A stretch of 64,000 nucleotides of DNA. Origin: Bradyrhizobium zhanjiangense. Lineage in GTDB: Bacteria; Pseudomonadota; Alphaproteobacteria; Rhizobiales; Xanthobacteraceae. This document shows positions 1-64,000 of this stretch, piece by piece; the first letter of the stretch is position 1; every line of letters begins with the position of its first letter. The translations under genes and the position numbers were made by a program. The notes beneath the pieces are model-generated. The model worked only from the letters and a program-made list of their open reading frames with translations. It did not search any database and had not been told where the DNA came from. The stretch covers positions 496,001 through 560,000 of the forward strand of contig NZ_CP022221.1 of assembly GCF_004114935.1 (NCBI RefSeq), given 5' to 3'.

Positions 1-588
1 ATGCCGGCCTTCCTGCTCGATCTCGGCGCCAAAATCGGCGATTTTGCCAATCATCTTGGCTGGATGCCACCGCTGCGTTCCACGGCCATTGCCGAGCTGC
101 GCCGTGGCGTGACCGGCGATCCCTCGGCGTGGATCGCAGCCACGGGCATCGCGCCGAAGACATTGGCTGAGACGATCGGTCGCCATCCGGCAAGTATCCA
201 GGACAAATGGTTCGCGCGGCTGTTCCTGATCAAGGCGCTGATCTTCGCAAGCCTGGTCGCATTCTGGCTCGTCTCGGGCTTCATCGCACTGTTTGTGTCC
301 TATCGTGCCGCCGCCGGCATCCTGACCGCGCATAACTTTCCGCCTGCGCTGGTCGATCCCATCACCATCGGCACCAGCCTGATGGATATGAGCATCGGCG
401 TGCTGATCGCCTTCCGCCGCACCGCGGCGATCGGGCTCGTTGCAGGCATCGTCGCCTCGCTGGGCTACATGGTGGGTGCAGCCATCCTCACGCCCGATCT
501 TTGGATAGAGCCGCTCGGCGCACTGGTGAAGACCGGGCCGGCGATCGTGCTAATGCTTGTGGCTCTCTTGACGCTGGATAATCGCTGA
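1..588 (+). CDS. DoxX-like membrane domain, C-terminal part of a larger (probably SDR-fused) protein, cut by window edge
   Basis: The 195 residues seen contain about four hydrophobic segments, the first at about 73-100, with polar stretches between them as in DoxX-like quinone-interacting membrane domains. In related rhizobia this type of domain forms the C-terminal part of an NAD-binding epimerase/SDR protein. The first ~70 residues here read like the end of a soluble domain, so I infer the gene starts left of the window and that the ATG at base 1 is internal. The stop codon overlaps the next start by one base (TGATG), so the two genes are translationally coupled. The SDR fusion is inferred from family knowledge, not seen. 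Confidence 0.6.
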   Translation: MPAFLLDLGAKIGDFANHLGWMPPLRSTAIAELRRGVTGDPSAWIAATGIAPKTLAETIGRHPASIQDKWFARLFLIKALIFASLVAFWLVSGFIALFVSYRAAAGILTAHNFPPALVDPITIGTSLMDMSIGVLIAFRRTAAIGLVAGIVASLGYMVGAAILTPDLWIEPLGALVKTGPAIVLMLVALLTLDNR

Positions 589-995
589 TGAGCAAATGGC
601 CCGACGACAACGTGATCCTGTATGACGGCGTCTGCATCTTCTGCTCGCGCTGGGTTCGCTTCGTGGCGACCCGCGACACGGCGAAGCGGTTTCGCTTCAC
701 GCCGATCCAGTCGGACTACGAGAAACGGCTCGCGCGAACGTTTGGTATCGACCCCGATGATCCCGATACCAACGCCCTAGTCCATGGCGGCGAGGTGTTC
801 ATGAAGTCGGACGCCGCGCTGACCGTGTTGTCGCTGCTCCCCGGCTGGGGCTGGGTGCGCGCGTTGTTCGCCGTGCCGAGACTCTTAAGAGACCCCGTCT
901 ACAGCCTCGTCGCACGCAACCGCTATCGCATCTTCGGCAAGTATGACACCTGCTTCGTGCCCGATGCCGATTTGCGGGCGAGGGTGATCGAGTGA
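588..995 (+). CDS. DCC family thiol-disulfide oxidoreductase-like protein (DUF393)
   Basis: This 135-residue protein carries the family motif near its N terminus: D13-G14-V15-C16 followed by C19, a CxxC pair as in thioredoxin-fold DCC proteins. Family members are small cytosolic or membrane-associated putative thiol oxidoreductases; their substrates are not established. The length is usual for the family. It overlaps the DoxX-like gene by one base. DCC and DoxX domains often occur together, so the pair may act on the same membrane redox reaction (inference). It is followed at once by a palindromic repeat and a convergent gene. Confidence 0.8.
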   Translation: MSKWPDDNVILYDGVCIFCSRWVRFVATRDTAKRFRFTPIQSDYEKRLARTFGIDPDDPDTNALVHGGEVFMKSDAALTVLSLLPGWGWVRALFAVPRLLRDPVYSLVARNRYRIFGKYDTCFVPDADLRARVIE

Positions 996-997
996 CG

Positions 998-1077
998 CGT
1001 CATTGCGAGCGTAGCGAAGCAATCCAGGATTTTGCCGCGGCGGCAGTCTGGATTGCTTTGCTGCGCTCGCAATGACG
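998..1077. repeat. Palindromic repeat family A, copy 1
   Basis: The ends are inverted: CGTCATTGCGAG at the left matches CTCGCAATGACG at the right, and an inner pair AAGCAATCCAG / CTGGATTGCTT also matches. The centre of about 20 bases differs between copies. The same element occurs at 14867, 18004, 34645, 37741 and 57208. This copy lies between two convergent genes and would form a long hairpin in either transcript. Confidence 0.9.
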
Positions 1078-1087
1078 GAGGTCGTAG

Positions 1088-2335
1088 CTAGGGCTTGCGA
1101 AGGGCCGCGAGCGCCTCGTTGGCCGCGCGCTCCCCGCTGTCCCGCGCCCCATGCGCCGTCGTGAAGAAATTCGGCGACGTCGCTTCTCCCGCGAAGAACA
1201 GTCGCCCTTCCACCGGCGCAGCCAGCACAGCACGATCCCCGGCGTGCCCCGGCAGCGCATGCGAATAGGCGCCTCTGGCGAAGGGATCGCGCGCCCAGCG
1301 CGATTCATACAGCGGCCTCAGCTTGCGCCTGATGTCGTTGCCGACAAGGCCCGCGATCTCGTCGATGCTCTGCGCGGCAATGGCGCCTTCGCCCGCGTCT
1401 TCCAGCTCGCGCGCAAAGCTGCCGCCGAAAAAGCCTTCGATGCAGGGCTGGCCGAACGGGCGGATGTGGTAGGTGCCCATCTCGGTGCGCATGGTGGCGC
1501 CGCGCAGATTACCTTCGGTCGGGAAGGCTTCGGCGCTATCGAGCGCCAGCGTCACCTTGTCGTCGACGCCGAGCGGCAGGCCTGCGGCTGCATCGATCTT
1601 GGTCGGCAACGGTGGTGAAAAGCGGATCGTCTCGTCGGCGATCAGATTGGTCGGGACGGTGACGATCACCTTGTCCGCGGTCAGCGTGCCCCGCGATGTT
1701 TCGAGCCGGATGCGCTGACCGGAATGATCGACCAATGTAACGTTGCAGCTCAGGGCCACCGTGACCGGCGCGCCATAGGCGGCGATCAGCGCGCCATAGC
1801 CGCGGCGGACGCGCCAGTTGAGGTCACTGTCCTCATAGGCGTCCCAGTCCAGCGTCGACATGTCCTCCAATTCGCAGCCATTGACGTAGGTCGAGACCGC
1901 GTCGATCATCGGATTCCAACGGTTGCCCGGCTCGAGGCTCAGGCTCGCGGGTTCGTCCTTGCTCTTTTGCGCGGCCTGCCAGAGGCGCTCGTAGAACGCC
2001 TCCATCGCGCGCATGAAATCGTCGCGCTCGGTTTGCGGAAAGGCGTTGCCGAAGGCGCGCTCGCGCCAGGGCGGCAGGGCCGTGTTGAGCTCGAAACCGA
2101 GCTGCTTCGCGATTGGAGCGAACGAGTTCTTATCGGCCGAGTGCAGCCAGCCGCAGCCGACGTCGAAGATGACCTCGGGCGAGGCCTGCACCGTCCAGGC
2201 GCGGCCGCCTAGCCGGTTACGCGCCTCCAGCACGACCACGGAAAGGCCGGAGCCCGCCAGCGCGTGCGCGGCGCCGAGGCCGGCGGCACCGGCGCCGATG
2301 ATCGCGACGTCGACGGAGGAGGGGAGGGAGGTCAT
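1088..2335 (-). CDS. FAD-dependent amine oxidase (flavin monoamine oxidase family)
   Basis: At 415 residues this has the family's size. The N terminus has the dinucleotide-binding fingerprint GAGAAG at residues 14-19, followed by an acidic E and the R-x-GGR motif (NRLGGRAW) typical of amine oxidases. The C-terminal FAD-binding motif FFAGEAT lies about 35 residues before the end. Such enzymes oxidise amines to imines with release of hydrogen peroxide; the substrate cannot be read from sequence. No secretion signal is seen, so it is probably cytosolic. The chosen ATG leaves only eight residues before the Rossmann strand, as usual. Confidence 0.85.
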   Translation of the reverse strand: MTSLPSSVDVAIIGAGAAGLGAAHALAGSGLSVVVLEARNRLGGRAWTVQASPEVIFDVGCGWLHSADKNSFAPIAKQLGFELNTALPPWRERAFGNAFPQTERDDFMRAMEAFYERLWQAAQKSKDEPASLSLEPGNRWNPMIDAVSTYVNGCELEDMSTLDWDAYEDSDLNWRVRRGYGALIAAYGAPVTVALSCNVTLVDHSGQRIRLETSRGTLTADKVIVTVPTNLIADETIRFSPPLPTKIDAAAGLPLGVDDKVTLALDSAEAFPTEGNLRGATMRTEMGTYHIRPFGQPCIEGFFGGSFARELEDAGEGAIAAQSIDEIAGLVGNDIRRKLRPLYESRWARDPFARGAYSHALPGHAGDRAVLAAPVEGRLFFAGEATSPNFFTTAHGARDSGERAANEALAALRKP

Positions 2336-2454
2336 GCGCGGGCTCTAGCACGTTCGCCGGGTGTGCTGAAGCCGCCGCAAGCATGGCCGTCATCACCCGC
2401 CTTGTTGCGCAATTGCGTACTGGAGCGGGTGATTCAGCATTCTAGAGATAGTTT

Positions 2455-2545
2455 CGTAGGGTGGGCAAAGGCGCTCTTGCGCCGTGCCCACCATTGTCGA
2501 CCGCGATTTCAAGTGGTGGGCACGCTTCGCTTTGCCCACCCTACG
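2455..2545. repeat. Palindromic repeat family B, copy 1
   Basis: CGTAGGGTGGGCAAAG at the left is the inverse of CTTTGCCCACCCTACG at the right; an inner GTGCCCACCA / TGGTGGGCAC pair also matches. Further copies lie at 40193 and 45361. This one sits about 20 bases after the typA stop codon, where it could act as a transcript 3' hairpin. Confidence 0.9.
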
Positions 2546-2565
2546 GCACTGCGGCGTGCGGCAGC

Positions 2566-4392
<1,827 letters not shown>

Positions 4393-4500
4393 GAGTGAGC
4401 TTCTTTGCGTTCGAACAATGGGTTAAGCGCGATCTCGCCGGTCGGACCGGGACCTCTTCTCGAAACAACGCTGGAAGACTGGAAACGGGCGCTCGCCGCC

Positions 4501-4533
4501 CAAAAAGGAAGCCCGGCCATATCAGACCGGGCG
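4501..4533 (-). terminator. Putative rho-independent terminator of the lgt-like/radical SAM operon
   Basis: On the minus strand GCCCGG pairs with CCGGGC across a 10-base loop (4511-4532) and is followed by a T-rich run (complement of 4502-4506). It lies after the small membrane protein gene and upstream of typA. The 238-base gap 4393-4630 otherwise holds only the typA leader. Confidence 0.5.
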
Positions 4534-4630
4534 CCCTACGCGTTGCGGCGCAATATATGCAAAAAACGCCAAAAAACAATGTGTTCTTTGGCCGTTGGTT
4601 GACTGAATTTTGTCCGGGAATCTCCGGGGG

Positions 4631-4915
4631 TTAGGGCTGGGTCCCAGGGTGGGCGGGGGCCTTTCGCCCCCTGATGGCCGCCCAGATCAGGACGACGCCT
4701 CCGATGCCGACGACCAGTCCCAGGAAGACCAGCGGCGCGATGTCCGAGTCGATCTTGCCCCCGTCGATCACCGAAGCTCCGCCGAAGAGCAAGGCGCAGA
4801 GACCCGGAAGCAGCAGGATCACCCCTGAAATCACCATGAACGCGGTGAGGCAGCCGCTGCGTGGCTCAACGGGCGTCGGGACGGGGGGCAGAACCGGTGG
4901 TGGCGTATCGCTCAT
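4631..4915 (-). CDS. Small two-TM membrane protein, last gene of the lgt-like/radical SAM operon
   Basis: This encodes 94 residues: a Pro-rich N terminus, a hydrophobic segment at about 22-46, a short polar link and a second segment at about 59-81, then a basic tail. I do not recognise the family. The ATG at 4915 overlaps the stop of the radical SAM gene in a 4-base ATGA, which fixes the start and shows translational coupling; a much longer open frame through this region is the shadow of that gene. Its role may be to hold or assist the enzyme at the membrane (inference). Confidence 0.75.
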   Translation of the reverse strand: MSDTPPPVLPPVPTPVEPRSGCLTAFMVISGVILLLPGLCALLFGGASVIDGGKIDSDIAPLVFLGLVVGIGGVVLIWAAIRGRKAPAHPGTQP

Positions 4916-6357
4916 CGTGGTGCCTCCTCGCCCTGCCTTGCCTCGCGATAGGTCTGCCCTTCGAGCCCGGCGCGGATACGACCGATTGCGCCGTTGCGGT
5001 AGAACAGATTGTAGGTGTCGAACGGAATGATCGCCCCCTGCTCCGTCACGAAATGGATGCAGCTGCGCTTGACGTTGCCGACGCAGAAATTGAAGCGATC
5101 GAGAAACTGCACGATGGTGACGCGGAAGACGTTCTCGTAGGTGAGGCCTTGCGGCACCTCGAAGCTCGGCAGGCAGCACAAGAGTTCGCAGACCCGCTCG
5201 CTGGTGTTCAGCGGCCCCGAGGACAGCGAGAACAGATCGACGAATTTCTCCCGCAGCATCGGATATTTCTCCGGGCTTATCGTGTTCGGCATCACGGCGA
5301 CGAGCTGCTCCTGCTGTAACAGCGAGGTCAGCGGCAGCACCTTCTCGCCGTTGCGCAGGCCATAGCCGATCGAGATGCTTTCGGGGTTGCAGGGCAGTGG
5401 GATCATGTCCTTGTCGCCGAACACGCGGGTCTCGACGACGCGCTTGCGGATCTCCGACAGCATGATGCGATCGGTATTCTTGTCGAAATTCTCGTTGCGA
5501 CCGGCGTCCTGCACCGGTTGCAGCGTGACGCCGCGCACGCATGTCCAGGTGAGCGCGTGACGAACGATGTCGCCGATCTCGGCATCGTTGACGCCGCGCT
5601 TGATGGTCGCGACCAGCGTGGTCGAGATGCCGTAATGCTCGAGATTCTCCAGCGCCTGTTGGCGGATTTTTCGCAGGTCCGCGCCGCGCAGATTGATCAG
5701 CGCATCGCGCTGCAGTGAATCGAACTGGAGATAGACCTCCAGCCCGCGCTTGCTCTCGGCGAGCCGCGCCACGAAATCCTTCTCGCGGGCGATGCGCAGG
5801 CCGTTGGTGTTGATCATGACGTGGCGGATCGGGCGGGCGCGCACGGCCTCCAGGATCTCGAAGAAATCCGGGTGCAGCGTCGGCTCGCCGCCGGAGATCT
5901 GCACCAGGTCGGGTTCGCCTTCGCTGGCGACCAGCGCGTCCAGCATCTTCTCGACCGTCGCGAGCGGGGTGAATTTCGTCCGCGCGGGCGAGGAGTCGGC
6001 GAAGCACACCGGGCAGGTGAGATTGCAGTGCTCGGTGATCTCGATCAGTGCTAGGCAGGAATGCTGCTCGTGGTCGGCGCACAGGCCGCAATCATAGGGG
6101 CAGCCGAATTCCGTGCGCTGCTGGAATTGCAGGGGCCGATCGCCGGGCTTGATGAAGTCCTTGCACAGACGCCAATAGGCAGCGTCCGTCGACACCAGCG
6201 TCGATTGCACGCCATGCTGCTTGCAGCGTTTTTCGTACCAGACCTCGTTGCCGAGAATCTGGATCTTGGTCGGCACCAGCTCCAGGCAGGTCTCGCAGAG
6301 AGACTGAGTCTGGCCCCAGAAGATATAGGGACGCGACTTACGCAACGGCGCGTTCAT
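4912..6357 (-). CDS. Radical SAM protein of the MJ0619/tetraether synthase (Tes)-like family
   Basis: This 481-residue protein has the radical SAM cluster motif C111-x3-C115-x2-C118 (CNLTCPVC) and the GGEPTL segment after it. Additional cysteines surround this core: CETC at 21-24 with C45 and H48 (zinc/rubredoxin-like), a C86-C90-C93-C101 set, and later LPCNPE, CELLCC and FCVGNVKRSC motifs. This layout of extra Fe-S sites is that of the archaeal MJ0619 family, whose characterised member Tes joins lipid chains by C-C bond formation; an older label for MJ0619 is a pterin methyltransferase. Function in bacteria is unknown to me. It overlaps the lgt-like gene by 20 bases and the small membrane protein gene by 4. 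Confidence 0.8.
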   Translation of the reverse strand: MNAPLRKSRPYIFWGQTQSLCETCLELVPTKIQILGNEVWYEKRCKQHGVQSTLVSTDAAYWRLCKDFIKPGDRPLQFQQRTEFGCPYDCGLCADHEQHSCLALIEITEHCNLTCPVCFADSSPARTKFTPLATVEKMLDALVASEGEPDLVQISGGEPTLHPDFFEILEAVRARPIRHVMINTNGLRIAREKDFVARLAESKRGLEVYLQFDSLQRDALINLRGADLRKIRQQALENLEHYGISTTLVATIKRGVNDAEIGDIVRHALTWTCVRGVTLQPVQDAGRNENFDKNTDRIMLSEIRKRVVETRVFGDKDMIPLPCNPESISIGYGLRNGEKVLPLTSLLQQEQLVAVMPNTISPEKYPMLREKFVDLFSLSSGPLNTSERVCELLCCLPSFEVPQGLTYENVFRVTIVQFLDRFNFCVGNVKRSCIHFVTEQGAIIPFDTYNLFYRNGAIGRIRAGLEGQTYREARQGEEAPR

Positions 6358-7054
6358 GCCGGGATCTCGCTTTGGGCGCTGTCGCCAGCATGAAGGCGGC
6401 GTAGAGCAGGATGGACAGCGACAGCAGGTGAAACAGCGTGAAGGGGCCGATCAGCGTGCCATAGGGCTTGAGGAATTCCCACAGGAAGCGCTGTGCTCCA
6501 TAATAGACGAGGACAAGATAGAAACCATTGGTGACCACAAAACCGTTTCGGTTCAAGACCGCCAGCGCATAGAGAAGCGCGAACACGCCCATGGCGGCGC
6601 TCTCGTAGAGCTGCACCGGATGGCGAAGGATGCCATCGCCGAAATCATGCCCGAAGGGCAGCCCCGTCGGCGTGCCGTAAGTGAAATCGTCGAGGCCTGC
6701 GAAGTAGCAGCCGAGCCGCCCGACCGCGATCCCGAGCGCCAGCGGCAAGGCAAAACGGGCGCCGGTTCGTACAGCGATGCCCGCGGACCATTTGTAGAGC
6801 TCGATCGCCACGATGCCGCCGGCGAGCGCACCCTCGACCGAGCGCGCAATGCCGCTCTGGCCCGACAGCCACAGATTGACCGACCCGAACAAATAAGCAC
6901 CGAGGCCCGCACCGAACACCAGGGCGGCGACATAGGGCAGCGCGAAAGATTGCGCGGGAAATTCCAGGCGTCGTCGCGACAGCCAGTAGACGGCAGCTGC
7001 CGCCGCCAGCCACGCCGCGATGTCAAAGACGGTGTGAAGGAAAGCCCCGCTCAT
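6338..7054 (-). CDS. Prolipoprotein diacylglyceryl transferase (Lgt)-like membrane protein
   Basis: This 238-residue, about seven-segment membrane protein has Lgt-fold landmarks: GRLG at 112-115, RHPVQLYES from 144, and QRFLWEF near the C terminus corresponding to the Arg-containing Lgt helix. Lgt moves diacylglycerol from phosphatidylglycerol to a prolipoprotein cysteine. Two Lgt features are altered: the HGG-type segment reads VEGALAGG (73-80) with no His, and the GRxxNFxN signature reads GRLGCYFAG. I therefore infer a paralogue with a different substrate, not the housekeeping lgt. It starts the operon, and its 3' end overlaps the radical SAM gene. Confidence 0.75.
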   Translation of the reverse strand: MSGAFLHTVFDIAAWLAAAAAVYWLSRRRLEFPAQSFALPYVAALVFGAGLGAYLFGSVNLWLSGQSGIARSVEGALAGGIVAIELYKWSAGIAVRTGARFALPLALGIAVGRLGCYFAGLDDFTYGTPTGLPFGHDFGDGILRHPVQLYESAAMGVFALLYALAVLNRNGFVVTNGFYLVLVYYGAQRFLWEFLKPYGTLIGPFTLFHLLSLSILLYAAFMLATAPKARSRHERAVA

Positions 7055-7110
7055 GCAGGGGAGAGCATAGCACGATCACGTTCAAAATAGTGCGCCGTGC
7101 ATTCTTGTGT

Positions 7111-7129
7111 CCTCTCCCTACGGGAGAGG
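7111..7129. repeat. Short hairpin, family D half-element
   Basis: CCTCTCCC-TAC-GGGAGAGG is a compact inverted repeat matching the ends of the family D elements. The flank CATCGATTCAACC to its right also follows the D copy at 47254, so this is probably a reduced copy. Confidence 0.6.
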
Positions 7130-7167
7130 TGAACATCGATTCAACCAAATTCATCCTGCTCTAGCCA

Positions 7168-8709
7168 TTAGGCCTGTTTCGGATCGAGCGTGGTCGACCA
7201 CAGCGCGACGTCGGCGCGGTCGCGCAGTGTCACCGTCATCTGGCCGGAAGCGCCGTCGATCTTGACGTGACCGAAGAACTGCATGCCGGCTGACGGCGGC
7301 AGATTCTGGTTGTCCTTGCCCGGAGCCTTGACGAAGCGGACCTCGGGTCCAAAGGTGTTGTCGAGCGCGTTCGGACCGAACGTGCCCGCGTGCAGCGGAC
7401 CCGAGACGAATTCCCAGAACGGCTCGAAATCCTGGAATTGCGCCTTGTTCGGATCGTAATAATGCGCGGCGGCGTAGTGCACGTCCGCGGTCAGCCATAC
7501 CGTGTTGCTGATCGGCGCCATCTTGATGAAGCGCAGGATGTCCGCGATCTCGAGCTCGCGGCCGCGCACGGGGCCGTCGCCTTGCGCGACTGCCTCCGAG
7601 CCGCCCTTTGGCGTGTCCGATACGATGAGGCTGAGTGGCATGTCGGAGGCGATCACTTTCCAGGTCGCACGCGAGTTGAGCAGACCGCGCTTGAGCCAGG
7701 CGATCTGGTCGGGTCCGAGGAAGTAGCTGGCCGGTCCGTAAGCGGTATCGAGATTGGCGCCGTTCGGGCCGCGATAGCTGCGCTCGTCGAGCACGAACAC
7801 GTCGAGATGCGGACCGTAAGCGATCTGGCGATAGACCCGGCCCGGCTCAGTGATGCTCTCGCGCATCGGATACATTTCGTGGAAGGCGCGACCCGCGCGG
7901 GCCGCGAGCAGCGCGATGTTGCGCTCCTTGTAGGTCGCCGGTAGCTCCTTCGAGAGCGACCAGTTGTTGGTCACTTCGTGGTCGTCCCACTGCACGAAGA
8001 TCGGCACTTCCCCATTGAAGGCACGGAGATTGTCGTCGGTCAGATTGTATTTGTGCGCGGCGCGGAACTCGTCCAGCGTCTCGGCGACCTTGGCCTTTTC
8101 GGGGATAGTGACGTTCTTCCAGATCTTGCCGTCGGTGAGCTTCACCTCGGATTGAATCGGACTGTCGGCGTAGATCGTGTCGCCCGAGTGCAGGAAGAAA
8201 TCCGGGCGGTGCTTGCGCATCGCGGCGAAGGTGAACATGCCGCCGTCGTCGGGGTTGATGCCCCAGCCCTGGCCGGCGACATCGCCACCCCAGACGAAAC
8301 TGACGTCGCGACGGTCGGCGGGCGCGGTGCGGAAGCGGCCGGTCACCGGCTCGCCCTCGACCGCGCTGTGCGAGAGATCGCGGAAGCGGACGCGATAAAA
8401 GATGTCCTGGCCGCCCGGCAGGTTCTCGATCAGCATTTTTGCGGTGAAGTCGCTCTCGGGCAGCGCCGCGATCGGCGGCAGCGCGCGGGCATCCCTGAAC
8501 GACTCCGTCGTCGCCACCTCGACCAGCATCTGCGCCGGCCGGTCGGTGCGCGCCCAGACCACGCCGCCGTCGACGGTGACGTCGCCCGATTGCACGCCGT
8601 GGGTGACCGCAGGCCGGTCGGCCGCGCGCGACAGGTAAGGCATCGCGACCGCGCCAAGCGCGCCGGCGCTGGTGGTGAGGAAACGGCGGCGGGAGAATTT
8701 GATGTTCAT
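7168..8709 (-). CDS. phoD: PhoD-like alkaline phosphatase, Tat-exported
   Basis: The chosen ATG gives 513 residues beginning with a twin-arginine signal (SRRRFL at 6-11, then a hydrophobic stretch ending near AxA). The catalytic metal motifs of the PhoD family follow: WGGD, HSGDTIYAD, WDDHE and DVHYA. PhoD enzymes are Ca/Fe-dependent periplasmic phosphomonoesterases or diesterases that recover phosphate. A longer open frame upstream would add 26 residues translated from a palindromic repeat and place the Tat motif internally, so it is rejected. No Pho box was looked for in detail. The neighbours are not phosphate genes. Confidence 0.88.
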   Translation of the reverse strand: MNIKFSRRRFLTTSAGALGAVAMPYLSRAADRPAVTHGVQSGDVTVDGGVVWARTDRPAQMLVEVATTESFRDARALPPIAALPESDFTAKMLIENLPGGQDIFYRVRFRDLSHSAVEGEPVTGRFRTAPADRRDVSFVWGGDVAGQGWGINPDDGGMFTFAAMRKHRPDFFLHSGDTIYADSPIQSEVKLTDGKIWKNVTIPEKAKVAETLDEFRAAHKYNLTDDNLRAFNGEVPIFVQWDDHEVTNNWSLSKELPATYKERNIALLAARAGRAFHEMYPMRESITEPGRVYRQIAYGPHLDVFVLDERSYRGPNGANLDTAYGPASYFLGPDQIAWLKRGLLNSRATWKVIASDMPLSLIVSDTPKGGSEAVAQGDGPVRGRELEIADILRFIKMAPISNTVWLTADVHYAAAHYYDPNKAQFQDFEPFWEFVSGPLHAGTFGPNALDNTFGPEVRFVKAPGKDNQNLPPSAGMQFFGHVKIDGASGQMTVTLRDRADVALWSTTLDPKQA

Positions 8710-8744
8710 GGAGGATGATTTCGAACTGGGGTCACGGGAAGACT

Positions 8745-8847
8745 CGTCATTCCGGAGCGCGCCATCAGGCGCGAGTCCGGAATCCATTCCCGTCGCGGAT
8801 GCGGGACGTGGTTTTCGGGCTTGCGCGTTGCGCGCCCCTGAATGATG
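8745..8847. repeat. Palindromic repeat family E, variant copy
   Basis: CGTCATTCCGG followed by short GC-rich palindromes (GCGCGCC...GGCGCG, TCCGGAATCCATTCCCG) and ending in a diverged ATGATG. It resembles the family E elements with GTCATTCCGG ends and appears degenerate at the right end. Confidence 0.55.
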
Positions 8848-8892
8848 TGAACCTATATTGAGACAATGTGACGCAGCAATAACGCGCAGGCG

Positions 8893-10338
8893 CTACGCGT
8901 TGCCGGCGGCTCTGAACTGCGCGCCCGCGCGCTGCAGGTTCTGCGGCAGGCTGAACAGCACCGCCTTGCGGTCGGCAACGGCGGCATGGAACTGGTCGAG
9001 TGCGATGTTGAACGCGGTGAGCGCAGCTTCCTCGATCGCGCCGTGATCGAAGCAGCGCAGCGTATCGCGCAAAATCTCGTCGGCCTCGGTTTGCATCTGA
9101 TCGAGCTCCTCGGTGGTCTCGCTCTTGCGTGCTGCTGCGATCATGTCGAGCAGGCGGTCGCGCAGATGGCTGTTGTTGTCGCGCTCGTCCTTCTTCAGGT
9201 AGCCCGCAAACCAGGCGCCGATCGAGCCCATGGCGGAGAGCGCCATCAGGCTCCACCAGATGTAATCGCTGTATTTGTCGAGAAAGGTCTTTTCCTCGCC
9301 GTCGACGAAGGCGGCGGCGCCGGGATGCACGGGGATCACTGCATCCTTGTCGGTGTCGGGTGTCTCGATCTTCGCTGCCAGCGGGAATTCCGCCACCAGT
9401 TGCTGGCGCACGGCGAAGAGCTGGCGCGTGAACGCCGCGATGGTGGTTTCGGACACACCTTTGCGCGCCACGATGTGGTGCGCGAAGCTGATCGTCTTGA
9501 CCTCTTCGTCCGGACGATCGGGCGAGCCGCCGTAAGTGCCTGCGGGAATCTCCGAGGATTCGTAGACCGGATGGTTCTGCGCGATCGCGTCGGCGGAATC
9601 GATGGCGAGGAAGGTCGGCGTGCCGCCCTCCCTGACCGATGCCGCGATCGCGTCCCCCGTGATCTTGCTGTTGACGGGACCGGCCGCGAGGTAGATGTCG
9701 GCTTTCTGCGCCTTGATCGCCTCGGCAACCTCGTTGGCCGGGAATTGCACGATCTCGACCTTGGCGGGATCGACGCCGTATTGCTGGAGGATCACCTTGA
9801 GCAGATTGACATTGGCCTGGGTGCGACCGATGACGCCAATGCGATGGCCGGCGAGCTGTGCGATCTTGGTGATCTTGGCGCCCTTCTTCTTGCCCTTGCC
9901 CGGGACGGACCACAGCACCACGACGTTCTTGCGCAGCGTCGCGACCGCCTGTGCGTTCTTCGGCACGTCGAGGTCGCCGCGCACGATGGCAAGATCGACC
10001 TTGCCTTCCGCGAGGGCATTGGCGCTGGCGGTGGCGCCGTCGGTCTGGATCGGGCGTAGCCGCACCTGGCTCTTGTTCTGCGTGAAAGCCTGGGTCAGCG
10101 CCTGCACGACCTTGACGTCATCGCTGTTGGCGGGACCAACCGCGATCTTCAGCGTCACCGGCCGCATCGCGAAGTAGTAACCGCCGGCGAGCGCACCGAT
10201 GATCGCAAGCACGAGCGCCAGAGACACGAGCGCGGTCTTCCGCGCCGCGGATCGCGGCGAAGGCGGAGAGGGCGTTTCGGCCAGGTTCAATCCCCCGGTC
10301 ATCGATCTCCCAAACAGGCGCTTCAGGCTCAGTTTCAT
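8893..10338 (-). CDS. TAXI-family (TRAP-type) solute-binding protein, membrane-anchored with a cytoplasmic C-terminal tail
   Basis: This has 481 residues. A basic N terminus is followed by a transmembrane segment at about 35-57, a periplasmic TAXI-type binding domain (opening LKIAVGPANSDD), a second transmembrane segment at about 358-378 (IWWSLMALSAMGSIGAWF) and a charged, helical tail of about 98 residues. TAXI proteins normally deliver solutes such as organic acids to TRAP permeases, and are usually plain secreted proteins; the second membrane segment plus tail is unusual. No TRAP membrane subunit gene lies nearby. It could sense a ligand and signal inward (inference). A second TAXI protein lies 1 kb away. 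Confidence 0.8.
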   Translation of the reverse strand: MKLSLKRLFGRSMTGGLNLAETPSPPSPRSAARKTALVSLALVLAIIGALAGGYYFAMRPVTLKIAVGPANSDDVKVVQALTQAFTQNKSQVRLRPIQTDGATASANALAEGKVDLAIVRGDLDVPKNAQAVATLRKNVVVLWSVPGKGKKKGAKITKIAQLAGHRIGVIGRTQANVNLLKVILQQYGVDPAKVEIVQFPANEVAEAIKAQKADIYLAAGPVNSKITGDAIAASVREGGTPTFLAIDSADAIAQNHPVYESSEIPAGTYGGSPDRPDEEVKTISFAHHIVARKGVSETTIAAFTRQLFAVRQQLVAEFPLAAKIETPDTDKDAVIPVHPGAAAFVDGEEKTFLDKYSDYIWWSLMALSAMGSIGAWFAGYLKKDERDNNSHLRDRLLDMIAAARKSETTEELDQMQTEADEILRDTLRCFDHGAIEEAALTAFNIALDQFHAAVADRKAVLFSLPQNLQRAGAQFRAAGNA

Positions 10339-10489
10339 CTTGGCCGGCGATTTACGCCGGCAATTGTAGCAAATTTCTTGTCCGGAGGGGTTACATCTCC
10401 GTCATGGTTAGCGGATGGACGAAATCCCGCATGAACCGAGCCGCCGGCACGGTGTTAGGGTAAAGTTCCCCTGAATGACGGAGGCGATC

Positions 10490-10780
10490 ATGGCAGAGCG
10501 GCTATCGGCGGAGGCGCGCAAGCAGGCGCTGGGCGGCATACCGGGCTGGGGCGAGATTTCCGGCCGCGACGCCATCGGGAAGACTTTTGTCTTCAAGGAT
10601 TTCAACCAGGCCTTCGGCTTCATGACCCGTGCGGCGCTGGTCGCCGAGAAGATGGATCACCATCCCGAATGGCGCAACGTCTACAAGACGGTGGAGGTGG
10701 TGCTGTCGACCCATGACGCCGGCGGCGTCACCGCGCGCGACATCGAGCTGGCCAAGGCGATGAACGCCATCGCCGGCTGA
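10490..10780 (+). CDS. phhB: Pterin-4a-carbinolamine dehydratase
   Basis: This 96-residue protein has the family's catalytic HHPEW motif (H57, H58, P59, W61) and the FNQAFGFM helix. The enzyme dehydrates 4a-hydroxy-tetrahydropterin during cofactor recycling for aromatic amino acid hydroxylases and can also act as a transcription coactivator. I prefer the ATG at 10490 over the in-frame ATG at 10475 because GGAGG at 10480-10484 sits five bases before it. No phenylalanine hydroxylase gene is visible in the window. Confidence 0.9.
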
Positions 10781-10815
10781 CAGCTGGCTGACACTTGACT
10801 GACACTTGGCTGACG
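10774..10815. repeat. Short tandem repeat of a TGGCTGACACT-like unit
   Basis: The unit GGCTGACA / TGGCTGACACT / TGACTGACACT / TGGCTGACGTCT occurs four times in a row starting over the phhB stop codon. Imperfect 11-12 base copies; the function is unknown. Confidence 0.6.
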
Positions 10816-10902
10816 TCTTGCAGGCCGCAGGCTCATCCCCATCTTGTGATCAGCAGGCAACGTGGCGATCCGCCGCTCGGCCTGAACGGGGAGTTTTCGA
10901 GC

Positions 10903-11280
10903 ATGGCTGCCGAACACAGCGTCGGCTTTGAGCCCGCCGATCGGCTCGCGCAAGACCGGGAGGGCGTTCGCCGCCGCTTCTGGCGCAAGCTGAAGCGCGT
11001 CGCCGCGCAACTGCCGTTCGCCGAAGACCTGCTCGCCGCCTATTACTGCGCCTTCGACCGGCAGACGCCGCGCCATGTTCAGGCCTCGCTGCTCGGCGCG
11101 ATCGCCTATTTCATCCTGCCATTCGACTTCGTCGCTGATGTGATGCCGGTCCTCGGTTTCGCCGATGATGCCGCCGTGCTCGCCACCGCCATCCGCATGG
11201 TCGCCGGCCACATCACGAACGAGCACCGCGAGGCTGCCCGTGCCGCACTGAAGCGCGGTGTGGAAGAGGCGGAGGAGTAA
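10903..11280 (+). CDS. YkvA family protein (DUF1232)
   Basis: Starting at the ATG at 10903 this has 125 residues. The core region from about residue 50 (AYYCAFDRQTP, LLGAIAYFILPFDFVADVMPVLGFADD) is the DUF1232 signature: a hydrophobic helix and the P-x-D-x-x-P-D/V loop. The family is small, membrane-associated and of unknown function. An upstream in-frame start would add 36 residues derived from intergenic sequence including the tandem repeat, so it is not used; GGGGAG about 10 bases before 10903 fits as a ribosome site. It follows phhB on the same strand. Confidence 0.85.
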   Translation: MAAEHSVGFEPADRLAQDREGVRRRFWRKLKRVAAQLPFAEDLLAAYYCAFDRQTPRHVQASLLGAIAYFILPFDFVADVMPVLGFADDAAVLATAIRMVAGHITNEHREAARAALKRGVEEAEE

Positions 11281-11342
11281 GCGTTGTTGACAGCGCGCCG
11301 CCGCCATATCCTCCGGCGACACCGAGAGGAGTGACGGCGCCA

Positions 11343-12500
11343 CTACTTCTTTTCCCCCGCCCGCGCGTTCGCTGCGTCCCAAGCCTGGAATTGCTTGAAC
11401 AGCGCTTCCTTGTCCGCATCGGATACCTGCGCGGCCGCCGGGCTCTGCTTCAGGAACGCTTCGAAGCGCTGGCGCGTCACCGGCTCGACGCCGTGCTTGT
11501 CGAGCCATTGCTGCGCCACCGGCAATCTGTTCCAGCCCGACAGCGGCGCCGCGAGCGAGACCTCCTTCCACTTGGGATGGAAGGGCGGGTTCTGCAGCGA
11601 CGGAAATTTCGTGAAGAACGCGTCCACGAACAACGCAAGCTTGCGATAGCGCTCGGTGTTGGGTGCCCAATTGTAAGCCGCAAGCACCGCAGGGACTGCA
11701 ATGGTGTCCACGCTCTCGCCTTCCTTGATCAGGTTCGGATAGTCCTTGGCGGTCAGCGTTGCCGGCAGATAGTCGCTCTGGAGCGGCTTTGCATAGTCGA
11801 CCCTTGCGAGATGGAAGCGGCCGTCATTGCCGAAGGTCGAGACCGACTTGTACGGCTTGCCGCCGACCACGATGACGGCGTCGATCTCGCCGGCCTTCAG
11901 CTTCTCCATCGCGATGCGCTGCTCGACATAGACGAATTTCGCCTTGATGCCGAGCCGCTCGAACACGGTGAGCGCCGTGACGAAGGTACCGCCGTTCGGC
12001 AGGTCCACGCTCACCGTCTTGCCTTCGAGGTCTTTGAGTGTCGCGACCGATCTCGGCGCGATCACCTGCATCTCCTCATTGTAGAGCTTCGTGACATAGG
12101 TGAACTGCTTCTTGATGTCCTTGGCAAAACCCTTGCGCTCGAGATAGTCGAGCGTGTCGGCGCGCACGATGCCGAGATCGACACCTTGCAGGAACAAGAT
12201 GTCGGCGACGCTCTGCACCGAGCCGCGGCCGACGATCGGCAGCACGCGGATCTTGTTGCCGTCGTCGAGCACGGAAGCGAGGTCGGCGCCGAATTGCACA
12301 TAGGTGCCGCCGATCGTGCCGGTGATCAGCGTCACCGTGTTGGCGTTCAACGCCTGCTTGGTCGAGCTCGAGCCGAACTGGAAGATGGCCTTCAGGCCGT
12401 CCGAGACCTTGGCCGGATCGTACTCGGTCTGGTCAGCGCGTGCCGCAAAGGCACAGATCGTCATGATGGCGGCAAGCGCCATTCCCAAAGCGTTACGCAT
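11343..12500 (-). CDS. TAXI-family (TRAP-type) periplasmic solute-binding protein
   Basis: This 385-residue protein opens with a signal peptide of about 22 residues ending AFAARA. The binding domain begins with the TITGTIGGTYVQFGADLA segment typical of TAXI proteins and continues with GVDLGIVRADTLDY. It should bind a small anion in the periplasm for a tripartite TRAP transporter, but no membrane subunits are encoded nearby. The Sel1-repeat gene lies 23 bases upstream on the same strand, so the two are probably co-transcribed. Substrate unknown. Confidence 0.85.
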   Translation of the reverse strand: MRNALGMALAAIMTICAFAARADQTEYDPAKVSDGLKAIFQFGSSSTKQALNANTVTLITGTIGGTYVQFGADLASVLDDGNKIRVLPIVGRGSVQSVADILFLQGVDLGIVRADTLDYLERKGFAKDIKKQFTYVTKLYNEEMQVIAPRSVATLKDLEGKTVSVDLPNGGTFVTALTVFERLGIKAKFVYVEQRIAMEKLKAGEIDAVIVVGGKPYKSVSTFGNDGRFHLARVDYAKPLQSDYLPATLTAKDYPNLIKEGESVDTIAVPAVLAAYNWAPNTERYRKLALFVDAFFTKFPSLQNPPFHPKWKEVSLAAPLSGWNRLPVAQQWLDKHGVEPVTRQRFEAFLKQSPAAAQVSDADKEALFKQFQAWDAANARAGEKK

Positions 12501-12523
12501 GATGTCCTCTAAAAATTAAATTA

Positions 12524-13384
12524 CTAGTTCTGAAGCTGGACAAGGCGCTGCCGCGCCTCCGTCGATCCGAGTGCCGCGGCCTTCTGGTACCACTCGCGCG
12601 CGGCGGTCGCGTCGGCAGCGATGCGCCGCGCGTCGCTGGTGCCCAGCACGGCCGGGTCATAGGTTTGAGCCAGCAGGAACGCCGCCGTGGCATCCTGTGC
12701 ATTGGCCGCGCGTTCGAGCAGCAGGCGGGCTGCAGAAATGTCGCCAACCCCCAACAGGCTCTTCGCGCGCGTCATTAGCCCGGCCAGGGTGTCGGCGTCG
12801 AGCGTCTTGGCGGGCTGAGAGGGCGCAGGTGGCGGCGCGACGGGCGCGGGCAGAGGCGCAGGCGTCTGGGCTTGCAGCGCGGTCTGATAGGCGGTCGCGA
12901 TCGCTTCGCGGCTCGGCGTTGACGGTGCAGGGAAATCCTGCGCGTCAGCGCTCGCCAGCCTTGCGTCGGTCACGTGCGCCGGATCCTTGCGCGGGTTCTG
13001 CGGTACGGCCAGCGCGTTGGCCGAGGCCACCACCTGCTCCAGCGCGACACCCACCGAGCCACCGGCATCGAAGATGCCGCGAAGGTCGGACTGAAACAGC
13101 GCGGCCAGAACTGCCAGGGTGGATGCGACGAGAACGGCTGCCAGAACGCCCGCAAGAACACGCGGGACAATTCTGACCCGGGGACGCAATTCCAGCGGGG
13201 TATATTCGTCCGGGTCCGGGGCACCGAGCGGATCGGACAGGAACAGTGGTATTGGATCGTCCGGCGACAGATCGAGCCGTGCGGCGCGCGCACGGATGTA
13301 GGATGCGGTGGACGGATGTGATGCGGCTTGATCGGAATCGAATGCCCTCGATTCCCTGGACGCACGGAAGGCCGTCGTCTCCAT
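12524..13384 (-). CDS. Single-pass membrane protein with Sel1/TPR-like C-terminal repeats
   Basis: The chosen start gives 286 residues: an acidic/polar cytoplasmic N part, one transmembrane helix at about 74-97, a Pro/Ala-rich linker, and a C-terminal region with Ala-rich helical repeats (SAARLLLERAANAQ, AREWYQKAAALGSTEAR) of Sel1/TPR type. Such repeats mediate protein contacts in the periplasm or cell envelope. GGGGAG seven bases before the ATG supports this start over the upstream ones in the longer frame. It is 23 bases upstream of the TAXI gene and may work with it (inference). Confidence 0.72.
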   Translation of the reverse strand: METTAFRASRESRAFDSDQAASHPSTASYIRARAARLDLSPDDPIPLFLSDPLGAPDPDEYTPLELRPRVRIVPRVLAGVLAAVLVASTLAVLAALFQSDLRGIFDAGGSVGVALEQVVASANALAVPQNPRKDPAHVTDARLASADAQDFPAPSTPSREAIATAYQTALQAQTPAPLPAPVAPPPAPSQPAKTLDADTLAGLMTRAKSLLGVGDISAARLLLERAANAQDATAAFLLAQTYDPAVLGTSDARRIAADATAAREWYQKAAALGSTEARQRLVQLQN

Positions 13385-13781
13385 GGTGATGCTCCCCAAG
13401 ACTGACACGACGCGGGGCATACCGGTTTCAGTTTTTTTGTTGTTGTCCAGGAGCGCCCAGCAAACTGGAACCGGTAAATCGCAGTTTGAATCAGTCCAAA
13501 AAGCGACGGCGATTGGGGCGAATCGGGAAAAATTTGGGTTTGATTCGGGCGAGGTTGCGGAATGCACCGCAATTTTGCCAGCGGTGGTTGAGGAGACCTT
13601 ACCAAGTGGCGACGTGCGCGCGGAGTGCCATCAACTCAGCTGTCATGCCCAGGCTTGACCTGAGCATCGAGTCGCCGCGACCTATCGATCAATCGCAATC
13701 GTCTCGGAGTAACTGGATCGCCCGGTCAAGCCGGGCGATGACAGTTGAGTGTGTCGAAACAGCCTCGTGATGACACTGTCA
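13385..13781. other. Intergenic gap of 397 bases
   Basis: No gene is seen. The gap holds the leader of the Sel1-repeat gene at its left, a family E repeat at 13640-13744, and a perfect palindrome CGTGATGACA-C-TGTCATCACG at 13766-13786 that reaches into the stop codon of the next gene. Confidence 0.6.
13640..13744. repeat. Palindromic repeat family E, copy
   Basis: The left end CTGTCATGCCCAGGCTTGACC is matched by GGTCAAGCC-GGGC-ATGACAG at the right end with small bulges. It belongs to the GTCAT...CCGGGC...TGACC type seen again at 16671. Confidence 0.75.
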
Positions 13782-14756
13782 TCACGGGTGCAAAATCACC
13801 TTTCCCATCGCCTGACGTCCCGCGAGCACCTTCAACGCGTCCGCGGTCTGGGCCAGCGGGAAGGTGCGGTCGACATGCGATGAGATCTTGCCTTCGGCCG
13901 TCCACTTCACGAGCTTCTCCAGATTGGCGCGGTTCTTGGCCGGGTTGAGCCGGGTCCAGGCACCCCAGAACACGCCGCGGATGTCGCAGCCCTTCAGCAG
14001 TGCGAGGTTCAGCGGCATCTTCGGAATGTCGCCGGCGGCAAAGCCGATCACGAGGAAGCGGCCTTCCCAGGCGATCGAGCGCAGCGCCTGCTCGGCATAG
14101 GCGCCGCCCACGGGATCGAAGATGATGTCGACGCCTTTGCCATCGGTGAGCTTGCGCAAGCCTTCCTTCAAGTCTTCCTTGGCGTAATTGAGCGTCAGCT
14201 CTGCGCCGTGCGCCCTGGCGAATTCGAGCTTCTCGTCCGACGAAGCGCAGGCAATCACCTTCAGGCCCATCAGCTTGCCGAGCTCGCAGGCAGCAAGGCC
14301 GGTGCCGCCGGCTGCGCCCAGCACCGCGAGTGTTTCGCCGGGCTTCGGGCTCGCGCGATCTTCCAGCGCATGCAGCGCAGTGCCGTAGATGATGATGATG
14401 CCGGCCGCGCGATCATAGTCGAGATTGTCGGGGATCTTCACGATCGATGCCGCCGGCAGCGCGATCTTCTCGCGTGCGCCGTTGTGGCCGCAGGAGGCGA
14501 CGACGCGATCGCCAACCTTCAGGTCAGTCACGCCAGCGCCGATGCTCTCGATCACGCCGGCGACTTCGGCGGCCGGCGAGAATGGGAACGGCGGCTTAAT
14601 CTGATACTTGCCCTGGATCATCAGGATGTCGAAGAAGTTCAACGCCGCCGCCTTGATCGCGATCACGGCTTCGCCGGGCCCTGCCACCGGATCCGGCACG
14701 TCGGCCAGAACGAGATCGTCGGGCTGGCAATATTGCGAGCAGAGGATGGCTTTCAT
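13782..14756 (-). CDS. Quinone oxidoreductase-like zinc-independent MDR (NADPH:quinone reductase family)
   Basis: The 324 residues show the medium-chain dehydrogenase layout: an N-terminal GroES-like domain with NFFDILMIQG and EVAGVIESIG, then a Rossmann domain with GAAGGTG at 147-153 for NADPH. The zinc-ligand cysteines of alcohol dehydrogenases are absent, as in QOR enzymes. It should reduce quinones or enoyl/enone compounds in the cytosol; the substrate is unknown. It diverges from the DECR-like SDR gene, with a family A repeat between them. Confidence 0.85.
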   Translation of the reverse strand: MKAILCSQYCQPDDLVLADVPDPVAGPGEAVIAIKAAALNFFDILMIQGKYQIKPPFPFSPAAEVAGVIESIGAGVTDLKVGDRVVASCGHNGAREKIALPAASIVKIPDNLDYDRAAGIIIIYGTALHALEDRASPKPGETLAVLGAAGGTGLAACELGKLMGLKVIACASSDEKLEFARAHGAELTLNYAKEDLKEGLRKLTDGKGVDIIFDPVGGAYAEQALRSIAWEGRFLVIGFAAGDIPKMPLNLALLKGCDIRGVFWGAWTRLNPAKNRANLEKLVKWTAEGKISSHVDRTFPLAQTADALKVLAGRQAMGKVILHP

Positions 14757-14866
14757 GGCGGCACCTGGGCGTTTCGAGTGGAATTATAGTTGGCCCGGTT
14801 TTGCCGGATTTAGGCACGGGCGACAATCCGGTTTCTTTGCCAAAGCGACGCGCCGGCCTATCCTCA

Positions 14867-14947
14867 CGTCATTGCGAGCGCAGCGAAGCAATCCAGGGTC
14901 CGTGCGGCGGAAATAGTCTGGATTGCTTCGCTGTGCTCGCAATGACG
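14867..14947. repeat. Palindromic repeat family A, copy 2
   Basis: CGTCATTGCGAGCG ... CTCGCAATGACG inverted ends with inner AAGCAATCCAG / CTGGATTGCTT. It lies between two divergent genes and ends 28 bases before the SDR start, so it must sit in or next to both promoters. Confidence 0.9.
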
Positions 14948-14974
14948 GAGCGAGAAGGAAAGAGGATTCAAACG

Positions 14975-15814
14975 ATGTTTGAAACAAGCCTGCTCAAGGA
15001 CAAACGCATCCTCGTCACTGGCGGCGGCTCGGGCCTCGGCGCTGCGATGGGCCGTCGCTTCCTCGCGCTCGGCGCCGAGCTCGTGATCTGCGGCCGCAAG
15101 CTCGATCGGCTCGACGCAACGGCGAGTGAGATGCGCGAAGAGGCCGGCGGCAAGGTCACGACCATCGCCTGCGATATCCGCGACGGTGCCGCCGTCGACA
15201 ACATGATGGATCAGATCTGGCGCGAAGCGCCGCTCGATATCCTCGTTAACAACGCCGCCGCGACCTTCATCGCGCAGAGCGAGCATCTCTCCTTTCGCGC
15301 GGCGGACGCGATCCTCGCGCCCACACTGCACGGCGCGATGTATTGCACGCTCGCCGCCGGCAGGCGCTGGATCGAGGGCAAGCATGGCGGCGTCGTGCTG
15401 TCGATCCTCTCGACCTCGACCATCACCGGCCGCGCCTTCACCGTGCCGTCGGCGATGGCGAAGTCGGCGGTGCTGGCGATGACCAAAAGTCTCGCCGTGG
15501 AATGGGGGCCTAAGGGCATCCGCACCGTCGCCATCGCGCCCGGACCGTTCCCGACCGCCGGCGCATCCGGGCAACTCCGCCCCGAGGGCCGCGATGAAGG
15601 TTGGACTGCGCGCAACCCGCTCGGCCGCACCGGCGAGCACGGCGAACTTGCCGATCTCGCCAGCTTCCTGATCTCGGACCGGGCCGGCTATATCAATGGC
15701 GAGATGGTGGTGATCGACGGCGGCGCGCATTTGCGCAGTTCCGGGGCCGAGGACCTGCTCGGCTGGAGCGAGGCGCAGTGGGCCGCCCAGCGCGCCGCGC
15801 GATCCAAGGCCTAG
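14975..15814 (+). CDS. Short-chain dehydrogenase/reductase, 2,4-dienoyl-CoA reductase-like
   Basis: The ATG at 14975, preceded by AAGAGGA, gives 279 residues. The NADP-binding TGGGSGLG lies at 15-22 and NNAA at 92-95. At the place of the usual Tyr-x3-Lys pair the protein has Ser159-x3-Lys163 (PSAMAK), as in mitochondrial-type 2,4-dienoyl-CoA reductases (PSASAK). These enzymes reduce dienoyl-CoA in oxidation of unsaturated fatty acids. The longer upstream frame runs through the repeat and is rejected. A different acyl-CoA or ketone substrate is possible. Confidence 0.82.
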   Translation: MFETSLLKDKRILVTGGGSGLGAAMGRRFLALGAELVICGRKLDRLDATASEMREEAGGKVTTIACDIRDGAAVDNMMDQIWREAPLDILVNNAAATFIAQSEHLSFRAADAILAPTLHGAMYCTLAAGRRWIEGKHGGVVLSILSTSTITGRAFTVPSAMAKSAVLAMTKSLAVEWGPKGIRTVAIAPGPFPTAGASGQLRPEGRDEGWTARNPLGRTGEHGELADLASFLISDRAGYINGEMVVIDGGAHLRSSGAEDLLGWSEAQWAAQRAARSKA

Positions 15815-15929
15815 TGCTAACAAACCTGCTAACTACCTTCCCAAATTGGACTTTCGCGGCTATCCCTGCCCGGGGACAAAACGCGGCCGGGCCATCTTCC
15901 AGTCACAATATTGAGGGAACCACTCCAGC

Positions 15930-16589
15930 ATGTGGCGGGTGCTAGCTTTCGTTTTGATGATCGGCATGATGACGTGCGGGATCGCCGATCTCGCGCGGGC
16001 GCAGACGGCGCAACCAGCGCCGAAGGCGACACCGAAACCGGCCGCGCCGGCGGCCAGTACAACCGCCAACACCCACGCAAAGACGGCTGCGAAGCCAGAG
16101 AGCAAACCGGCCGCCCCGACCGCGGCGGTTGCGGGCGGCGCGGAACCAACCCTGATCGGCCAGTTCGGCACCTGGGGCGCCTATTCGGCCACGCCCAACG
16201 GCAAGAAGGTCTGCTTCGCGCTGGCCAAGCCCTCGTCGTCGAAGACCAACCCGCCGAACCGGCCGCGCGATCCCGCCTATGCGTTCGTGTCGACCCGGCC
16301 GGCCGAGAAGGTCAATAACGAAGTCTCGGTCATGATCGGCTATGCGCTGAAACCAGGCTCGGAATCGACGGTCGAGGTCGGCGGCGCTGCTTTCGCCATG
16401 TATACGCAGGGCGACGGCCTCTGGATCAAGAACGCGGCCGAGGAGGAGCGGATGGTCGAAGCCATGCGCAAATCCGCCGATCTCGTGGTCAAGGGCGTCT
16501 CGGCCAAGGGCACCGAGACGACCGACACCTTCTCGCTGAAGGGCCTCGCCCAGGCGCTCGATAAGATCGCCCAGGACTGCAGGCGGTGA
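15930..16589 (+). CDS. Invasion-associated locus B (IalB)-like secreted protein
   Basis: This 219-residue protein has a signal peptide of about 24 residues (ending LARA), a Pro/Ala/Lys-rich linker to about residue 70, and a C-terminal domain opening with IGQFGTWGAYSA and containing KKVCFALAK, followed by a final AQDC. This is the IalB family arrangement, periplasmic or surface proteins named from Bartonella and widespread in rhizobia, where the role is not clear. The conserved Cys near the start and end of the domain may form a disulfide. Confidence 0.8.
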   Translation: MWRVLAFVLMIGMMTCGIADLARAQTAQPAPKATPKPAAPAASTTANTHAKTAAKPESKPAAPTAAVAGGAEPTLIGQFGTWGAYSATPNGKKVCFALAKPSSSKTNPPNRPRDPAYAFVSTRPAEKVNNEVSVMIGYALKPGSESTVEVGGAAFAMYTQGDGLWIKNAAEEERMVEAMRKSADLVVKGVSAKGTETTDTFSLKGLAQALDKIAQDCRR

Positions 16590-16670
16590 GCCGGCGGCGT
16601 TAAGGCTGCGGGCGATAAGGTCGCAATCGGCTGTTCCGGTTGCTATATAGGGGTATCCCAAAGGTGCTGC

Positions 16671-16757
16671 CGTCATGGCCGGGCTTGTCCCGGCCATCCA
16701 CGCGCTGGCTCCGGGCGGGAAAGAACGTGGATGCCCGGGACAAGCCCGGCCATGACG
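16671..16757. repeat. Palindromic repeat family E, copy
   Basis: A nearly perfect inverted repeat: CGTCATGGCCGGGCTTGTCC at the left and GGACAAGCCCGGCCATGACG at the right, with an inner ATCCACG / CGTGGAT pair. It ends 26 bases before the rlmN start. Confidence 0.9.
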
Positions 16758-16782
16758 AGACAGCAGCAATCTCAGGCAACCG

Positions 16783-17976
16783 ATGACCGAGCCGCACAAC
16801 GCAACATTGGTGGAGAAGACTCCGCTCGAAACCTATGTGCCGCCGGCAAAACCGTCGCTGATCGGTCTGTCGCGCACCGAGCTTGCCGATCGTCTCGGCG
16901 AGATCGGCGTCGCGCCGGCACAGCGCAAGATGCGCGTGCAGCAGCTGTGGCACTGGCTCTATTTCCGCGGCGCCCAGAGTTTTGACGAGATGACCTCGAT
17001 CTCGAAGGGCATTCGCGCCGAGCTCGCCCAGCATTTCACGGTCGACCGGCCCGAGGTCGTGGCCGAGCAGATCTCCAACGACGGCACGCGGAAATGGCTG
17101 CTGCGGCTGCCGAGCGGCGACAATGTCGAGAAGGCGCACGAGGTCGAGTGCGTCTACATCCCCGAGACCGACCGCGGCACGCTCTGCGTCTCCTCGCAGG
17201 TCGGCTGCACGCTGAACTGCGCCTTCTGCCACACCGGCACCCAGCGTCTGGTCCGCAATCTCACCGCCGGCGAGATCGTCGGACAGGTGATGGTCGCGCG
17301 GGATCGCCTGAATGATTGGGCCGATCGCGAGGACGGCACGCGCCGCGTCACCAACATCGTGATGATGGGCATGGGCGAGCCGCTCTACAATTTCGACGCG
17401 GTGCGCGATGCGCTGCTCATCGTCGGCGACAACGAAGGCATCGGCATCTCCCGCCGCCGCATCACGCTGTCGACCTCGGGCGTGGTGCCGAACATCGTCC
17501 GCGCCGGCGAGGAGATCGGCGTGATGCTGGCGATCTCGCTGCACGCGGTGCGCGACGAGCTGCGCAACGAGCTCGTGCCGCTCAACCGCAAATATCCGAT
17601 CAAGGAGCTGCTGCAGGTCTGCCGCGACTATCCCGGTGCCTCGAACGCGCGCCGCATCACCTTCGAATACGTGATGCTCAAGGGCGTCAATGATTCGCTC
17701 GATGACGCGAAGCTGCTGGTGAAGCTGCTCAAGGGCATTCCGGCCAAGATCAACCTGATCCCGTTCAATCCCTGGCCCGGCACCGCCTATGAGTGCTCGG
17801 ATTGGGATCAGATCGAAAAATTCTCCGAATACATCTTCAATGCCGGCTATTCCTCGCCGGTGCGCACCCCGCGCGGCCGCGACATTCTAGCCGCCTGCGG
17901 CCAGCTCAAGTCGGAGACGGAAAAGCTCTCGGCCAGGGAACGCCAGGCGCTGCGCGCCATGGCGATGACGGACTAG
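16783..17976 (+). CDS. rlmN: Dual-specificity 23S rRNA/tRNA adenine-C2 methyltransferase RlmN
   Basis: This 397-residue radical SAM enzyme carries CxxxCxxC as C142-x3-C146-x2-C149 (CTLNCAFC), then [14 protein letters not shown] and the [10 protein letters not shown] segment characteristic of RlmN. The catalytic C-terminal Cys is expected in the final region (AACGQL). It methylates A2503 of 23S rRNA and A37 of some tRNAs through a methyl-cysteine intermediate, and affects translation accuracy. The family length is about 370-400. The gene starts 26 bases after a palindromic repeat. Confidence 0.96.
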
Positions 17977-18003
17977 CGGATCATGCTCGCGCTCTCGCAT
18001 CCT

Positions 18004-18090
18004 CGTCATTGCGAGGAGCGTAGCGACGAAGCAATCCAGACTGTCTCCCCGGAGGCATCTCTGGATTGCTTCGCTTCGCTCGCAATGACG
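18004..18090. repeat. Palindromic repeat family A, copy 3
   Basis: CGTCATTGCGAGGAGCG ... CGCTCGCAATGACG with inner AAGCAATCCAG / CTGGATTGCTT. It ends 20 bases before the start of the next gene; a longer open frame of that gene would translate its right arm. Confidence 0.9.
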
Positions 18091-18110
18091 GTCACGATGG
18101 CTTTGGCGTC

Positions 18111-18605
18111 ATGTCCCTGATCGGCCGCCTCGTCGTCATCTTCGTCGGCTTCATCGCCGCCTGTTTCGTCGGCGGCATGATCGTCGTCGTCGCGCTGCTG
18201 TTTCCGGAATTCGCCGATCTCGGCGCAGGTCCTGTCGATCAGGGCACGATCGACATCCTGCTCGGTTTCGGCTTCATCTTCGTCTCGGGCTTTGCCTTGG
18301 TGCCGGCGGCGGTGATCGTCGCGATCACCGAAGCGCTCTACATCCGCAGCGCGCTCGCTTACGCCGTCGGCGGCGGCCTCGTCGGACTCGCCTGCTATCT
18401 TGGCCTCGTTCCCTTTCACGCCGACACGTTGCAGTTCGAGGGCATCGTGCGGCGGCATCTGGAGATCATGACCGGTGCCGGCATCGTCGCCGGCGTGGTC
18501 TACTGGTTGATCGCCGGGCGCAACGCCGGCGCCTGGCGCGATCCGCCGCCCCCGCGCCGGCCGCCCCCGCCGCTGCCGTCGAATTCAAGGCCGGGTGCGC
18601 GGTGA
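18111..18605 (+). CDS. Conserved four-TM membrane protein of unknown function
   Basis: The ATG at 18111 gives 164 residues with about four hydrophobic segments (roughly 5-32, 45-72, 77-100 and 120-145) and a Pro/Arg-rich cytoplasmic C terminus (DPPPPRRPPPP). I do not recognise a family. An upstream in-frame start would add 15 residues translated from the family A repeat (LRFARND), a typical false extension, so it is not used. It follows rlmN on the same strand. Confidence 0.75.
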   Translation: MSLIGRLVVIFVGFIAACFVGGMIVVVALLFPEFADLGAGPVDQGTIDILLGFGFIFVSGFALVPAAVIVAITEALYIRSALAYAVGGGLVGLACYLGLVPFHADTLQFEGIVRRHLEIMTGAGIVAGVVYWLIAGRNAGAWRDPPPPRRPPPPLPSNSRPGAR

Positions 18606-19079
18606 TTGGTTTTTACCCTCCCCTGGAGGGGTAGGGCTATCGCATATGCATTTCGCGGGGACCACCCGCGAGTTTGCTCCGCCTCTCCCGCTTGCGGGAG
18701 AGGCCGACGCGTCCCGGGCGATGCGAAGCATCGTCCCGAGCGCGGCGGGTGAGGGCTCTCACCGCACTGGGATCGCCGCCGCAATTCTCGACAATCCCGA
18801 CGTGGAGGCACCCCCACCCCAGCCCTCCCCGCGAGCGGGAGAGGGAGCCCACTGCCGATGCCGAAGCATTATTCACGCCATATGCGATCCGGGGCGGGGT
18901 GGCAGACTATCCGCAGCGGCGGTGTTGAGGGGCTCAAGTTTGCGGATGGTCGAGAGACCATTTGTGTGGCTTCACCCCACCTCGCTCGCGCTTCGCGCGA
19001 TCGATCCTCCCCCTCCAGGGGAGGATGGGTCCTTCCCGTGGGGTTTCCATCCTCGCCCCACTCCGCTAAACCGCGCGCC
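18606..19079. other. Intergenic gap of 474 bases rich in palindromic elements
   Basis: No gene is supported. It holds a CCCTCCCCTGGAGGGG hairpin near its left end, a family D element (18682-18846), and a second CCTCCCCCTCCAGGGGAGG hairpin at about 19008-19026. The frame that reads into the PAP2 gene from 18858 passes through these and is treated as non-coding. Confidence 0.6.
18682..18846. repeat. Palindromic repeat family D, copy 1
   Basis: It starts CCTCTCCCGCTTGCGGGAGAGG, itself a hairpin, continues with the shared CGCGTCCCGGGCGATGCGAAG segment also found at 51009, and ends CCTCCCCGCGAGCGGGAGAGGG. Confidence 0.85.
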
Positions 19080-19856
19080 ATGAACCGGACTGGACTCTTC
19101 ATCGCCCTGGCGCTGTGGCTCGTGATCGGCCTCGTCTTCGGCCTCTATCCCGAGCTCGATCTCAAGCTCGCCTCGCTGTTCTTCGATCCCCAGACCAAGA
19201 CCTTCCCGCTCAAGCTGAACGGCTGGGCCAGCTTCGCGCGTGACGCGGCGATGTGGGTCGCCTGGGCCTTCGCATTGCCGTCACTCGTCGCGCTCGTGGT
19301 CAAGATGGTCCGGCCCGACCGGCCGCTGATGGTGTCGGGGCGCGCGATCATTTTCCTGCTGGTGACGCTGACCATGTCGACCGGCATTCTGACCAACCTT
19401 ACCTTCAAGAGCTATTGGGGACGCCCGCGGCCGGTGGTGGTGACGCAATTTGCCGGCGACCAGCAGTTCGTGCCGTGGTGGGATCCGCGCGGCGGCTGCG
19501 CGCGCAACTGCTCGTTCTTCTCGGGCGAGGGCGCGACCGCGTTCTGGACGCTGGCGCCTGCCGCGCTCGCCCCGCCGGCCTGGCGGCCGCTCGCCTATGC
19601 CGGAGCGGTTATCTTCGGCGCTGTGACCAGCGGGCTGCGTATGGCCTTCGGCGGACATTTCTTCACCGATGTGGCGATTGCCGGGCTCGTCAGTTTCGTG
19701 GTGATCTGGTTTGCCTACGCGCTGATTTACCGCTGGCCGCGGACGCGGTTTTCCGACGCGGCGGTCGACGCCGCGCTGACCCGGCTGACCTGGCCCGCCT
19801 ACCAGCTCCGCCAGCGCCTGTTCGGCCGCAAGACGGGTCCCGAGCCGTCGATTTGA
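19080..19856 (+). CDS. PAP2-superfamily lipid phosphatase
   Basis: The ATG at 19080 gives a 258-residue, about six-segment membrane protein. The three phosphatase motifs are present: K110-SYWGRPRP, FFSGE at 146-150, and R187-x5-H193-x3-D197 (RMAFGGHFFTD). These bind and transfer the phosphate on the periplasmic face. Relatives remove phosphate from undecaprenyl diphosphate, phosphatidate/PGP or lipid A (LpxE type); which applies here cannot be read. The longer upstream frame runs through repeats. No partner genes are adjacent. Confidence 0.85.
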   Translation: MNRTGLFIALALWLVIGLVFGLYPELDLKLASLFFDPQTKTFPLKLNGWASFARDAAMWVAWAFALPSLVALVVKMVRPDRPLMVSGRAIIFLLVTLTMSTGILTNLTFKSYWGRPRPVVVTQFAGDQQFVPWWDPRGGCARNCSFFSGEGATAFWTLAPAALAPPAWRPLAYAGAVIFGAVTSGLRMAFGGHFFTDVAIAGLVSFVVIWFAYALIYRWPRTRFSDAAVDAALTRLTWPAYQLRQRLFGRKTGPEPSI

Positions 19857-19903
19857 GCCATGATTTGAGCCATTAAATGGGTGCCGAGGCGTGCGAAATT
19901 TGA

Positions 19904-21298
<1,395 letters not shown>

Positions 21299-21303
21299 GC
21301 CGT

Positions 21304-21362
21304 CTCGTGTCCCGGACAAGCTGCAACGCGCAAGCGTTGCGGCGCCGAGCCGGGGCCCGAGA
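21304..21362. repeat. Partial palindromic repeat family E
   Basis: TCGTGTCCCGGACAAGC plus the inner hairpin GCAACGCGCAAGCGTTGC and GCCGGGGCCCGAG resembles the left part of family E elements; the right arm is missing. Confidence 0.5.
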
Positions 21363-21387
21363 ACATCCAAACAAGAAGGCGTTCAAA

Positions 21388-21417
21388 CAAAATGGCCGGG
21401 ATCGCTCCCGGCCATTT
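21388..21417. terminator. Bidirectional rho-independent terminator between argG and the OmpA gene
   Basis: AAATGGCCGGG pairs with CCCGGCCATTT (11-base stem, 6-base loop). On the minus strand it is followed by TTTTGTTT, on the plus strand by a weaker GCGTTTG, so it fits best as the OmpA-gene terminator and may serve both. Confidence 0.75.
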
Positions 21418-21433
21418 GCGTTTGTGCTTCGCC

Positions 21434-23576
21434 TTACCGCGGCGGCGCGGTGCCGGGCGGGGGCGGCGGCAGCGAGGCCGTGCCGCCGTTGAGTAGCGGC
21501 GTGATGCGGCGGACGGTGACGCGCCGGTTGATCCGGCTCGGTCCGTCGGTCTGCTCCTTCAGGTACTGCTCGCCGTAGCCCTGCGACGTCAGGTTCTCCG
21601 CGGGTACATTGAACTGCTGCGTTAGCAATTCGGCCGCAGACTGCGCACGGCGGTCCGACAGCGACAGATTGTCGACGTCGTTGCCGACCGCGTCGGTATG
21701 TCCCTCAATCAGGAACACCTCGCGCGGGTTGCGCTGGATCGCCTGGTTGAGGCCGTCGGCGATCACCTGCAGCCGGGCCGCCTGGTCCGGCGGGATGGTC
21801 CACGATCCCGTCTCGAAGTTGATCGTGTTGACGTCGATGCTCGGCATCTGCATGCGAACATTGGGGCTGTAGCGGATCTCGTCGAGCGAGTAACGCCTTT
21901 CGATCCGCTGCACCGGCGGTGCCTGCATGGTCGCGTAGATCACGTCCGGCGACGCCTCCTCAGCATCGACGATGTAGCGATCATAGGGAATGTTCACGAC
22001 CGGCGGCGGCACGTCGACATAGAAGCCGCCGACCGCGCGCGGATCGCGGTAGCTGTTGTCGATGATGACGATCTCGCGCCCGCCGGGATCCCTGCGGATG
22101 CGCCGCAGCAGCGAACCGTCCGCGCCGACCACAGTGATCACCTCGCTGCCGTCGGGACGGACCACGACAGTGCGGGTCTCGCCGCCGACAGTGTCGGTGC
22201 GGATGTCGCGGGCGCCGTAGCGGAAGCGATAGAGATCGTTGCCGCGGACATAGGCCTGCCCACCCGGATCGCGGATGATGATGCGGTCGGGTTCGGTGTA
22301 GACGGTGCGGCCGCCTTCGACGACCTCGCGCCGCTGGTTGTGGAGGTCGGCGATGGTGGCGCCGATCACCGCGCCGGCCACCACGCCTGCACCGACCGCG
22401 AGCGGCGTCAGGTCACGCTGCGGCGGACGCGGCGGTGGCGGCAAGGGTGCTGCGACCGTCGGTGCGGCCCGGAAGGCTGGCGCAACCGTGGGCGGAGCGT
22501 ACTGCGCCCGGTTCGGCGGCGGCGCTGCGGCCGGCGTGCCGGGCACGACGGTCGGTGCTGCTGCGCCGGCTGGAGCCGGAGGCCGAGGCGGGAGGCCGCC
22601 GGCCTGGGGCGGCGCAGCCGGAGTTCCGGCAGCGGGCGCGCCCGCAGGCGGCGTCCCACCCTGAGGGCCAGGGGTCGGCGTCGCGCCCGGGGTTGCGCCG
22701 GGAGCAGGCGTCGGTGCTGCACCGGGACGTCCGGGCGGCGGCGTCGGCGTGCCGCCACCTGGTGCCGGCGTGGCCGTTGGAGCCGGCGACGGTGATCCTG
22801 CAGCCGGGGCGCGCCGGGACGTCCGCCGGGCGGCGGCGCGCCCGGGCGGCCCGGCGGCGGAGCCGCGGGCGTGCTGCCGGGGGCGGGGGTCGCAGTCGGC
22901 GCGGGAGTCGGTGTCGGTGTGGTCGCCGGGGCAGGAGCGCCCGGACGAGCCGTGGGCGCTGCTGCCGGTGCAGGGGGTGTTGCCGTGGGCGCAGGCGCGG
23001 GCCGCCCTGCGGGACCCGCTGCCGGGGGCGGCGGCGTCGGAGTTGGGCGAGCCGCAGGCGGCGGTGGTGTGGGCGCGTGTTGCTGCGGAGCCGCGGCCGG
23101 CGGCGAAGGCTGCTTCGCGGCAGGCGGCGGGGTGGCGGCGTGGGAGACGGACGCGCTGCAGGCGGTGCCGGAGGAGGCGGCGTCGGCGCATGCTGCTGCG
23201 GGGCCGCAGCCGGCGGCGGTGAAGGCTGCTTCGGTGCGGCAGGCGGCGGAGGTGGCGGCGGCGGAGCCGGACGGGCCGCAGGTGGCGGCGACGGCGGTGG
23301 CGGCGTTGCCGGGCGCGGCGGTGCGGCCGCCGGCGGAGGCGCGGCGGGCGGATGCGGCGGTGCAGCCGCAGGCGGCGGTGTGGTCGGGCGCGCGGGCGGC
23401 GCGGCCGCTGGCGGTCCCTTCGGCGGCTGCTTCGGTTTTCCGTCAGGGCCCGTCTCTTGTGGCTGGGCCTGTGCGACGACGAGCGGCGGCGCACTTTGCG
23501 CATGCGATGCGGAGCTTGCGAATTGCATCGCGGTCAGAGCCGTCGTTGCAAGCAGCACGAAACGAAGGTTGGTCAT
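21434..23576 (-). CDS. OmpA-family outer-membrane protein with Pro-rich linker, two apparent frameshifts
   Basis: The N terminus (start 23576) has a signal peptide ending SSASHA, then a long Pro/Ala-rich region. The C terminus has an OmpA peptidoglycan-binding domain (IEGHTDAVGN, LSDRRAQSAAELL, INRRVTV). These lie in different frames. The Pro-rich reading moves to a second frame near 23130 and a third near 22807, each at a GGGG run on the plus strand where one more G would restore the frame. With both corrections the product is 714 residues without a stop. It may be sequencing error in homopolymers, slippage, or real loss. The role would be anchoring the outer membrane to peptidoglycan. Confidence 0.75.
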
Positions 23577-23764
23577 GGTGGTGAACTTCCCCGGGAAGGT
23601 TCTTTGACGAAGTGTTGGGATGAACAGCTACGCGTTAGGCCGGAATGTGGCGGGCCAAGCAGTCGCGGCCCGATTTATTTCTGCACGCAAATCACCTCAC
23701 TATGACGACGTTCATTGCGCATTCAGACGCAGGTTGCAATCGCCCCACATGTGATCGCTCGCCC

Positions 23765-24013
23765 TCACGTGTGATCCCGCGGCGAAGGTGCGTCCGTCGC
23801 AGGATTGGGCGTGAGCGGTCCGTTCGGCCCGCGTCGTGGAATCTCTTCGGGAACGTGCGGCGGCAATTCATCCGGCCGCGGTGTTTCGCCAGGCTCGTGC
23901 ATCGGCGGCGTGATGTCGGGTTGCGGATTGCCCGGCGGAATTCCAGGAGGCGGCTCGGTCGGAGTCCCCGGTGTTGTCGGCGGAATCTCGGGCGGCTCGA
24001 TTGGCATCGGCAT
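23765..24013 (-). CDS. Small Pro/Glu-rich hypothetical protein
   Basis: From the ATG at 24013 this would encode 82 residues composed largely of Pro, Glu, Gly and Thr (PPEIPPTTPGTPTEPPPGIPP type). There is no signal peptide or membrane segment and no recognised domain. Codon bias fits coding in this frame only from about this Met on; the longer frame upstream is a shadow of the VOC gene. The ribosome site is weak. It may be a genuine low-complexity protein or non-coding; I am unsure. Confidence 0.4.
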   Translation of the reverse strand: MPMPIEPPEIPPTTPGTPTEPPPGIPPGNPQPDITPPMHEPGETPRPDELPPHVPEEIPRRGPNGPLTPNPATDAPSPRDHT

Positions 24014-24092
24014 CTTCGTAATCAATTGTCCAGAGGACGATAACGATGATGCCGTGCCAATGTTCCCCTTTTCGCGTGGTGTGGAACGCGGC

Positions 24093-24479
24093 TTATTCCG
24101 GTGCGTGACAGACGGCCTCGATGTTGTGCCCGTCGGGGTCGAGCACGAACGCTCCGTAATAGTTCGCATGATAATGCGGGCGGATGCCGGGCGGGCCGTT
24201 GTCGCGTCCGCCCGCCGCGATTGCCGCCTTGTAGAACGCGCCCACCGTGGCACGGTCCTTGGCGTGAATGGCGACGTGCACCGGCTTATTCATCGCGCCT
24301 TCGCCGCCGATCCAGAAATCGGGCTTGCCGTCGGCGCCAAAGCCTGCGGCCGCGGCGTGCCCGGTCTGCTCTGCCGTTACTTCCATGATCAGGCTGTAGC
24401 CGAGCGGCGCCAGCGCCTTGGCGTAGAACGCCTTGGCGCGCTCATAGTCGGAGACTGAGAATCCCATGTGATCAATCAT
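24093..24479 (-). CDS. VOC-superfamily (glyoxalase/bleomycin resistance-like) protein
   Basis: This 128-residue protein starts IDHMGFSVSDYERAKAFY, the typical first beta-alpha-beta unit of vicinal-oxygen-chelate proteins, and ends with AFVLDPDGHNIEAVCH, the second metal-site strand. Metal ligands would be H4, the central HVAIHAKD region and E near the end. VOC proteins include lyases, dioxygenases and drug-binding proteins; the substrate is unknown. It lies 24 bases downstream of the FkbM gene on the same strand. Confidence 0.85.
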   Translation of the reverse strand: MIDHMGFSVSDYERAKAFYAKALAPLGYSLIMEVTAEQTGHAAAAGFGADGKPDFWIGGEGAMNKPVHVAIHAKDRATVGAFYKAAIAAGGRDNGPPGIRPHYHANYYGAFVLDPDGHNIEAVCHAPE

Positions 24480-24503
24480 CGCAACCTCCGCTGTTCGTCC
24501 CTG

Positions 24504-25361
24504 TCAGCGCGACAGGAACGTATTGCTCCGCGTCTTGCGCGCGATGGCAAAGCCGCGCGCGACCATGTCGGCAATACAATCCTGCTGCCATTCGTTTTGT
24601 GACAGGTGCTCGATGACGACCGCGCGCGGCCACAGCGATTTCGTCGCGTCGCGGAAGAAGCCGATCAGCACGCGGTCCTCAAAGCCCTCGACGTCGATCT
24701 TGAGCGAATCGACTTGCGTGATCCCGGCTTCGTCGAGAATGCGCGTCAGCCGCAGTGATGGGACCTTGATGGCCTCGGCGCTCACGGCGCCGGTGACGAC
24801 GTGGGTGGCACCGAGATTGCCGCCGCCGCTCTCGATCATCAGCTCGCCGTCGCTGTCGCCTGCCGCGGCCTGCACCGGGCGCACCTGCGTCGCTTTCGAT
24901 GCGGCGTGATTGAACGCGAGTCGCGCAAATGTCGTCGGATGCGGTTCGATCGCAACGACCTTGCCTTTGGTGCCGACCTGCCGCGCCATCACCAGCGCAA
25001 ACGTGCCAACATTGGCGCCGACGTCGACGAACGTGCCGCCCGCCGGGGTGTGCTGACGCAGGAATTCGAGCTCGTCGAGATTGTAGTCGGGATTGAACAG
25101 TGCGCCGCGCTCGGTCGCACTGCCCTGGTGATAGAAGCGGAACGAGGCGCCCTGATACTGCACGTCGACCGGACCGCCGCGCAGCAGGTTGACCAGTCGC
25201 GACATCCAGGGCCGGAATGCGCCGCGCTTCAGCCCAGACTGTTGGGCGAGGCGAATGAGCGCGGCCTGCGCCGCATTCGGCGCAAACGCGCCGAACGGCG
25301 CGGACGAAGGGGCGTTGTCGGTCGTCAAGCAGGCGGTCCTCGTTGCAAGCGGCGCATGCAT
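24504..25361 (-). CDS. FkbM family methyltransferase
   Basis: The ATG at 25361 gives 285 residues. The SAM-binding motif is TFVDVGANVGTFALVMA, followed by VVAIEPHP and later SLKIDVEGFEDRVLIG, the family's post-motif. FkbM proteins O-methylate sugars, lipids or polyketides. The N-terminal ~90 residues contain a helical segment before the core. The open frame extends much further upstream through the repeat and the ABC gene's 3' end, which is a shadow. It forms a minus-strand run with the ABC transporter and VOC genes. Confidence 0.85.
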   Translation of the reverse strand: MHAPLATRTACLTTDNAPSSAPFGAFAPNAAQAALIRLAQQSGLKRGAFRPWMSRLVNLLRGGPVDVQYQGASFRFYHQGSATERGALFNPDYNLDELEFLRQHTPAGGTFVDVGANVGTFALVMARQVGTKGKVVAIEPHPTTFARLAFNHAASKATQVRPVQAAAGDSDGELMIESGGGNLGATHVVTGAVSAEAIKVPSLRLTRILDEAGITQVDSLKIDVEGFEDRVLIGFFRDATKSLWPRAVVIEHLSQNEWQQDCIADMVARGFAIARKTRSNTFLSR

Positions 25362-25394
25362 AGCCGGTTTTGATGAGGACTCCAACGGCGGGTT

Positions 25395-25478
25395 GTAGCC
25401 TGGTGGAGCGTAGCGTAATCCAGGATTCTCGCGTCTGGGGGACCTGTTCCGGATTGCGCTGCGCTCCATCCGGGCTAC
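25395..25478. repeat. Palindromic repeat family C, copy 1
   Basis: GTAGCCTGGTGGAGCG at the left is the diverged inverse of CGCTCCATCCGGGCTAC at the right. A second copy is at 42731. It ends six bases before the ABC transporter stop codon region. Confidence 0.85.
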
Positions 25479-25483
25479 GGCCC

Positions 25484-27445
25484 TCACGCCGCCTTCTTCG
25501 GCGGAGCCATGCGCTGGCGCAGGATGCGGCCGAGCAGCTTGCGCTTGCCTTTGCGCGGGATCAGGTCGACGTCGCTGACGAGCTTGGCGCCGCTCTTGCG
25601 GCGCTCCAGCACGATCTTGCGGCTGTGGAAGGCCTCCAGCTCGGCGCGATGCGCGACGCTGACGATGGTCGCCTTCGGCAGCTCGTCGGTGACCATCTTC
25701 ATCATCTTGTCCTGGCTCTTCTCGTCGAGCGCGGATGTGGCCTCGTCGAGCACGACGATGTCGGGGCTGTGCAGCAACAGCCGCGCAAAGGCGAGACGCT
25801 GCTTCTCGCCGCCCGATAGGGTCTGGTCCCACGGCGCCTCCTCCTCGATCTTCTCCTTGAGGTGAGCGAGACCGACCTTGCGCAGGACCTGGCCGATCTC
25901 CTCGATCGTCCAGTCGTCGGCGGCGCCGGGATAGGCGACTGCGCGGCGCAGCGATCCCGAGGGCACGTAGGGCCGCTGCGGCAGCATGAACAGCCGCCGG
26001 TCGGGATGGAAATTGACGCTGCCGCCGCCCCACGGCCAGAGGCCGGCGATGGCGCGCACCAGCGTGCTCTTGCCGGTGCCGGATTCGCCCGCGACCAGAA
26101 GCCGCTCGCCCGGTTCGATCACCACTTCGGTCTCGCCGACCACCGCGGTGCCGTCGTCGAGCGTGACGGAAAGGTCTTTCAACTCCAGCATGGCGTCATT
26201 GCCGGTCTCGCCGCGCTGGATGCGGCCAAGGCCATCGCCCTGCTCGGCGCGCTCGAGGCCGTCGAGCGACATCATCAACGAGGCGATGCGGCGCGCGCAG
26301 GCGTTCCAGTCGGCAAGCCGCGGATAATTGTCGACCAGCCAGCCGAACGCGCTCTGCACGATGGTGAAGGCGGAGGCCGCCTGCATCACCTGACCCAGCG
26401 TCATGCTGCCGTCGAGGAATTTTGGCGCACAGAGCAGGAGAGGGACCACGGGCGCAACGAGGCTGGAGCCCTGCGAGACAAGCGTCGTGCGCATGTGTTG
26501 TCCGGCCAGGCGCGCCCATTGCCGAAGCACGCTGGTGAAATTGCGGTCGATGCCATCGCGTTCCTCCTCTTCGCCGCCGAGCAGCGCGATGCTCTCGCCG
26601 TGCTCGCGCACGCGCGTCAGCGTGTAGCGGAAATCGGCTTCGGCCTGGTTCTTGTCTTCGGAGATCTGCACGAAGCGGCGGCCGATCACCACGATCGAGC
26701 TGGAGGCGATCGCGGCGTAGAGGATCGCGGCGATCACCAGGAATCCGGGAATGGTGATGCTTGAGCCGCCGAGCGTGACGGTGAGCGCGCCGCCGATGGT
26801 CCAGAGCACGATGATGAAGGTCACGGCCGATAGCAGCGCCGACGTCACGCCAGCGAGGAAATCGACCGGTGAGTCGGTCGCAATGCGCAAATCCTCGGCG
26901 ATGCGGTATTCGGGATTATTGTTGTCTCCGCCGACGAGGTTGAGCTGATAATAGCGGCCGTTGGCGAGCCAGCGTGTCAGCACGCTTGCCGTGAGCCAGG
27001 CGCGCCAGCGCCGCTGAATGCTCATGCGCGCGAACACCTGGGCGACGCCGAGCGCGATGCTGCCGATCGCGAGCGGGAAGAACATTGCGCTGAGATGGAA
27101 GACACTCGTCGCATCGCGTTGCTCGATGGCGTCGAAGATGGCGCGATTCCAGACGTTGATGCCGTATTGGAAGCAGACGGTCAGGACGATCAGCACGCCG
27201 AGGCCGATCGAGAACGGCCAGGCGAGACGATCGCCGTTACGGCCCCAGAAGTCGCGCGCGCTGATCCAGAAGCGCGTCAGCAAATAATCTTTGCGGACCT
27301 GTTCGGCTTCCTCGGGTGATAGTTCGGGGTCGGGTTCGAGCAGCTCGGGAGGCGGCGGCGGTGCCACTTCATCGCCGTTCTCGCCTTTGATCTCGACAAT
27401 GGGCGGCTTCTCGCCCTGTTCGCGCTTCACGGCGGGCTTGTGCAT
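25484..27445 (-). CDS. ABC transporter, fused permease/ATPase of the SbmA/BacA-like (BclA-type) family
   Basis: This has 653 residues. A Glu/Pro-rich N terminus precedes a membrane domain of about six helices (about 75-350) of the SbmA/BacA-like type, including the conserved NPEYRIAEDLR segment (177-187). The ATPase follows with Walker A GESGTGKST (453-461), signature LSGGE (543-547) and Walker B IVVLDEATSALD (563-574). BclA of photosynthetic Bradyrhizobium has the same plan and imports peptides, including plant NCR peptides; several paralogues exist, so the exact identity is uncertain. It probably exchanges peptides or lipids at the inner membrane. Confidence 0.85.
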   Translation of the reverse strand: MHKPAVKREQGEKPPIVEIKGENGDEVAPPPPPELLEPDPELSPEEAEQVRKDYLLTRFWISARDFWGRNGDRLAWPFSIGLGVLIVLTVCFQYGINVWNRAIFDAIEQRDATSVFHLSAMFFPLAIGSIALGVAQVFARMSIQRRWRAWLTASVLTRWLANGRYYQLNLVGGDNNNPEYRIAEDLRIATDSPVDFLAGVTSALLSAVTFIIVLWTIGGALTVTLGGSSITIPGFLVIAAILYAAIASSSIVVIGRRFVQISEDKNQAEADFRYTLTRVREHGESIALLGGEEEERDGIDRNFTSVLRQWARLAGQHMRTTLVSQGSSLVAPVVPLLLCAPKFLDGSMTLGQVMQAASAFTIVQSAFGWLVDNYPRLADWNACARRIASLMMSLDGLERAEQGDGLGRIQRGETGNDAMLELKDLSVTLDDGTAVVGETEVVIEPGERLLVAGESGTGKSTLVRAIAGLWPWGGGSVNFHPDRRLFMLPQRPYVPSGSLRRAVAYPGAADDWTIEEIGQVLRKVGLAHLKEKIEEEAPWDQTLSGGEKQRLAFARLLLHSPDIVVLDEATSALDEKSQDKMMKMVTDELPKATIVSVAHRAELEAFHSRKIVLERRKSGAKLVSDVDLIPRKGKRKLLGRILRQRMAPPKKAA

Positions 27446-27496
27446 GGGCGGACAACGCGAAGGAAATCAACCGGTTCCCTTCGGTTCCCAGCCGAA

Positions 27497-29635
27497 TCAT
27501 TCGGCGGCGCCATCTCGCACACGTCGCAGCCGTGCGGCCCGGTGCAGAACGCGCGACAGCTCTTCGATCGAATACGGCTTCTGCACGAGATCGAAGCCGG
27601 CAGCGCCATCCTGCGACAGGGCCTGGCTGTAGCCCGTGGTCAGCACCACCGGCACGCCGATGCCGCGGTCGCGGACCGCCTGCGCCAGATCGAGCCCGGT
27701 CATCCCGGGCATTACCACGTCCGAGAACACGACGTCGAAACGATTGGCGTCCAAGATGAGCTCAGCAAGTGCATCGGTCGCATTGTCGACCAGCGTGATG
27801 CTGTAGCCGAGCTCGGTGAGGCCGTCGGCGGCAAAATTGGCGAGCTCGATGTTGTCCTCGACCACCAGCACCGACATGCCGCTGCCGGCCACCGCCGGCG
27901 CCGTGTTCGGCGCCAGCCGCTGCGACCGCAGGTCCGGCGGCACGCGCGGCAGATAGAGCGAGAAGGTGCTGCCTTGCCCCACCTCGCTCGTGACCGTCAC
28001 CTCGCCGCCGGATTGCCGAGCGAAACCGAACACCTGGGACAGGCCGAGACCGGTGCCGTGGCCGACTTGCTTGGTGGTGAAGAACGGCTCGAAGATGCGC
28101 CCGAGTCGCGCCGCGGGAATGCCGATCCCGGTATCGCGGACAGTGACGCGGACGAATCCGTGGTTGCCGGAGACCGGGGCCGGCGTGTCTGGAATGGTCG
28201 TCGCGGCCTCGACCTCGAAGATGATCCTGCCCTTGCCCTGCATCGCATCGCGCGCGTTGGTCGCCATGTTGATCAGTGCGGTCTCGAACTGGCCGGCATC
28301 GGCATTGACGAGACAGGGCTCGGCCGGCAGCCGTGTGACGATCTCGATGGCGGGCCCGAGCAGCGTTGCCAGCATGTCGTGCAGCGACTGCATGCGCTGT
28401 CCGACGTCGAACACCTCTGGCTTCAGGGTCTGGCGCCGCGCAAAGGCGAGCAGCTGCGAGGTCAGCTTGGCGGCGCGTGCGACTGCGTCCGCGATGGCCG
28501 TGATGTAGCGCTGCCGCCGCTCCTCCGTCAGTTGCGGGCGATTCAGCAGGTCGACCGAGGCGCGGATCACCGTCAGCAGATTGTTGAAGTCGTGCGCGAC
28601 GCCGCCGGTGAGCTGCCCGAGCGCCTCCAGGCGCTGGCTGTGCTTGAGCGCGTCCTCGGCTTCGCGCCGCGCTGCGGCCTCGGCCTGAAGATGCTGGGTG
28701 CGGCGGAATGCGAAGGCGAGCAGCAGGAACAGCAGCGCGGTGGCGGGAATGCCGAACACCAGATGCTGGCCCATGGTGGCGAACCAGCGTGCCCGGATCG
28801 CCGAGGTTTCGAGCCCGGCGCTGACATAGATCGGATATTCGGCGATGCGCCGGTAGCCAATGCGGCGCTCGATCCCGTCCGATGGCCAGGCGATGGTCAT
28901 CAGGCCACGCTCGGGCTGGCCGGCAATCTGCTGGCCAACCGGGCCGCCCGGGTCGAGCCGCAGGTCGTGGTTGAGCCGTGGGAAATGCGCGAGCACGGCG
29001 CCGTCGGCACGTCCCATTGCGAAGAAGCTGCCGGGATCGGAGCCGATCCTGGCATAGAAGCTTTCGAAATATTCCGGCAGGACGGAGGCCTGGATCACAC
29101 CGATGAAGTTGCCGTCGTCGGAATCGCGGCGGCGACTGACGCTGAAGAAGCGCGCGCCCTGATAGGGCGGGCGTGGCGTCAGCGGCATGCCGATGAACGT
29201 GCCGATGCTCTGGTCGATGTGGGAATAGAAGTAGTCGCGGTCCGTAAAGCTCAGCGCTGGTGGCGGCGAGGCGAGGCTGTTGACCAGCGCTTTTCCGTCC
29301 GCATCGAAGATCCAGGCCGATTTGAGCTGCGGCAGCGAATCGGTCAGCCGCTTCAGGCGACGGTGCAAAGCCGGCTCGCGCGCGCGGATGGTATCGTCAG
29401 AAAGGTTTCGCACGACCTCGTTGAGCTCGGCAAGGCTGCGGTCGATGGTCTCGAACACCTTCAGCGCATGCTCATACGCGACGTCGAGGGTGCGCTCGAT
29501 CTCGCGGTCGGCGATGTCATTCGTCGATGTGTAGGAGATCGTGGCCGCAATGACGAATAGCGCAACCGGCAGCGCCAGGGATGCCGCCATCATCCACTGC
29601 AACAGCCTCAGCGAGTTGCGTTGCGCCCTCTGCAC
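27497..29635 (-). CDS. Hybrid sensor histidine kinase/response regulator with periplasmic Cache-type sensor
   Basis: The 712 residues show a transmembrane segment at about 15-36, a periplasmic region to about 290 with a Cache/PDC-like fold (FTDRDYFYSHI and the SVSRRRDSDDG strand), a second transmembrane segment at about 293-310, the phosphoacceptor region with H348 (GGVAHDFNNLL), an ATPase domain (DTGIGIP, GTGLGLS) and a C-terminal receiver whose phosphoacceptor is D639 (SDVVMPGM). It should sense an extracellular small molecule. It is an orphan: no cognate response regulator with an output domain lies next to it. Confidence 0.92.
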   Translation of the reverse strand: MQRAQRNSLRLLQWMMAASLALPVALFVIAATISYTSTNDIADREIERTLDVAYEHALKVFETIDRSLAELNEVVRNLSDDTIRAREPALHRRLKRLTDSLPQLKSAWIFDADGKALVNSLASPPPALSFTDRDYFYSHIDQSIGTFIGMPLTPRPPYQGARFFSVSRRRDSDDGNFIGVIQASVLPEYFESFYARIGSDPGSFFAMGRADGAVLAHFPRLNHDLRLDPGGPVGQQIAGQPERGLMTIAWPSDGIERRIGYRRIAEYPIYVSAGLETSAIRARWFATMGQHLVFGIPATALLFLLLAFAFRRTQHLQAEAAARREAEDALKHSQRLEALGQLTGGVAHDFNNLLTVIRASVDLLNRPQLTEERRQRYITAIADAVARAAKLTSQLLAFARRQTLKPEVFDVGQRMQSLHDMLATLLGPAIEIVTRLPAEPCLVNADAGQFETALINMATNARDAMQGKGRIIFEVEAATTIPDTPAPVSGNHGFVRVTVRDTGIGIPAARLGRIFEPFFTTKQVGHGTGLGLSQVFGFARQSGGEVTVTSEVGQGSTFSLYLPRVPPDLRSQRLAPNTAPAVAGSGMSVLVVEDNIELANFAADGLTELGYSITLVDNATDALAELILDANRFDVVFSDVVMPGMTGLDLAQAVRDRGIGVPVVLTTGYSQALSQDGAAGFDLVQKPYSIEELSRVLHRAARLRRVRDGAAE

Positions 29636-29782
29636 AGTCGCTCCGGTCCCTGGCGCGAGCTTAACTGAATCTCGCGCAGGGAAGGAAGCAGCTTATGCGA
29701 AAACCGCTGGTTGTGGACCTAAAACTTGCGCGCGCAGCGGGTTGGAGAAAATTCTGCTCAAATTGACTGCGATCGCAGAATA

Positions 29783-29812
29783 CCCCGGCCGGCCCGGCCG
29801 GGGCGGGAACAT
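29783..29812 (-). terminator. Possible terminator hairpin after sdhB
   Basis: CCCCGGCCGG and CCGGCCGGGG form an inverted repeat just after the sdhB stop codon. On the minus strand only a weak TATTCT follows, so termination may be rho-dependent or this hairpin may only protect the RNA. Confidence 0.35.
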
Positions 29813-29817
29813 TCGTC

Positions 29818-30600
29818 TCAGATCTGGCGCTCGACCATCTTGAGCTTGAGTTCGGCGATGGCTTCGGCCGGGTTGAGGCCCTTCGGGCAGGCCTTGGCGC
29901 AGTTCATGATGGTGTGGCAGCGGTAGAGGCGGAAGGGGTCCTCGAGATCGTCGAGCCGTTCGCCAGTCGCTTCATCCCGCGAATCGGACACCCAGCGGTT
30001 GGCCTGCAGCAGCGCGGCGGGGCCGAGATAGCGCTCGCTGTTCCACCAATAGCTCGGGCAGGAGGTCGAGCAGCAGGCACACAGGATGCATTCGTAGAGG
30101 CCGTCGAGCTTTTCGCGGTCCTCGTGGCTCTGGCGCCATTCCTTCTGCGGCGTCGGCGAGGTCGTCTTCAGCCACGGCTCGACCGAGGCGTACTGCGCGT
30201 AGAAATTGGTGAGATCGGGGACGAGGTCCTTCACGACGGGCTGATGCGGCAGCGGATTGATCTTCACCGCGCCGTCCTTCACGTCGTGCATCGAGCGGGT
30301 GCAGGCAAGCGTGTTCTGGCCATCGATGTTCATGGCGCAGGAGCCGCAGACGCCTTCGCGGCAGGAGCGGCGGAAGGTCAGCGACGGGTCGATGTGGTTC
30401 TTGATCCAGATCAGGCCGTCCAGCACCATCGGACCGCAATCATTGGTGTCGACGTAATAGGTGTCGACGCTCGGATTCTTGCCGTCGTCCGGATTCCAGC
30501 GATAGACCTTGAACTCGCGGAGCTCGGTCGCGCCCGCAGGCTTCGGCCAGGTCTTGCCGCCGCTGATCTTGGAGTTCTTCGGAAGTGCGAATTCAACCAT
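29818..30600 (-). CDS. sdhB: Succinate dehydrogenase iron-sulfur subunit
   Basis: At 260 residues this fits SdhB. The [2Fe-2S] ligands are C80, C85, C88 and C100 (CREGVCGSC); the [4Fe-4S] and [3Fe-4S] ligands are in [12 protein letters not shown] and [17 protein letters not shown]. It passes electrons from SdhA to the membrane quinone site in complex II, linking the TCA cycle with respiration. It is the last gene of sdhCDAB. Confidence 0.97.
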
Positions 30601-30624
30601 TTCGATAGGGCCTTCGCTGTTCGA

Positions 30625-32460
30625 TCAATACACCCGCGCCTTCGGCGGAATGTACTGCACGTCGTTGGTCATGGTGTAGTCGTGAACCGGGCGGTAGTCG
30701 ATCTTGACCTTGCCGGAATCGTCCAGCCAGGCCAGCGTGTGCTTCATCCAGTTCTTGTCGTCGCGCTCGGAGAAATCCTCGCGCGCATGGGCGCCGCGGC
30801 TCTCGGTGCGGTTGGCGGCCGAGTTCATCGTCACCACCGCCTGCGAGATCAGATTGTCGAATTCGAGCGTCTCGACGAGATCCGAATTCCACACCAGCGA
30901 GCGGTCGGACACCGCGATGTCGGTGATGCCGCTGTGGACCTTCGCGATCAGGTTCTGACCTTCGCTCAAAACCTCACCGGTGCGGAACACCGCGCAGTTG
31001 TTCTGCATCACGTGCTGCATGCCCTCGCGCAGCTTCGCCGTCGGCGTGCCGCCGGAAGCGTAGCGGTAATGGTCGAGGCGGCCGAGCGCCATCTCGGCCG
31101 AGTTCGCCGGCAGCTCCGGCTGCTCGGCGTTGGGCGTCAGCTTCTCGGCGCAGCGCAGCGCCGCAGCGCGGCCGAACACCACGAGGTCGATCAGCGAGTT
31201 GGAGCCAAGGCGGTTGGCGCCGTGCACGGAAACGCAGGCGGCTTCGCCGAGCGCCATCAGGCCGGGGACCACAGCATTGTCGTCGCCGTCCTTCTTGGTC
31301 AGCACTTCGCCGTGATAATTGGTGGGAATGCCGCCCATGTTGTAGTGCGTGGTCGGCACGATCGGAATCGGCTCCCGCGTCACGTCGACATTGGCGAAGA
31401 TCTTTGCGGATTCGGAGATACCGGGCAGCCGCTCGGCCAGCACCGCGGGATCGAGGTGGTCGAGATGCAGGAAGATGTGGTCCTTCTTCTTGCCGACGCC
31501 GCGGCCCTCGCGGATCTCGATCGTCATCGCGCGCGAGACGACGTCGCGCGAGGCGAGATCCTTCGCCGACGGCGCATAGCGCTCCATGAAGCGCTCGCCC
31601 TCGGAGTTGACGAGATAGCCGCCTTCGCCGCGCGCGCCCTCGGTGACCAGGCAGCCCGCGCCATAGATGCCGGTCGGGTGGAATTGGACGAATTCCATGT
31701 CCTGCAGTGGCAGGCCGGCGCGAAGCACCATGCCGCCGCCGTCGCCGGTGCATGTGTGCGCCGAGGTGCAGGAGGCATAGGCGCGGCCATAGCCGCCGGT
31801 GGCCAGGATCGTGGTCTGGGCGCGGAAGCGATGCAGCGTGCCGTCGTCGAGCTTGAGCGCAATCACGCCGCGGCAGGCGCCCTGGTCGTCCATGATCAGG
31901 TCGATGGCGAAGAACTCGATGAAGAACTCGGCCGCGTGGCGCAGCGACTGGCCGTACATCGTGTGCAGCATCGCGTGACCGGTACGGTCGGCGGCCGCGC
32001 AGGTGCGCTGCGCCTGACCCTTGCCGAAGTCCATGGTCATGCCGCCGAACGGGCGCTGATAGATCTTGCCGTCCTCGGTGCGCGAGAACGGCACGCCCCA
32101 ATGCTCGAGCTCATAGACGGCTTCCGGCGCGTTCCGCACCATGTATTCGATCGCGTCCTGGTCGCCGAGCCAGTCCGACCCCTTCACGGTGTCGTACATG
32201 TGCCAGCGCCAGTCGTCCCGGTGCATGTTGCCGAGCGCGGCCGAGATGCCGCCCTGCGCTGCAACCGTATGCGAGCGGGTCGGGAACACTTTTGTGATGC
32301 AGGCGGTGCGCAGGCCCGCTTCGCTGCAGCCGACCACGGCGCGCAGGCCCGCGCCGCCGGCGCCGACCACGACGACGTCATAGGTGTGGTCTTCGATCGG
32401 ATAGGCTTTGCCGTTGGTGGCGGGAGCGCCGTTGCCCGAGCCATTCGTTGTGGTGGCCAT
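30625..32460 (-). CDS. sdhA: Succinate dehydrogenase flavoprotein subunit
   Basis: The 611 residues contain the FAD-binding [12 protein letters not shown], the histidine for covalent FAD in [16 protein letters not shown], and the active-site RLGSNSL segment. It oxidises succinate to fumarate. A Gly/Asn/Thr-rich N-terminal stretch of about 18 residues precedes the conserved part. It starts three bases after the sdhD stop and 24 bases before sdhB, so the operon is tightly packed. Confidence 0.98.
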
Positions 32461-32463
32461 GGG

Positions 32464-32868
32464 TTACACTCCGGATGACAGTTTCAGGATCGCGTAGGTC
32501 GAGGCGAGCGCCACGGCGACCGAGAAGAAGTTGTTGAGCATGATGGAGATGAGCTTCAGCTTCTCGTTATGGACGTAGTCCTCAATCACCACCTGCATGC
32601 CGATTTTCATGTGCCATGCGCTGGCGAAGATGAAGAGGAGCAGGATCACCGCGACGGGAATGGAGCTGAGAATCTGCGCAGCGCCGATCTGGTTGCGGCC
32701 GAGCAGCATCATGATGATCACCAGCACCGGGATCATCAGCAGCGTCATGGCGACGCCGGTGATGCGCTGGCGCCAGAAATCGGACGTGCCCGAATGCGCG
32801 GCGCCGAGATTGCGGACGCGGCCAAGCGGGGTGCGCATGCTGCGCTTCGGCGTATCGGTTGCGCTCAT
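32464..32868 (-). CDS. sdhD: Succinate dehydrogenase hydrophobic membrane anchor subunit
   Basis: This 134-residue protein has three transmembrane helices and the heme-ligand His region AWHMKIGMQVVIEDYVH. Together with SdhC it forms the cytochrome b and quinone site of complex II. It overlaps the sdhC stop by four bases. Confidence 0.93.
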   Translation of the reverse strand: MSATDTPKRSMRTPLGRVRNLGAAHSGTSDFWRQRITGVAMTLLMIPVLVIIMMLLGRNQIGAAQILSSIPVAVILLLFIFASAWHMKIGMQVVIEDYVHNEKLKLISIMLNNFFSVAVALASTYAILKLSSGV

Positions 32869-33263
32869 CGTCCACCTCCGATCGCATAGGCGATGATCCA
32901 GATCAGCACTGTCAGCGCGATGCCCCCGATCAGGGCGCCCCAGGTCAGCGCTTCCCGCTCATTGGCCTTGAAGCCGTAGCCGAGATCCCAGACGAAATGC
33001 CGGATGCCGCTGAGCATATGATGCATCAGCGCCCAGGTGTAGCCGAACACGATCAGCCGTCCGATGATGCTGCCGGCGAAGGCCTGGACGTGCGCGTAGG
33101 CGGCGGGGCCGGAGGCCGCCGCGATCAGCCACCAGACCAGCAGCAGGGTTCCGACATAGAGGGCGATACCGGTGGCGCGGTGGATGATGGACAGCGCCAT
33201 CGTCAACGTCCAACGGTACACTTGCATGTGTGGTGAGAGCGGTCGTTCGATCCGTGCGGTCAT
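32865..33263 (-). CDS. sdhC: Succinate dehydrogenase cytochrome b556 subunit
   Basis: The ATG at 33263 gives 132 residues starting MTARIERPLSPHMQVY, the family's normal N terminus, then SIIHRATG and HHMLSGIRHFVWD (heme ligand region) in a three-helix protein. It is the first gene of the operon. A TTG 27 bases upstream extends the frame but adds no conserved sequence. The 507 bases upstream hold its promoter region. Confidence 0.93.
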   Translation of the reverse strand: MTARIERPLSPHMQVYRWTLTMALSIIHRATGIALYVGTLLLVWWLIAAASGPAAYAHVQAFAGSIIGRLIVFGYTWALMHHMLSGIRHFVWDLGYGFKANEREALTWGALIGGIALTVLIWIIAYAIGGGR

Positions 33264-33770
33264 GGGCTTTGATGTTGTATTGCGGCCCAACAGAAGGGCG
33301 CGCGGGGATCGGAAAGGTGGGCTCTATTTACGGAGTCGATTTCGCTGGCGCAATCACCAAATCGCCATAAATCGAACGACGGTTCAGCTCTAGAGCGTTG
33401 ATGAAACAAGGCCAATCAGTGGCTTGGTATACCAGAGCGTCGGTCCGCCAACCAAGTAAAGAATAATTATTCATTTCTTCTGAAGGGGGTGACGTGCGTT
33501 GAAATTGCTATTGGAACGCCTCTAAACGGACCGTCCCGTCCAAATCGGCCAGAGGTGGGTCCAGTCGTGGCGCAAACTCGTGCGACCACGCGAACGGTCC
33601 TTCCCATTCCGCTTCCGTTCGACCCCTTGGATATGCGCACCCTGCATTCCACCCCAGCCGGGAGGTTCGGTGTGTCGACCGCGAGAATCAGATCGCCTAA
33701 TGCTCCCTACGTGGCGTTCCGAAGCGACATCTCGGAGCCGCAGCGACCAGTCGCCGGGGGCAGGTCACAG
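33264..33770. other. Intergenic gap of 507 bases between sdhC and the TSUP gene
   Basis: No gene is supported. A GTG-started frame on the plus strand reads through 33489-33770 into the TSUP gene but its composition is not protein-like. AT content rises at about 33350-33480, as expected for divergent promoters. Confidence 0.55.
33325..33353 (-). promoter_or_regulatory. Candidate promoter of the sdhCDAB operon
   Basis: Read on the minus strand, TTGCGC (complement of 33348-33353) is followed after 17 bases by TAAATA (complement of 33325-33330), a vegetative-sigma-like spacing about 62 bases upstream of the sdhC ATG. It was found by eye and is untested. Confidence 0.35.
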
Positions 33771-34631
33771 GTGATTGCAGGGCTGGACATCAAGGAGATC
33801 GTGGAGCTTGCGCTGTTGCTGATCGCAACCGGCGCACTCTCGGGATTTTTGGCCGGGGTGTTCGGCATCGGCGGCGGCGCGATTCTCGTGCCCGTGTTCT
33901 ACGAATGCTTTCGCATCGCCGGCGTGCCGCTGGAGGTGCGCATGCCGCTCTGCGTCGGCACCTCGCTCGCGGTGATCATCCCAACCTCGATCCGTTCATT
34001 CCAGGCGCACTACAAACGCGGCGCCGTCGACATGGCGATCCTGCGCGTGTGGTGGCTGCCGATCGTGCTCGGCGTCATCGCCGGCAGCGTGGTCGCGCGC
34101 TACGCGCCGGAACGGCTGTTCAAGATCGTGTTCGTCGCCGTCGCCTGGTCAGCCGCGGTCCGGCTCATCTTCGCACGCGAGACCTGGAAGCTCGGCGATG
34201 ATCTGCCGAAGGGCCCAATGATGCGCGTCTACGGCTTCGTGGTCGGCATTCTCTCGACGCTGATGGGCATCGGCGGCGGCCTGTTCTCCAACCTGCTGAT
34301 GACCTTCTACAGCCGTCCCATCCATCAGGCGGTCGCGACCTCGTCGGCGCTCGCGGTGCTGATCTCGATCCCCGGCGCGCTCGGCTACATCTATGCGGGC
34401 TGGCCCGCGGCGGCGAGCTATCCGGCCGTCGCAGCGCTGCAGATTCCGTTCGCGCTCGGCTACGTCTCGCTGATCGGCGCCGTGCTGGTCATGCCGATGA
34501 GTCTCGTCACCGCGCCGCTAGGCGTGAAGGCCGCGCATGCGATGTCGAAGCGGACGCTGGAAGCTGCGTTCGGGTGCTATCTGTTGATCGTCGGCAGCCG
34601 GTTTGTGCTGAGCCTGGTGGGCGGACAATAG
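33771..34631 (+). CDS. TSUP/TauE family membrane permease
   Basis: The GTG at 33771 gives 286 residues with about eight transmembrane helices and two copies of the family's GIGGG motif: GVFGIGGGAILVPVF near residue 30 and GIGGGLFSNLL near 170. TSUP proteins move sulfur-containing anions (sulfite, sulfoacetate, thiosulfate) or other organic anions by unknown coupling; no sulfur genes are adjacent. The GTG is chosen because upstream in-frame starts add a low-complexity stretch. Start confidence is moderate. Confidence 0.78.
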   Translation: MIAGLDIKEIVELALLLIATGALSGFLAGVFGIGGGAILVPVFYECFRIAGVPLEVRMPLCVGTSLAVIIPTSIRSFQAHYKRGAVDMAILRVWWLPIVLGVIAGSVVARYAPERLFKIVFVAVAWSAAVRLIFARETWKLGDDLPKGPMMRVYGFVVGILSTLMGIGGGLFSNLLMTFYSRPIHQAVATSSALAVLISIPGALGYIYAGWPAAASYPAVAALQIPFALGYVSLIGAVLVMPMSLVTAPLGVKAAHAMSKRTLEAAFGCYLLIVGSRFVLSLVGGQ

Positions 34632-34644
34632 CCGCCACACCCTC

Positions 34645-34731
34645 CGTCATTGCGAGCGCAGCGAAGCAATCCAGAATCTTTCCGCGGCGGCAGTCTGGAT
34701 TGCTTCGTCGCAAGAGCTCCTCGCAATGACG
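34645..34731. repeat. Palindromic repeat family A, copy 4
   Basis: CGTCATTGCGAGCGCAGC ... GAGCTCCTCGCAATGACG, between the convergent TSUP gene and the hypothetical protein gene. Confidence 0.9.
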
Positions 34732-34811
34732 TTGTTGAAAGAGCGCGCGATCCCAGTCCCATCGCAGCACTGGACAGCGAACGGGGAGCGTCGATCGGGT
34801 CTAATCAGCGA

Positions 34812-35309
34812 TTAGTCCTTCAATCGCACTTCGCTGTGGAACCATGATCGGAGATCGCCGATGCCTTCGATGCGATCGGAATCTGAAAGCAGTCTTAGTC
34901 GCGCAGCAATCATTTCGCCTTCGATTGGCAATCCCAGCTCTTTACAGCGGTCCATCACAAGCGTGACCATCATGGCGGTCTTCCGCCACGTCGGCTTCAT
35001 GACCGAGAAAATGACCTCATCGACTTGCTGCTCGGTCACCGACGGCGGCAGGCGCACCTCATCCCATGTGAGCTCGCAGGTATATACGAGGGGTTCTCGA
35101 TCGGACTTCGGAGGCTCCAGATCCGGATACTGATCGTAGATCGGCTGAAGCAACTCATCCTCCAAAGCAGCAACGACTTCGTCCAGCCAGTCCTCGAGCT
35201 CAATCCGCTCAGCCTTGCCAAGCGCTGCGATGGCCATTCGGGCCTGGTCGAGGGCCCTGTAAGCATCAAGAAGATGATCGTTGATCCGGACAGCCTGCTC
35301 GCGGTTCAT
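34812..35309 (-). CDS. Hypothetical soluble protein, unrecognised family
   Basis: The ATG at 35309, with GGGGAG five bases before it, gives 165 residues, mostly alpha-helical by composition, rich in Glu, Asp and Leu, with no signal peptide or membrane segment. I do not recognise the family. Its codons are visibly less GC-rich than the neighbours (for example many AT-ending codons), which may mean later acquisition. It lies 32 bases upstream of the matB stop, on the same strand but not obviously an operon partner. Confidence 0.7.
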   Translation of the reverse strand: MNREQAVRINDHLLDAYRALDQARMAIAALGKAERIELEDWLDEVVAALEDELLQPIYDQYPDLEPPKSDREPLVYTCELTWDEVRLPPSVTEQQVDEVIFSVMKPTWRKTAMMVTLVMDRCKELGLPIEGEMIAARLRLLSDSDRIEGIGDLRSWFHSEVRLKD

Positions 35310-35341
35310 ACGTCTCCCCACCCCCGGAGCGATTGCGCCCC

Positions 35342-36871
35342 TCACTTCTTCGCGTAAATATCCTTGTAGGTCTCGCGAAGCACGTTCTTCTGCACCTTGC
35401 CCATCGTATTGCGCGGCAGCTCGTCGACGACGAACACGCGCTTGGGCATCTTGAATTTCGCAAGGCGCCCCTCCAGGCCCTTCAGCACGGCCGGTTCATC
35501 GATGCTCGCGCCGGGCTGGCGCACGAGAACCGCCGTGACGCCCTCGCCGAAATCGGCATGCGGCACCCCGATCACGGCGGACTCGACCACGCCCAGCATG
35601 GCGTCGATCTCGCTCTCGATTTCCTTCGGGTACACGTTGAAGCCGCCGGAGATCACGAGATCCTTGCCGCGGCCGAGGATGTGGACGTAGCCCTTGTCGT
35701 CGATCTTGCCGAGGTCGCCGGTGATGAAGAAGCCGTCGGGCCGGAACTCGGCCTTGGTCTTCTCCGGCATGCGCCAGTAGCCCTTGAACACGTTCGGGCC
35801 CTTGACCTCGATCATGCCGATCTCCTCGCGCGGCAGCTCTTTCCCTGTCTCGGGATCGGTGACGCGCACCGAGACGCCCGGCAGCGGGAAACCGACCGCG
35901 CCGGGCACGCGCTCGCCGTCATAGGGATTCGACGTGTTCATGTTGGTTTCGGTCATGCCGTAGCGCTCGAGCACGGCATGTCCCGTGCGCGCCGACCATT
36001 CGCGATGGGTGTCGGCGAGCAGCGGCGCCGAGCCCGAGATGAACAGCCGCATGTGCTTCGTGGTCTCATGCGACAGCGCGGGGTTCTGCAGCAGGCGGGT
36101 GTAGAAGGTCGGCACCCCCATCAGCACCGTCGCGCGCGACATCAGCTTGATGATGAGGTCAGGATCGAGCTTCGGCAGGAAGATCATCGAAGCGCGGGCG
36201 AACAGCGTCACGTTGGTCGCCACGAACAGGCCGTGCGTGTGATAGATCGGCAGCGCGTGGATCAGGACGTCCTTGTCGGTGAAGCGCCAATAGTCGACGA
36301 GCGAGAGCGAGTTGGACGCCAGATTGTCATGCGTCAGCATCGCGCCCTTGGAGCGGCCGGTGGTGCCCGAGGTGTAGAGGATCGCGGCGAGATCATCGTT
36401 TTCGCGCGCCACCGTCGTGAACTCGCGGCTCGCTCTGTCGGCGGCCTCCGTCAGCGAGCCCTTGCCGTCAGCCCCGAGCGTCTCGACCTTGGCCTTCACC
36501 TTGGCGGCGATCGGCGCAAGCCCTTCCGCCTTGGAGGGATCGCAGACCACCAGCGACGGTTCGGCATCGCCGATGAAGTAGTCGAGCTCGTTCAGCGTGT
36601 AGGCGGTATTGAGCGGCAGGTAGACTGCGCCGGCGCGCACCGTGCCGAGATACAGCACGATATTGGCGACGGATTTTTCAACCTGCACCGCGACGCGGTC
36701 GCCCGGCTTCACGCCGCGGGCGACCAGCACGTTCGCCATTTGCCCGGCGCGCGCGATCAGATCGCCATAGCTGATACGGGTGCCGTCATGCGTTTCGATT
36801 GCGAGGCGTTTGGGATCGTCCAGGCCGTCGAACAGGCGGGAAAACAGATTGGCGTTGGCAGCTTGGTTCAT
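35342..36871 (-). CDS. matB: Malonyl-CoA synthetase
   Basis: The 509 residues match rhizobial MatB in length and, as I recall it, nearly position for position with Rhodopseudomonas palustris MatB. The AMP-binding loop is YTSGTTGRSKG (166-176); ERYGMTETNM, DGFFITGDLGK, GRGKDLVISGGFN and the C-terminal MGKVQKN with the catalytic Lys follow. It ligates malonate to CoA with ATP in the cytosol. The usual partner malonyl-CoA decarboxylase (matA) and malonate carrier are not in the window. It diverges from an SDR gene. Confidence 0.93.
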   Translation of the reverse strand: MNQAANANLFSRLFDGLDDPKRLAIETHDGTRISYGDLIARAGQMANVLVARGVKPGDRVAVQVEKSVANIVLYLGTVRAGAVYLPLNTAYTLNELDYFIGDAEPSLVVCDPSKAEGLAPIAAKVKAKVETLGADGKGSLTEAADRASREFTTVARENDDLAAILYTSGTTGRSKGAMLTHDNLASNSLSLVDYWRFTDKDVLIHALPIYHTHGLFVATNVTLFARASMIFLPKLDPDLIIKLMSRATVLMGVPTFYTRLLQNPALSHETTKHMRLFISGSAPLLADTHREWSARTGHAVLERYGMTETNMNTSNPYDGERVPGAVGFPLPGVSVRVTDPETGKELPREEIGMIEVKGPNVFKGYWRMPEKTKAEFRPDGFFITGDLGKIDDKGYVHILGRGKDLVISGGFNVYPKEIESEIDAMLGVVESAVIGVPHADFGEGVTAVLVRQPGASIDEPAVLKGLEGRLAKFKMPKRVFVVDELPRNTMGKVQKNVLRETYKDIYAKK

Positions 36872-36957
36872 GCAACATTCCTCGCCGGCGAAGGCCGGTC
36901 AAAACCGAGGGCTGGATTAGCAAAAACCGCCCCGCAGAAGCAACGGAGACAGTTTGC

Positions 36958-37719
36958 ATGACCAAAAACGGGAAACGCGTGGCCTGGGTCACGGGCGGCG
37001 GCAGCGGGATCGGCGAGGCCGGCGCCGAGGCGTTAGCTGCCGACGGCTGGACGGTGGTGGTCTCGGGCCGGCGCCAGTCAGCCCTCGATGCGGTGGTTGC
37101 GAAGATCAATGGCGCAGGCGGGACGGCCGAGGCCATTGTGCTTGACGTGTCCAACGCCACTGAAGCCCAGAAGGCAGCCGATCGAATCGTCGCCAGGCAC
37201 GGCCGGATCGATCTGCTGGTGAACAATGCCGGCATCAATGTTCCCAAGCGCAGCTGGAAGGACATGGAACTGGAAGGCTGGGATAAGCTCGTCCAGGTCA
37301 ATCTCAACGGCGTGCTTTATTGCATGCGCGCGGTGCTGCCGACGATGCGCAAGCAGCAGGACGGCGCGATCATCAACGTCTCGTCCTGGGCCGGCCGCCA
37401 TGTCTCGAAGATGCCGGGCCCGGCCTATACCACGACCAAGCATGCGGTGCTGGCGCTGACCCATTCCTTCAACATGGACGAATGCGTCAACGGCCTGCGC
37501 GCCTGCTGCCTGATGCCGGGCGAGGTGGCAACGCCGATCCTGAAGCTGCGCCCGGTGGTGCCGAGCGAGGAGGAGCAGGCCAGGATGCTGCAATCCGAAG
37601 ATCTCGGCCGCACCATCGCGTTCATTGCGAGCATGCCGGCGCGCGTGTGCATCAACGAGGTGCTGATCAGCCCGACGCATAACCGCGGTTTTATTCAGAC
37701 GCCGCACAGCAGGGACTGA
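36958..37719 (+). CDS. Short-chain dehydrogenase/reductase (clavaldehyde-DH/NADP-type)
   Basis: The ATG at 36958, after CGGAGA, gives 253 residues with TGGGSGIGEA (NADP site), NNAGIN, the catalytic YxxxK as AYTTTK, and PGEVATPI after it. It is a classical SDR oxidoreductase; the substrate is unknown. It diverges from matB, so the two may share a control region of about 86 bases. The longer upstream frame overlaps matB and is rejected. Confidence 0.88.
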   Translation: MTKNGKRVAWVTGGGSGIGEAGAEALAADGWTVVVSGRRQSALDAVVAKINGAGGTAEAIVLDVSNATEAQKAADRIVARHGRIDLLVNNAGINVPKRSWKDMELEGWDKLVQVNLNGVLYCMRAVLPTMRKQQDGAIINVSSWAGRHVSKMPGPAYTTTKHAVLALTHSFNMDECVNGLRACCLMPGEVATPILKLRPVVPSEEEQARMLQSEDLGRTIAFIASMPARVCINEVLISPTHNRGFIQTPHSRD

Positions 37720-37740
37720 GGTGGGGCGCAGCCGCGAGTC

Positions 37741-37828
37741 CGTCATTGCGAGCGAAGCGAAGCAATCCAGGAATGTAGCCGCGGAGACAGTCTGGATTGC
37801 TTCGTCGCAAGGGCTTCTCGCAATGACG
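37741..37828. repeat. Palindromic repeat family A, copy 5
   Basis: CGTCATTGCGAGCGAAGC ... GGGCTTCTCGCAATGACG with the inner AAGCAATCCAG / CTGGATTGCTT pair. Confidence 0.9.
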
Positions 37829-38025
37829 ACGTGGATGCACCACACGAAATCCCTCCCCCATAGTTTCACGCATCACAAAGAATTTTTCTCCGAAACCGCC
37901 CAGCAAACCCTCCCGTAGTTCGGCCAACGACGGCGCTGCTGCTTCAAGCCAAGGAGACACAGCCGCCGTTGTTGCCAACTCAAACGCCGGCTATCGCCGG
38001 TCTCAATTCAATCGGGAGATTCTCC

Positions 38026-38580
38026 ATGTCGAAGCGCATTGCCTATCTCGCTGCTGCCGCCTTCAGCGCCCTCGCCATCACCGCGACCGTCGTCGCGCCT
38101 GTCAGCGCCGAGGAGAAGACCGTCATGGTCGGCGGCGCCGCGATGTTTCCGTCCAAGAACATCGTCCAGAACGCGGTCAACTCCAAGGACCACACCACGC
38201 TGGTCGCGGCGGTCAAGGCGGCGGGCCTGGTGCCGACGCTGGAAAGCAAGGGCCCGTTCACGGTGTTCGCGCCGACCAATGCCGCCTTCGGCAAGCTGCC
38301 GGCCGGCACCGTCGACAACCTGGTCAAGCCCGAGAACAAGGCGACCCTGACCAAGATCCTCACCTATCACGTCGTACCCGGCAAGCTCGCGGCCTCCGAC
38401 CTCACCGACGGCAAGAAGATGAAGACCGCCGAGGGCGAGGAACTGACGGTGAAGAAGATGGACGGCAAGACCTGGATCGTCGATGCCAAGGGCGGCACCT
38501 CGATGGTGACGATCTCCAACGTCAACCAGTCCAACGGTGTCATCCATGTGGTCGACACCGTGCTGATGCCGGCGACGTAA
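38026..38580 (+). CDS. Secreted fasciclin (FAS1) domain protein
   Basis: The ATG at 38026 (GGGAG eight bases before it) gives 184 residues: a signal peptide of about 28 residues ending VSAEE, then a single FAS1 domain with TLVAAVKAAGLVPTL, FTVFAPTNAAFGKLP, LTYHVVPGKL and a final NGVIHVVDTVLMP. FAS1 proteins take part in cell-surface adhesion or symbiosis (Nex18-like). A strong terminator follows. The longer upstream frame lacks conserved sequence. Confidence 0.9.
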   Translation: MSKRIAYLAAAAFSALAITATVVAPVSAEEKTVMVGGAAMFPSKNIVQNAVNSKDHTTLVAAVKAAGLVPTLESKGPFTVFAPTNAAFGKLPAGTVDNLVKPENKATLTKILTYHVVPGKLAASDLTDGKKMKTAEGEELTVKKMDGKTWIVDAKGGTSMVTISNVNQSNGVIHVVDTVLMPAT

Positions 38581-38618
38581 CACCGCCCCCCTGTTTCATC
38601 CCCCGAACAGGAGGCCTC

Positions 38619-38654
38619 GAGACGGCGAGCCGGGGGTGCCCGGCTCGCTTTCTT
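38619..38654 (+). terminator. Rho-independent terminator after the fasciclin gene
   Basis: GCGAGCCGGG pairs perfectly with CCCGGCTCGC (10-base stem at 38625-38634 and 38639-38648, 4-base loop) followed by TTTCTTG. Confidence 0.85.
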
Positions 38655-38761
38655 GTGACCGTGATAGCCCGCCAGTATCGATTTGATGCCGGACGGGGCG
38701 TAACGAAAGCGGAAGCATCGGCGTATAATTGCTGTCAAACGACGCTCAGGACGGAACCATC

Positions 38762-39391
38762 ATGGCGAGCCTCACAGTCACCGACGAGCAGGTCAGGGCC
38801 ACTCCGGCCAAAGTGATCCAGCCGGCCTGGGTCCGGGTCATGCATTGGGTCAACGCCCTCGCCATGATCCTGATGATCCTGTCGGGCTGGCAGATCTACA
38901 ACGCCTCGCCGCTGTTCGGCTTCAGCTTCCCGCGCGAGTACACGCTCGGCGGCTGGCTCGCCGGCGGCCTGCTCTGGCATTTTGCGGCGATGTGGCTGTT
39001 GATGATCAACGGCCTCGCTTATCTCATCACCGGCTTCGCCACCGGCCGCTTCGCTAAGAAGCTGCTGCCGATCACGGCGTCCGGCGTGCTTCACGACGTC
39101 AGGGCGGCGCTGACCTTCAAGCTCGGCCATGACGATCTCACCGTCTACAATTACGTGCAGCGCCTGCTCTATGCCGGCATCATCGTGGTCGGCGTGCTGA
39201 TCGTGCTGTCAGGCCTCGCGATGTGGAAGCCGGTGCAGCTCTATTACCTGGTGATGCTGTTCGGCGATTATCCGACCGCGCGCTACGTGCACTTCTTCTG
39301 CATGGCCGCGATCTGCGCGTTCCTGGTCATTCATGTTCTGCTCGCGCTGCTGGTGCCGAAGAGCCTGCGCGCGATGATCATCGGTCGCTGA
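38762..39391 (+). CDS. Membrane cytochrome b561-type subunit
   Basis: The ATG at 38762 gives 209 residues with four or five helices. WVRVMHWVNALAM (H28), LLWHFAAMW and the final HFFCMAAICAFLVIHVLLA carry the His ligands for two b hemes. It lies 10 bases before the molybdoenzyme gene, so it is the likely electron donor or acceptor for that enzyme, linking it to the quinone pool. The arrangement resembles MsrPQ and formate-type cytochrome b systems but is not the MsrQ family as I read it. Confidence 0.85.
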   Translation: MASLTVTDEQVRATPAKVIQPAWVRVMHWVNALAMILMILSGWQIYNASPLFGFSFPREYTLGGWLAGGLLWHFAAMWLLMINGLAYLITGFATGRFAKKLLPITASGVLHDVRAALTFKLGHDDLTVYNYVQRLLYAGIIVVGVLIVLSGLAMWKPVQLYYLVMLFGDYPTARYVHFFCMAAICAFLVIHVLLALLVPKSLRAMIIGR

Positions 39392-39401
39392 GGAGGAGAA
39401 C

Positions 39402-40184
39402 ATGGCCAAACGTTCATTCCTGATCCCCGGCGTCGACAAGCGGCTCCTGATCAAGGACTCCATCAAGACGATGCCTGACGTCACCCGCCGCCGCTTCATC
39501 GCGGGCGGCGCCAGCCTCGGCGCGCTGACGCTGCTCACCGGCTGTGACGTCGTCGACTCCTCCTCGGCCGAGGAGATGCTGAAGCAGGTCTCGAAGTTCA
39601 ACGACGCCGTGCAGTCCTTCATTTTCAATCCCGATGCGCTGGCGCCGACCTTCCCCGAGAGCGCGATCACAAAACCGTTCCCGTTCAATGCCTATTACGA
39701 TCTCGACGACGCGCCTGATGTCGATGGCAACGACTGGAAGCTCGAAGTGCGCGGTCTCGTCGATAACAAGAAGTCCTGGACGCTGGACGAGCTCTATGAA
39801 TTGCCGCAGGTCACGCAGATCACCCGCCACATCTGCGTCGAGGGCTGGAGCGCGATCGGCAGCTGGACCGGCACGCCCTTGCGCGATTTCCTCAAGCTGA
39901 TCGGCGCCGACACGCGCGCGAAATATGTCTGGTTCCAGTGTGCCGACAAGGACGGCTACAACTCGCCGCTCGACATGCGCAGCGCACTGCATCCGCAGAC
40001 CCAGATGACCTTCAAATACGCGAACGAGATCTTGCCGCGCGCCTACGGCTTTCCGATGAAGATCCGCGTGCCGACAAAGCTCGGCTTCAAGAACCCGAAA
40101 TACGTGGTCTCGATGGAAGTCACCAACGACTACAAGGGCGGCTATTGGGAAGACCAGGGGTATAATTCGTTTAGTGGGAGTTAG
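39402..40184 (+). CDS. Sulfite-oxidase-fold molybdopterin oxidoreductase, Tat signal and lipobox
   Basis: This has 260 residues. A twin-arginine motif TRRRF (28-32), a hydrophobic stretch and the lipobox LLTGC (44-48) suggest a Tat-exported lipoprotein. The molybdenum-binding domain follows, with the predicted Mo-ligand C145 in RHICVEGWSAIGSW and a later MKIRVPTKLGFKNPK. Substrate unknown: MsrP (YedY) relatives reduce methionine sulfoxide, sulfite dehydrogenases oxidise sulfite. It forms a two-gene operon with the cytochrome b561-like gene. Confidence 0.85.
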   Translation: MAKRSFLIPGVDKRLLIKDSIKTMPDVTRRRFIAGGASLGALTLLTGCDVVDSSSAEEMLKQVSKFNDAVQSFIFNPDALAPTFPESAITKPFPFNAYYDLDDAPDVDGNDWKLEVRGLVDNKKSWTLDELYELPQVTQITRHICVEGWSAIGSWTGTPLRDFLKLIGADTRAKYVWFQCADKDGYNSPLDMRSALHPQTQMTFKYANEILPRAYGFPMKIRVPTKLGFKNPKYVVSMEVTNDYKGGYWEDQGYNSFSGS

Positions 40185-40192
40185 GCCCGCTG

Positions 40193-40288
40193 CCGTAGGG
40201 TGGGCAAAGGCGCGTAGCGCCGTGCCCACCGTGATTGTCACGGCGGATAAAGGGTTGGTGGGCACGCTTCGCTTTGCTCACCCTACGG
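40193..40288. repeat. Palindromic repeat family B, copy 2
   Basis: CCGTAGGGTGGGCAAAG ... CTTTGCTCACCCTACGG. It lies between two convergent genes and overlaps the last six bases of the MFS gene, providing its stop codon. Confidence 0.9.
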
Positions 40289-41482
40289 CACCGATTGTTT
40301 GGCCGCCCCCACCTTGCGCTGGCACAGCGCCGCCATCGCCCCGAGCGCCAGCAGCGCCGCCGACACATTCAACGCGTAACTCAAGCTGCCCAGCGCATCC
40401 GTGATCGCACCGACCACGATCGGACCCAGCGTCTGGCCGACGCCGAACGAGATCGTCATCGCCGCAATCGCGGTCGGCCACACCTCGGGCGGATAGTTGA
40501 AGCGGACGAAGGCGGTGGTCGAGCCGACCACCGCGAAGAACGCGACGCCGAACACCACGGCGGAGACCGCAAGCCACGCCGGCGAATGTCCGAGCATCGG
40601 CAGGGCGGCACCGAGGGCGTTGGTGCCGAGGATGATGGCGGTGGCGAGCCCGCCGCGGTCGAGCGCCAGCACGCCGCGCCAGGCCCAGGGCGTCACGAAG
40701 GCGCTGAGCCCGATCAGGCTCCAGAACGCGGCCTGCGCGGCGGCCCCGCCGCCGCCGTCGCGCACGTAGGCGATCATGAAGGTCATGTAGGCGATGTAGC
40801 CGGCGCCGAACAGGAAGTAGCCGGCGAGATAGATCAGCACCGGCAGAATCGCGAACGACGCGTGGCTGCCTTCCGAGAAGCGGACGCTGCTCTCGATGCG
40901 GATCAGGAACAGCGGGATCGTCATCGCGACGGACAGCAGCGTCAGCGCCCACCAGACGATCCACCACGAGCCCGGTCCGAAATATTGCAGCGTGAACGGG
41001 GCGATCAGCCCCGAGGCGAGAATGCCGATGCCGGGCCCGGCATAGAACAGGCTCAGCAGGAAATTGGCCCGCTCCGGGCGCAACTGCGCGATGGTCGCAG
41101 CCAGCGCGCCGCCGGCGACGAAGCCGGCTGCAGCCCCCAAGCCCAGCACGAGGCGGGCCAGGCTCAGCGCGACGAAATTGCCTGTCAGCGCGCAGGTGGC
41201 GAGCGCGGCGACGCAGGCCAGGGTTCCCAGGCGGATCGCCGCCGCCCAGCCGATTCGCTGGATCAGCCGGGACGCCATCAGCGCGCCCACGAGATAGCCG
41301 ACGGCGTTGATGGTGTTCATGAAACCGGCCGCCGAGTAGGACCAGCCGAGGGTCTCCCGCATATCCGGCAGCACCAGCGCATAGGCAAAGCGGCCGATGC
41401 CGAGCCCGACCGTCGCCGCCAGCGACAAGGTCAGGATCAGCCGCGCGGGATGCGGGATGGGGGGACGGTCAGGGGCGTGCAA
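40283..41482 (-). CDS. MFS transporter, YbfB/YjiJ type
   Basis: This 399-residue protein has about twelve transmembrane helices in two halves and opens with [32 protein letters not shown], the YbfB/YjiJ family's first helix and loop. The substrate is unknown; relatives are annotated as major facilitator exporters. The TAG stop (complement of 40283-40285) lies inside a family B repeat, so the last residues may have been reshaped by insertion of the element. It diverges from leuB. Confidence 0.85.
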
Positions 41483-41613
41483 GGGGTACTCCGGCTACAG
41501 GACTGTGGCAGGCTCCATCCGCTTTGCACAGCCGGCTCCCCGGCAATGGTGTCTTGCCAAGCGCGCAACGCCGCTCTAGCACTCCGGCCGAATTCGACCT
41601 GAGAGGAACGACC

Positions 41614-42726
41614 ATGGCGACCCACAAACTGCTGCTGCTTCCCGGCGACGGTATCGGCCCCGAGGTGATGGGCGAGGTGAAGCGGCTGATCGACTGGCTC
41701 AATTCGGCCGGGATCGCCAAATTCGAGACCGACACCGGTCTCGTCGGCGGCGCGGCCTATGACGCGCACAAGGTGTCGATCTCCGAGGGCGACATGGCCA
41801 AAGCCAAGGACGCCGACGCCGTGATCTTTGGCGCGGTCGGCGGCCCGAAATGGGATGCCGTGCCCTACGAGGTGCGCCCCGAAGCCGGTCTGCTTCGCCT
41901 GCGCAAGGATCTCGCCCTGTTCGCCAACTTGCGTCCTGCCGTGTGCTATCCGGCGCTGGCAGACGCCTCGAGCCTGAAGCGCGAGGCGGTCGAGGGCCTC
42001 GACATCGTCATCGTGCGCGAGCTCACCGGCGGCGTCTATTTCGGCGAGCCCAAGACCATCACCGATCTCGGCAACGGCCAGAAGCGCGCCATCGATACCC
42101 AGGTCTACGACACCTATGAGATCGAGCGCATCGCCCGCGTCGCCTTCGAGCTTGCCAAGAAGCGCAAGAACAAGGTGACGTCGATGGAGAAGCGCAACGT
42201 CATGAAGTCGGGCGTGCTCTGGAACGAGGTCGTCACGCAAGTTCACAAGCGCGAATACCCCGACGTCACGCTCGAGCATCAGCTCGCCGATTCCGGCGGC
42301 ATGATGCTGGTGAAATGGCCGAAGCAGTTCGACGTCATCGTCACCGACAATCTGTTCGGCGACATGCTCTCCGACATCGCGGCGATGCTGACGGGGTCGC
42401 TCGGCATGCTGCCCTCGGCTTCGCTTGGCGAGGTCGACGTCAAGAGCAAGAAGCGCAAGGCGCTGTACGAGCCGGTGCACGGCTCCGCCCCTGATATCGC
42501 CGGCAAGGGCCTCGCCAATCCGATCGCGATGATCTCGTCGTTCGGCATGGCGCTGCGCTACTCCTTCGACATGGGCGATCTCGCCGACAAGGTCGATGCC
42601 GCCATCGGCGCCGTGCTCGCCAGCGGCCTGCGCACCGCCGACATCAAGTCGGAAGGCACCACCGCCGCTTCGACCACGCAGATGGGCGAAGCGATCCTGA
42701 AGGAATTGCAGAAGCTGCACGGGTAG
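41614..42726 (+). CDS. leuB: 3-isopropylmalate dehydrogenase
   Basis: The ATG at 41614, with GAGAGGA six bases before it, gives 370 residues, the family length. [12 protein letters not shown], the substrate-binding [12 protein letters not shown], and the NAD-specific [14 protein letters not shown] are present. It oxidatively decarboxylates 3-isopropylmalate to 2-oxoisocaproate, the third step of leucine synthesis. leuC and leuD are 10-15 kb away. A bidirectional terminator follows. Confidence 0.97.
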
Positions 42727-42730
42727 AGTC

Positions 42731-42815
42731 GTAGCCCGGATGGAGCGCAGCGAAATCCGGGGTTCTCGCCTCGTGGACAGATTTCCCGGATTGCGCTTCG
42801 CTCCATCCGGGCTAC
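42731..42815. repeat. Palindromic repeat family C, copy 2
   Basis: GTAGCCCGGATGGAGCGCAGC at the left matches GCTTCGCTCCATCCGGGCTAC at the right. It sits directly after the leuB stop codon and before the terminator. Confidence 0.9.
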
Positions 42816-42822
42816 GCGACAA

Positions 42823-42852
42823 AAAATGGCCGGGCGTGAGCCCGGCCATTTT
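42823..42852. terminator. Bidirectional terminator between leuB and the small secreted protein gene
   Basis: AAAATGGCCGGGC pairs with GCCCGGCCATTTT (13-base stem, GTGA loop). On the minus strand TTTTTT follows, on the plus strand TTTTGATT. The sequence is nearly identical to the argG terminator at 21388. Confidence 0.85.
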
Positions 42853-42873
42853 GATTCGGTGCCTGCGCCCGCC

Positions 42874-43257
42874 TCAGTACAGCGGGAAATTCTGCGGGTA
42901 GCCGCCGACATCGGCCGGCGGCGAGAGCGGCTGGCGATCGATCGGGCGGTTCAGGTTCTCGCGGGCGAAGGACGGATAGCCCACCGCCGGCGGGAAGGCG
43001 TAGTCGCTGAACTTGCGGTCGCCCGGATTGACCTCGGTGCCGCCGTCGAGCCAGGAGCGCTTGCTCACATAGATGCGGGTGCGGCCCTGCTGATAGACCG
43101 TGTTGGGGCCGCTCGGTCCGTAATAGGGCCGGCCGCGCTCGTCATAGCGCTTGGTCCTGGTGTCGGCCGAAGCCGGCGACGCGAGCGACATGGCAATGAC
43201 GGCGCCCGCCGCAAGCCAGGTCGCCAATGTGTTCGCCGCAGAGAATTTCAAGCTCAT
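42874..43257 (-). CDS. Small secreted hypothetical protein
   Basis: The ATG at 43257, with GAAGGGGA seven bases before it, gives 127 residues: a signal peptide of about 32 residues ending SPASA, then a Tyr/Arg/Pro-rich mature part (GRPYYGPSGPNTVY, RIYVSKRSWLDGGTEV). I do not recognise a domain. It is probably periplasmic. It converges on leuB across a shared terminator. Confidence 0.78.
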   Translation of the reverse strand: MSLKFSAANTLATWLAAGAVIAMSLASPASADTRTKRYDERGRPYYGPSGPNTVYQQGRTRIYVSKRSWLDGGTEVNPGDRKFSDYAFPPAVGYPSFARENLNRPIDRQPLSPPADVGGYPQNFPLY

Positions 43258-43413
43258 CACGTCCCCTTCAGGCGGCAGGCCGCCAGTCGATTTCACCCCA
43301 TACTAGCCCGGCCGGGGCGGATGCAACTAGGTCAATTGGGTCACACCAGCTCGGAATAATCGTGCGCGCCGGCAAAAGTTGCATCAATACCAGCCACTTG
43401 AGCTTGATGCGGC

Positions 43414-44202
43414 CTAGAGCGCCCCGCGCAATTGCGCGTTCGCGGCGCCCAGCAGCCAGTCCGACGATCCCTGGGAATCGCAGGCGCGGCGCTTCAGCTC
43501 GGCACGGGCGAACAATTCCGCCAGCCTGGGCTCGTTGCCCGAGGTCAGCAGCGTCAGCCGGTTCAGCGTGCAGGCGATCGCCGCGCGCCGGGCGGGCAGG
43601 GTGTCGCCCTGGCAGGAGAAGCCGGAGATCTGCAGCGCCGGCTCCTCGCTGCGCTTGAGATAGCCGAGGCAAGCCCGCGTCCCCTGCGCCGCGCCGACCG
43701 GCCGGAACAGGGCGACCGGGCCGAATTTGGTGTCGATCAGGCCGGCCTGCTCGAGCGTGGTCGCCGCGCTCAAGCCCATCTGGACGGCCAGATCCGCAGT
43801 CGCCGGACGGGCCACGTCGAACTCGCCGCCTTCCCGGTAGATTTCGAGCTCGGCCAGCGGCTGGCCGGCCTCGCTCGCCCAGCGCAGCACGTCCCTGCGG
43901 CCCCCTTCGGGATGCCGAAAGATGGTGTAAGAGGCTGTTTTCTCTGATGAATCAAGCCGACTGACGGCGAAGGCCGGATGCGAGCGGTCGGCCGCGCTCC
44001 AGCCCGGCTTGTCCGTCGGCTCACCGTCGCGCAAGTCAGGCAGCTGGCCCAGCGCCCCGAGCGCCAGGATGGCAAACAGCGCGAGCGCTCCCACATAGGC
44101 GATCAGGTGCGCTAGCGTGCCGATGACCTCGTCGGCAAAGGCTGCAAGCGCCAGATGGATCTGGGTAGGGCTAACGGCCGTGCTGGCCTCAGGCGACTGC
44201 AT
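43414..44202 (-). CDS. Hypothetical membrane-anchored protein
   Basis: The 262 residues show one or two hydrophobic helices near the N terminus (about 29-53) followed by a soluble domain with three to five cysteines (ACLGYLKR, GFSCQGD, ACTLNRL, RRACDSQ) that could form disulfides in the periplasm. I do not recognise the family. It diverges from asd by about 117 bases. Confidence 0.72.
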   Translation of the reverse strand: MQSPEASTAVSPTQIHLALAAFADEVIGTLAHLIAYVGALALFAILALGALGQLPDLRDGEPTDKPGWSAADRSHPAFAVSRLDSSEKTASYTIFRHPEGGRRDVLRWASEAGQPLAELEIYREGGEFDVARPATADLAVQMGLSAATTLEQAGLIDTKFGPVALFRPVGAAQGTRACLGYLKRSEEPALQISGFSCQGDTLPARRAAIACTLNRLTLLTSGNEPRLAELFARAELKRRACDSQGSSDWLLGAANAQLRGAL

Positions 44203-44318
44203 CCACGGCCTTCAGGCATGGTCCAACGTTGTCTTGAGGCCGGTTCTCGCATAGAAGCGCTGCTCTTCCTGTTTAAGCGTCAGCTTCGGGAACGGGCTTT
44301 TTCATCGGAGAGTGAACG

Positions 44319-45353
44319 ATGGGTTACAAAGTCGCAGTCGTCGGCGCGACCGGCAATGTCGGACGGGAAATGCTCAACATCCTGGATGAGCGCAAATTCC
44401 CCGCCGACGAGGTCGTGGCCCTGGCGTCACGCCGCAGCGTCGGCGTCGAGGTCTCCTATGGCGACCGCACCCTGAAGGTCAAAGCGCTCGAGCATTACGA
44501 CTTCTCCGACGTCGACATCTGCCTGATGTCGGCGGGCGGCTCGGTGTCGAAGGAATGGTCGCCGCAGATCGGTGCCGCCGGCGCGGTCGTGATCGACAAT
44601 TCCTCGGCGTGGCGCATGGATCCGGACGTGCCGCTGATCGTGCCGGAGGTGAACGCGGGCGCGACGGAAGGCTTCAAGAAGAAGAACATCATCGCCAACC
44701 CGAACTGCTCGACCGCGCAGCTCGTGGTCGCGCTCAAGCCGCTGCACGACAAGGCGACCATCAAGCGCGTCGTGGTCTCGACCTATCAATCGGTGTCGGG
44801 TGCCGGCAAGGACGCGATGGACGAATTGTTCTCGCAGACCAAGGCCGTCTACACCAATGACGAGCTGGTCGCGAAGAAATTTCCCAAGCGCATCGCCTTC
44901 AACGTCATCCCCCATATCGACGTCTTCATGGAGGACGGCTACACCAAGGAAGAGTGGAAGATGATGGCGGAGACCAAGAAGATCCTTGATCCCAAGATCA
45001 AGCTCTCCGCCACCTGCGTGCGCGTGCCGGTGTTCGTCGGCCACTCCGAGGCCGTCAACATCGAGTTCGAGAACCCGATCACAGCCGATGAAGCCCGCGA
45101 GATCCTGCGCAAGGCGCCGGGCTGCCTCGTCATCGACAAGCAGGAGCCCGGCGGCTACGCCACGCCTTACGAAGCGGCCGGCGAGGACGCCACCTATATC
45201 AGCCGCATCCGCGAGGACGCGACGGTCGAGAACGGCCTCGTGCTGTGGTGCGTGTCCGACAATTTGCGCAAGGGCGCTGCGCTCAACGCGATCCAGATCG
45301 CGGAAGTGCTGATCAACCGCAAGCTGATCAGCGCGAAGAAGAAGGCGGCGTAA
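44319..45353 (+). CDS. asd: Aspartate-semialdehyde dehydrogenase
   Basis: At 344 residues this has the family size. The NADP site is VGATGNVG near the start; the catalytic cysteine is C130 in NPNCSTAQ; TYQSVSGAG and NVIPHID follow, with the late H in RVPVFVGHSEAVN. It reduces aspartyl phosphate to the semialdehyde, the branch point for lysine/diaminopimelate, threonine and methionine. It stands alone between a divergent and a convergent gene. Confidence 0.97.
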   Translation: MGYKVAVVGATGNVGREMLNILDERKFPADEVVALASRRSVGVEVSYGDRTLKVKALEHYDFSDVDICLMSAGGSVSKEWSPQIGAAGAVVIDNSSAWRMDPDVPLIVPEVNAGATEGFKKKNIIANPNCSTAQLVVALKPLHDKATIKRVVVSTYQSVSGAGKDAMDELFSQTKAVYTNDELVAKKFPKRIAFNVIPHIDVFMEDGYTKEEWKMMAETKKILDPKIKLSATCVRVPVFVGHSEAVNIEFENPITADEAREILRKAPGCLVIDKQEPGGYATPYEAAGEDATYISRIREDATVENGLVLWCVSDNLRKGAALNAIQIAEVLINRKLISAKKKAA

Positions 45354-45360
45354 CGCGCTG

Positions 45361-45454
45361 CCGTAGGGTGGGCAAAGGCGCGCTCTTCGCGCGCCGTGCC
45401 CACCATTCTTTCCGATTCTGACAGGTGGGCACGCTTCGCTTTGCCCACCCTACG
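45361..45454. repeat. Palindromic repeat family B, copy 3
   Basis: CCGTAGGGTGGGCAAAGGCG ... CTTTGCCCACCCTACG between the convergent asd and carbonic anhydrase genes. Confidence 0.9.
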
Positions 45455-45465
45455 AGAGCGATGGC

Positions 45466-46110
45466 TTACGCCACGCTTCGCGCGTTCTTGAATTCCTTCG
45501 CGACCTTATCCAGCACGAACAGCGATCCCTCCGCGACGCCGAAATAGGCGCCGTGGGTCTGCATCTGGCCGTTCTCCACCGCCTTGCGCACGAACGGGAA
45601 GGTCATCAGGTTTTCGAGACTGCGGAACACCGCGGCCTTCTCGATGCGCTCGACGAACTGCGCCATGGTCTCGTGGTTGCGCTGCTCGACCACCTCGCCC
45701 GGCTTGATGAACATCTGCATCCATTTGCCGATGAAGTCGCCCGGCGTCAGCGGCTCGATCTTGTCGACGAAGGCGCGGATGCCGCCGCATTGCGCGTGGC
45801 CGAGCACCACGATGTGCTTCACCTTCAGCACCGTCACCGCATATTCCAGCGCCGCCGAGACGCCGTGCGCGTTCTCGTCGGGCTGATAGGTCGGCACCAG
45901 ATTGGCGATGTTGCGCACGACGAACAATTCGCCGGGGCCGACGTCGAAGATCACCTCGGGCGAGACGCGGCTGTCGCAGCAGCCGATCACCATCACTTCC
46001 GGCGACTGCCCCTTCACCGACAGCTCGCGGTAGCGGGTCTGCTCGGCCGGCAGCCGCTGGGTGGCGAACGCCTCGTAGCCTTCCAGCAAATGCTTCGGGA
46101 ATGTCACCAT
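45466..46110 (-). CDS. Beta-class carbonic anhydrase
   Basis: This 214-residue enzyme has the zinc site of beta-carbonic anhydrases: C44-x-D46-S-R48 (CCDSR), H105 and C108 (GHAQCGG). VVRNIANLVP follows the first motif as usual. It interconverts CO2 and bicarbonate in the cytosol, supplying carboxylations. Length and motifs are typical; an orthologue of Rhizobium/Bradyrhizobium CynT-like enzymes is likely. Confidence 0.95.
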   Translation of the reverse strand: MVTFPKHLLEGYEAFATQRLPAEQTRYRELSVKGQSPEVMVIGCCDSRVSPEVIFDVGPGELFVVRNIANLVPTYQPDENAHGVSAALEYAVTVLKVKHIVVLGHAQCGGIRAFVDKIEPLTPGDFIGKWMQMFIKPGEVVEQRNHETMAQFVERIEKAAVFRSLENLMTFPFVRKAVENGQMQTHGAYFGVAEGSLFVLDKVAKEFKNARSVA

Positions 46111-46213
46111 GCCTATGCCTAATCATAGACCGCAGGGGCGAACAAGCCTTTCGAACAGGCAGGCCAAATGCTATCGGCTTCGGTCAGAAGACTGACGAGG
46201 AAGGAACGCTTGC

Positions 46214-47095
46214 ATGACCCGCCCGCGCCGCAGCCACCTGTTCATGCCCGGCTCCAATCCCCGCGCGCTGGAAAAGGCGCGCAATCTCGCCGCCGACGGC
46301 CTGATCCTCGATCTCGAGGACTCCGTCGCTCCTGATGCCAAAGCGGTGGCGCGCGACGGCATTGCCGCCGCGATCGCGGCCAAGGGTTTTGGCAAACGCG
46401 AGATCCTGATCCGGACCAACGGTCTCGACACGTCCTGGTGGGCCGACGACGTCGCGATGGCCGCCAAGGCCTCGCCGGACGGCATCCTGGTTCCAAAAGT
46501 TTCAAGCATCGAAGATCTCGGCGCGATCGACCGGAAGCTGGCCGAGCTTGGCGCCGCGCCGACCGTGAAAGTCTGGGCCATGATCGAGACCGCGCGCGCG
46601 GTGCTCCATGCCGAGGAGCTGGCCGCCGCCGGCCGCGATCCATCGAGCCGCCTCTCAGGCTTCGTGTTCGGCCCGAACGACATCTCGCGTGAGACCCGCA
46701 TCAAGATGCTGCCGGGCCGCGCCGCGATGATCCCGATGATCACCCATTGCATCCTGGCAACGCGCGCCCACGGCCTCGAAATCCTCGACGGGCCCTATAG
46801 CGACATCGCCAATTCCGACGGCTTTGCCACCGAATGCGCGCAGGGGCGCGATCTCGGCTTCGACGGCAAGACGCTGATCCATCCCTCGCAGATCGATGCC
46901 TGCAACGCGATCTTCACCCCACCCGAAGAGGAAGTCGCGCGCGCACGAAAAATCATCGCAGCGTTCGAATTGCCGGAAAACGTCTCACGTGGCGCGATCC
47001 GGCTGGACGGCGCCATGGTCGAACGCCTGCACGCCGACATGGCCCGGCGCACGATCGAGATCGCAGACGCGATCGCGGCGATGGGGAAAGGCTAG
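46214..47095 (+). CDS. HpcH/HpaI aldolase/citrate lyase (CitE)-like CoA ester lyase
   Basis: This 293-residue TIM-barrel protein has HLFMPGSNPRALEKA, the metal/acid strand LILDLEDSV (D33/E35 region) and AMIETARAV about residue 131, and the C-terminal FDGKTLIHPSQI. These are CitE/malyl-CoA lyase features. CitE-like proteins without citrate lyase partners act as (S)-malyl-CoA or citramalyl-CoA lyases/thioesterases. GAGGAAGG before the ATG supports the start. No CitD or CitF genes are seen. Confidence 0.87.
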   Translation: MTRPRRSHLFMPGSNPRALEKARNLAADGLILDLEDSVAPDAKAVARDGIAAAIAAKGFGKREILIRTNGLDTSWWADDVAMAAKASPDGILVPKVSSIEDLGAIDRKLAELGAAPTVKVWAMIETARAVLHAEELAAAGRDPSSRLSGFVFGPNDISRETRIKMLPGRAAMIPMITHCILATRAHGLEILDGPYSDIANSDGFATECAQGRDLGFDGKTLIHPSQIDACNAIFTPPEEEVARARKIIAAFELPENVSRGAIRLDGAMVERLHADMARRTIEIADAIAAMGKG

Positions 47096-47491
47096 GGCGC
47101 ACGCTCAAAAAAGCGGCGTTGCTTCAGGGGACAACACGCAGCTCTGCAAGACCTCGCGCGTCCTCCCGAGTTCGGCGCGCAGCCTGTTGCGGGTATCCGC
47201 GTGTAAAAGCTTGATGGGATGAGGCTTGATCGCTGCAACGAGCGAGGTGCACTCCCTCTCTCGCTTGCGGGAGAGGGTTGGGGAGAGGGTGTCTCCGCGA
47301 TGGGACAATCCCCAAGAGGGGAAAGCCCTCACCCGGCGCTTTGCGCCGACCTCTCCCGCAAGCGGGAGAGGTGAACCACCCGCGGCATCGATTCAACCTA
47401 AAGCCATTCCGCTTTAGGACTGCGGAGGAAAAAGCAGGTGCGGCGCCCCGTGACAGGCGCGCCACGTCGCTCGTTCTGCTATAATGTTACT
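47096..47491. other. Intergenic gap of 396 bases
   Basis: No gene is seen. It contains a family D element (47254-47371), a perfect small hairpin CCTAAAGC-cattcc-GCTTTAGG (47397-47418), and TATAAT 7 bases before the next ATG (47480-47485), which might be a promoter box for a leaderless or short-leader transcript. Confidence 0.55.
47254..47371. repeat. Palindromic repeat family D, copy 2
   Basis: CCCTCTCTCGCTTGCGGGAGAGGG at the left, TTGCGCCGACCTCTCCCGCAAGCGGGAGAGG at the right, with AATCCCCAAGAGG and GAGGGTGTCTCC inside; this is the inverse orientation of the element at 50988. Confidence 0.85.
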
Positions 47492-50284
47492 ATGACGATC
47501 GGGATTTCCGGACCCGAACGGAAGGCACCAGGGCGAAGCGCCGTGGTGGGATTCATCATCGCGGCCATCATCGCCGCAATCGGCCTGATCCTGCTCGCTC
47601 TCGTCGGCGACTTCCTGGTCGACTGGATGTGGTTCTCGTCGATCGGCTACGAACAGGTCTTCTGGACCACAATCGCCGCGAAAGCCGCCGTCTTCCTCGT
47701 CGTTTTCGCGGCGACCGCCGCCATCTTGTGGGTGAACGCGCGCCTTGCACTTGGCCTTGCCGGGCGCCGAACCCGGTTGCCCGCGGCCTTCGACCCGAGG
47801 CTTGTGGCCGCTGCGGTGCTGCCCGATCCGCTTGAATTCCTGCGCGGGCGGCTGCGGTGGCGCAGCATGATCGCCGCCAGTAGCGGCCTCGTCGCTCTGC
47901 TTGTCGGCTGGGGAGAAGCCGGCAACTGGAGCACTTTTCTGCGCTTCATCTACCAAGTGCCCTACGGCAGCAATGATCCCTTGTACGACAAGGATATCGG
48001 ATTCTACCTGTTTTCCCTGCCCGTCTTTGTGGCCATCAAGAATTGGGCGTTGCTGACACTCGTCATGAGCGCGCTGCTCGCCGGGCTTATCTACTGGGTG
48101 CACGGCGACATCGAGGACCGGGCGCAGCGAGTATCGCCAGCGGCGATCTCGCACGGTTCGGCGCTTCTCGGCCTCTTCTTTGGCGTGAAGGCGTGGTCCT
48201 ACAGTCTCGACCGCTATCTCCTGCTGTACGGCGACAACGGCGTGGTGGTCGGCGCAGGCTTCACCGACGTCAATGTGGAACTGCCGGTCCTGTGGCTGCT
48301 GATTGCACTTTCGATCGTCGCCGCTGTGGCGGCATGCGCGAACCTGTGGGTGCGTACCTACCGCCTCCCCACCGCCGCGATTGTGCTGCTGTTCGGCGGC
48401 GCTTTCCTGCTATCGGGCATCATCCCCGCAGTGTTTCAGCGCTTCTACGTCGGGCCGAACGAGCTGGCGTGGGAGCGGCCTTACATGGAACGCAACATTG
48501 CCCTGACGCGGGAGGCCTACAATCTCAATCGGATCGTGCCGAAGCCGTTCCCTGCGGAACAGAACCTGACCTTGAAGGCGCTCGAGGCCAACAAGGCGAC
48601 CATTGAAAATATAAGGCTGTGGGATTGGCAACCATTGGCCGACACTTACGCTCAATTGCAGGAGATTCGCACCTATTACAAACTGCGCGACCTCGATGTC
48701 GATCGTTACTGGTTCGGCGATACCTACCAAAGCGTGATGATCTCAGGCCGCGAGTTGAATTCCGCGCTGCTGCCACCCAACGCGCAGACCTGGGTCAACC
48801 GCCACATCCTGTTCACCCACGGCAATGGTGCGGTGATGAGTCCGGTCACCCAGAAGAGCGGCGAAGGACTTCCGCTTCTCTATCTGGACGACATTCCCCC
48901 GGTCGCACATGGAGGTCCCGCGATTCGCGAGCCGCGCATCTATTACGGACTGCAGACTGAGGACTACGTCATCGTCAAGGGAACCGTGCCGGAATTCGAT
49001 TATCCCAGGGGAAAGGACAATGCCTACGCGTCCTATGACGGCTCCGGCGGCGTGCCGCTGTCGGGCATGGTGCGGAGACTGATCTTCGCCCACCATTTCA
49101 ACGATGTGAACCTGCTGCTGTCAGACTACATCGGCGATGACAGCCGGATCATGATCCGGCGCAACATCCAGAAGCGGGTGGGCACGATCGCCCCGTTCCT
49201 CTCTCTCGATCGCGATCCCTATCTGGTCGTCAGCGAGGGCAGGATGTTTTGGATGCAGGACGCCTACACGACCAGCGATTATTTTCCCTACGCACAGCCT
49301 GCGCCCGGCTACAACCTCAATTATATCCGCAATTCAGTGAAGGTCGTGATCGACGCCTATAACGGCACCGTCGATTTTTACCTGATGGACCCAGCCGATC
49401 CGGTCGTCGCGACCTATCAGCGAATCTTCCCGGACCTGTTCAAGCCGTTCGCGGCCATGCCGTCCGATCTTCAGAAGCACATTCGTTATCCCGAAGACCT
49501 CTTCCTGATCCAGGCGCGACTTTTCCAGACCTACCACATGGAAGCTGCCGATGTTTTCTATAACCGGGAGGACCTCTGGCAATTTCCGCGTCAACCGGCC
49601 GGTGATGGCGTCTCTTCAATGGACGGCATCACCACCATGGCCCCCTATTACATCATCATGCGGCTGCCCGGAGAGGCGCAAGCCGAGTTCTTCATCATGA
49701 TCCCGATGGTGCCGAGCCGTCGCGACAACATGATCGCTTGGCTTGCCGCGCGCTGCGACGAGCCCGGCTATGGCAAGCTGATCGTGTACGAATTTCCCAA
49801 AGAGAAGCTGGTCTACGGGCCGTTCCAGATCGAGGCGCGAATTCATCAGAACACGGAGATCTCCCAGCAGATATCGCTGTGGAACCAGATGGGGTCGCGG
49901 GTGATCCGGGGAAATCTGCTCGTGATCCCGATCGAGAATTCGATTCTCTACGTGTCGCCGCTGTATTTGCGGGCCGAGCAAGGACATTTGCCGGAGCTCA
50001 AGCGAGTGATTGCCGCCTATGGTGAGCATGTCGTCATGAAGGAAACGCTTGCCGAGGCCCTGTCGGCACTCTTCGTGGACAGCGGCCCTTCCCCGGCAGC
50101 GTCGGCTGTGACCGCGGAAACTCCCGCCGAAGCCTCCGCGGCAGCGCGCGCGCAGGAGGCGCTCACGCACTATGACCAGGCCATGGAGCGGTTGAAATCC
50201 GGTGATTGGGCAGGCTTCGGCAAAGAGATCGATGCGATGCGCGGTATTTTGGAAGATATCCGCCGGCAACCGGGTAGCCGCTGA
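47492..50284 (+). CDS. UPF0182 family large membrane protein
   Basis: The ATG at 47492 gives 930 residues: about seven transmembrane helices in the first third (first at about 20-42), FLVDWMWFSSIGY and VPYGSNDPLYDKDIGFYLFSLP, then a large extracytoplasmic domain with NRIVPKPFPAEQNLT, GFTDVNVELP and the final helical tail. This is the UPF0182 layout. The function is unknown. The family is common in cyanobacteria and actinobacteria, so its place in this genome is notable. No Shine-Dalgarno precedes the start; TATAAT lies 7 bases upstream. Confidence 0.88.
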   Translation: MTIGISGPERKAPGRSAVVGFIIAAIIAAIGLILLALVGDFLVDWMWFSSIGYEQVFWTTIAAKAAVFLVVFAATAAILWVNARLALGLAGRRTRLPAAFDPRLVAAAVLPDPLEFLRGRLRWRSMIAASSGLVALLVGWGEAGNWSTFLRFIYQVPYGSNDPLYDKDIGFYLFSLPVFVAIKNWALLTLVMSALLAGLIYWVHGDIEDRAQRVSPAAISHGSALLGLFFGVKAWSYSLDRYLLLYGDNGVVVGAGFTDVNVELPVLWLLIALSIVAAVAACANLWVRTYRLPTAAIVLLFGGAFLLSGIIPAVFQRFYVGPNELAWERPYMERNIALTREAYNLNRIVPKPFPAEQNLTLKALEANKATIENIRLWDWQPLADTYAQLQEIRTYYKLRDLDVDRYWFGDTYQSVMISGRELNSALLPPNAQTWVNRHILFTHGNGAVMSPVTQKSGEGLPLLYLDDIPPVAHGGPAIREPRIYYGLQTEDYVIVKGTVPEFDYPRGKDNAYASYDGSGGVPLSGMVRRLIFAHHFNDVNLLLSDYIGDDSRIMIRRNIQKRVGTIAPFLSLDRDPYLVVSEGRMFWMQDAYTTSDYFPYAQPAPGYNLNYIRNSVKVVIDAYNGTVDFYLMDPADPVVATYQRIFPDLFKPFAAMPSDLQKHIRYPEDLFLIQARLFQTYHMEAADVFYNREDLWQFPRQPAGDGVSSMDGITTMAPYYIIMRLPGEAQAEFFIMIPMVPSRRDNMIAWLAARCDEPGYGKLIVYEFPKEKLVYGPFQIEARIHQNTEISQQISLWNQMGSRVIRGNLLVIPIENSILYVSPLYLRAEQGHLPELKRVIAAYGEHVVMKETLAEALSALFVDSGPSPAASAVTAETPAEASAAARAQEALTHYDQAMERLKSGDWAGFGKEIDAMRGILEDIRRQPGSR

Positions 50285-50394
50285 GGTCCGCGAGAAACGC
50301 TATTTTCTGACTTGCCGGTGCAACTGCCCGCCCCGACGAGGCCATCGAATAGGATAGCGATGTCGGCCTTGAGCCCCAGCTCGGACCGCTGAAC

Positions 50395-50423
50395 GAGGTC
50401 TGCTATAGGCTGCAGCAGACCTC
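50395..50423. promoter_or_regulatory. Perfect inverted repeat in the gap after the UPF0182 gene
   Basis: GAGGTCTGCT (50395-50404) and AGCAGACCTC (50414-50423) are exact inverses around a 9-base centre. No T-run follows on either strand, so it is more like an operator or RNA hairpin than a terminator. The 190-base gap has no other clear feature. Confidence 0.45.
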
Positions 50424-50474
50424 CACGCCCTCGATCTAGTAAGTACACACCCAGTGAGATCTCCCGCGCTGGCG

Positions 50475-50894
50475 TCAGCGCGGCGCGACGTCGGCGCGGT
50501 CGAGCGACTCCAGCGTCGCGGCGTTGGCGCAGTAGCCGTGATAATTCTCCGCGGCGGTGCCGTCGGCGAGATCGCGGTCGCACTGGCCCTTCTGATTGCA
50601 GAGCGAGCAGACTCGCTCCATGTCGCGCAGCAGCAGCGGCTGCGCGCGGCCGAGGCCTTCGACGTTGATGCCGAGCTGCTCCAGCATCTTCGGCAATTCG
50701 TCGGCGGCGTGCTTGCCGTGGCGAACGAGCTCCTCCAGATCGTCAGGCGCGATCCTGAGGTCGCTGGCGATGCGGTTGAAATCGGCGCGATCGAGCTGCC
50801 GCATCTCGTTCATCTCGCGGCGATGCTTCAGCCAGCCGGCAAAGGACTCGATGAGGTCCTGGACGATGGGATAGGGCCTGCTTGCGGTGCTCAT
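50475..50894 (-). CDS. DUF6455-like cysteine-containing protein
   Basis: This 139-residue protein has a helical N-terminal region (MNEMRQLDRADFNRIASDL) resembling DUF1127-type segments, then four cysteines C96, C99, C105 and C122 (CSLC, GQC, GYC-ANA), as in the alphaproteobacterial DUF6455 family. The spacing suggests a metal or Fe-S site. No signal peptide. It lies about 256 bases downstream of the glycosyltransferase gene on the same strand. Confidence 0.75.
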   Translation of the reverse strand: MSTASRPYPIVQDLIESFAGWLKHRREMNEMRQLDRADFNRIASDLRIAPDDLEELVRHGKHAADELPKMLEQLGINVEGLGRAQPLLLRDMERVCSLCNQKGQCDRDLADGTAAENYHGYCANAATLESLDRADVAPR

Positions 50895-50987
50895 GGAAAG
50901 CTCCGTTGGAGTCGTGGGATTGGAGCGAGATTAGGCACAATGGTGCAGGGACGCGTTGCGCTGGATCAAACTGGATGCTCGGGGTGA

Positions 50988-51129
50988 CCTCTCCCGCTTG
51001 CGGGAGAGGTCGGCGCGTCCCGGGCGATGCGAAGCATCGTCCCGCGCGCCGGGTGAGGGCTTTATCCTCTTGGGGATTCTTATTGTGGAGACACCCTCTC
51101 CCCAACCCTCTCCCGCAAGCGGGAGAGGG
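50988..51129. repeat. Palindromic repeat family D, copy 3
   Basis: CCTCTCCCGCTTGCGGGAGAGG at the left, the shared CGCGTCCCGGGCGATGCGAAG segment and GGAGACACCCTCTCCCC, then CCCTCTCCCGCAAGCGGGAG at the right. Confidence 0.85.
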
Positions 51130-51150
51130 AGCGCACTGCCTCCGCGGCAA

Positions 51151-51936
51151 CTACCCAAACCGCTCCGCCGCCCACGCATACAGGCTGCCCGGAATCGGCT
51201 TTTCGCCGCCGCGGCCCTTGGGCGAGATGTGCAGGCCGATGATCTCGGGGTTGGTGACGAGGCCGAGATAGCTCGAGGGATCGAAGAACAGTTTTGGCTC
51301 GGCATGCACGGCGTAGAACGACTGCTTCGGCAGCGCGCAAGCGAGCTCGCCGGTGCGGCGCGCGAGCGCGGTGAGCGCCGCGGGCCCGTAGATCGCAACG
51401 CGGATGTCGGAGAGGCGGTTCGAGCCGCCGCGCAGACGGCGCATCATGAAGGTGATGCGGTGGCGCACGGACAGCCAGTTCGGCGTCAGCTCCTCCTGCT
51501 CCATCAACTCCTCGAAGGCGGCGACGATGCCATGCCCGGCCGGCAGATAGATCACGGAATTGCCAAGCTGGCGCGGCCGCTCCCAGGCGAAATAGGGCTT
51601 TGCCGGATCGATCTCGACGGGCCTCAGCAGCAGCACGTCGGCGTCGAGCCAGAGGCCGAGGTCGTTCGCCATCAGCTTCATGCGGAAGAAGTCGCTGAAC
51701 TGCAGCGTGGTCCAGTCGCGCCAGCTGCCGTCCGGCTGCGGCGGCCGCAGCCTTTCGGAGAACGCGTGCGGTAGGATCGCCTCGGCATCCGCGTTCGCGA
51801 TGCCCGCGGGCAGGCCGGGAATGGGGTCGAAGCTGTAGACCGTGACCTTGTGGCCGGCAGCCAACTGTGAGCGCAGACAGGTCTGGCGCAGGGCGTCCAT
51901 CGGGCCATGCCAGAAGGTGACGATGTCGGGCAGCAT
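51151..51936 (-). CDS. Glycosyltransferase with DxD motif (Gly_transf_sug type)
   Basis: The ATG at 51936 gives 261 residues opening IVTFWHGPMDALRQTCLRSQL, the family's first strand, with the metal-binding D98-A-D100 in LWLDADVLLLRP. Capsule/oligosaccharide mannosyl- or galactosyltransferases of this type transfer from nucleotide sugars. The longer frame would start inside the leuD 3' region and adds 39 residues without conserved sequence. It is downstream of leuD on the same strand, separated by a terminator. Confidence 0.82.
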   Translation of the reverse strand: MLPDIVTFWHGPMDALRQTCLRSQLAAGHKVTVYSFDPIPGLPAGIANADAEAILPHAFSERLRPPQPDGSWRDWTTLQFSDFFRMKLMANDLGLWLDADVLLLRPVEIDPAKPYFAWERPRQLGNSVIYLPAGHGIVAAFEELMEQEELTPNWLSVRHRITFMMRRLRGGSNRLSDIRVAIYGPAALTALARRTGELACALPKQSFYAVHAEPKLFFDPSSYLGLVTNPEIIGLHISPKGRGGEKPIPGSLYAWAAERFG

Positions 51937-51964
51937 GCGCGAGCTATAAGGATAGTCAGAGCAA

Positions 51965-51998
51965 AGAAAAAGCCCCGGCGCCGTCAGCACCGGGGCTC
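51965..51998 (-). terminator. Rho-independent terminator of leuD
   Basis: On the minus strand AGCCCCGGTG pairs with CGCCGGGGCT (one mismatch) and TTTTTCTTTG follows. It lies 18 bases after the leuD stop and upstream of the glycosyltransferase start. Confidence 0.8.
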
Positions 51999-52015
51999 GA
52001 ACCAGAAACGCGATC

Positions 52016-52621
52016 TCAGGCCCAGGCGCGTTCGCGCTTGAGCTTGTCCTCATAGGTGTCGATCGAGGCCTTCTTCTCCATGGTGAGGCCGATGTCGTCG
52101 AGGCCGTTGATCAGGCAGTGCTTGCGGAACGGGTCGATCTCGAACTTGACCTTGCCGCCGTCGGGGCCGCGGATCTCCTGGTTGGGCAGGTCGATCGTCA
52201 GCGTCGCGTTGGCGCCGCGCTCGGCGTCGTCGAACAGCTTGTCGAGGTCTTCCTGGCTGACGCGGATCGGCAGAATGCCGTTCTTGAAGCAGTTGTTGTA
52301 GAAGATGTCGCCGAACGAGGTCGAGATCACGCAGCGGATGCCGAAGTCGAGCAGCGCCCAGGGCGCGTGCTCGCGGCTCGAGCCGCAGCCGAAATTGTCG
52401 CCGGCGACCAGCACCTTCGCGTTGCGATAGGCCGGCTGATTCAGCACGAAGTCCGGATTCTCGCTGCCGTCGTCCTTGTAGCGCTGCTCGGAGAAGAGCC
52501 CCTTGCCAAGGCCGGTGCGCTTGATGGTCTTCAGGTACTGCTTCGGAATGATCATGTCGGTGTCGACATTGATGATCTTCAGCGGCGCCGCGACGCCTTC
52601 CAGCGTGGTGAACTTGTCCAT
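52016..52621 (-). CDS. leuD: 3-isopropylmalate dehydratase small subunit
   Basis: The ATG at 52621 gives 201 residues, the usual LeuD length. [15 protein letters not shown] and [17 protein letters not shown], the swivelling-domain active-site motif, are present. With LeuC it isomerises 2-isopropylmalate to 3-isopropylmalate in leucine synthesis. leuC is on the same strand about 2.9 kb upstream, with small secreted genes between them. The longer frame upstream runs through repeats and is rejected. Confidence 0.97.
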
Positions 52622-52763
52622 GGTTGCGCTTTCCCGGATGGGTCTAGGGGAACAGGTGTTTATCGCGATCGGGCCCCGAATCCTAGGCCGAAATCGGCAG
52701 GGCTGCCTTACCTCTCCGGCTTGCGGGGGTTGAGGCTGGACTTGGTGCGGCGTCGGGACTTCA

Positions 52764-52878
52764 CCTCTCCCGCTTGCGGGAGAGGTCGCGCCGGAGGCGC
52801 GAGAGGGTTCTCTCCTCTGGGGGAGTGTCCCGTTGAGGAGACACCCTCTCCCAGCCCTCCCCCGCAAGCGGGGGAGGG
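52764..52878. repeat. Palindromic repeat family D, copy 4
   Basis: CCTCTCCCGCTTGCGGGAGAGG at the left and CCCTCCCCCGCAAGCGGGGGAGGG at the right, with GGAGACACCCTCTCCC inside; a further partial CCTCTCCGGCTTGCGG lies at 52710. Confidence 0.85.
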
Positions 52879-52919
52879 AGCGCACCGCCGCTGCGGTGAC
52901 GCGATCAATCCGGCCCGCT

Positions 52920-53318
52920 CTAGTCCGCCCGCGCCTCAATCGCGGCCATATCGTCGTCCGACAGACCGAAATGGTGGCCGATCTCGTGGATCAGGACATG
53001 GCGGACGATGTGGCCGAGGGTCTCGTCGTGCTCGGCCCAATAGTCCAGGATCGGCCGGCGGTAGAGCCAGACCATGTTGGGCAGCCGCGCCACGTCGCCA
53101 AGGCTCTGCTGCGGCAGGCCGATGCCCTGGAACAGGCCGAGCAGGTCGAACTCGCTCTCGCATTGCATCTCGTCCAGGACCTCCTCGGTCGGGAAGTCGT
53201 CGACGCGGATGATGACGCCCTCGCAGAGCCTGCGAAACTCCGCCGGCAGGCGCTCGAAGATGTCATGCGCCGTCGCTTCCATCTCGGCCAGGGAGGGCGC
53301 TTTCAATTCCGTCCACAT
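52920..53318 (-). CDS. Minimal zincin-like metallopeptidase (DUF1025/PF06262 type)
   Basis: This 132-residue protein carries the zinc-protease motif H111-E112-x2-H115-H116-FGLSD (HExxHxxGxxD form) near its C terminus, with [12 protein letters not shown] earlier. The family is very small for a zincin, cytosolic, of unknown substrate. There is no signal peptide or membrane segment. It lies upstream of leuD on the same strand with a palindromic repeat in between. Confidence 0.88.
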
Positions 53319-53330
53319 GGGCCTCTTCTA

Positions 53331-53371
53331 AAGCGTTTTCGAGCGAAGTGGGTATGGGTTCGCGCAAACTA
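53331..53371. repeat. Repeat family F, copy 1 (partial)
   Basis: AAGCGTTTTCGAGCGAAGTGG is shared with the copy at 55192; the right arm (GAAAACGC) is not present here. Confidence 0.6.
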
Positions 53372-53456
53372 GCGCGGGTTCCGCGGCGATGCATCCCGCT
53401 TTATAAGCGCGGCGAGGTTGACGAGCGCCGTCAAAACGGGGAGCGTGGGGCCTCGA

Positions 53457-53810
53457 ATGGGAATGTTTCGGGTGGGCGGAAAAATGCGAGCGAAAACAGC
53501 GCTGACGCTACTGTGCATGGGGTTGTTTTCGCAGTTTTGCGTTGGCGCCCAAGCCCAAACTCAAGTCCAGACCGCCGGCCCCGAGATTCGCCTCGCCCAG
53601 GCGGCCTCACCGGACGACGTTCCCCCGCCACGCAGGCGGCCCCCGGCGCGCTTGCGCGTCACGCCCTATTACAGCCCGGACGGCGTCTATCCGCGCTATA
53701 ATCCAGGTCCCGACGCAGTCCGCGTGTGCAACGCCACCTATGTGCAGGAATACCGCCCGAGCGGCACGGTGATCGTGCCGCGTGTGAGCTGCTACTGGCG
53801 CCGTGGCTGA
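53457..53810 (+). CDS. Small secreted protein with Pro/Arg-rich linker
   Basis: From the ATG at 53457 (GTGGGG six bases before it) there are 117 residues; a shorter start at 53484 is also possible. A signal peptide ends VGAQA, then a Pro/Arg-rich linker (DDVPPPRRRPPARL) and a C-terminal part with RVTPYYSPDGVYPRYNPGPDAVRVCNATYVQEY and two cysteines that may pair. It is probably periplasmic or surface-exposed. The family is unrecognised but small proteins of this type are common in Bradyrhizobium. Confidence 0.68.
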   Translation: MGMFRVGGKMRAKTALTLLCMGLFSQFCVGAQAQTQVQTAGPEIRLAQAASPDDVPPPRRRPPARLRVTPYYSPDGVYPRYNPGPDAVRVCNATYVQEYRPSGTVIVPRVSCYWRRG

Positions 53811-53851
53811 GGCCTGCGCCGGCGAACAACGCGGTGCCTTGTAGGATTGTC

Positions 53852-54112
53852 ATGGCGAGATGGATTGCATTAGCTATTGCCGTCGCGCTTGCCGCCGGCG
53901 TGCCTCGCGCTTCCGCGGCGCAAAGGGCGACGATACCGGAGGCGTCGGCGGGGATCGCGGTTTTCGATGTGCGACGACACGCGCGCGCCCATGACATTGC
54001 GCGGCCTGCTGCACGCCATGATCCACGCTATTGCGCGCGGCCGGTCTACTACCGTCCCTACCCCTACGGCGTGCCTGCACCGTTCGTGTTCGGCTACGGA
54101 CCCTTCTGGTGA
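53852..54112 (+). CDS. Small secreted protein, Tyr/Pro-rich
   Basis: The ATG at 53852 (GTAGGA before it) gives 86 residues: a signal peptide of about 22 residues ending RASA, then a mature part ending with YYRPYPYGVPAPFVFGYGPFW. Too short for a recognised domain. It lies 41 bases after the preceding secreted-protein gene on the same strand, and may be part of the same small operon. Confidence 0.7.
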   Translation: MARWIALAIAVALAAGVPRASAAQRATIPEASAGIAVFDVRRHARAHDIARPAARHDPRYCARPVYYRPYPYGVPAPFVFGYGPFW

Positions 54113-54122
54113 CGCCGGCGGA

Positions 54123-54422
54123 TTAGCCGGCGGGCGCAAATCCCCTGACCAGCAGCACCGTCGCCTGCGCTCCCGCTTTGCGATCGCGCGAGATGTCCTC
54201 GTAGTCGGGCGCATTCGAGAAGGCGAGGAACGCAGCCTCATCGGGGAACGACATCATGACAAGCTTGTCATGCGGCCATGCGCCTTCGAGCACGCGCGGA
54301 TGTTCGTCGGCGGCGAGCAGCTTGCCGCCATACTTCTTGAACACGTCGAAGAACCGCGCCTGATAGCGGTCATAGGCCGCGCGGTCCGTCATCTTCAATT
54401 GCGCAATCGCATAGACAGTCAT
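54123..54422 (-). CDS. DUF1330 family protein
   Basis: The ATG at 54422 gives 99 residues with MTVYAIAQLKMTDRAAYDRYQ, LLAADEHPRVLEG, PDEAAFLAFSNAPDYEDI. This is the DUF1330 fold (a small ferredoxin-like alpha/beta protein, related to NIPSNAP/ABM-type oxidases). The function is unknown. AAGGAG lies 10 bases before the ATG. It is convergent with the small secreted gene to its left. Confidence 0.85.
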   Translation of the reverse strand: MTVYAIAQLKMTDRAAYDRYQARFFDVFKKYGGKLLAADEHPRVLEGAWPHDKLVMMSFPDEAAFLAFSNAPDYEDISRDRKAGAQATVLLVRGFAPAG

Positions 54423-54602
54423 TTCCAAAAAACTCCTTACCTCGCGGCACTGCGTCGCATCGCGAAGCCCAGCGTCGTTCATTCATGGGGCGTTCACATC
54501 GGTCTCCTCAGTTTAATCTAGGGAGCGACCGCAATTGAACAGCGTTTGGCGCGGCCGAGACGTCGCGTCGCAACTGCGCTGTTCAGATTCAGGGAGGATT
54601 CC

Positions 54603-55136
54603 ATGCTGAGGATATTGGGTCTTAAGGCAAGCCCGATGCGCTTGCTCGGGATCGCGGCCGCCACGACATTGATGCTGTCGGCCGGCAGCGCGCGTCGCGC
54701 CGAAGCACTCACCTTGATCAATCCGGCGACGTCGCCCGCGACGAAGGCTGCGGCCAACGATCTCGTCACGCAGGTTCGCCACGGCGGCGGCGGGCACGGC
54801 GGACATGGTGGCGGTTTTCACGGCGGAGGTTTCCGCGGTGGCGGACATTTTGGTGGCTTCCATGGCCGCGGCTTCCATGGCGGCGGCTTCCGCGCCGCGC
54901 CGGCCTTTCACGGCGGTGGCTATCGTTACGGCGGATTTCGTCACTATGGCGGCTATCATCGCTACGGGGTCTATCGCCCTCATTACGGTTACCGTCACTT
55001 CCACCGGCGCTATTATTACGGCGGCTATTATCCCTACTACCACTATCCGCGCCGCTGCCGGATCATCTGGACCTATTACGGTCCGCGCCGCGTCTGCCGC
55101 TGGCCTCGCTGGCACTATCCGTACCGCTATTGGTGA
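54603..55136 (+). CDS. Secreted Gly/His/Tyr-rich protein
   Basis: The ATG at 54603 (GGGAGGA five bases before it) gives 177 residues. A signal peptide ending AEA is followed by an aperiodic helical part, then about 100 residues rich in Gly, His and Tyr (HGGGFHGGGFRGG, RYGGFRHYGGYHRYG, FHRRYYYGGYYPYYHYP) and a C-terminal CRIIWTYYGPRRVCRWPRW with two cysteines. His/Gly-rich secreted proteins may bind metal ions or polysaccharide (inference). A rho-independent terminator follows. Confidence 0.8.
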   Translation: MLRILGLKASPMRLLGIAAATTLMLSAGSARRAEALTLINPATSPATKAAANDLVTQVRHGGGGHGGHGGGFHGGGFRGGGHFGGFHGRGFHGGGFRAAPAFHGGGYRYGGFRHYGGYHRYGVYRPHYGYRHFHRRYYYGGYYPYYHYPRRCRIIWTYYGPRRVCRWPRWHYPYRYW

Positions 55137-55151
55137 GCACGATCGAAATGC

Positions 55152-55176
55152 AAAGGGCGCCTCAGCGGCGCCCTTT
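55152..55176 (+). terminator. Rho-independent terminator after the Gly/His-rich protein gene
   Basis: AAAGGGCGCC pairs exactly with GGCGCCCTTT (10-base stem, TCAGC loop), then GTTC. Confidence 0.8.
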
Positions 55177-55191
55177 GTTCATATGGCCCAT

Positions 55192-55249
55192 AGCGTTTTC
55201 GAGCGAAGTGGAGACCGGTTCACGTCAAGAAAACGCGTCAAAATCTAAA
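55192..55249. repeat. Repeat family F, copy 2
   Basis: AGCGTTTTCGAGCGAAGTGG, a spacer, then GAAAACGCGTC: the ends GCGTTTTC (55193-55200) and GAAAACGC (55229-55236) are inverted. The right end touches the stop codon of the small gene at 55245. Confidence 0.7.
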
Positions 55250-55454
55250 GCCAATCCTTGAGCTTCCACGACGCGGACTTCCACCGCATCAGGTTCTCGA
55301 GCTTCCATTGCCTGAACATCGCCGGCGGCCAGCGGCTGAGCTTTGAGGTTTCCTCGACCTCGGGCTTGGCGACGACGCGCAGCGGCGTTGCGCGCCGGCG
55401 ATGCTGGCGCGTGGCCTCGCTGATCAGATCGACATATTCAGGCTTGTTGGCCAT
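55245..55454 (-). CDS. Small basic hypothetical protein
   Basis: The ATG at 55454, preceded by GAGGA six bases away, gives 69 residues rich in Lys, Arg and Trp (HRRRATPLRVVAKPE, WPPAMFRQWKLENLMRWKSASWK). It has no membrane segment. I do not recognise the family. It lies between leuC and leuD on the same strand, about 90 bases after leuC, and could be co-transcribed with leuC. Confidence 0.65.
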   Translation of the reverse strand: MANKPEYVDLISEATRQHRRRATPLRVVAKPEVEETSKLSRWPPAMFRQWKLENLMRWKSASWKLKDWL

Positions 55455-55546
55455 GGGGCGTCCTCGCGAACCGTCGCGAGGACGAGAATGTGGGCGACGC
55501 GGATTAACGGCGGCTTGCCGTGATCGCTACAATTGCAGGGAGCAGC

Positions 55547-56953
<1,407 letters not shown>

Positions 56954-57020
56954 GAGCTTAAGCTCCGAAGAATGTGTGTAAGCGGATGTGCGCGCCTGGC
57001 GCGCGGGCAACAAATCGTCA

Positions 57021-57040
57021 GCGCAGCTTTTGAGCTGCGC
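57021..57040 (-). promoter_or_regulatory. Perfect hairpin in the leuC leader
   Basis: GCGCAGCT pairs with AGCTGCGC across a TTTG loop, 68 bases before the leuC ATG on the minus strand. It has no T-run, so if it acts it would affect translation or RNA stability, or be part of an attenuator. Confidence 0.4.
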
Positions 57041-57207
57041 GCGTAAGCTCTGACGTTGCCGAGGTCGCGAAGCGTCCGAAGAACCGGCCAGGCAGCCGCG
57101 AGCGATCGTCGATGACGATGCGCTTGACGGGGGCGACGCTGATCAGATCTGGAAACATTCTAGAAGCTATATAGCATGCAGAGGTAAAAGCGCGAGAGCT
57201 TCGAATT

Positions 57208-57329
57208 CGTCATTGCGAGGAGCTCTTGCGACGAAGCAATCCAGAGTCCTCCGCGGAAAGATTCTGGATTGCTTCGCGGAGCCTGTCATCGGGCCGCGCT
57301 TTGCGCGGACCCGGTGGCTCGCAATGACG
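57208..57329. repeat. Palindromic repeat family A, copy 6, with internal insertion
   Basis: CGTCATTGCGAGGAGCTC ... CTCGCAATGACG. The right arm is interrupted by about 35 bases that contain their own hairpin (GGGCCGCGCTTTGCGCGGACCC), making this copy longer than the other five. Confidence 0.85.
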
Positions 57330-57356
57330 AGAACGAGTACAGACAGCCGGGCAAAA

Positions 57357-57388
57357 CAAAAAAGCGCGGAGCCGAGCCCCGCGCTTTC
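57357..57388 (-). terminator. Rho-independent terminator of the ffh-rplS block
   Basis: On the minus strand AAAGCGCGG pairs with CCGCGCTTT around a 9-base loop, then TTTTTGTTTTG follows. It lies 24 bases after the rplS stop. Confidence 0.85.
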
Positions 57389-57411
57389 TAGAACTTGCCT
57401 GGTGGCGGAGC

Positions 57412-57792
57412 TTACTCGCCGACGGCAGCCTGGCGGTCCTGCTTCTCGACGATGCGGGCCGACTTGCCGCGAAGGTTGCGGAGGTAATAGAGCTTGGCGC
57501 GACGCACCTTGCCGCGGCGCACCACCTTGATCGAGTCGATCATCGGGGAGAGCAGCGGGAACACGCGCTCGACGCCCTCGCCATAGGAGATCTTGCGCAC
57601 GGTGAAGCTCTCGTTGAGGCCACCGCCGGAACGGCCGATGCAGACGCCCTCATAGGCCTGCACGCGGGTGCGGTCGCCTTCGACGACCTTCACGTTGACG
57701 ATCACGGTGTCGCCGGGGGCGAATTCCGGGATGTCCTTGCTGGCGGACAGCTTGTCGAATTGCTCCTGCTCGAGCTGCTTGATCAGGTTCAT
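57412..57792 (-). CDS. rplS: 50S ribosomal protein L19
   Basis: The ATG at 57792 gives 126 residues with the L19 signature: [59 protein letters not shown]. It sits at the 30S-50S interface of the ribosome. It is the last gene of the conserved block rpsP-rimM-trmD-rplS. The longer upstream frame has no conserved sequence. Confidence 0.97.
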
Positions 57793-57901
57793 GGGTAAAT
57801 CTCCATCGGCGCGCCCAGCCTTCGAAACGGGGGCTGCGCGAAATTCGTCTATCCAGCCATTGCGGATGTGGCCGCTCCTATAAGGCAAGCCGAAGCGTTT
57901 G

Positions 57902-58657
57902 TCACCCGTCTGTCTTGTTTTTTGGCGTTTTTTGGCGGCCGGCCCGATTCGGGGCCTTGCTCGGGATCTGGGCCCATAAATCCGGCCGCCGGGCCGCCGT
58001 CAGGGCCTCGGATGCAGCCCGCCGCCAGCTGGCGACCTTGGCGTGGTCGCCGGAGGTCAGGATATCAGGGATCGGAGCCCCCTCGAAAAGCTGCGGGCGG
58101 GTGTATTGGGGGTATTCGAGCAGGCCGTCCGAAAAGCTTTCCTCGGTTCCAGAGGCCTCCTTGCCCATCACCCCCGGCAGCAGCCGGACGCAGGAGTCGA
58201 TCAGGGCCATGGCTGCGATTTCGCCCCCGGACAGCACGTAATCGCCGATCGAGACCTCCTCTAGGCCTCGCCCGTCGATCACCCGCTGGTCCACGCCCTC
58301 GAACCGCCCGCAAACGATCAAGGGGCCGGGGCCCCTGGCCAGCTCCACAACCCGGGCCTGGGTCAATGGCCGACCGCGCGGGCTCATCAGCAAGCGCGGC
58401 CGCTCCGGGCTGATTTCAGCAGCATCGATGGCCGCGGCCAGGACATCTGCCCGCAGCACCATGCCCGGCCCGCCGCCGGCCGGGGTGTCGTCCACGCTCC
58501 GATGCCGGTCGGTGGCGGAGGCCCGGATGTCCCGCGCCTCGAGTTGCCACAGCCCGGCGGCCAGCGCCCGGCCGGCCAGGCTCACGCCGAGCGGCCCCGG
58601 AAACATCTCCGGAAACAGCGTCAGCACCGTCGCGCGCCAGGGTGAGGAGTTGGTCAT
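57902..58657 (-). CDS. trmD: tRNA (guanine37-N1)-methyltransferase
   Basis: At 251 residues this matches Trm[17 protein letters not shown] opens it, [18 protein letters not shown] and the knot-forming [17 protein letters not shown] are the SPOUT-family signature. It methylates G37 of tRNAs to prevent frameshifting. It is upstream of rplS (gap about 110 bases) and downstream of rimM, with a palindromic repeat between trmD and rimM. Confidence 0.97.
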
Positions 58658-58672
58658 TGCTTCTCAGTTCTT

Positions 58673-58831
58673 GTCGTCCCGGACAAGCGCAGCGAAGCGG
58701 AGCGCAGATCCGGGACCCATAGCCACCGCGCTTCGTTTTGCGATGATCGGAGCTACCAGCTTAGCCAAAAACCACGTCTCGTGGTTATGGGTCCCGGCTC
58801 CCGTGCGCTTTGCGCACTACGCCGGGACGAC
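58673..58831. repeat. Palindromic repeat family E, overlapping the rimM 3' end
   Basis: GTCGTCCCGGACAAGCGCAGCG at the left is matched at the right by CGGGACGAC, with inner pairs GGGACCCATAACCAC-like / GTGGTTATGGGTCCC. The right arm overlaps about 47 bases of rimM and contains its stop codon. Confidence 0.85.
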
Positions 58832-59360
58832 CCGGAGGAGGGACTTCGCCTTCGTCCTCGCCCTCGATCTCCTGCGGCAGCGCGATCACGACACGGCCGC
58901 CGGCGATATCGACCTCCGGCACCACCGCGTTGGAGAACGGCAGCAGCAGCGTCGGGCCTTTGGGCGGGGCGATTTCGATGATGTCGCCGGCGCCGAAATT
59001 CTGGATCGCGACGACGCGGCCGAGCGGCTCGCCGTCAGTGGTGACGGCGGCGAGCCCGATCAGGTCGGTGTGGTAATATTCGCCCTCGTCGGTCGCCGGC
59101 AGCTTTTCGCGCGGAACGTAGAGCTCGATGCCGTTGAGGCGCTCGGCCTCATCGCGGGTCGTGACGCCCTTGAACATTGCGACCAGATGATCTTTGGCCT
59201 CGCGCGCCTGCGCCACTTCGAACTGGCGCTTGCCGTCCTTGGACAGCAGCGGACCGTAGCGTCTGATGGCAAAGGGATCCTCGGTGAAGGTCCACAATTT
59301 GACCGCACCGCGCACCCCATGCGCGGCGCCGATCCGCGCGACGCAGACCAGCGCCGACAT
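58785..59360 (-). CDS. rimM: Ribosome maturation factor RimM
   Basis: This 191-residue protein has the RimM N domain ([21 protein letters not shown]) and the PRC-barrel C domain ending in a core strand [22 protein letters not shown]. RimM helps assemble the 30S head with S19. The last about 14 residues ([14 protein letters not shown]) are translated from a palindromic repeat that also gives the TAA stop, so the natural tail has been replaced or extended here. Confidence 0.95.
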
Positions 59361-59369
59361 GATCCGGCC

Positions 59370-59702
59370 TTACGCCTTCGCGGCGGCTTCGGCCTGCGCC
59401 TTGCGCTCCTTGCGCGGCACGGCCTTGTGCGGGTTGTTGCGCGCTTCGCGCTTCTTGACGCCGGCGGCGTCGAGGAAACGCGCCACGCGGTCCGACGGCT
59501 GCGCGCCCTTGGCGACCCAGGCCTTCACCTTCTCCATGTCGAGCTTGAGGCGCGCCTCGTTGTCCTTCGGCAGCAGCGGGTTGAAATAGCCGAGACGCTC
59601 GATGAAGCGGCCATCGCGCGGAAAGCGCGAATCGGCGACGACGACGTGGTAGACGGGACGCTTCTTGGTGCCTGCGCGGGCGAGGCGGATGACGACGGAC
59701 AT
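59370..59702 (-). CDS. rpsP: 30S ribosomal protein S16
   Basis: At 110 residues this is a longer alphaproteobacterial S16: [41 protein letters not shown] is the family core, followed by a basic Ala/Lys tail. It is a 30S assembly protein. It lies nine bases upstream of rimM and 85 downstream of ffh. Confidence 0.97.
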
Positions 59703-59787
59703 TCAGTTCTCCTTCAAAGTACGGTTTGTTCGGTTGATTGATATTCCGCGTTGCGCGGGATGCTTGCGATCCCCCGCGACGAATTCC

Positions 59788-61335
59788 TCATTTCTTCTTG
59801 CCCGGGAAACCGCCGAGGCCCGGCAGCGTCGGCTTGCCGCTCAGTCCGGTCAGACCAGGAAGGTTCGGTAGGCCCTGGCGCAAACCCGCAGGGAGATCCT
59901 TCGGCAGATTGGGCAGGCCCTGTCCGCCGCCGCTCTGCATCTTTTCCTGAAGAGCCCTCATCTCTTCGGGAGACGGCATCTTCATGCCGCCGCCAAAGCC
60001 CATCGCCTGTGCGATGCCGGCGAGCGGGCCGCGCTTGCCCGAGCCCATGGCCTTCATCACGTCGGCCATGTTCCGGTGCATCTTCAAGAGCTTGTTGACG
60101 TGCTCGACACTCTGGCCAGAACCCGCGGCGATGCGCTTCTTGCGGCTTGCTTTCAGCAAGTCGGGATGACGACGCTCGTCGCGCGTCATGGAATCGATGA
60201 TCGCGACCTGGCGCTTCAGGATCTTGTCGTCGATCCCAGCGGCCGCGATCTGGTTCTTCATCTTGGAGATGCCGGGCATCATGCCCATCAGCCCGCTGAT
60301 GCCGCCCATGTTCGACATCTGCAGCAGCTGCTCGCGCATGTCGTTGAGGTCGAACTGACCCTTGCGCATGCGCTCGGCGGTGCGCGCGGCCTTCTCGGCG
60401 TCGATGTTGGCGGCGGCGCGTTCGACCAGCGAGACCACGTCGCCCATGCCGAGGATGCGGCCGGCGATACGATCAGGATGGAAATCTTCCAGCGCATCGG
60501 TCTTTTCACCGGTGCCGATCAGCTTGATCGGCTTGCCGGTGACCGCGCGCATCGACAGCGCGGCGCCGCCGCGGCCGTCGCCGTCGACGCGGGTCAGCAC
60601 GATGCCGGTGAGGCCGACGCGCTGATCGAACGAGCGCGCGAGATTTACGGCGTCCTGGCCGGTGAGGCTGTCTGCGACCAGCAGCACTTCATGCGGATTC
60701 GCCGCGGCTTTGATCGCGGCTGCCTCCGCCATCATCTCTTCGTCGAGTGTGGTGCGGCCGGCGGTATCGAGCAGCACGATGTCGTAGCCGCCGAGCTTGC
60801 CGGCCTCCAGCGCGCGCTTGGCGATTTGCGGCGGCTGCTGGCCCGTCACGATCGGCAGGGTCGGAATGTCGAGATCGCGGCCGAGCACGGCCAGCTGCTC
60901 CATCGCCGCCGGGCGGTAGACGTCGAGCGAGGCCATCAGCACCTTGCGCTTGTCGCGCTGGACCAGGCGGCGGGCGAGCTTTGCGGTGGTGGTGGTCTTA
61001 CCCGAGCCTTGCAGGCCGACCATCATGATCGGCACCGGCGGCACGGAATTGACGTCGATGGTCTGGCCTTCGGCACCGAGCGTGTTGATCAGCTCGTCAT
61101 GGACGATCTTGACCACCATCTGGCCGGGGGTGACCGACTTGACGACGGTGGCGCCGATCGCCTGCTCGCGCACGCGCTCGGTGAAGCTGCGCACAACCTC
61201 CAAGGCGACGTCGGCCTCCAGCAGCGCGCGACGCACCTCGCGCATCGCGGCGTCGACGTCCTTTTCGGTCAGCGCACCGCGCCCCGTCAGACGATCGAGA
61301 ATTCCGCCAAGCCGTTCCGACAAATTGTCGAACAA
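59788..61335 (-). CDS. ffh: Signal recognition particle protein Ffh (SRP54)
   Basis: The 515 residues hold the N and GTPase domains (P-loop GLQGSGKTT at 107-115, DTAGR, TRVDGDGRGGAALS) and the Met-rich M domain (MSNMGGISGLMGMMPG, MGFGGGMKM) with a Gly/Pro-rich C-terminal tail. It binds 4.5S RNA and nascent signal sequences and docks with FtsY for membrane insertion. Its gene starts the ffh-rpsP-rimM-trmD-rplS block. The upstream region is a repeat-rich gap. Confidence 0.97.
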   Translation of the reverse strand: MFDNLSERLGGILDRLTGRGALTEKDVDAAMREVRRALLEADVALEVVRSFTERVREQAIGATVVKSVTPGQMVVKIVHDELINTLGAEGQTIDVNSVPPVPIMMVGLQGSGKTTTTAKLARRLVQRDKRKVLMASLDVYRPAAMEQLAVLGRDLDIPTLPIVTGQQPPQIAKRALEAGKLGGYDIVLLDTAGRTTLDEEMMAEAAAIKAAANPHEVLLVADSLTGQDAVNLARSFDQRVGLTGIVLTRVDGDGRGGAALSMRAVTGKPIKLIGTGEKTDALEDFHPDRIAGRILGMGDVVSLVERAAANIDAEKAARTAERMRKGQFDLNDMREQLLQMSNMGGISGLMGMMPGISKMKNQIAAAGIDDKILKRQVAIIDSMTRDERRHPDLLKASRKKRIAAGSGQSVEHVNKLLKMHRNMADVMKAMGSGKRGPLAGIAQAMGFGGGMKMPSPEEMRALQEKMQSGGGQGLPNLPKDLPAGLRQGLPNLPGLTGLSGKPTLPGLGGFPGKKK

Positions 61336-61771
61336 TGCCGTTGTCCTTTTTTACCTCTCCCCGCCTGCGGGGAGAGGTCGCCGCGCACTTGCGCGGCGGG
61401 TGAGGGGGTACGGGACCATCTACGCGCATCACACGCGGAGAGAGCCCCTCACCCCGACCCTCTCCCCGCAAGAGCGGGGCAAGGGAGAAGAAAGTCCAAA
61501 CACCTTTGCGCCCGAGGGCGCACAGCGCTGTCGGGCGTTGACCTCCGGCCTCCAGGGCCAGTCGGCGGGTCGAAAAGAAAGCCTTTCCGAGAAAGTGGCG
61601 GGGGTAAACGCCGCTCACGCCCAAAAGTCAAGGAAAGTTAGGGTGTCGGAACGGTCCTGCCAGGGCAAGATCCTGAAAATAGAGCCCTTTCGGCTGCCGG
61701 TTCCTTTTCCCAGGGCTTCGCCCATATAGAAGGCGATGACCTTTCTCCGCTACCATCCCTAAAAGCCGGCC
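61336..61771. other. Intergenic gap of 436 bases between ffh and the MBL gene
   Basis: It holds a family D element (61354-61486). The part nearest the MBL start is AT-richer, as for a promoter. No gene is supported. Confidence 0.55.
61354..61486. repeat. Palindromic repeat family D, copy 5
   Basis: CCTCTCCCCGCCTGCGGGGAGAGG at the left and CCTCTCCCCGCAAGAGCGGGG at the right, with GTGAGGGGGTACGGGACC inside. It lies between divergent genes ffh and the MBL hydrolase. Confidence 0.8.
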
Positions 61772-62836
61772 GTGCCGATCACTCGCCGTCGCCTGTTCGG
61801 ACTGCTTGCCGGTGCTGGCGCGCTGGTCGGTGTTCCGTCCCTTTGGATGTCCCGCATGAAAACCTATGACGGTTCCGCCTCCGACCATTTCAACGGCCTG
61901 CACTTCTTCGATCCCGACGGTGCACCGCCGAAATCGCTTCGAGAGGTGCTGCGCTGGCAATTCGGCGGCAAGCGGCAACGCGCGAAATGGCCGGATTGGG
62001 TCCCCAGTCCACACGCCGACACCCCGCCGGCGCGTGTCGACGGCGACAAGGTGCGGCTCTCTTTCGTCGGCCACGCCAGCTGGCTGATCCAGGCCGGCGG
62101 TCTCAACATCCTGGTCGATCCCGTCTGGTCGATGCGGGCCTCGCCGGTCGCCTGGGCCGGGCCGAAGCGGCACAACGATCCCGGCATTTCTTTCGATCAT
62201 TTGCCGAAGATCGATGTCGTGCTGGTCTCGCACGGGCACTACGATCATCTGGACATTGCGACGCTGTCGCGGCTCGCCAAGAATTTTGCCCCGCGCGTCG
62301 TCACCCCGCTCGGCAACGACGTCACGATGCGCAGCTCCGATCCCACGATCAAGGTGGAAGGGTTCGACTGGCACGACCGCGTCGAGCTCGGTGGCGGCAT
62401 CGCCGTGCATCTGGTCCCGACCCGGCACTGGACCGCGCGCGGCGTGTTCGATCGCAACAAAGCCCTATGGGCGAGCTTCGTGCTGGAGACGCCGGCCGGC
62501 AAGATCTACGTCGTCTGCGATTCCGGCTATGGCGATGGCAGGCATTTTCGACGCGTCGCGGAGAAGCATGGGCCACTGCGGCTCGCGATCCTCCCCATCG
62601 GTGCCTATGAGCCGCGCTGGTTCATGCGCGACCAGCACATGAATCCGGAAGATGCCGTGAAAGCGCTCGCGGATTGTGGCGCGCAGGACGCGCTCGGGCA
62701 TCATCACGGCACGTTCCAGCTGACGGATGAGGCGATCGATGCGCCGGCGAAGGCGCTGGTCGAAGCGCTGGATGCCGCGAAGATCCCGCAACAGCGGTTC
62801 GTGGCGATGATGCCCGGGCAGGTGGTGGAGATTTAA
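61772..62836 (+). CDS. MBL-fold metallohydrolase, NAPE-PLD/UlaG-like, Tat signal
   Basis: A GTG start gives 354 residues. A twin-arginine-like motif TRRRLFG (4-10) with a hydrophobic stretch suggests export. The metal site of the MBL fold is H154-x-H156-x-D158-H159 (SHGHYDHLD); RHWTARG and DSGYGDG come later, with a final GHHHGTFQLTDE. The overall layout resembles N-acylphosphatidylethanolamine phospholipase D-like and L-ascorbate lactonase-like hydrolases; substrate unknown. Confidence 0.85.
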   Translation: MPITRRRLFGLLAGAGALVGVPSLWMSRMKTYDGSASDHFNGLHFFDPDGAPPKSLREVLRWQFGGKRQRAKWPDWVPSPHADTPPARVDGDKVRLSFVGHASWLIQAGGLNILVDPVWSMRASPVAWAGPKRHNDPGISFDHLPKIDVVLVSHGHYDHLDIATLSRLAKNFAPRVVTPLGNDVTMRSSDPTIKVEGFDWHDRVELGGGIAVHLVPTRHWTARGVFDRNKALWASFVLETPAGKIYVVCDSGYGDGRHFRRVAEKHGPLRLAILPIGAYEPRWFMRDQHMNPEDAVKALADCGAQDALGHHHGTFQLTDEAIDAPAKALVEALDAAKIPQQRFVAMMPGQVVEI

Positions 62837-62856
62837 CTCTGTCCAAGCATAAAACT

Positions 62857-62998
62857 CGTCGTCCTGGACAAGCGAGCGGAGCGAGCGCTGATCCAGGACC
62901 CATTACCACAGAGAGTGGTTTGACGAAGACGCGTTGTTGCCAGCTCGCGCTGCAACTACGCCCTGGGGTAATGGGTCCTGGCTTTCGCCAGGACGACG
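62857..62998. repeat. Palindromic repeat family E, copy
   Basis: CGTCGTCCTGGACAAGCG at the left, GGATCCAGGACCCATTACC and its inverse GGTAATGGGTCCTGG, then CGCCAGGACGACG at the right. It sits between two convergent genes. Confidence 0.85.
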
Positions 62999-63034
62999 GC
63001 TGAGATTGTGTTGGCAGCCTGCCTCTTGCGGCGC

Positions 63035-63748
63035 TTACTGCCCCGGCTTGATCGCCCAGCTCACATTCACCGTCACCGACAGCGTCTCCTCGCCCGGTGC
63101 AACGGCGGCGGGTGCGGCCATCGGAGCCGCTGCCATGCGGCCCTTGAACAGCGGCACCGGGCCGCCGCCCTCGGTGACGCTGAGCGGCGCGCCCAGCGTC
63201 ACGCCAGCAGCCTTGGCGTAGATCTCCGCCTTGCGGCGGGCATCGGCGACCGCCTGCTCGCGCGCATCATCGAGTAGTTTTGAGGCCTGCGTCACCTCGA
63301 ACGAGATATTTCCGATGTCGTTGGCACCGGCGCTAACCAGCGTGTCGATGATGCCGGCGACCTTGGTCACGTCGCGAATTTTTACGGTGACGCGATTGGA
63401 GGCGCGGAAGCCGACCACGGGCGAGGCGCCGGTGGATTTGTTCTGGCCGTATTGCGGCTGCAGCGACAGGCGCGAGGTCTGATAATCCTTCTCGGCGATG
63501 CCGGCGCCCTTCAGCGCCAGCAGCACCTTGCCCATCGCCGCGTTGTTGGCGTCGGAAGCTTCCTTCGCCGACTTGGCGTCGTTGGCGACGCCGGCATCGA
63601 TCTGCGCGAGATCGGGGGCCACGGAAATCCTAGCTTCGCCGCTCACCGAAATGACGGACGGAAAATCGTCGGCGCGTGCGGGGTCCGCCAGCGTGGTGGC
63701 GAAGACGGCGGCAAGGGACGTCAAAAGGAGGGCAGGCTTTTTCATCAT
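63035..63748 (-). CDS. SIMPL-domain (DUF541) periplasmic protein
   Basis: The 237 residues begin with a signal peptide of about 26 residues ending ARA, then VISVSGEARISVAPDLAQIDAGV, the first strand of SIMPL/DUF541 proteins, with a central tract of Lys/Asp/Ala-rich helices. SIMPL proteins form ring-shaped periplasmic assemblies of unclear role (related to OprI/Bp26 family). The partial gene to the right ends two bases before this start, so the two are in one operon. Confidence 0.82.
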   Translation of the reverse strand: MMKKPALLLTSLAAVFATTLADPARADDFPSVISVSGEARISVAPDLAQIDAGVANDAKSAKEASDANNAAMGKVLLALKGAGIAEKDYQTSRLSLQPQYGQNKSTGASPVVGFRASNRVTVKIRDVTKVAGIIDTLVSAGANDIGNISFEVTQASKLLDDAREQAVADARRKAEIYAKAAGVTLGAPLSVTEGGGPVPLFKGRMAAAPMAAPAAVAPGEETLSVTVNVSWAIKPGQ

Positions 63749-63750
63749 TC

Positions 63751-64000
63751 TTACTTCAGCGGCACGAAAACGTTGATCACGAGCTTGTCCTCGGCCGTCT
63801 TCAGCGGATCGGTGAGGTACTCCTCGATGAAGGTGTCCTTGGCTTCCAGCCTCTTGTCGTCGAGGTGATTGGTGATCGCCTCATAGGTGTTGTCCATGTT
63901 GTCGTAGGAGCCGCGATGGACGAATTTCAGCGCCTTGCCCTCCGGCGATTTGCCGATGCTCATATCCTTGGGCAGGTTCTTCGGATCCTGCTCGACCGGG
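63751..64000 (-). CDS. GyrI-like small-molecule-binding protein, C-terminal part, cut by window edge
   Basis: The 82 visible residues have no internal start requirement: the frame is open to the right edge. LKFVHRGSYDNMDNTYEAI and FIEEYLTDPLKTAEDKLVINVFVPL fit the C-terminal half of a GyrI/AraC effector-binding domain. Such proteins bind small molecules, sometimes as a separate domain of transcription regulators. The operon partner is the SIMPL protein. Confidence 0.65.
   Translation of the reverse strand, partial: PVEQDPKNLPKDMSIGKSPEGKALKFVHRGSYDNMDNTYEAITNHLDDKRLEAKDTFIEEYLTDPLKTAEDKLVINVFVPLK

Follow-up and report, generated by a model that had tools for sequence, protein, structure and literature searches.

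Three tightly coupled genes, encoding an Lgt-like membrane protein, a Tes-fold radical SAM enzyme and a small two-TM protein with a conserved cysteine, look like an undescribed route by which membrane proteins receive lipid modifications. The reading developed here, which we judge about evenly poised between right and wrong, is that the operon is a dedicated lipidation system for membrane proteins in which the small cysteine protein or proteins would be the substrate. All three genes lie on the minus strand of the window (the whole stretch of DNA analysed, 64,000 nucleotides, G000:C1:496001-560000 of a 9.34 Mb genome): P0002, the Lgt-like protein of 238 aa with a Pfam LGT match, at 6338..7054 (-); P0001, the radical SAM enzyme of 481 aa, at 4912..6357 (-); and P0003, the small “GxC” protein of 94 aa, at 4631..4915 (-). 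The overlaps of 20 bases (lgt-like/radical SAM) and 4 bases (radical SAM/small protein) are as described in the initial annotation. What that annotation overlooked looks like the most informative part, namely the small protein, which is conserved, often multi-copy, cysteine-bearing and substrate-like. Elsewhere in the window, positions 22250-23500 are of ~74–83% GC with GCG-rich tandem repeats, and the long ORF in this part is perhaps spurious or of low complexity.

The nearest proteins and loci are from Bradyrhizobium. Of 80 named loci, 78 have the lgt-like gene directly upstream of the radical SAM gene, and the other two (L067 and L083) start at a contig edge; an lgt-like gene also accompanies the radical SAM gene in all 17 distant loci, where Lgt-like identity is 51–68% and where five loci (L138, L140, L147, L148 and L150) have a gap of 177–795 bases between the two genes. 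Because the order is kept in both sets, the pairing is not chance, and the conserved arrangement envisaged initially is indeed found across genomes. Among 36 congeners, the two genes occur together in the same 12 and neither occurs in the other 24. Beside PhoD, four congeners without the system lack all three genes between PhoD and TypA. Two of these four (L182 and L183) have genes for a Crp-type regulator and a response-regulator-like protein at this place, with Pfam assignments for one of the two loci. Additionally, radical SAM genes of the B12-binding type lie near the operon on its upstream side in L076, L147 and L148 (cluster c14; Pfam), and an in-frame stop breaks the radical SAM frame in L143 (G576), a locus whose other two genes of the operon seem intact.

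P0001 has the fold of Tes over 408 residues, and the solved structures closest to it by sequence are those of Tes (7tol/7tom, E 3.3e-58). Pfam places Radical_SAM (E 9e-22) and Zn_ribbon_HMPTM (E 9e-15) on it. The best NCBIfam match is TrsS (NF045646), with 300 bits against a curated cut-off of 490, and Tes (NF045702) scores 257 bits against a cut-off of 450; the description of the enzyme as Tes-like thus stands for the fold and several metal sites, the scores lying below both family cut-offs. Tes has a rubredoxin-like site C9X2C12X20C33X2H36, an N-terminal cluster on C73, C77, C80 and a histidine, and a CX3CX2C SAM cluster (accessible part of PMC9433317). All of these ligands align in P0001 and are invariant in 25 of 25 members of its clade: the rubredoxin-like site as C21-X2-C24-X20-C45-X2-H48 (6214..6297, -), with the spacing of Tes; the N-terminal cluster site as C86, C90, C93 and H96 (6055..6102, -), aligned with Tes C73/C77/C80/H83 and accompanied by invariant H99 and C101; and the SAM cluster as C111, C115 and C118 (6004..6027, -).

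At the C-terminal end, the Tes cluster site is not reproduced. Since C455, C456 and C470 are conserved in TrsS-like, actinobacterial and L153 proteins, we take them to be the cysteine ligands of this cluster in Tes, an assignment made from the alignment. In the clade, the C455 place is Ser (25/25; S432 in P0001) and the C470 place Asp or Glu (25/25; D447 in P0001), and C433 (5059..5061, -; 25/25) aligns with C456, so that two of the three putative ligands are lost and the view that all Tes sites are kept is not supported. In Tes, a labile Met439 lies near Tyr459 and a cluster sulfur holds the carbon intermediate; the variants M439A and Y459F/L stayed active (Lloyd 2022, accessible part of PMC9433317). 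P0001 has Val and Phe at these two places. Cysteines found in all 25 clade members and absent from Tes are C273 and the pair C394-C395 (5173..5178, -), the latter in a region of low model confidence, and C323 is common to the TrsS-like and actinobacterial proteins and not found in Tes. The auxiliary cluster may, as far as the alignment can suggest, persist with new ligands. With the ligands changed, the chemistry of Tes cannot be assumed for P0001.

Ahead of its C-terminal domain, P0001 is ~30 residues shorter than Tes, probably where the second lipid pocket of Tes lies. This bears on the alternative of a membrane-lipid synthase, the reading of the initial annotation, in which the radical SAM enzyme would couple or alter free phospholipid tails, the Lgt-like protein would shuttle glycerolipid groups and the small protein would be an anchor or subunit. 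It draws on the extent of the Tes fold and on the brGDGT role proposed for bacterial Tes homologues (accessible part of PMC8941075), but the shortened stretch speaks against it, and a mere anchor would need neither a near-invariant cysteine nor tandem fast-evolving copies nor a periplasmic position (see below); we consider it unlikely.

In the tree of the radical SAM relatives, the P0001 clade comprises 25 rows with support 100/98. The TrsS-like rows (our own grouping of radical SAM-plus-methyltransferase relatives, six in the tree) group with Tes, with support 95/87; they score 320–353 bits against the TrsS model, below its cut-off of 490, and none is therefore a proven TrsS. The actinobacterial proteins and L153 come together on long branches. 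The Lgt/GxC context thus appears on two of the three branches, through either ancestry or convergence. No methyltransferase gene lies beside P0001, which thus does not have the TrsS-like neighbourhood; one lies beside the radical SAM gene in L002/L152, L155, L156, L161 and L162. A second Tes/TrsS-like radical SAM gene, G000:C1:1789690-1791114 (L002, L152), has a methyltransferase gene after it and the gene of a VKOR-family membrane protein (Pfam) before it.

The small protein P0003 falls into no Pfam family at cut-off, and a direct similarity search with it gave relatives in close loci only; the distant small proteins were found by reading the ORFs around the lgt-like/radical SAM pair. The holin model Phage_holin_3_6 matches 8 of 15 small proteins weakly (best E 4.7e-4), so that an unrelated role as a two-helix protein is conceivable. 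All 17 distant loci, and Persicobacter too, have a small membrane GxC protein next to the pair, and 78 of the 80 named loci have a small ORF with a helix-end cysteine (GxC in 76). L068, one of the two others, ends at the radical SAM gene; L082 is a real miss, with ~1.6 kb of downstream sequence present and no small protein in it. The small-protein genes are mostly downstream of the radical SAM gene, upstream of lgt in L148-L150, with one additional gene between lgt and the radical SAM gene in L148. All three actinobacterial plasmid loci (Nonomuraea, M. branderi and M. avium; radical SAM identity 33–34%) carry lgt-like and radical SAM genes together with small cysteine membrane proteins, which end in G-x-C-T-G-[LI]-N-P. 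Near the operon, 20 of 24 two-TM ORFs have GxC within a TM, compared with 0 of 8 elsewhere (same-strand two-TM ORFs of 50–150 aa from the same 18 loci; Fisher p 4.7e-5). With eight of the 80 named loci (L082 among them) left out by hand, the 72 counted have one (29), two (31), three (11) or four (1) copies. Median identities to the window proteins over 69 loci are 92% for the radical SAM enzyme, 85% for the Lgt-like protein and 59% for the small protein, the fastest-evolving of the three.

The motif G38-L39-C40 of P0003 (4796..4804, -) lies where TM1 is predicted to reach the periplasm, as judged from a family-wide topology count. G31, G38, C40 and G73 are invariant in an alignment of 15 diverse small proteins (A4). 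A cysteine follows 14 uncharged residues in 166 of 170 small ORFs, as GxC in 133 and without glycine at -2 in 33; one Rhodoplanes copy has no helix-end cysteine. The median distance from the cysteine back to the closest upstream charge is 21 residues. Of these 166 ORFs, 120 have a net positive flank before the helix and 7 a negative one, and the flank after the cysteine is negative in 123 ORFs and positive in 15. By the positive-inside rule, positive flanks of membrane helices face the cytoplasm, and the charge pattern therefore puts the cysteine at the helix end that faces the periplasm, which is also the side of Lgt activity. A cysteine in a membrane helix could also fit a subunit or redox partner; a protein that is multi-copy and fast-evolving yet conserved at Cys and Gly looks, we believe, like a substrate.

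Peptide-modifying systems, too, have a small, often multi-copy, variable protein beside a radical SAM gene, and this likeness, together with the enrichment of GxC (20/24 vs 0/8), is what recommends a RiPP-like maturation, in which the radical SAM enzyme would alter the peptide of the small protein, for example at the cysteine, and the Lgt-like protein would anchor or present it. However, the fold of P0001 is that of Tes, Pfam finds no peptide-recognition domain on it, and the cysteine faces away from the cytoplasm, beyond the reach of a cytosolic radical enzyme, which makes this alternative quite improbable.

P0002 matches Pfam LGT with E 4.2e-16 (59.5 bits, cut-off 24.9) and has the Lgt fold, in agreement with the initial annotation; it scores 24 bits against the Lgt model TIGR00544, for which the curated score is 118.9. 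A canonical lgt is carried elsewhere in the host genome (241.8 bits). Equivalents of Lgt R143, Y235 and R239 are invariant in all 23 Lgt-like partners, R143 and R239 corresponding to R113 and R189 of P0002, and the E243 equivalent is kept as E in 21, with D in the other 2. The place of R246 is Lys, and that of N146 Cys, in 23/23. H103, essential in E. coli Lgt (accessible part of PMC4728403), is absent from all 23, the place being E (8), V (6), A (5), L (3) or I (1); this loss counts against thiol transfer by Lgt's own mechanism. H103 is missing from the Bacteroidota and actinobacterial partners as well, which likewise carry Cys in place of N146; the L153 protein has this Cys, but Lys where Lgt has R143, and it contains no HP motif. 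The lost H103 and the uniform Cys might suggest a degenerate, non-catalytic Lgt-like partner with the small protein as a redox or electron-donor subunit of the radical SAM enzyme, but invariant R143, R239 and Y235 equivalents are not expected under drift and a single cysteine is a poor electron carrier, so that we regard this as very unlikely.

In the lipidation system that we favour, the small membrane protein or proteins, with a fixed cysteine at the periplasmic helix end, would be the substrate. The Lgt-like enzyme, which has the catalytic Arg/Tyr/Glu of Lgt, would move a glycerolipid group onto the cysteine thiol, and the lipidated protein would remain uncleaved in the membrane. At the cytoplasmic face, the Tes-fold radical SAM enzyme would abstract H from acyl tails held in a lipid tunnel and alter them, through C-C coupling or some other reaction at an sp3 carbon, either before transfer or on the anchored lipid. 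What the analysis establishes are the gene linkage and co-occurrence, the folds, the conserved residues and, from the charge pattern, the place of the cysteine; the substrate role, the thiol lipidation, the order of the steps and the radical chemistry are deductions from these, and the missing H103 and the changed C-terminal cluster weigh against them. A more specific and rather improbable version is a bilayer-spanning staple, in which the Lgt paralogue would lipidate an uncleaved TM cysteine and the radical SAM enzyme would weld the lipid tail to a lipid of the opposite leaflet. The lipid-related role given in the initial annotation is still the likeliest reading, with both enzymes below NCBIfam cut-offs; of its hopanoid idea, the genome does contain a hopene cyclase, ~6 Mb away and with no visible link to the locus.

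Clade-type matches (at least 52% identity) occur in 2 of 288 other genomes of the class, 13 of 296 of the order (a 14th match, at 36%, being TrsS-like) and 13 of 396 of the phylum, the order and phylum sets having six positive genomes in common; in the genus, 13 of 37 genomes have the radical SAM gene, the window's own genome counted. Among the best 120 of at least 8000 candidates in a search with the Persicobacter protein, the named ones are Bacteroidota (Flavobacterium, Tenacibaculum, Saprospiraceae and Flammeovirga, with others, among the matches listed), a phylum whose gene neighbourhood is known from one locus, Persicobacter. Radical SAM matches were found in nine plasmid records, of which eight were examined (H8 left out): four have the Lgt-like and GxC proteins, and the other four a radical SAM and a methyltransferase gene, with neither partner in the stretch shown. 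The mycobacterial plasmids L160 and L163 carry lgt-like, two GxC membrane protein and radical SAM genes, and their radical SAM proteins lack the N-terminal cluster cysteines and keep the H99 and C101 equivalents. A divergent version is found in another alphaproteobacterium (L153, G169; radical SAM identity 29%), in the order two TPM-domain proteins, radical SAM, two GTC small membrane proteins, Lgt-like and an ICMT-family protein (Pfam).

Zeng 2022 listed 456 bacterial Tes homologues and proposed brGDGT synthesis for them (accessible part of PMC8941075), and a 2025 Black Sea study gives their function as unconfirmed (accessible part of PMC11868695). That nothing is established was therefore nearly right: the accessible parts of PMC8941075 and PMC9433317 mention bacterial Tes homologues, function unproven, and name no Lgt-like or small-protein partner. 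No description of an Lgt/radical SAM/small-protein system was found in the open-licence literature. Bacterial Tes homologues serve as a guide to which bacteria make membrane-spanning lipids; since the P0001 clade comes with a constant set of partners, such predictions need testing before they are extended to it. The 94-residue protein with one candidate cysteine is a testable candidate substrate and, if the proposal is true, the operon would represent a second bacterial protein-lipidation route, apart from the lipobox route, in at least three phyla.

Compared with Tes/GDGT-MAS (MJ0619; 7tol, 7tom), P0001 differs by C455 to Ser, C470 to Asp/Glu, M439 to Val and Y459 to Phe, has the additional C394-C395 and C323 as well as H99 and C101, which are not in Tes, and comes with Lgt-like and small cysteine partners. 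The TrsS-like relatives have H99, C101 and C323 in common with P0001, whereas they keep the C455/C470 equivalents and no Lgt-like or GxC partner was seen with them. Lgt (5azb) and the Lgt-like partners are alike in fold and in the R143, Y235 and R239 equivalents, with E243 in 21/23; they differ in H103, N146 to Cys and R246 to Lys (23/23). Finally, the small proteins resemble lipobox prolipoproteins in their positive flank, hydrophobic helix and periplasmic-end cysteine, but mostly have Gly at -2 and a free residue at -1. None of the 166 small ORFs fits the lipobox [LVI][ASTVI][GAS]C (consensus from the accessible part of PMC4728403), so that the usual lipoprotein maturation, cleavage included, is not expected for them, and, as a second TM usually follows the cysteine, they are probably not cleaved.
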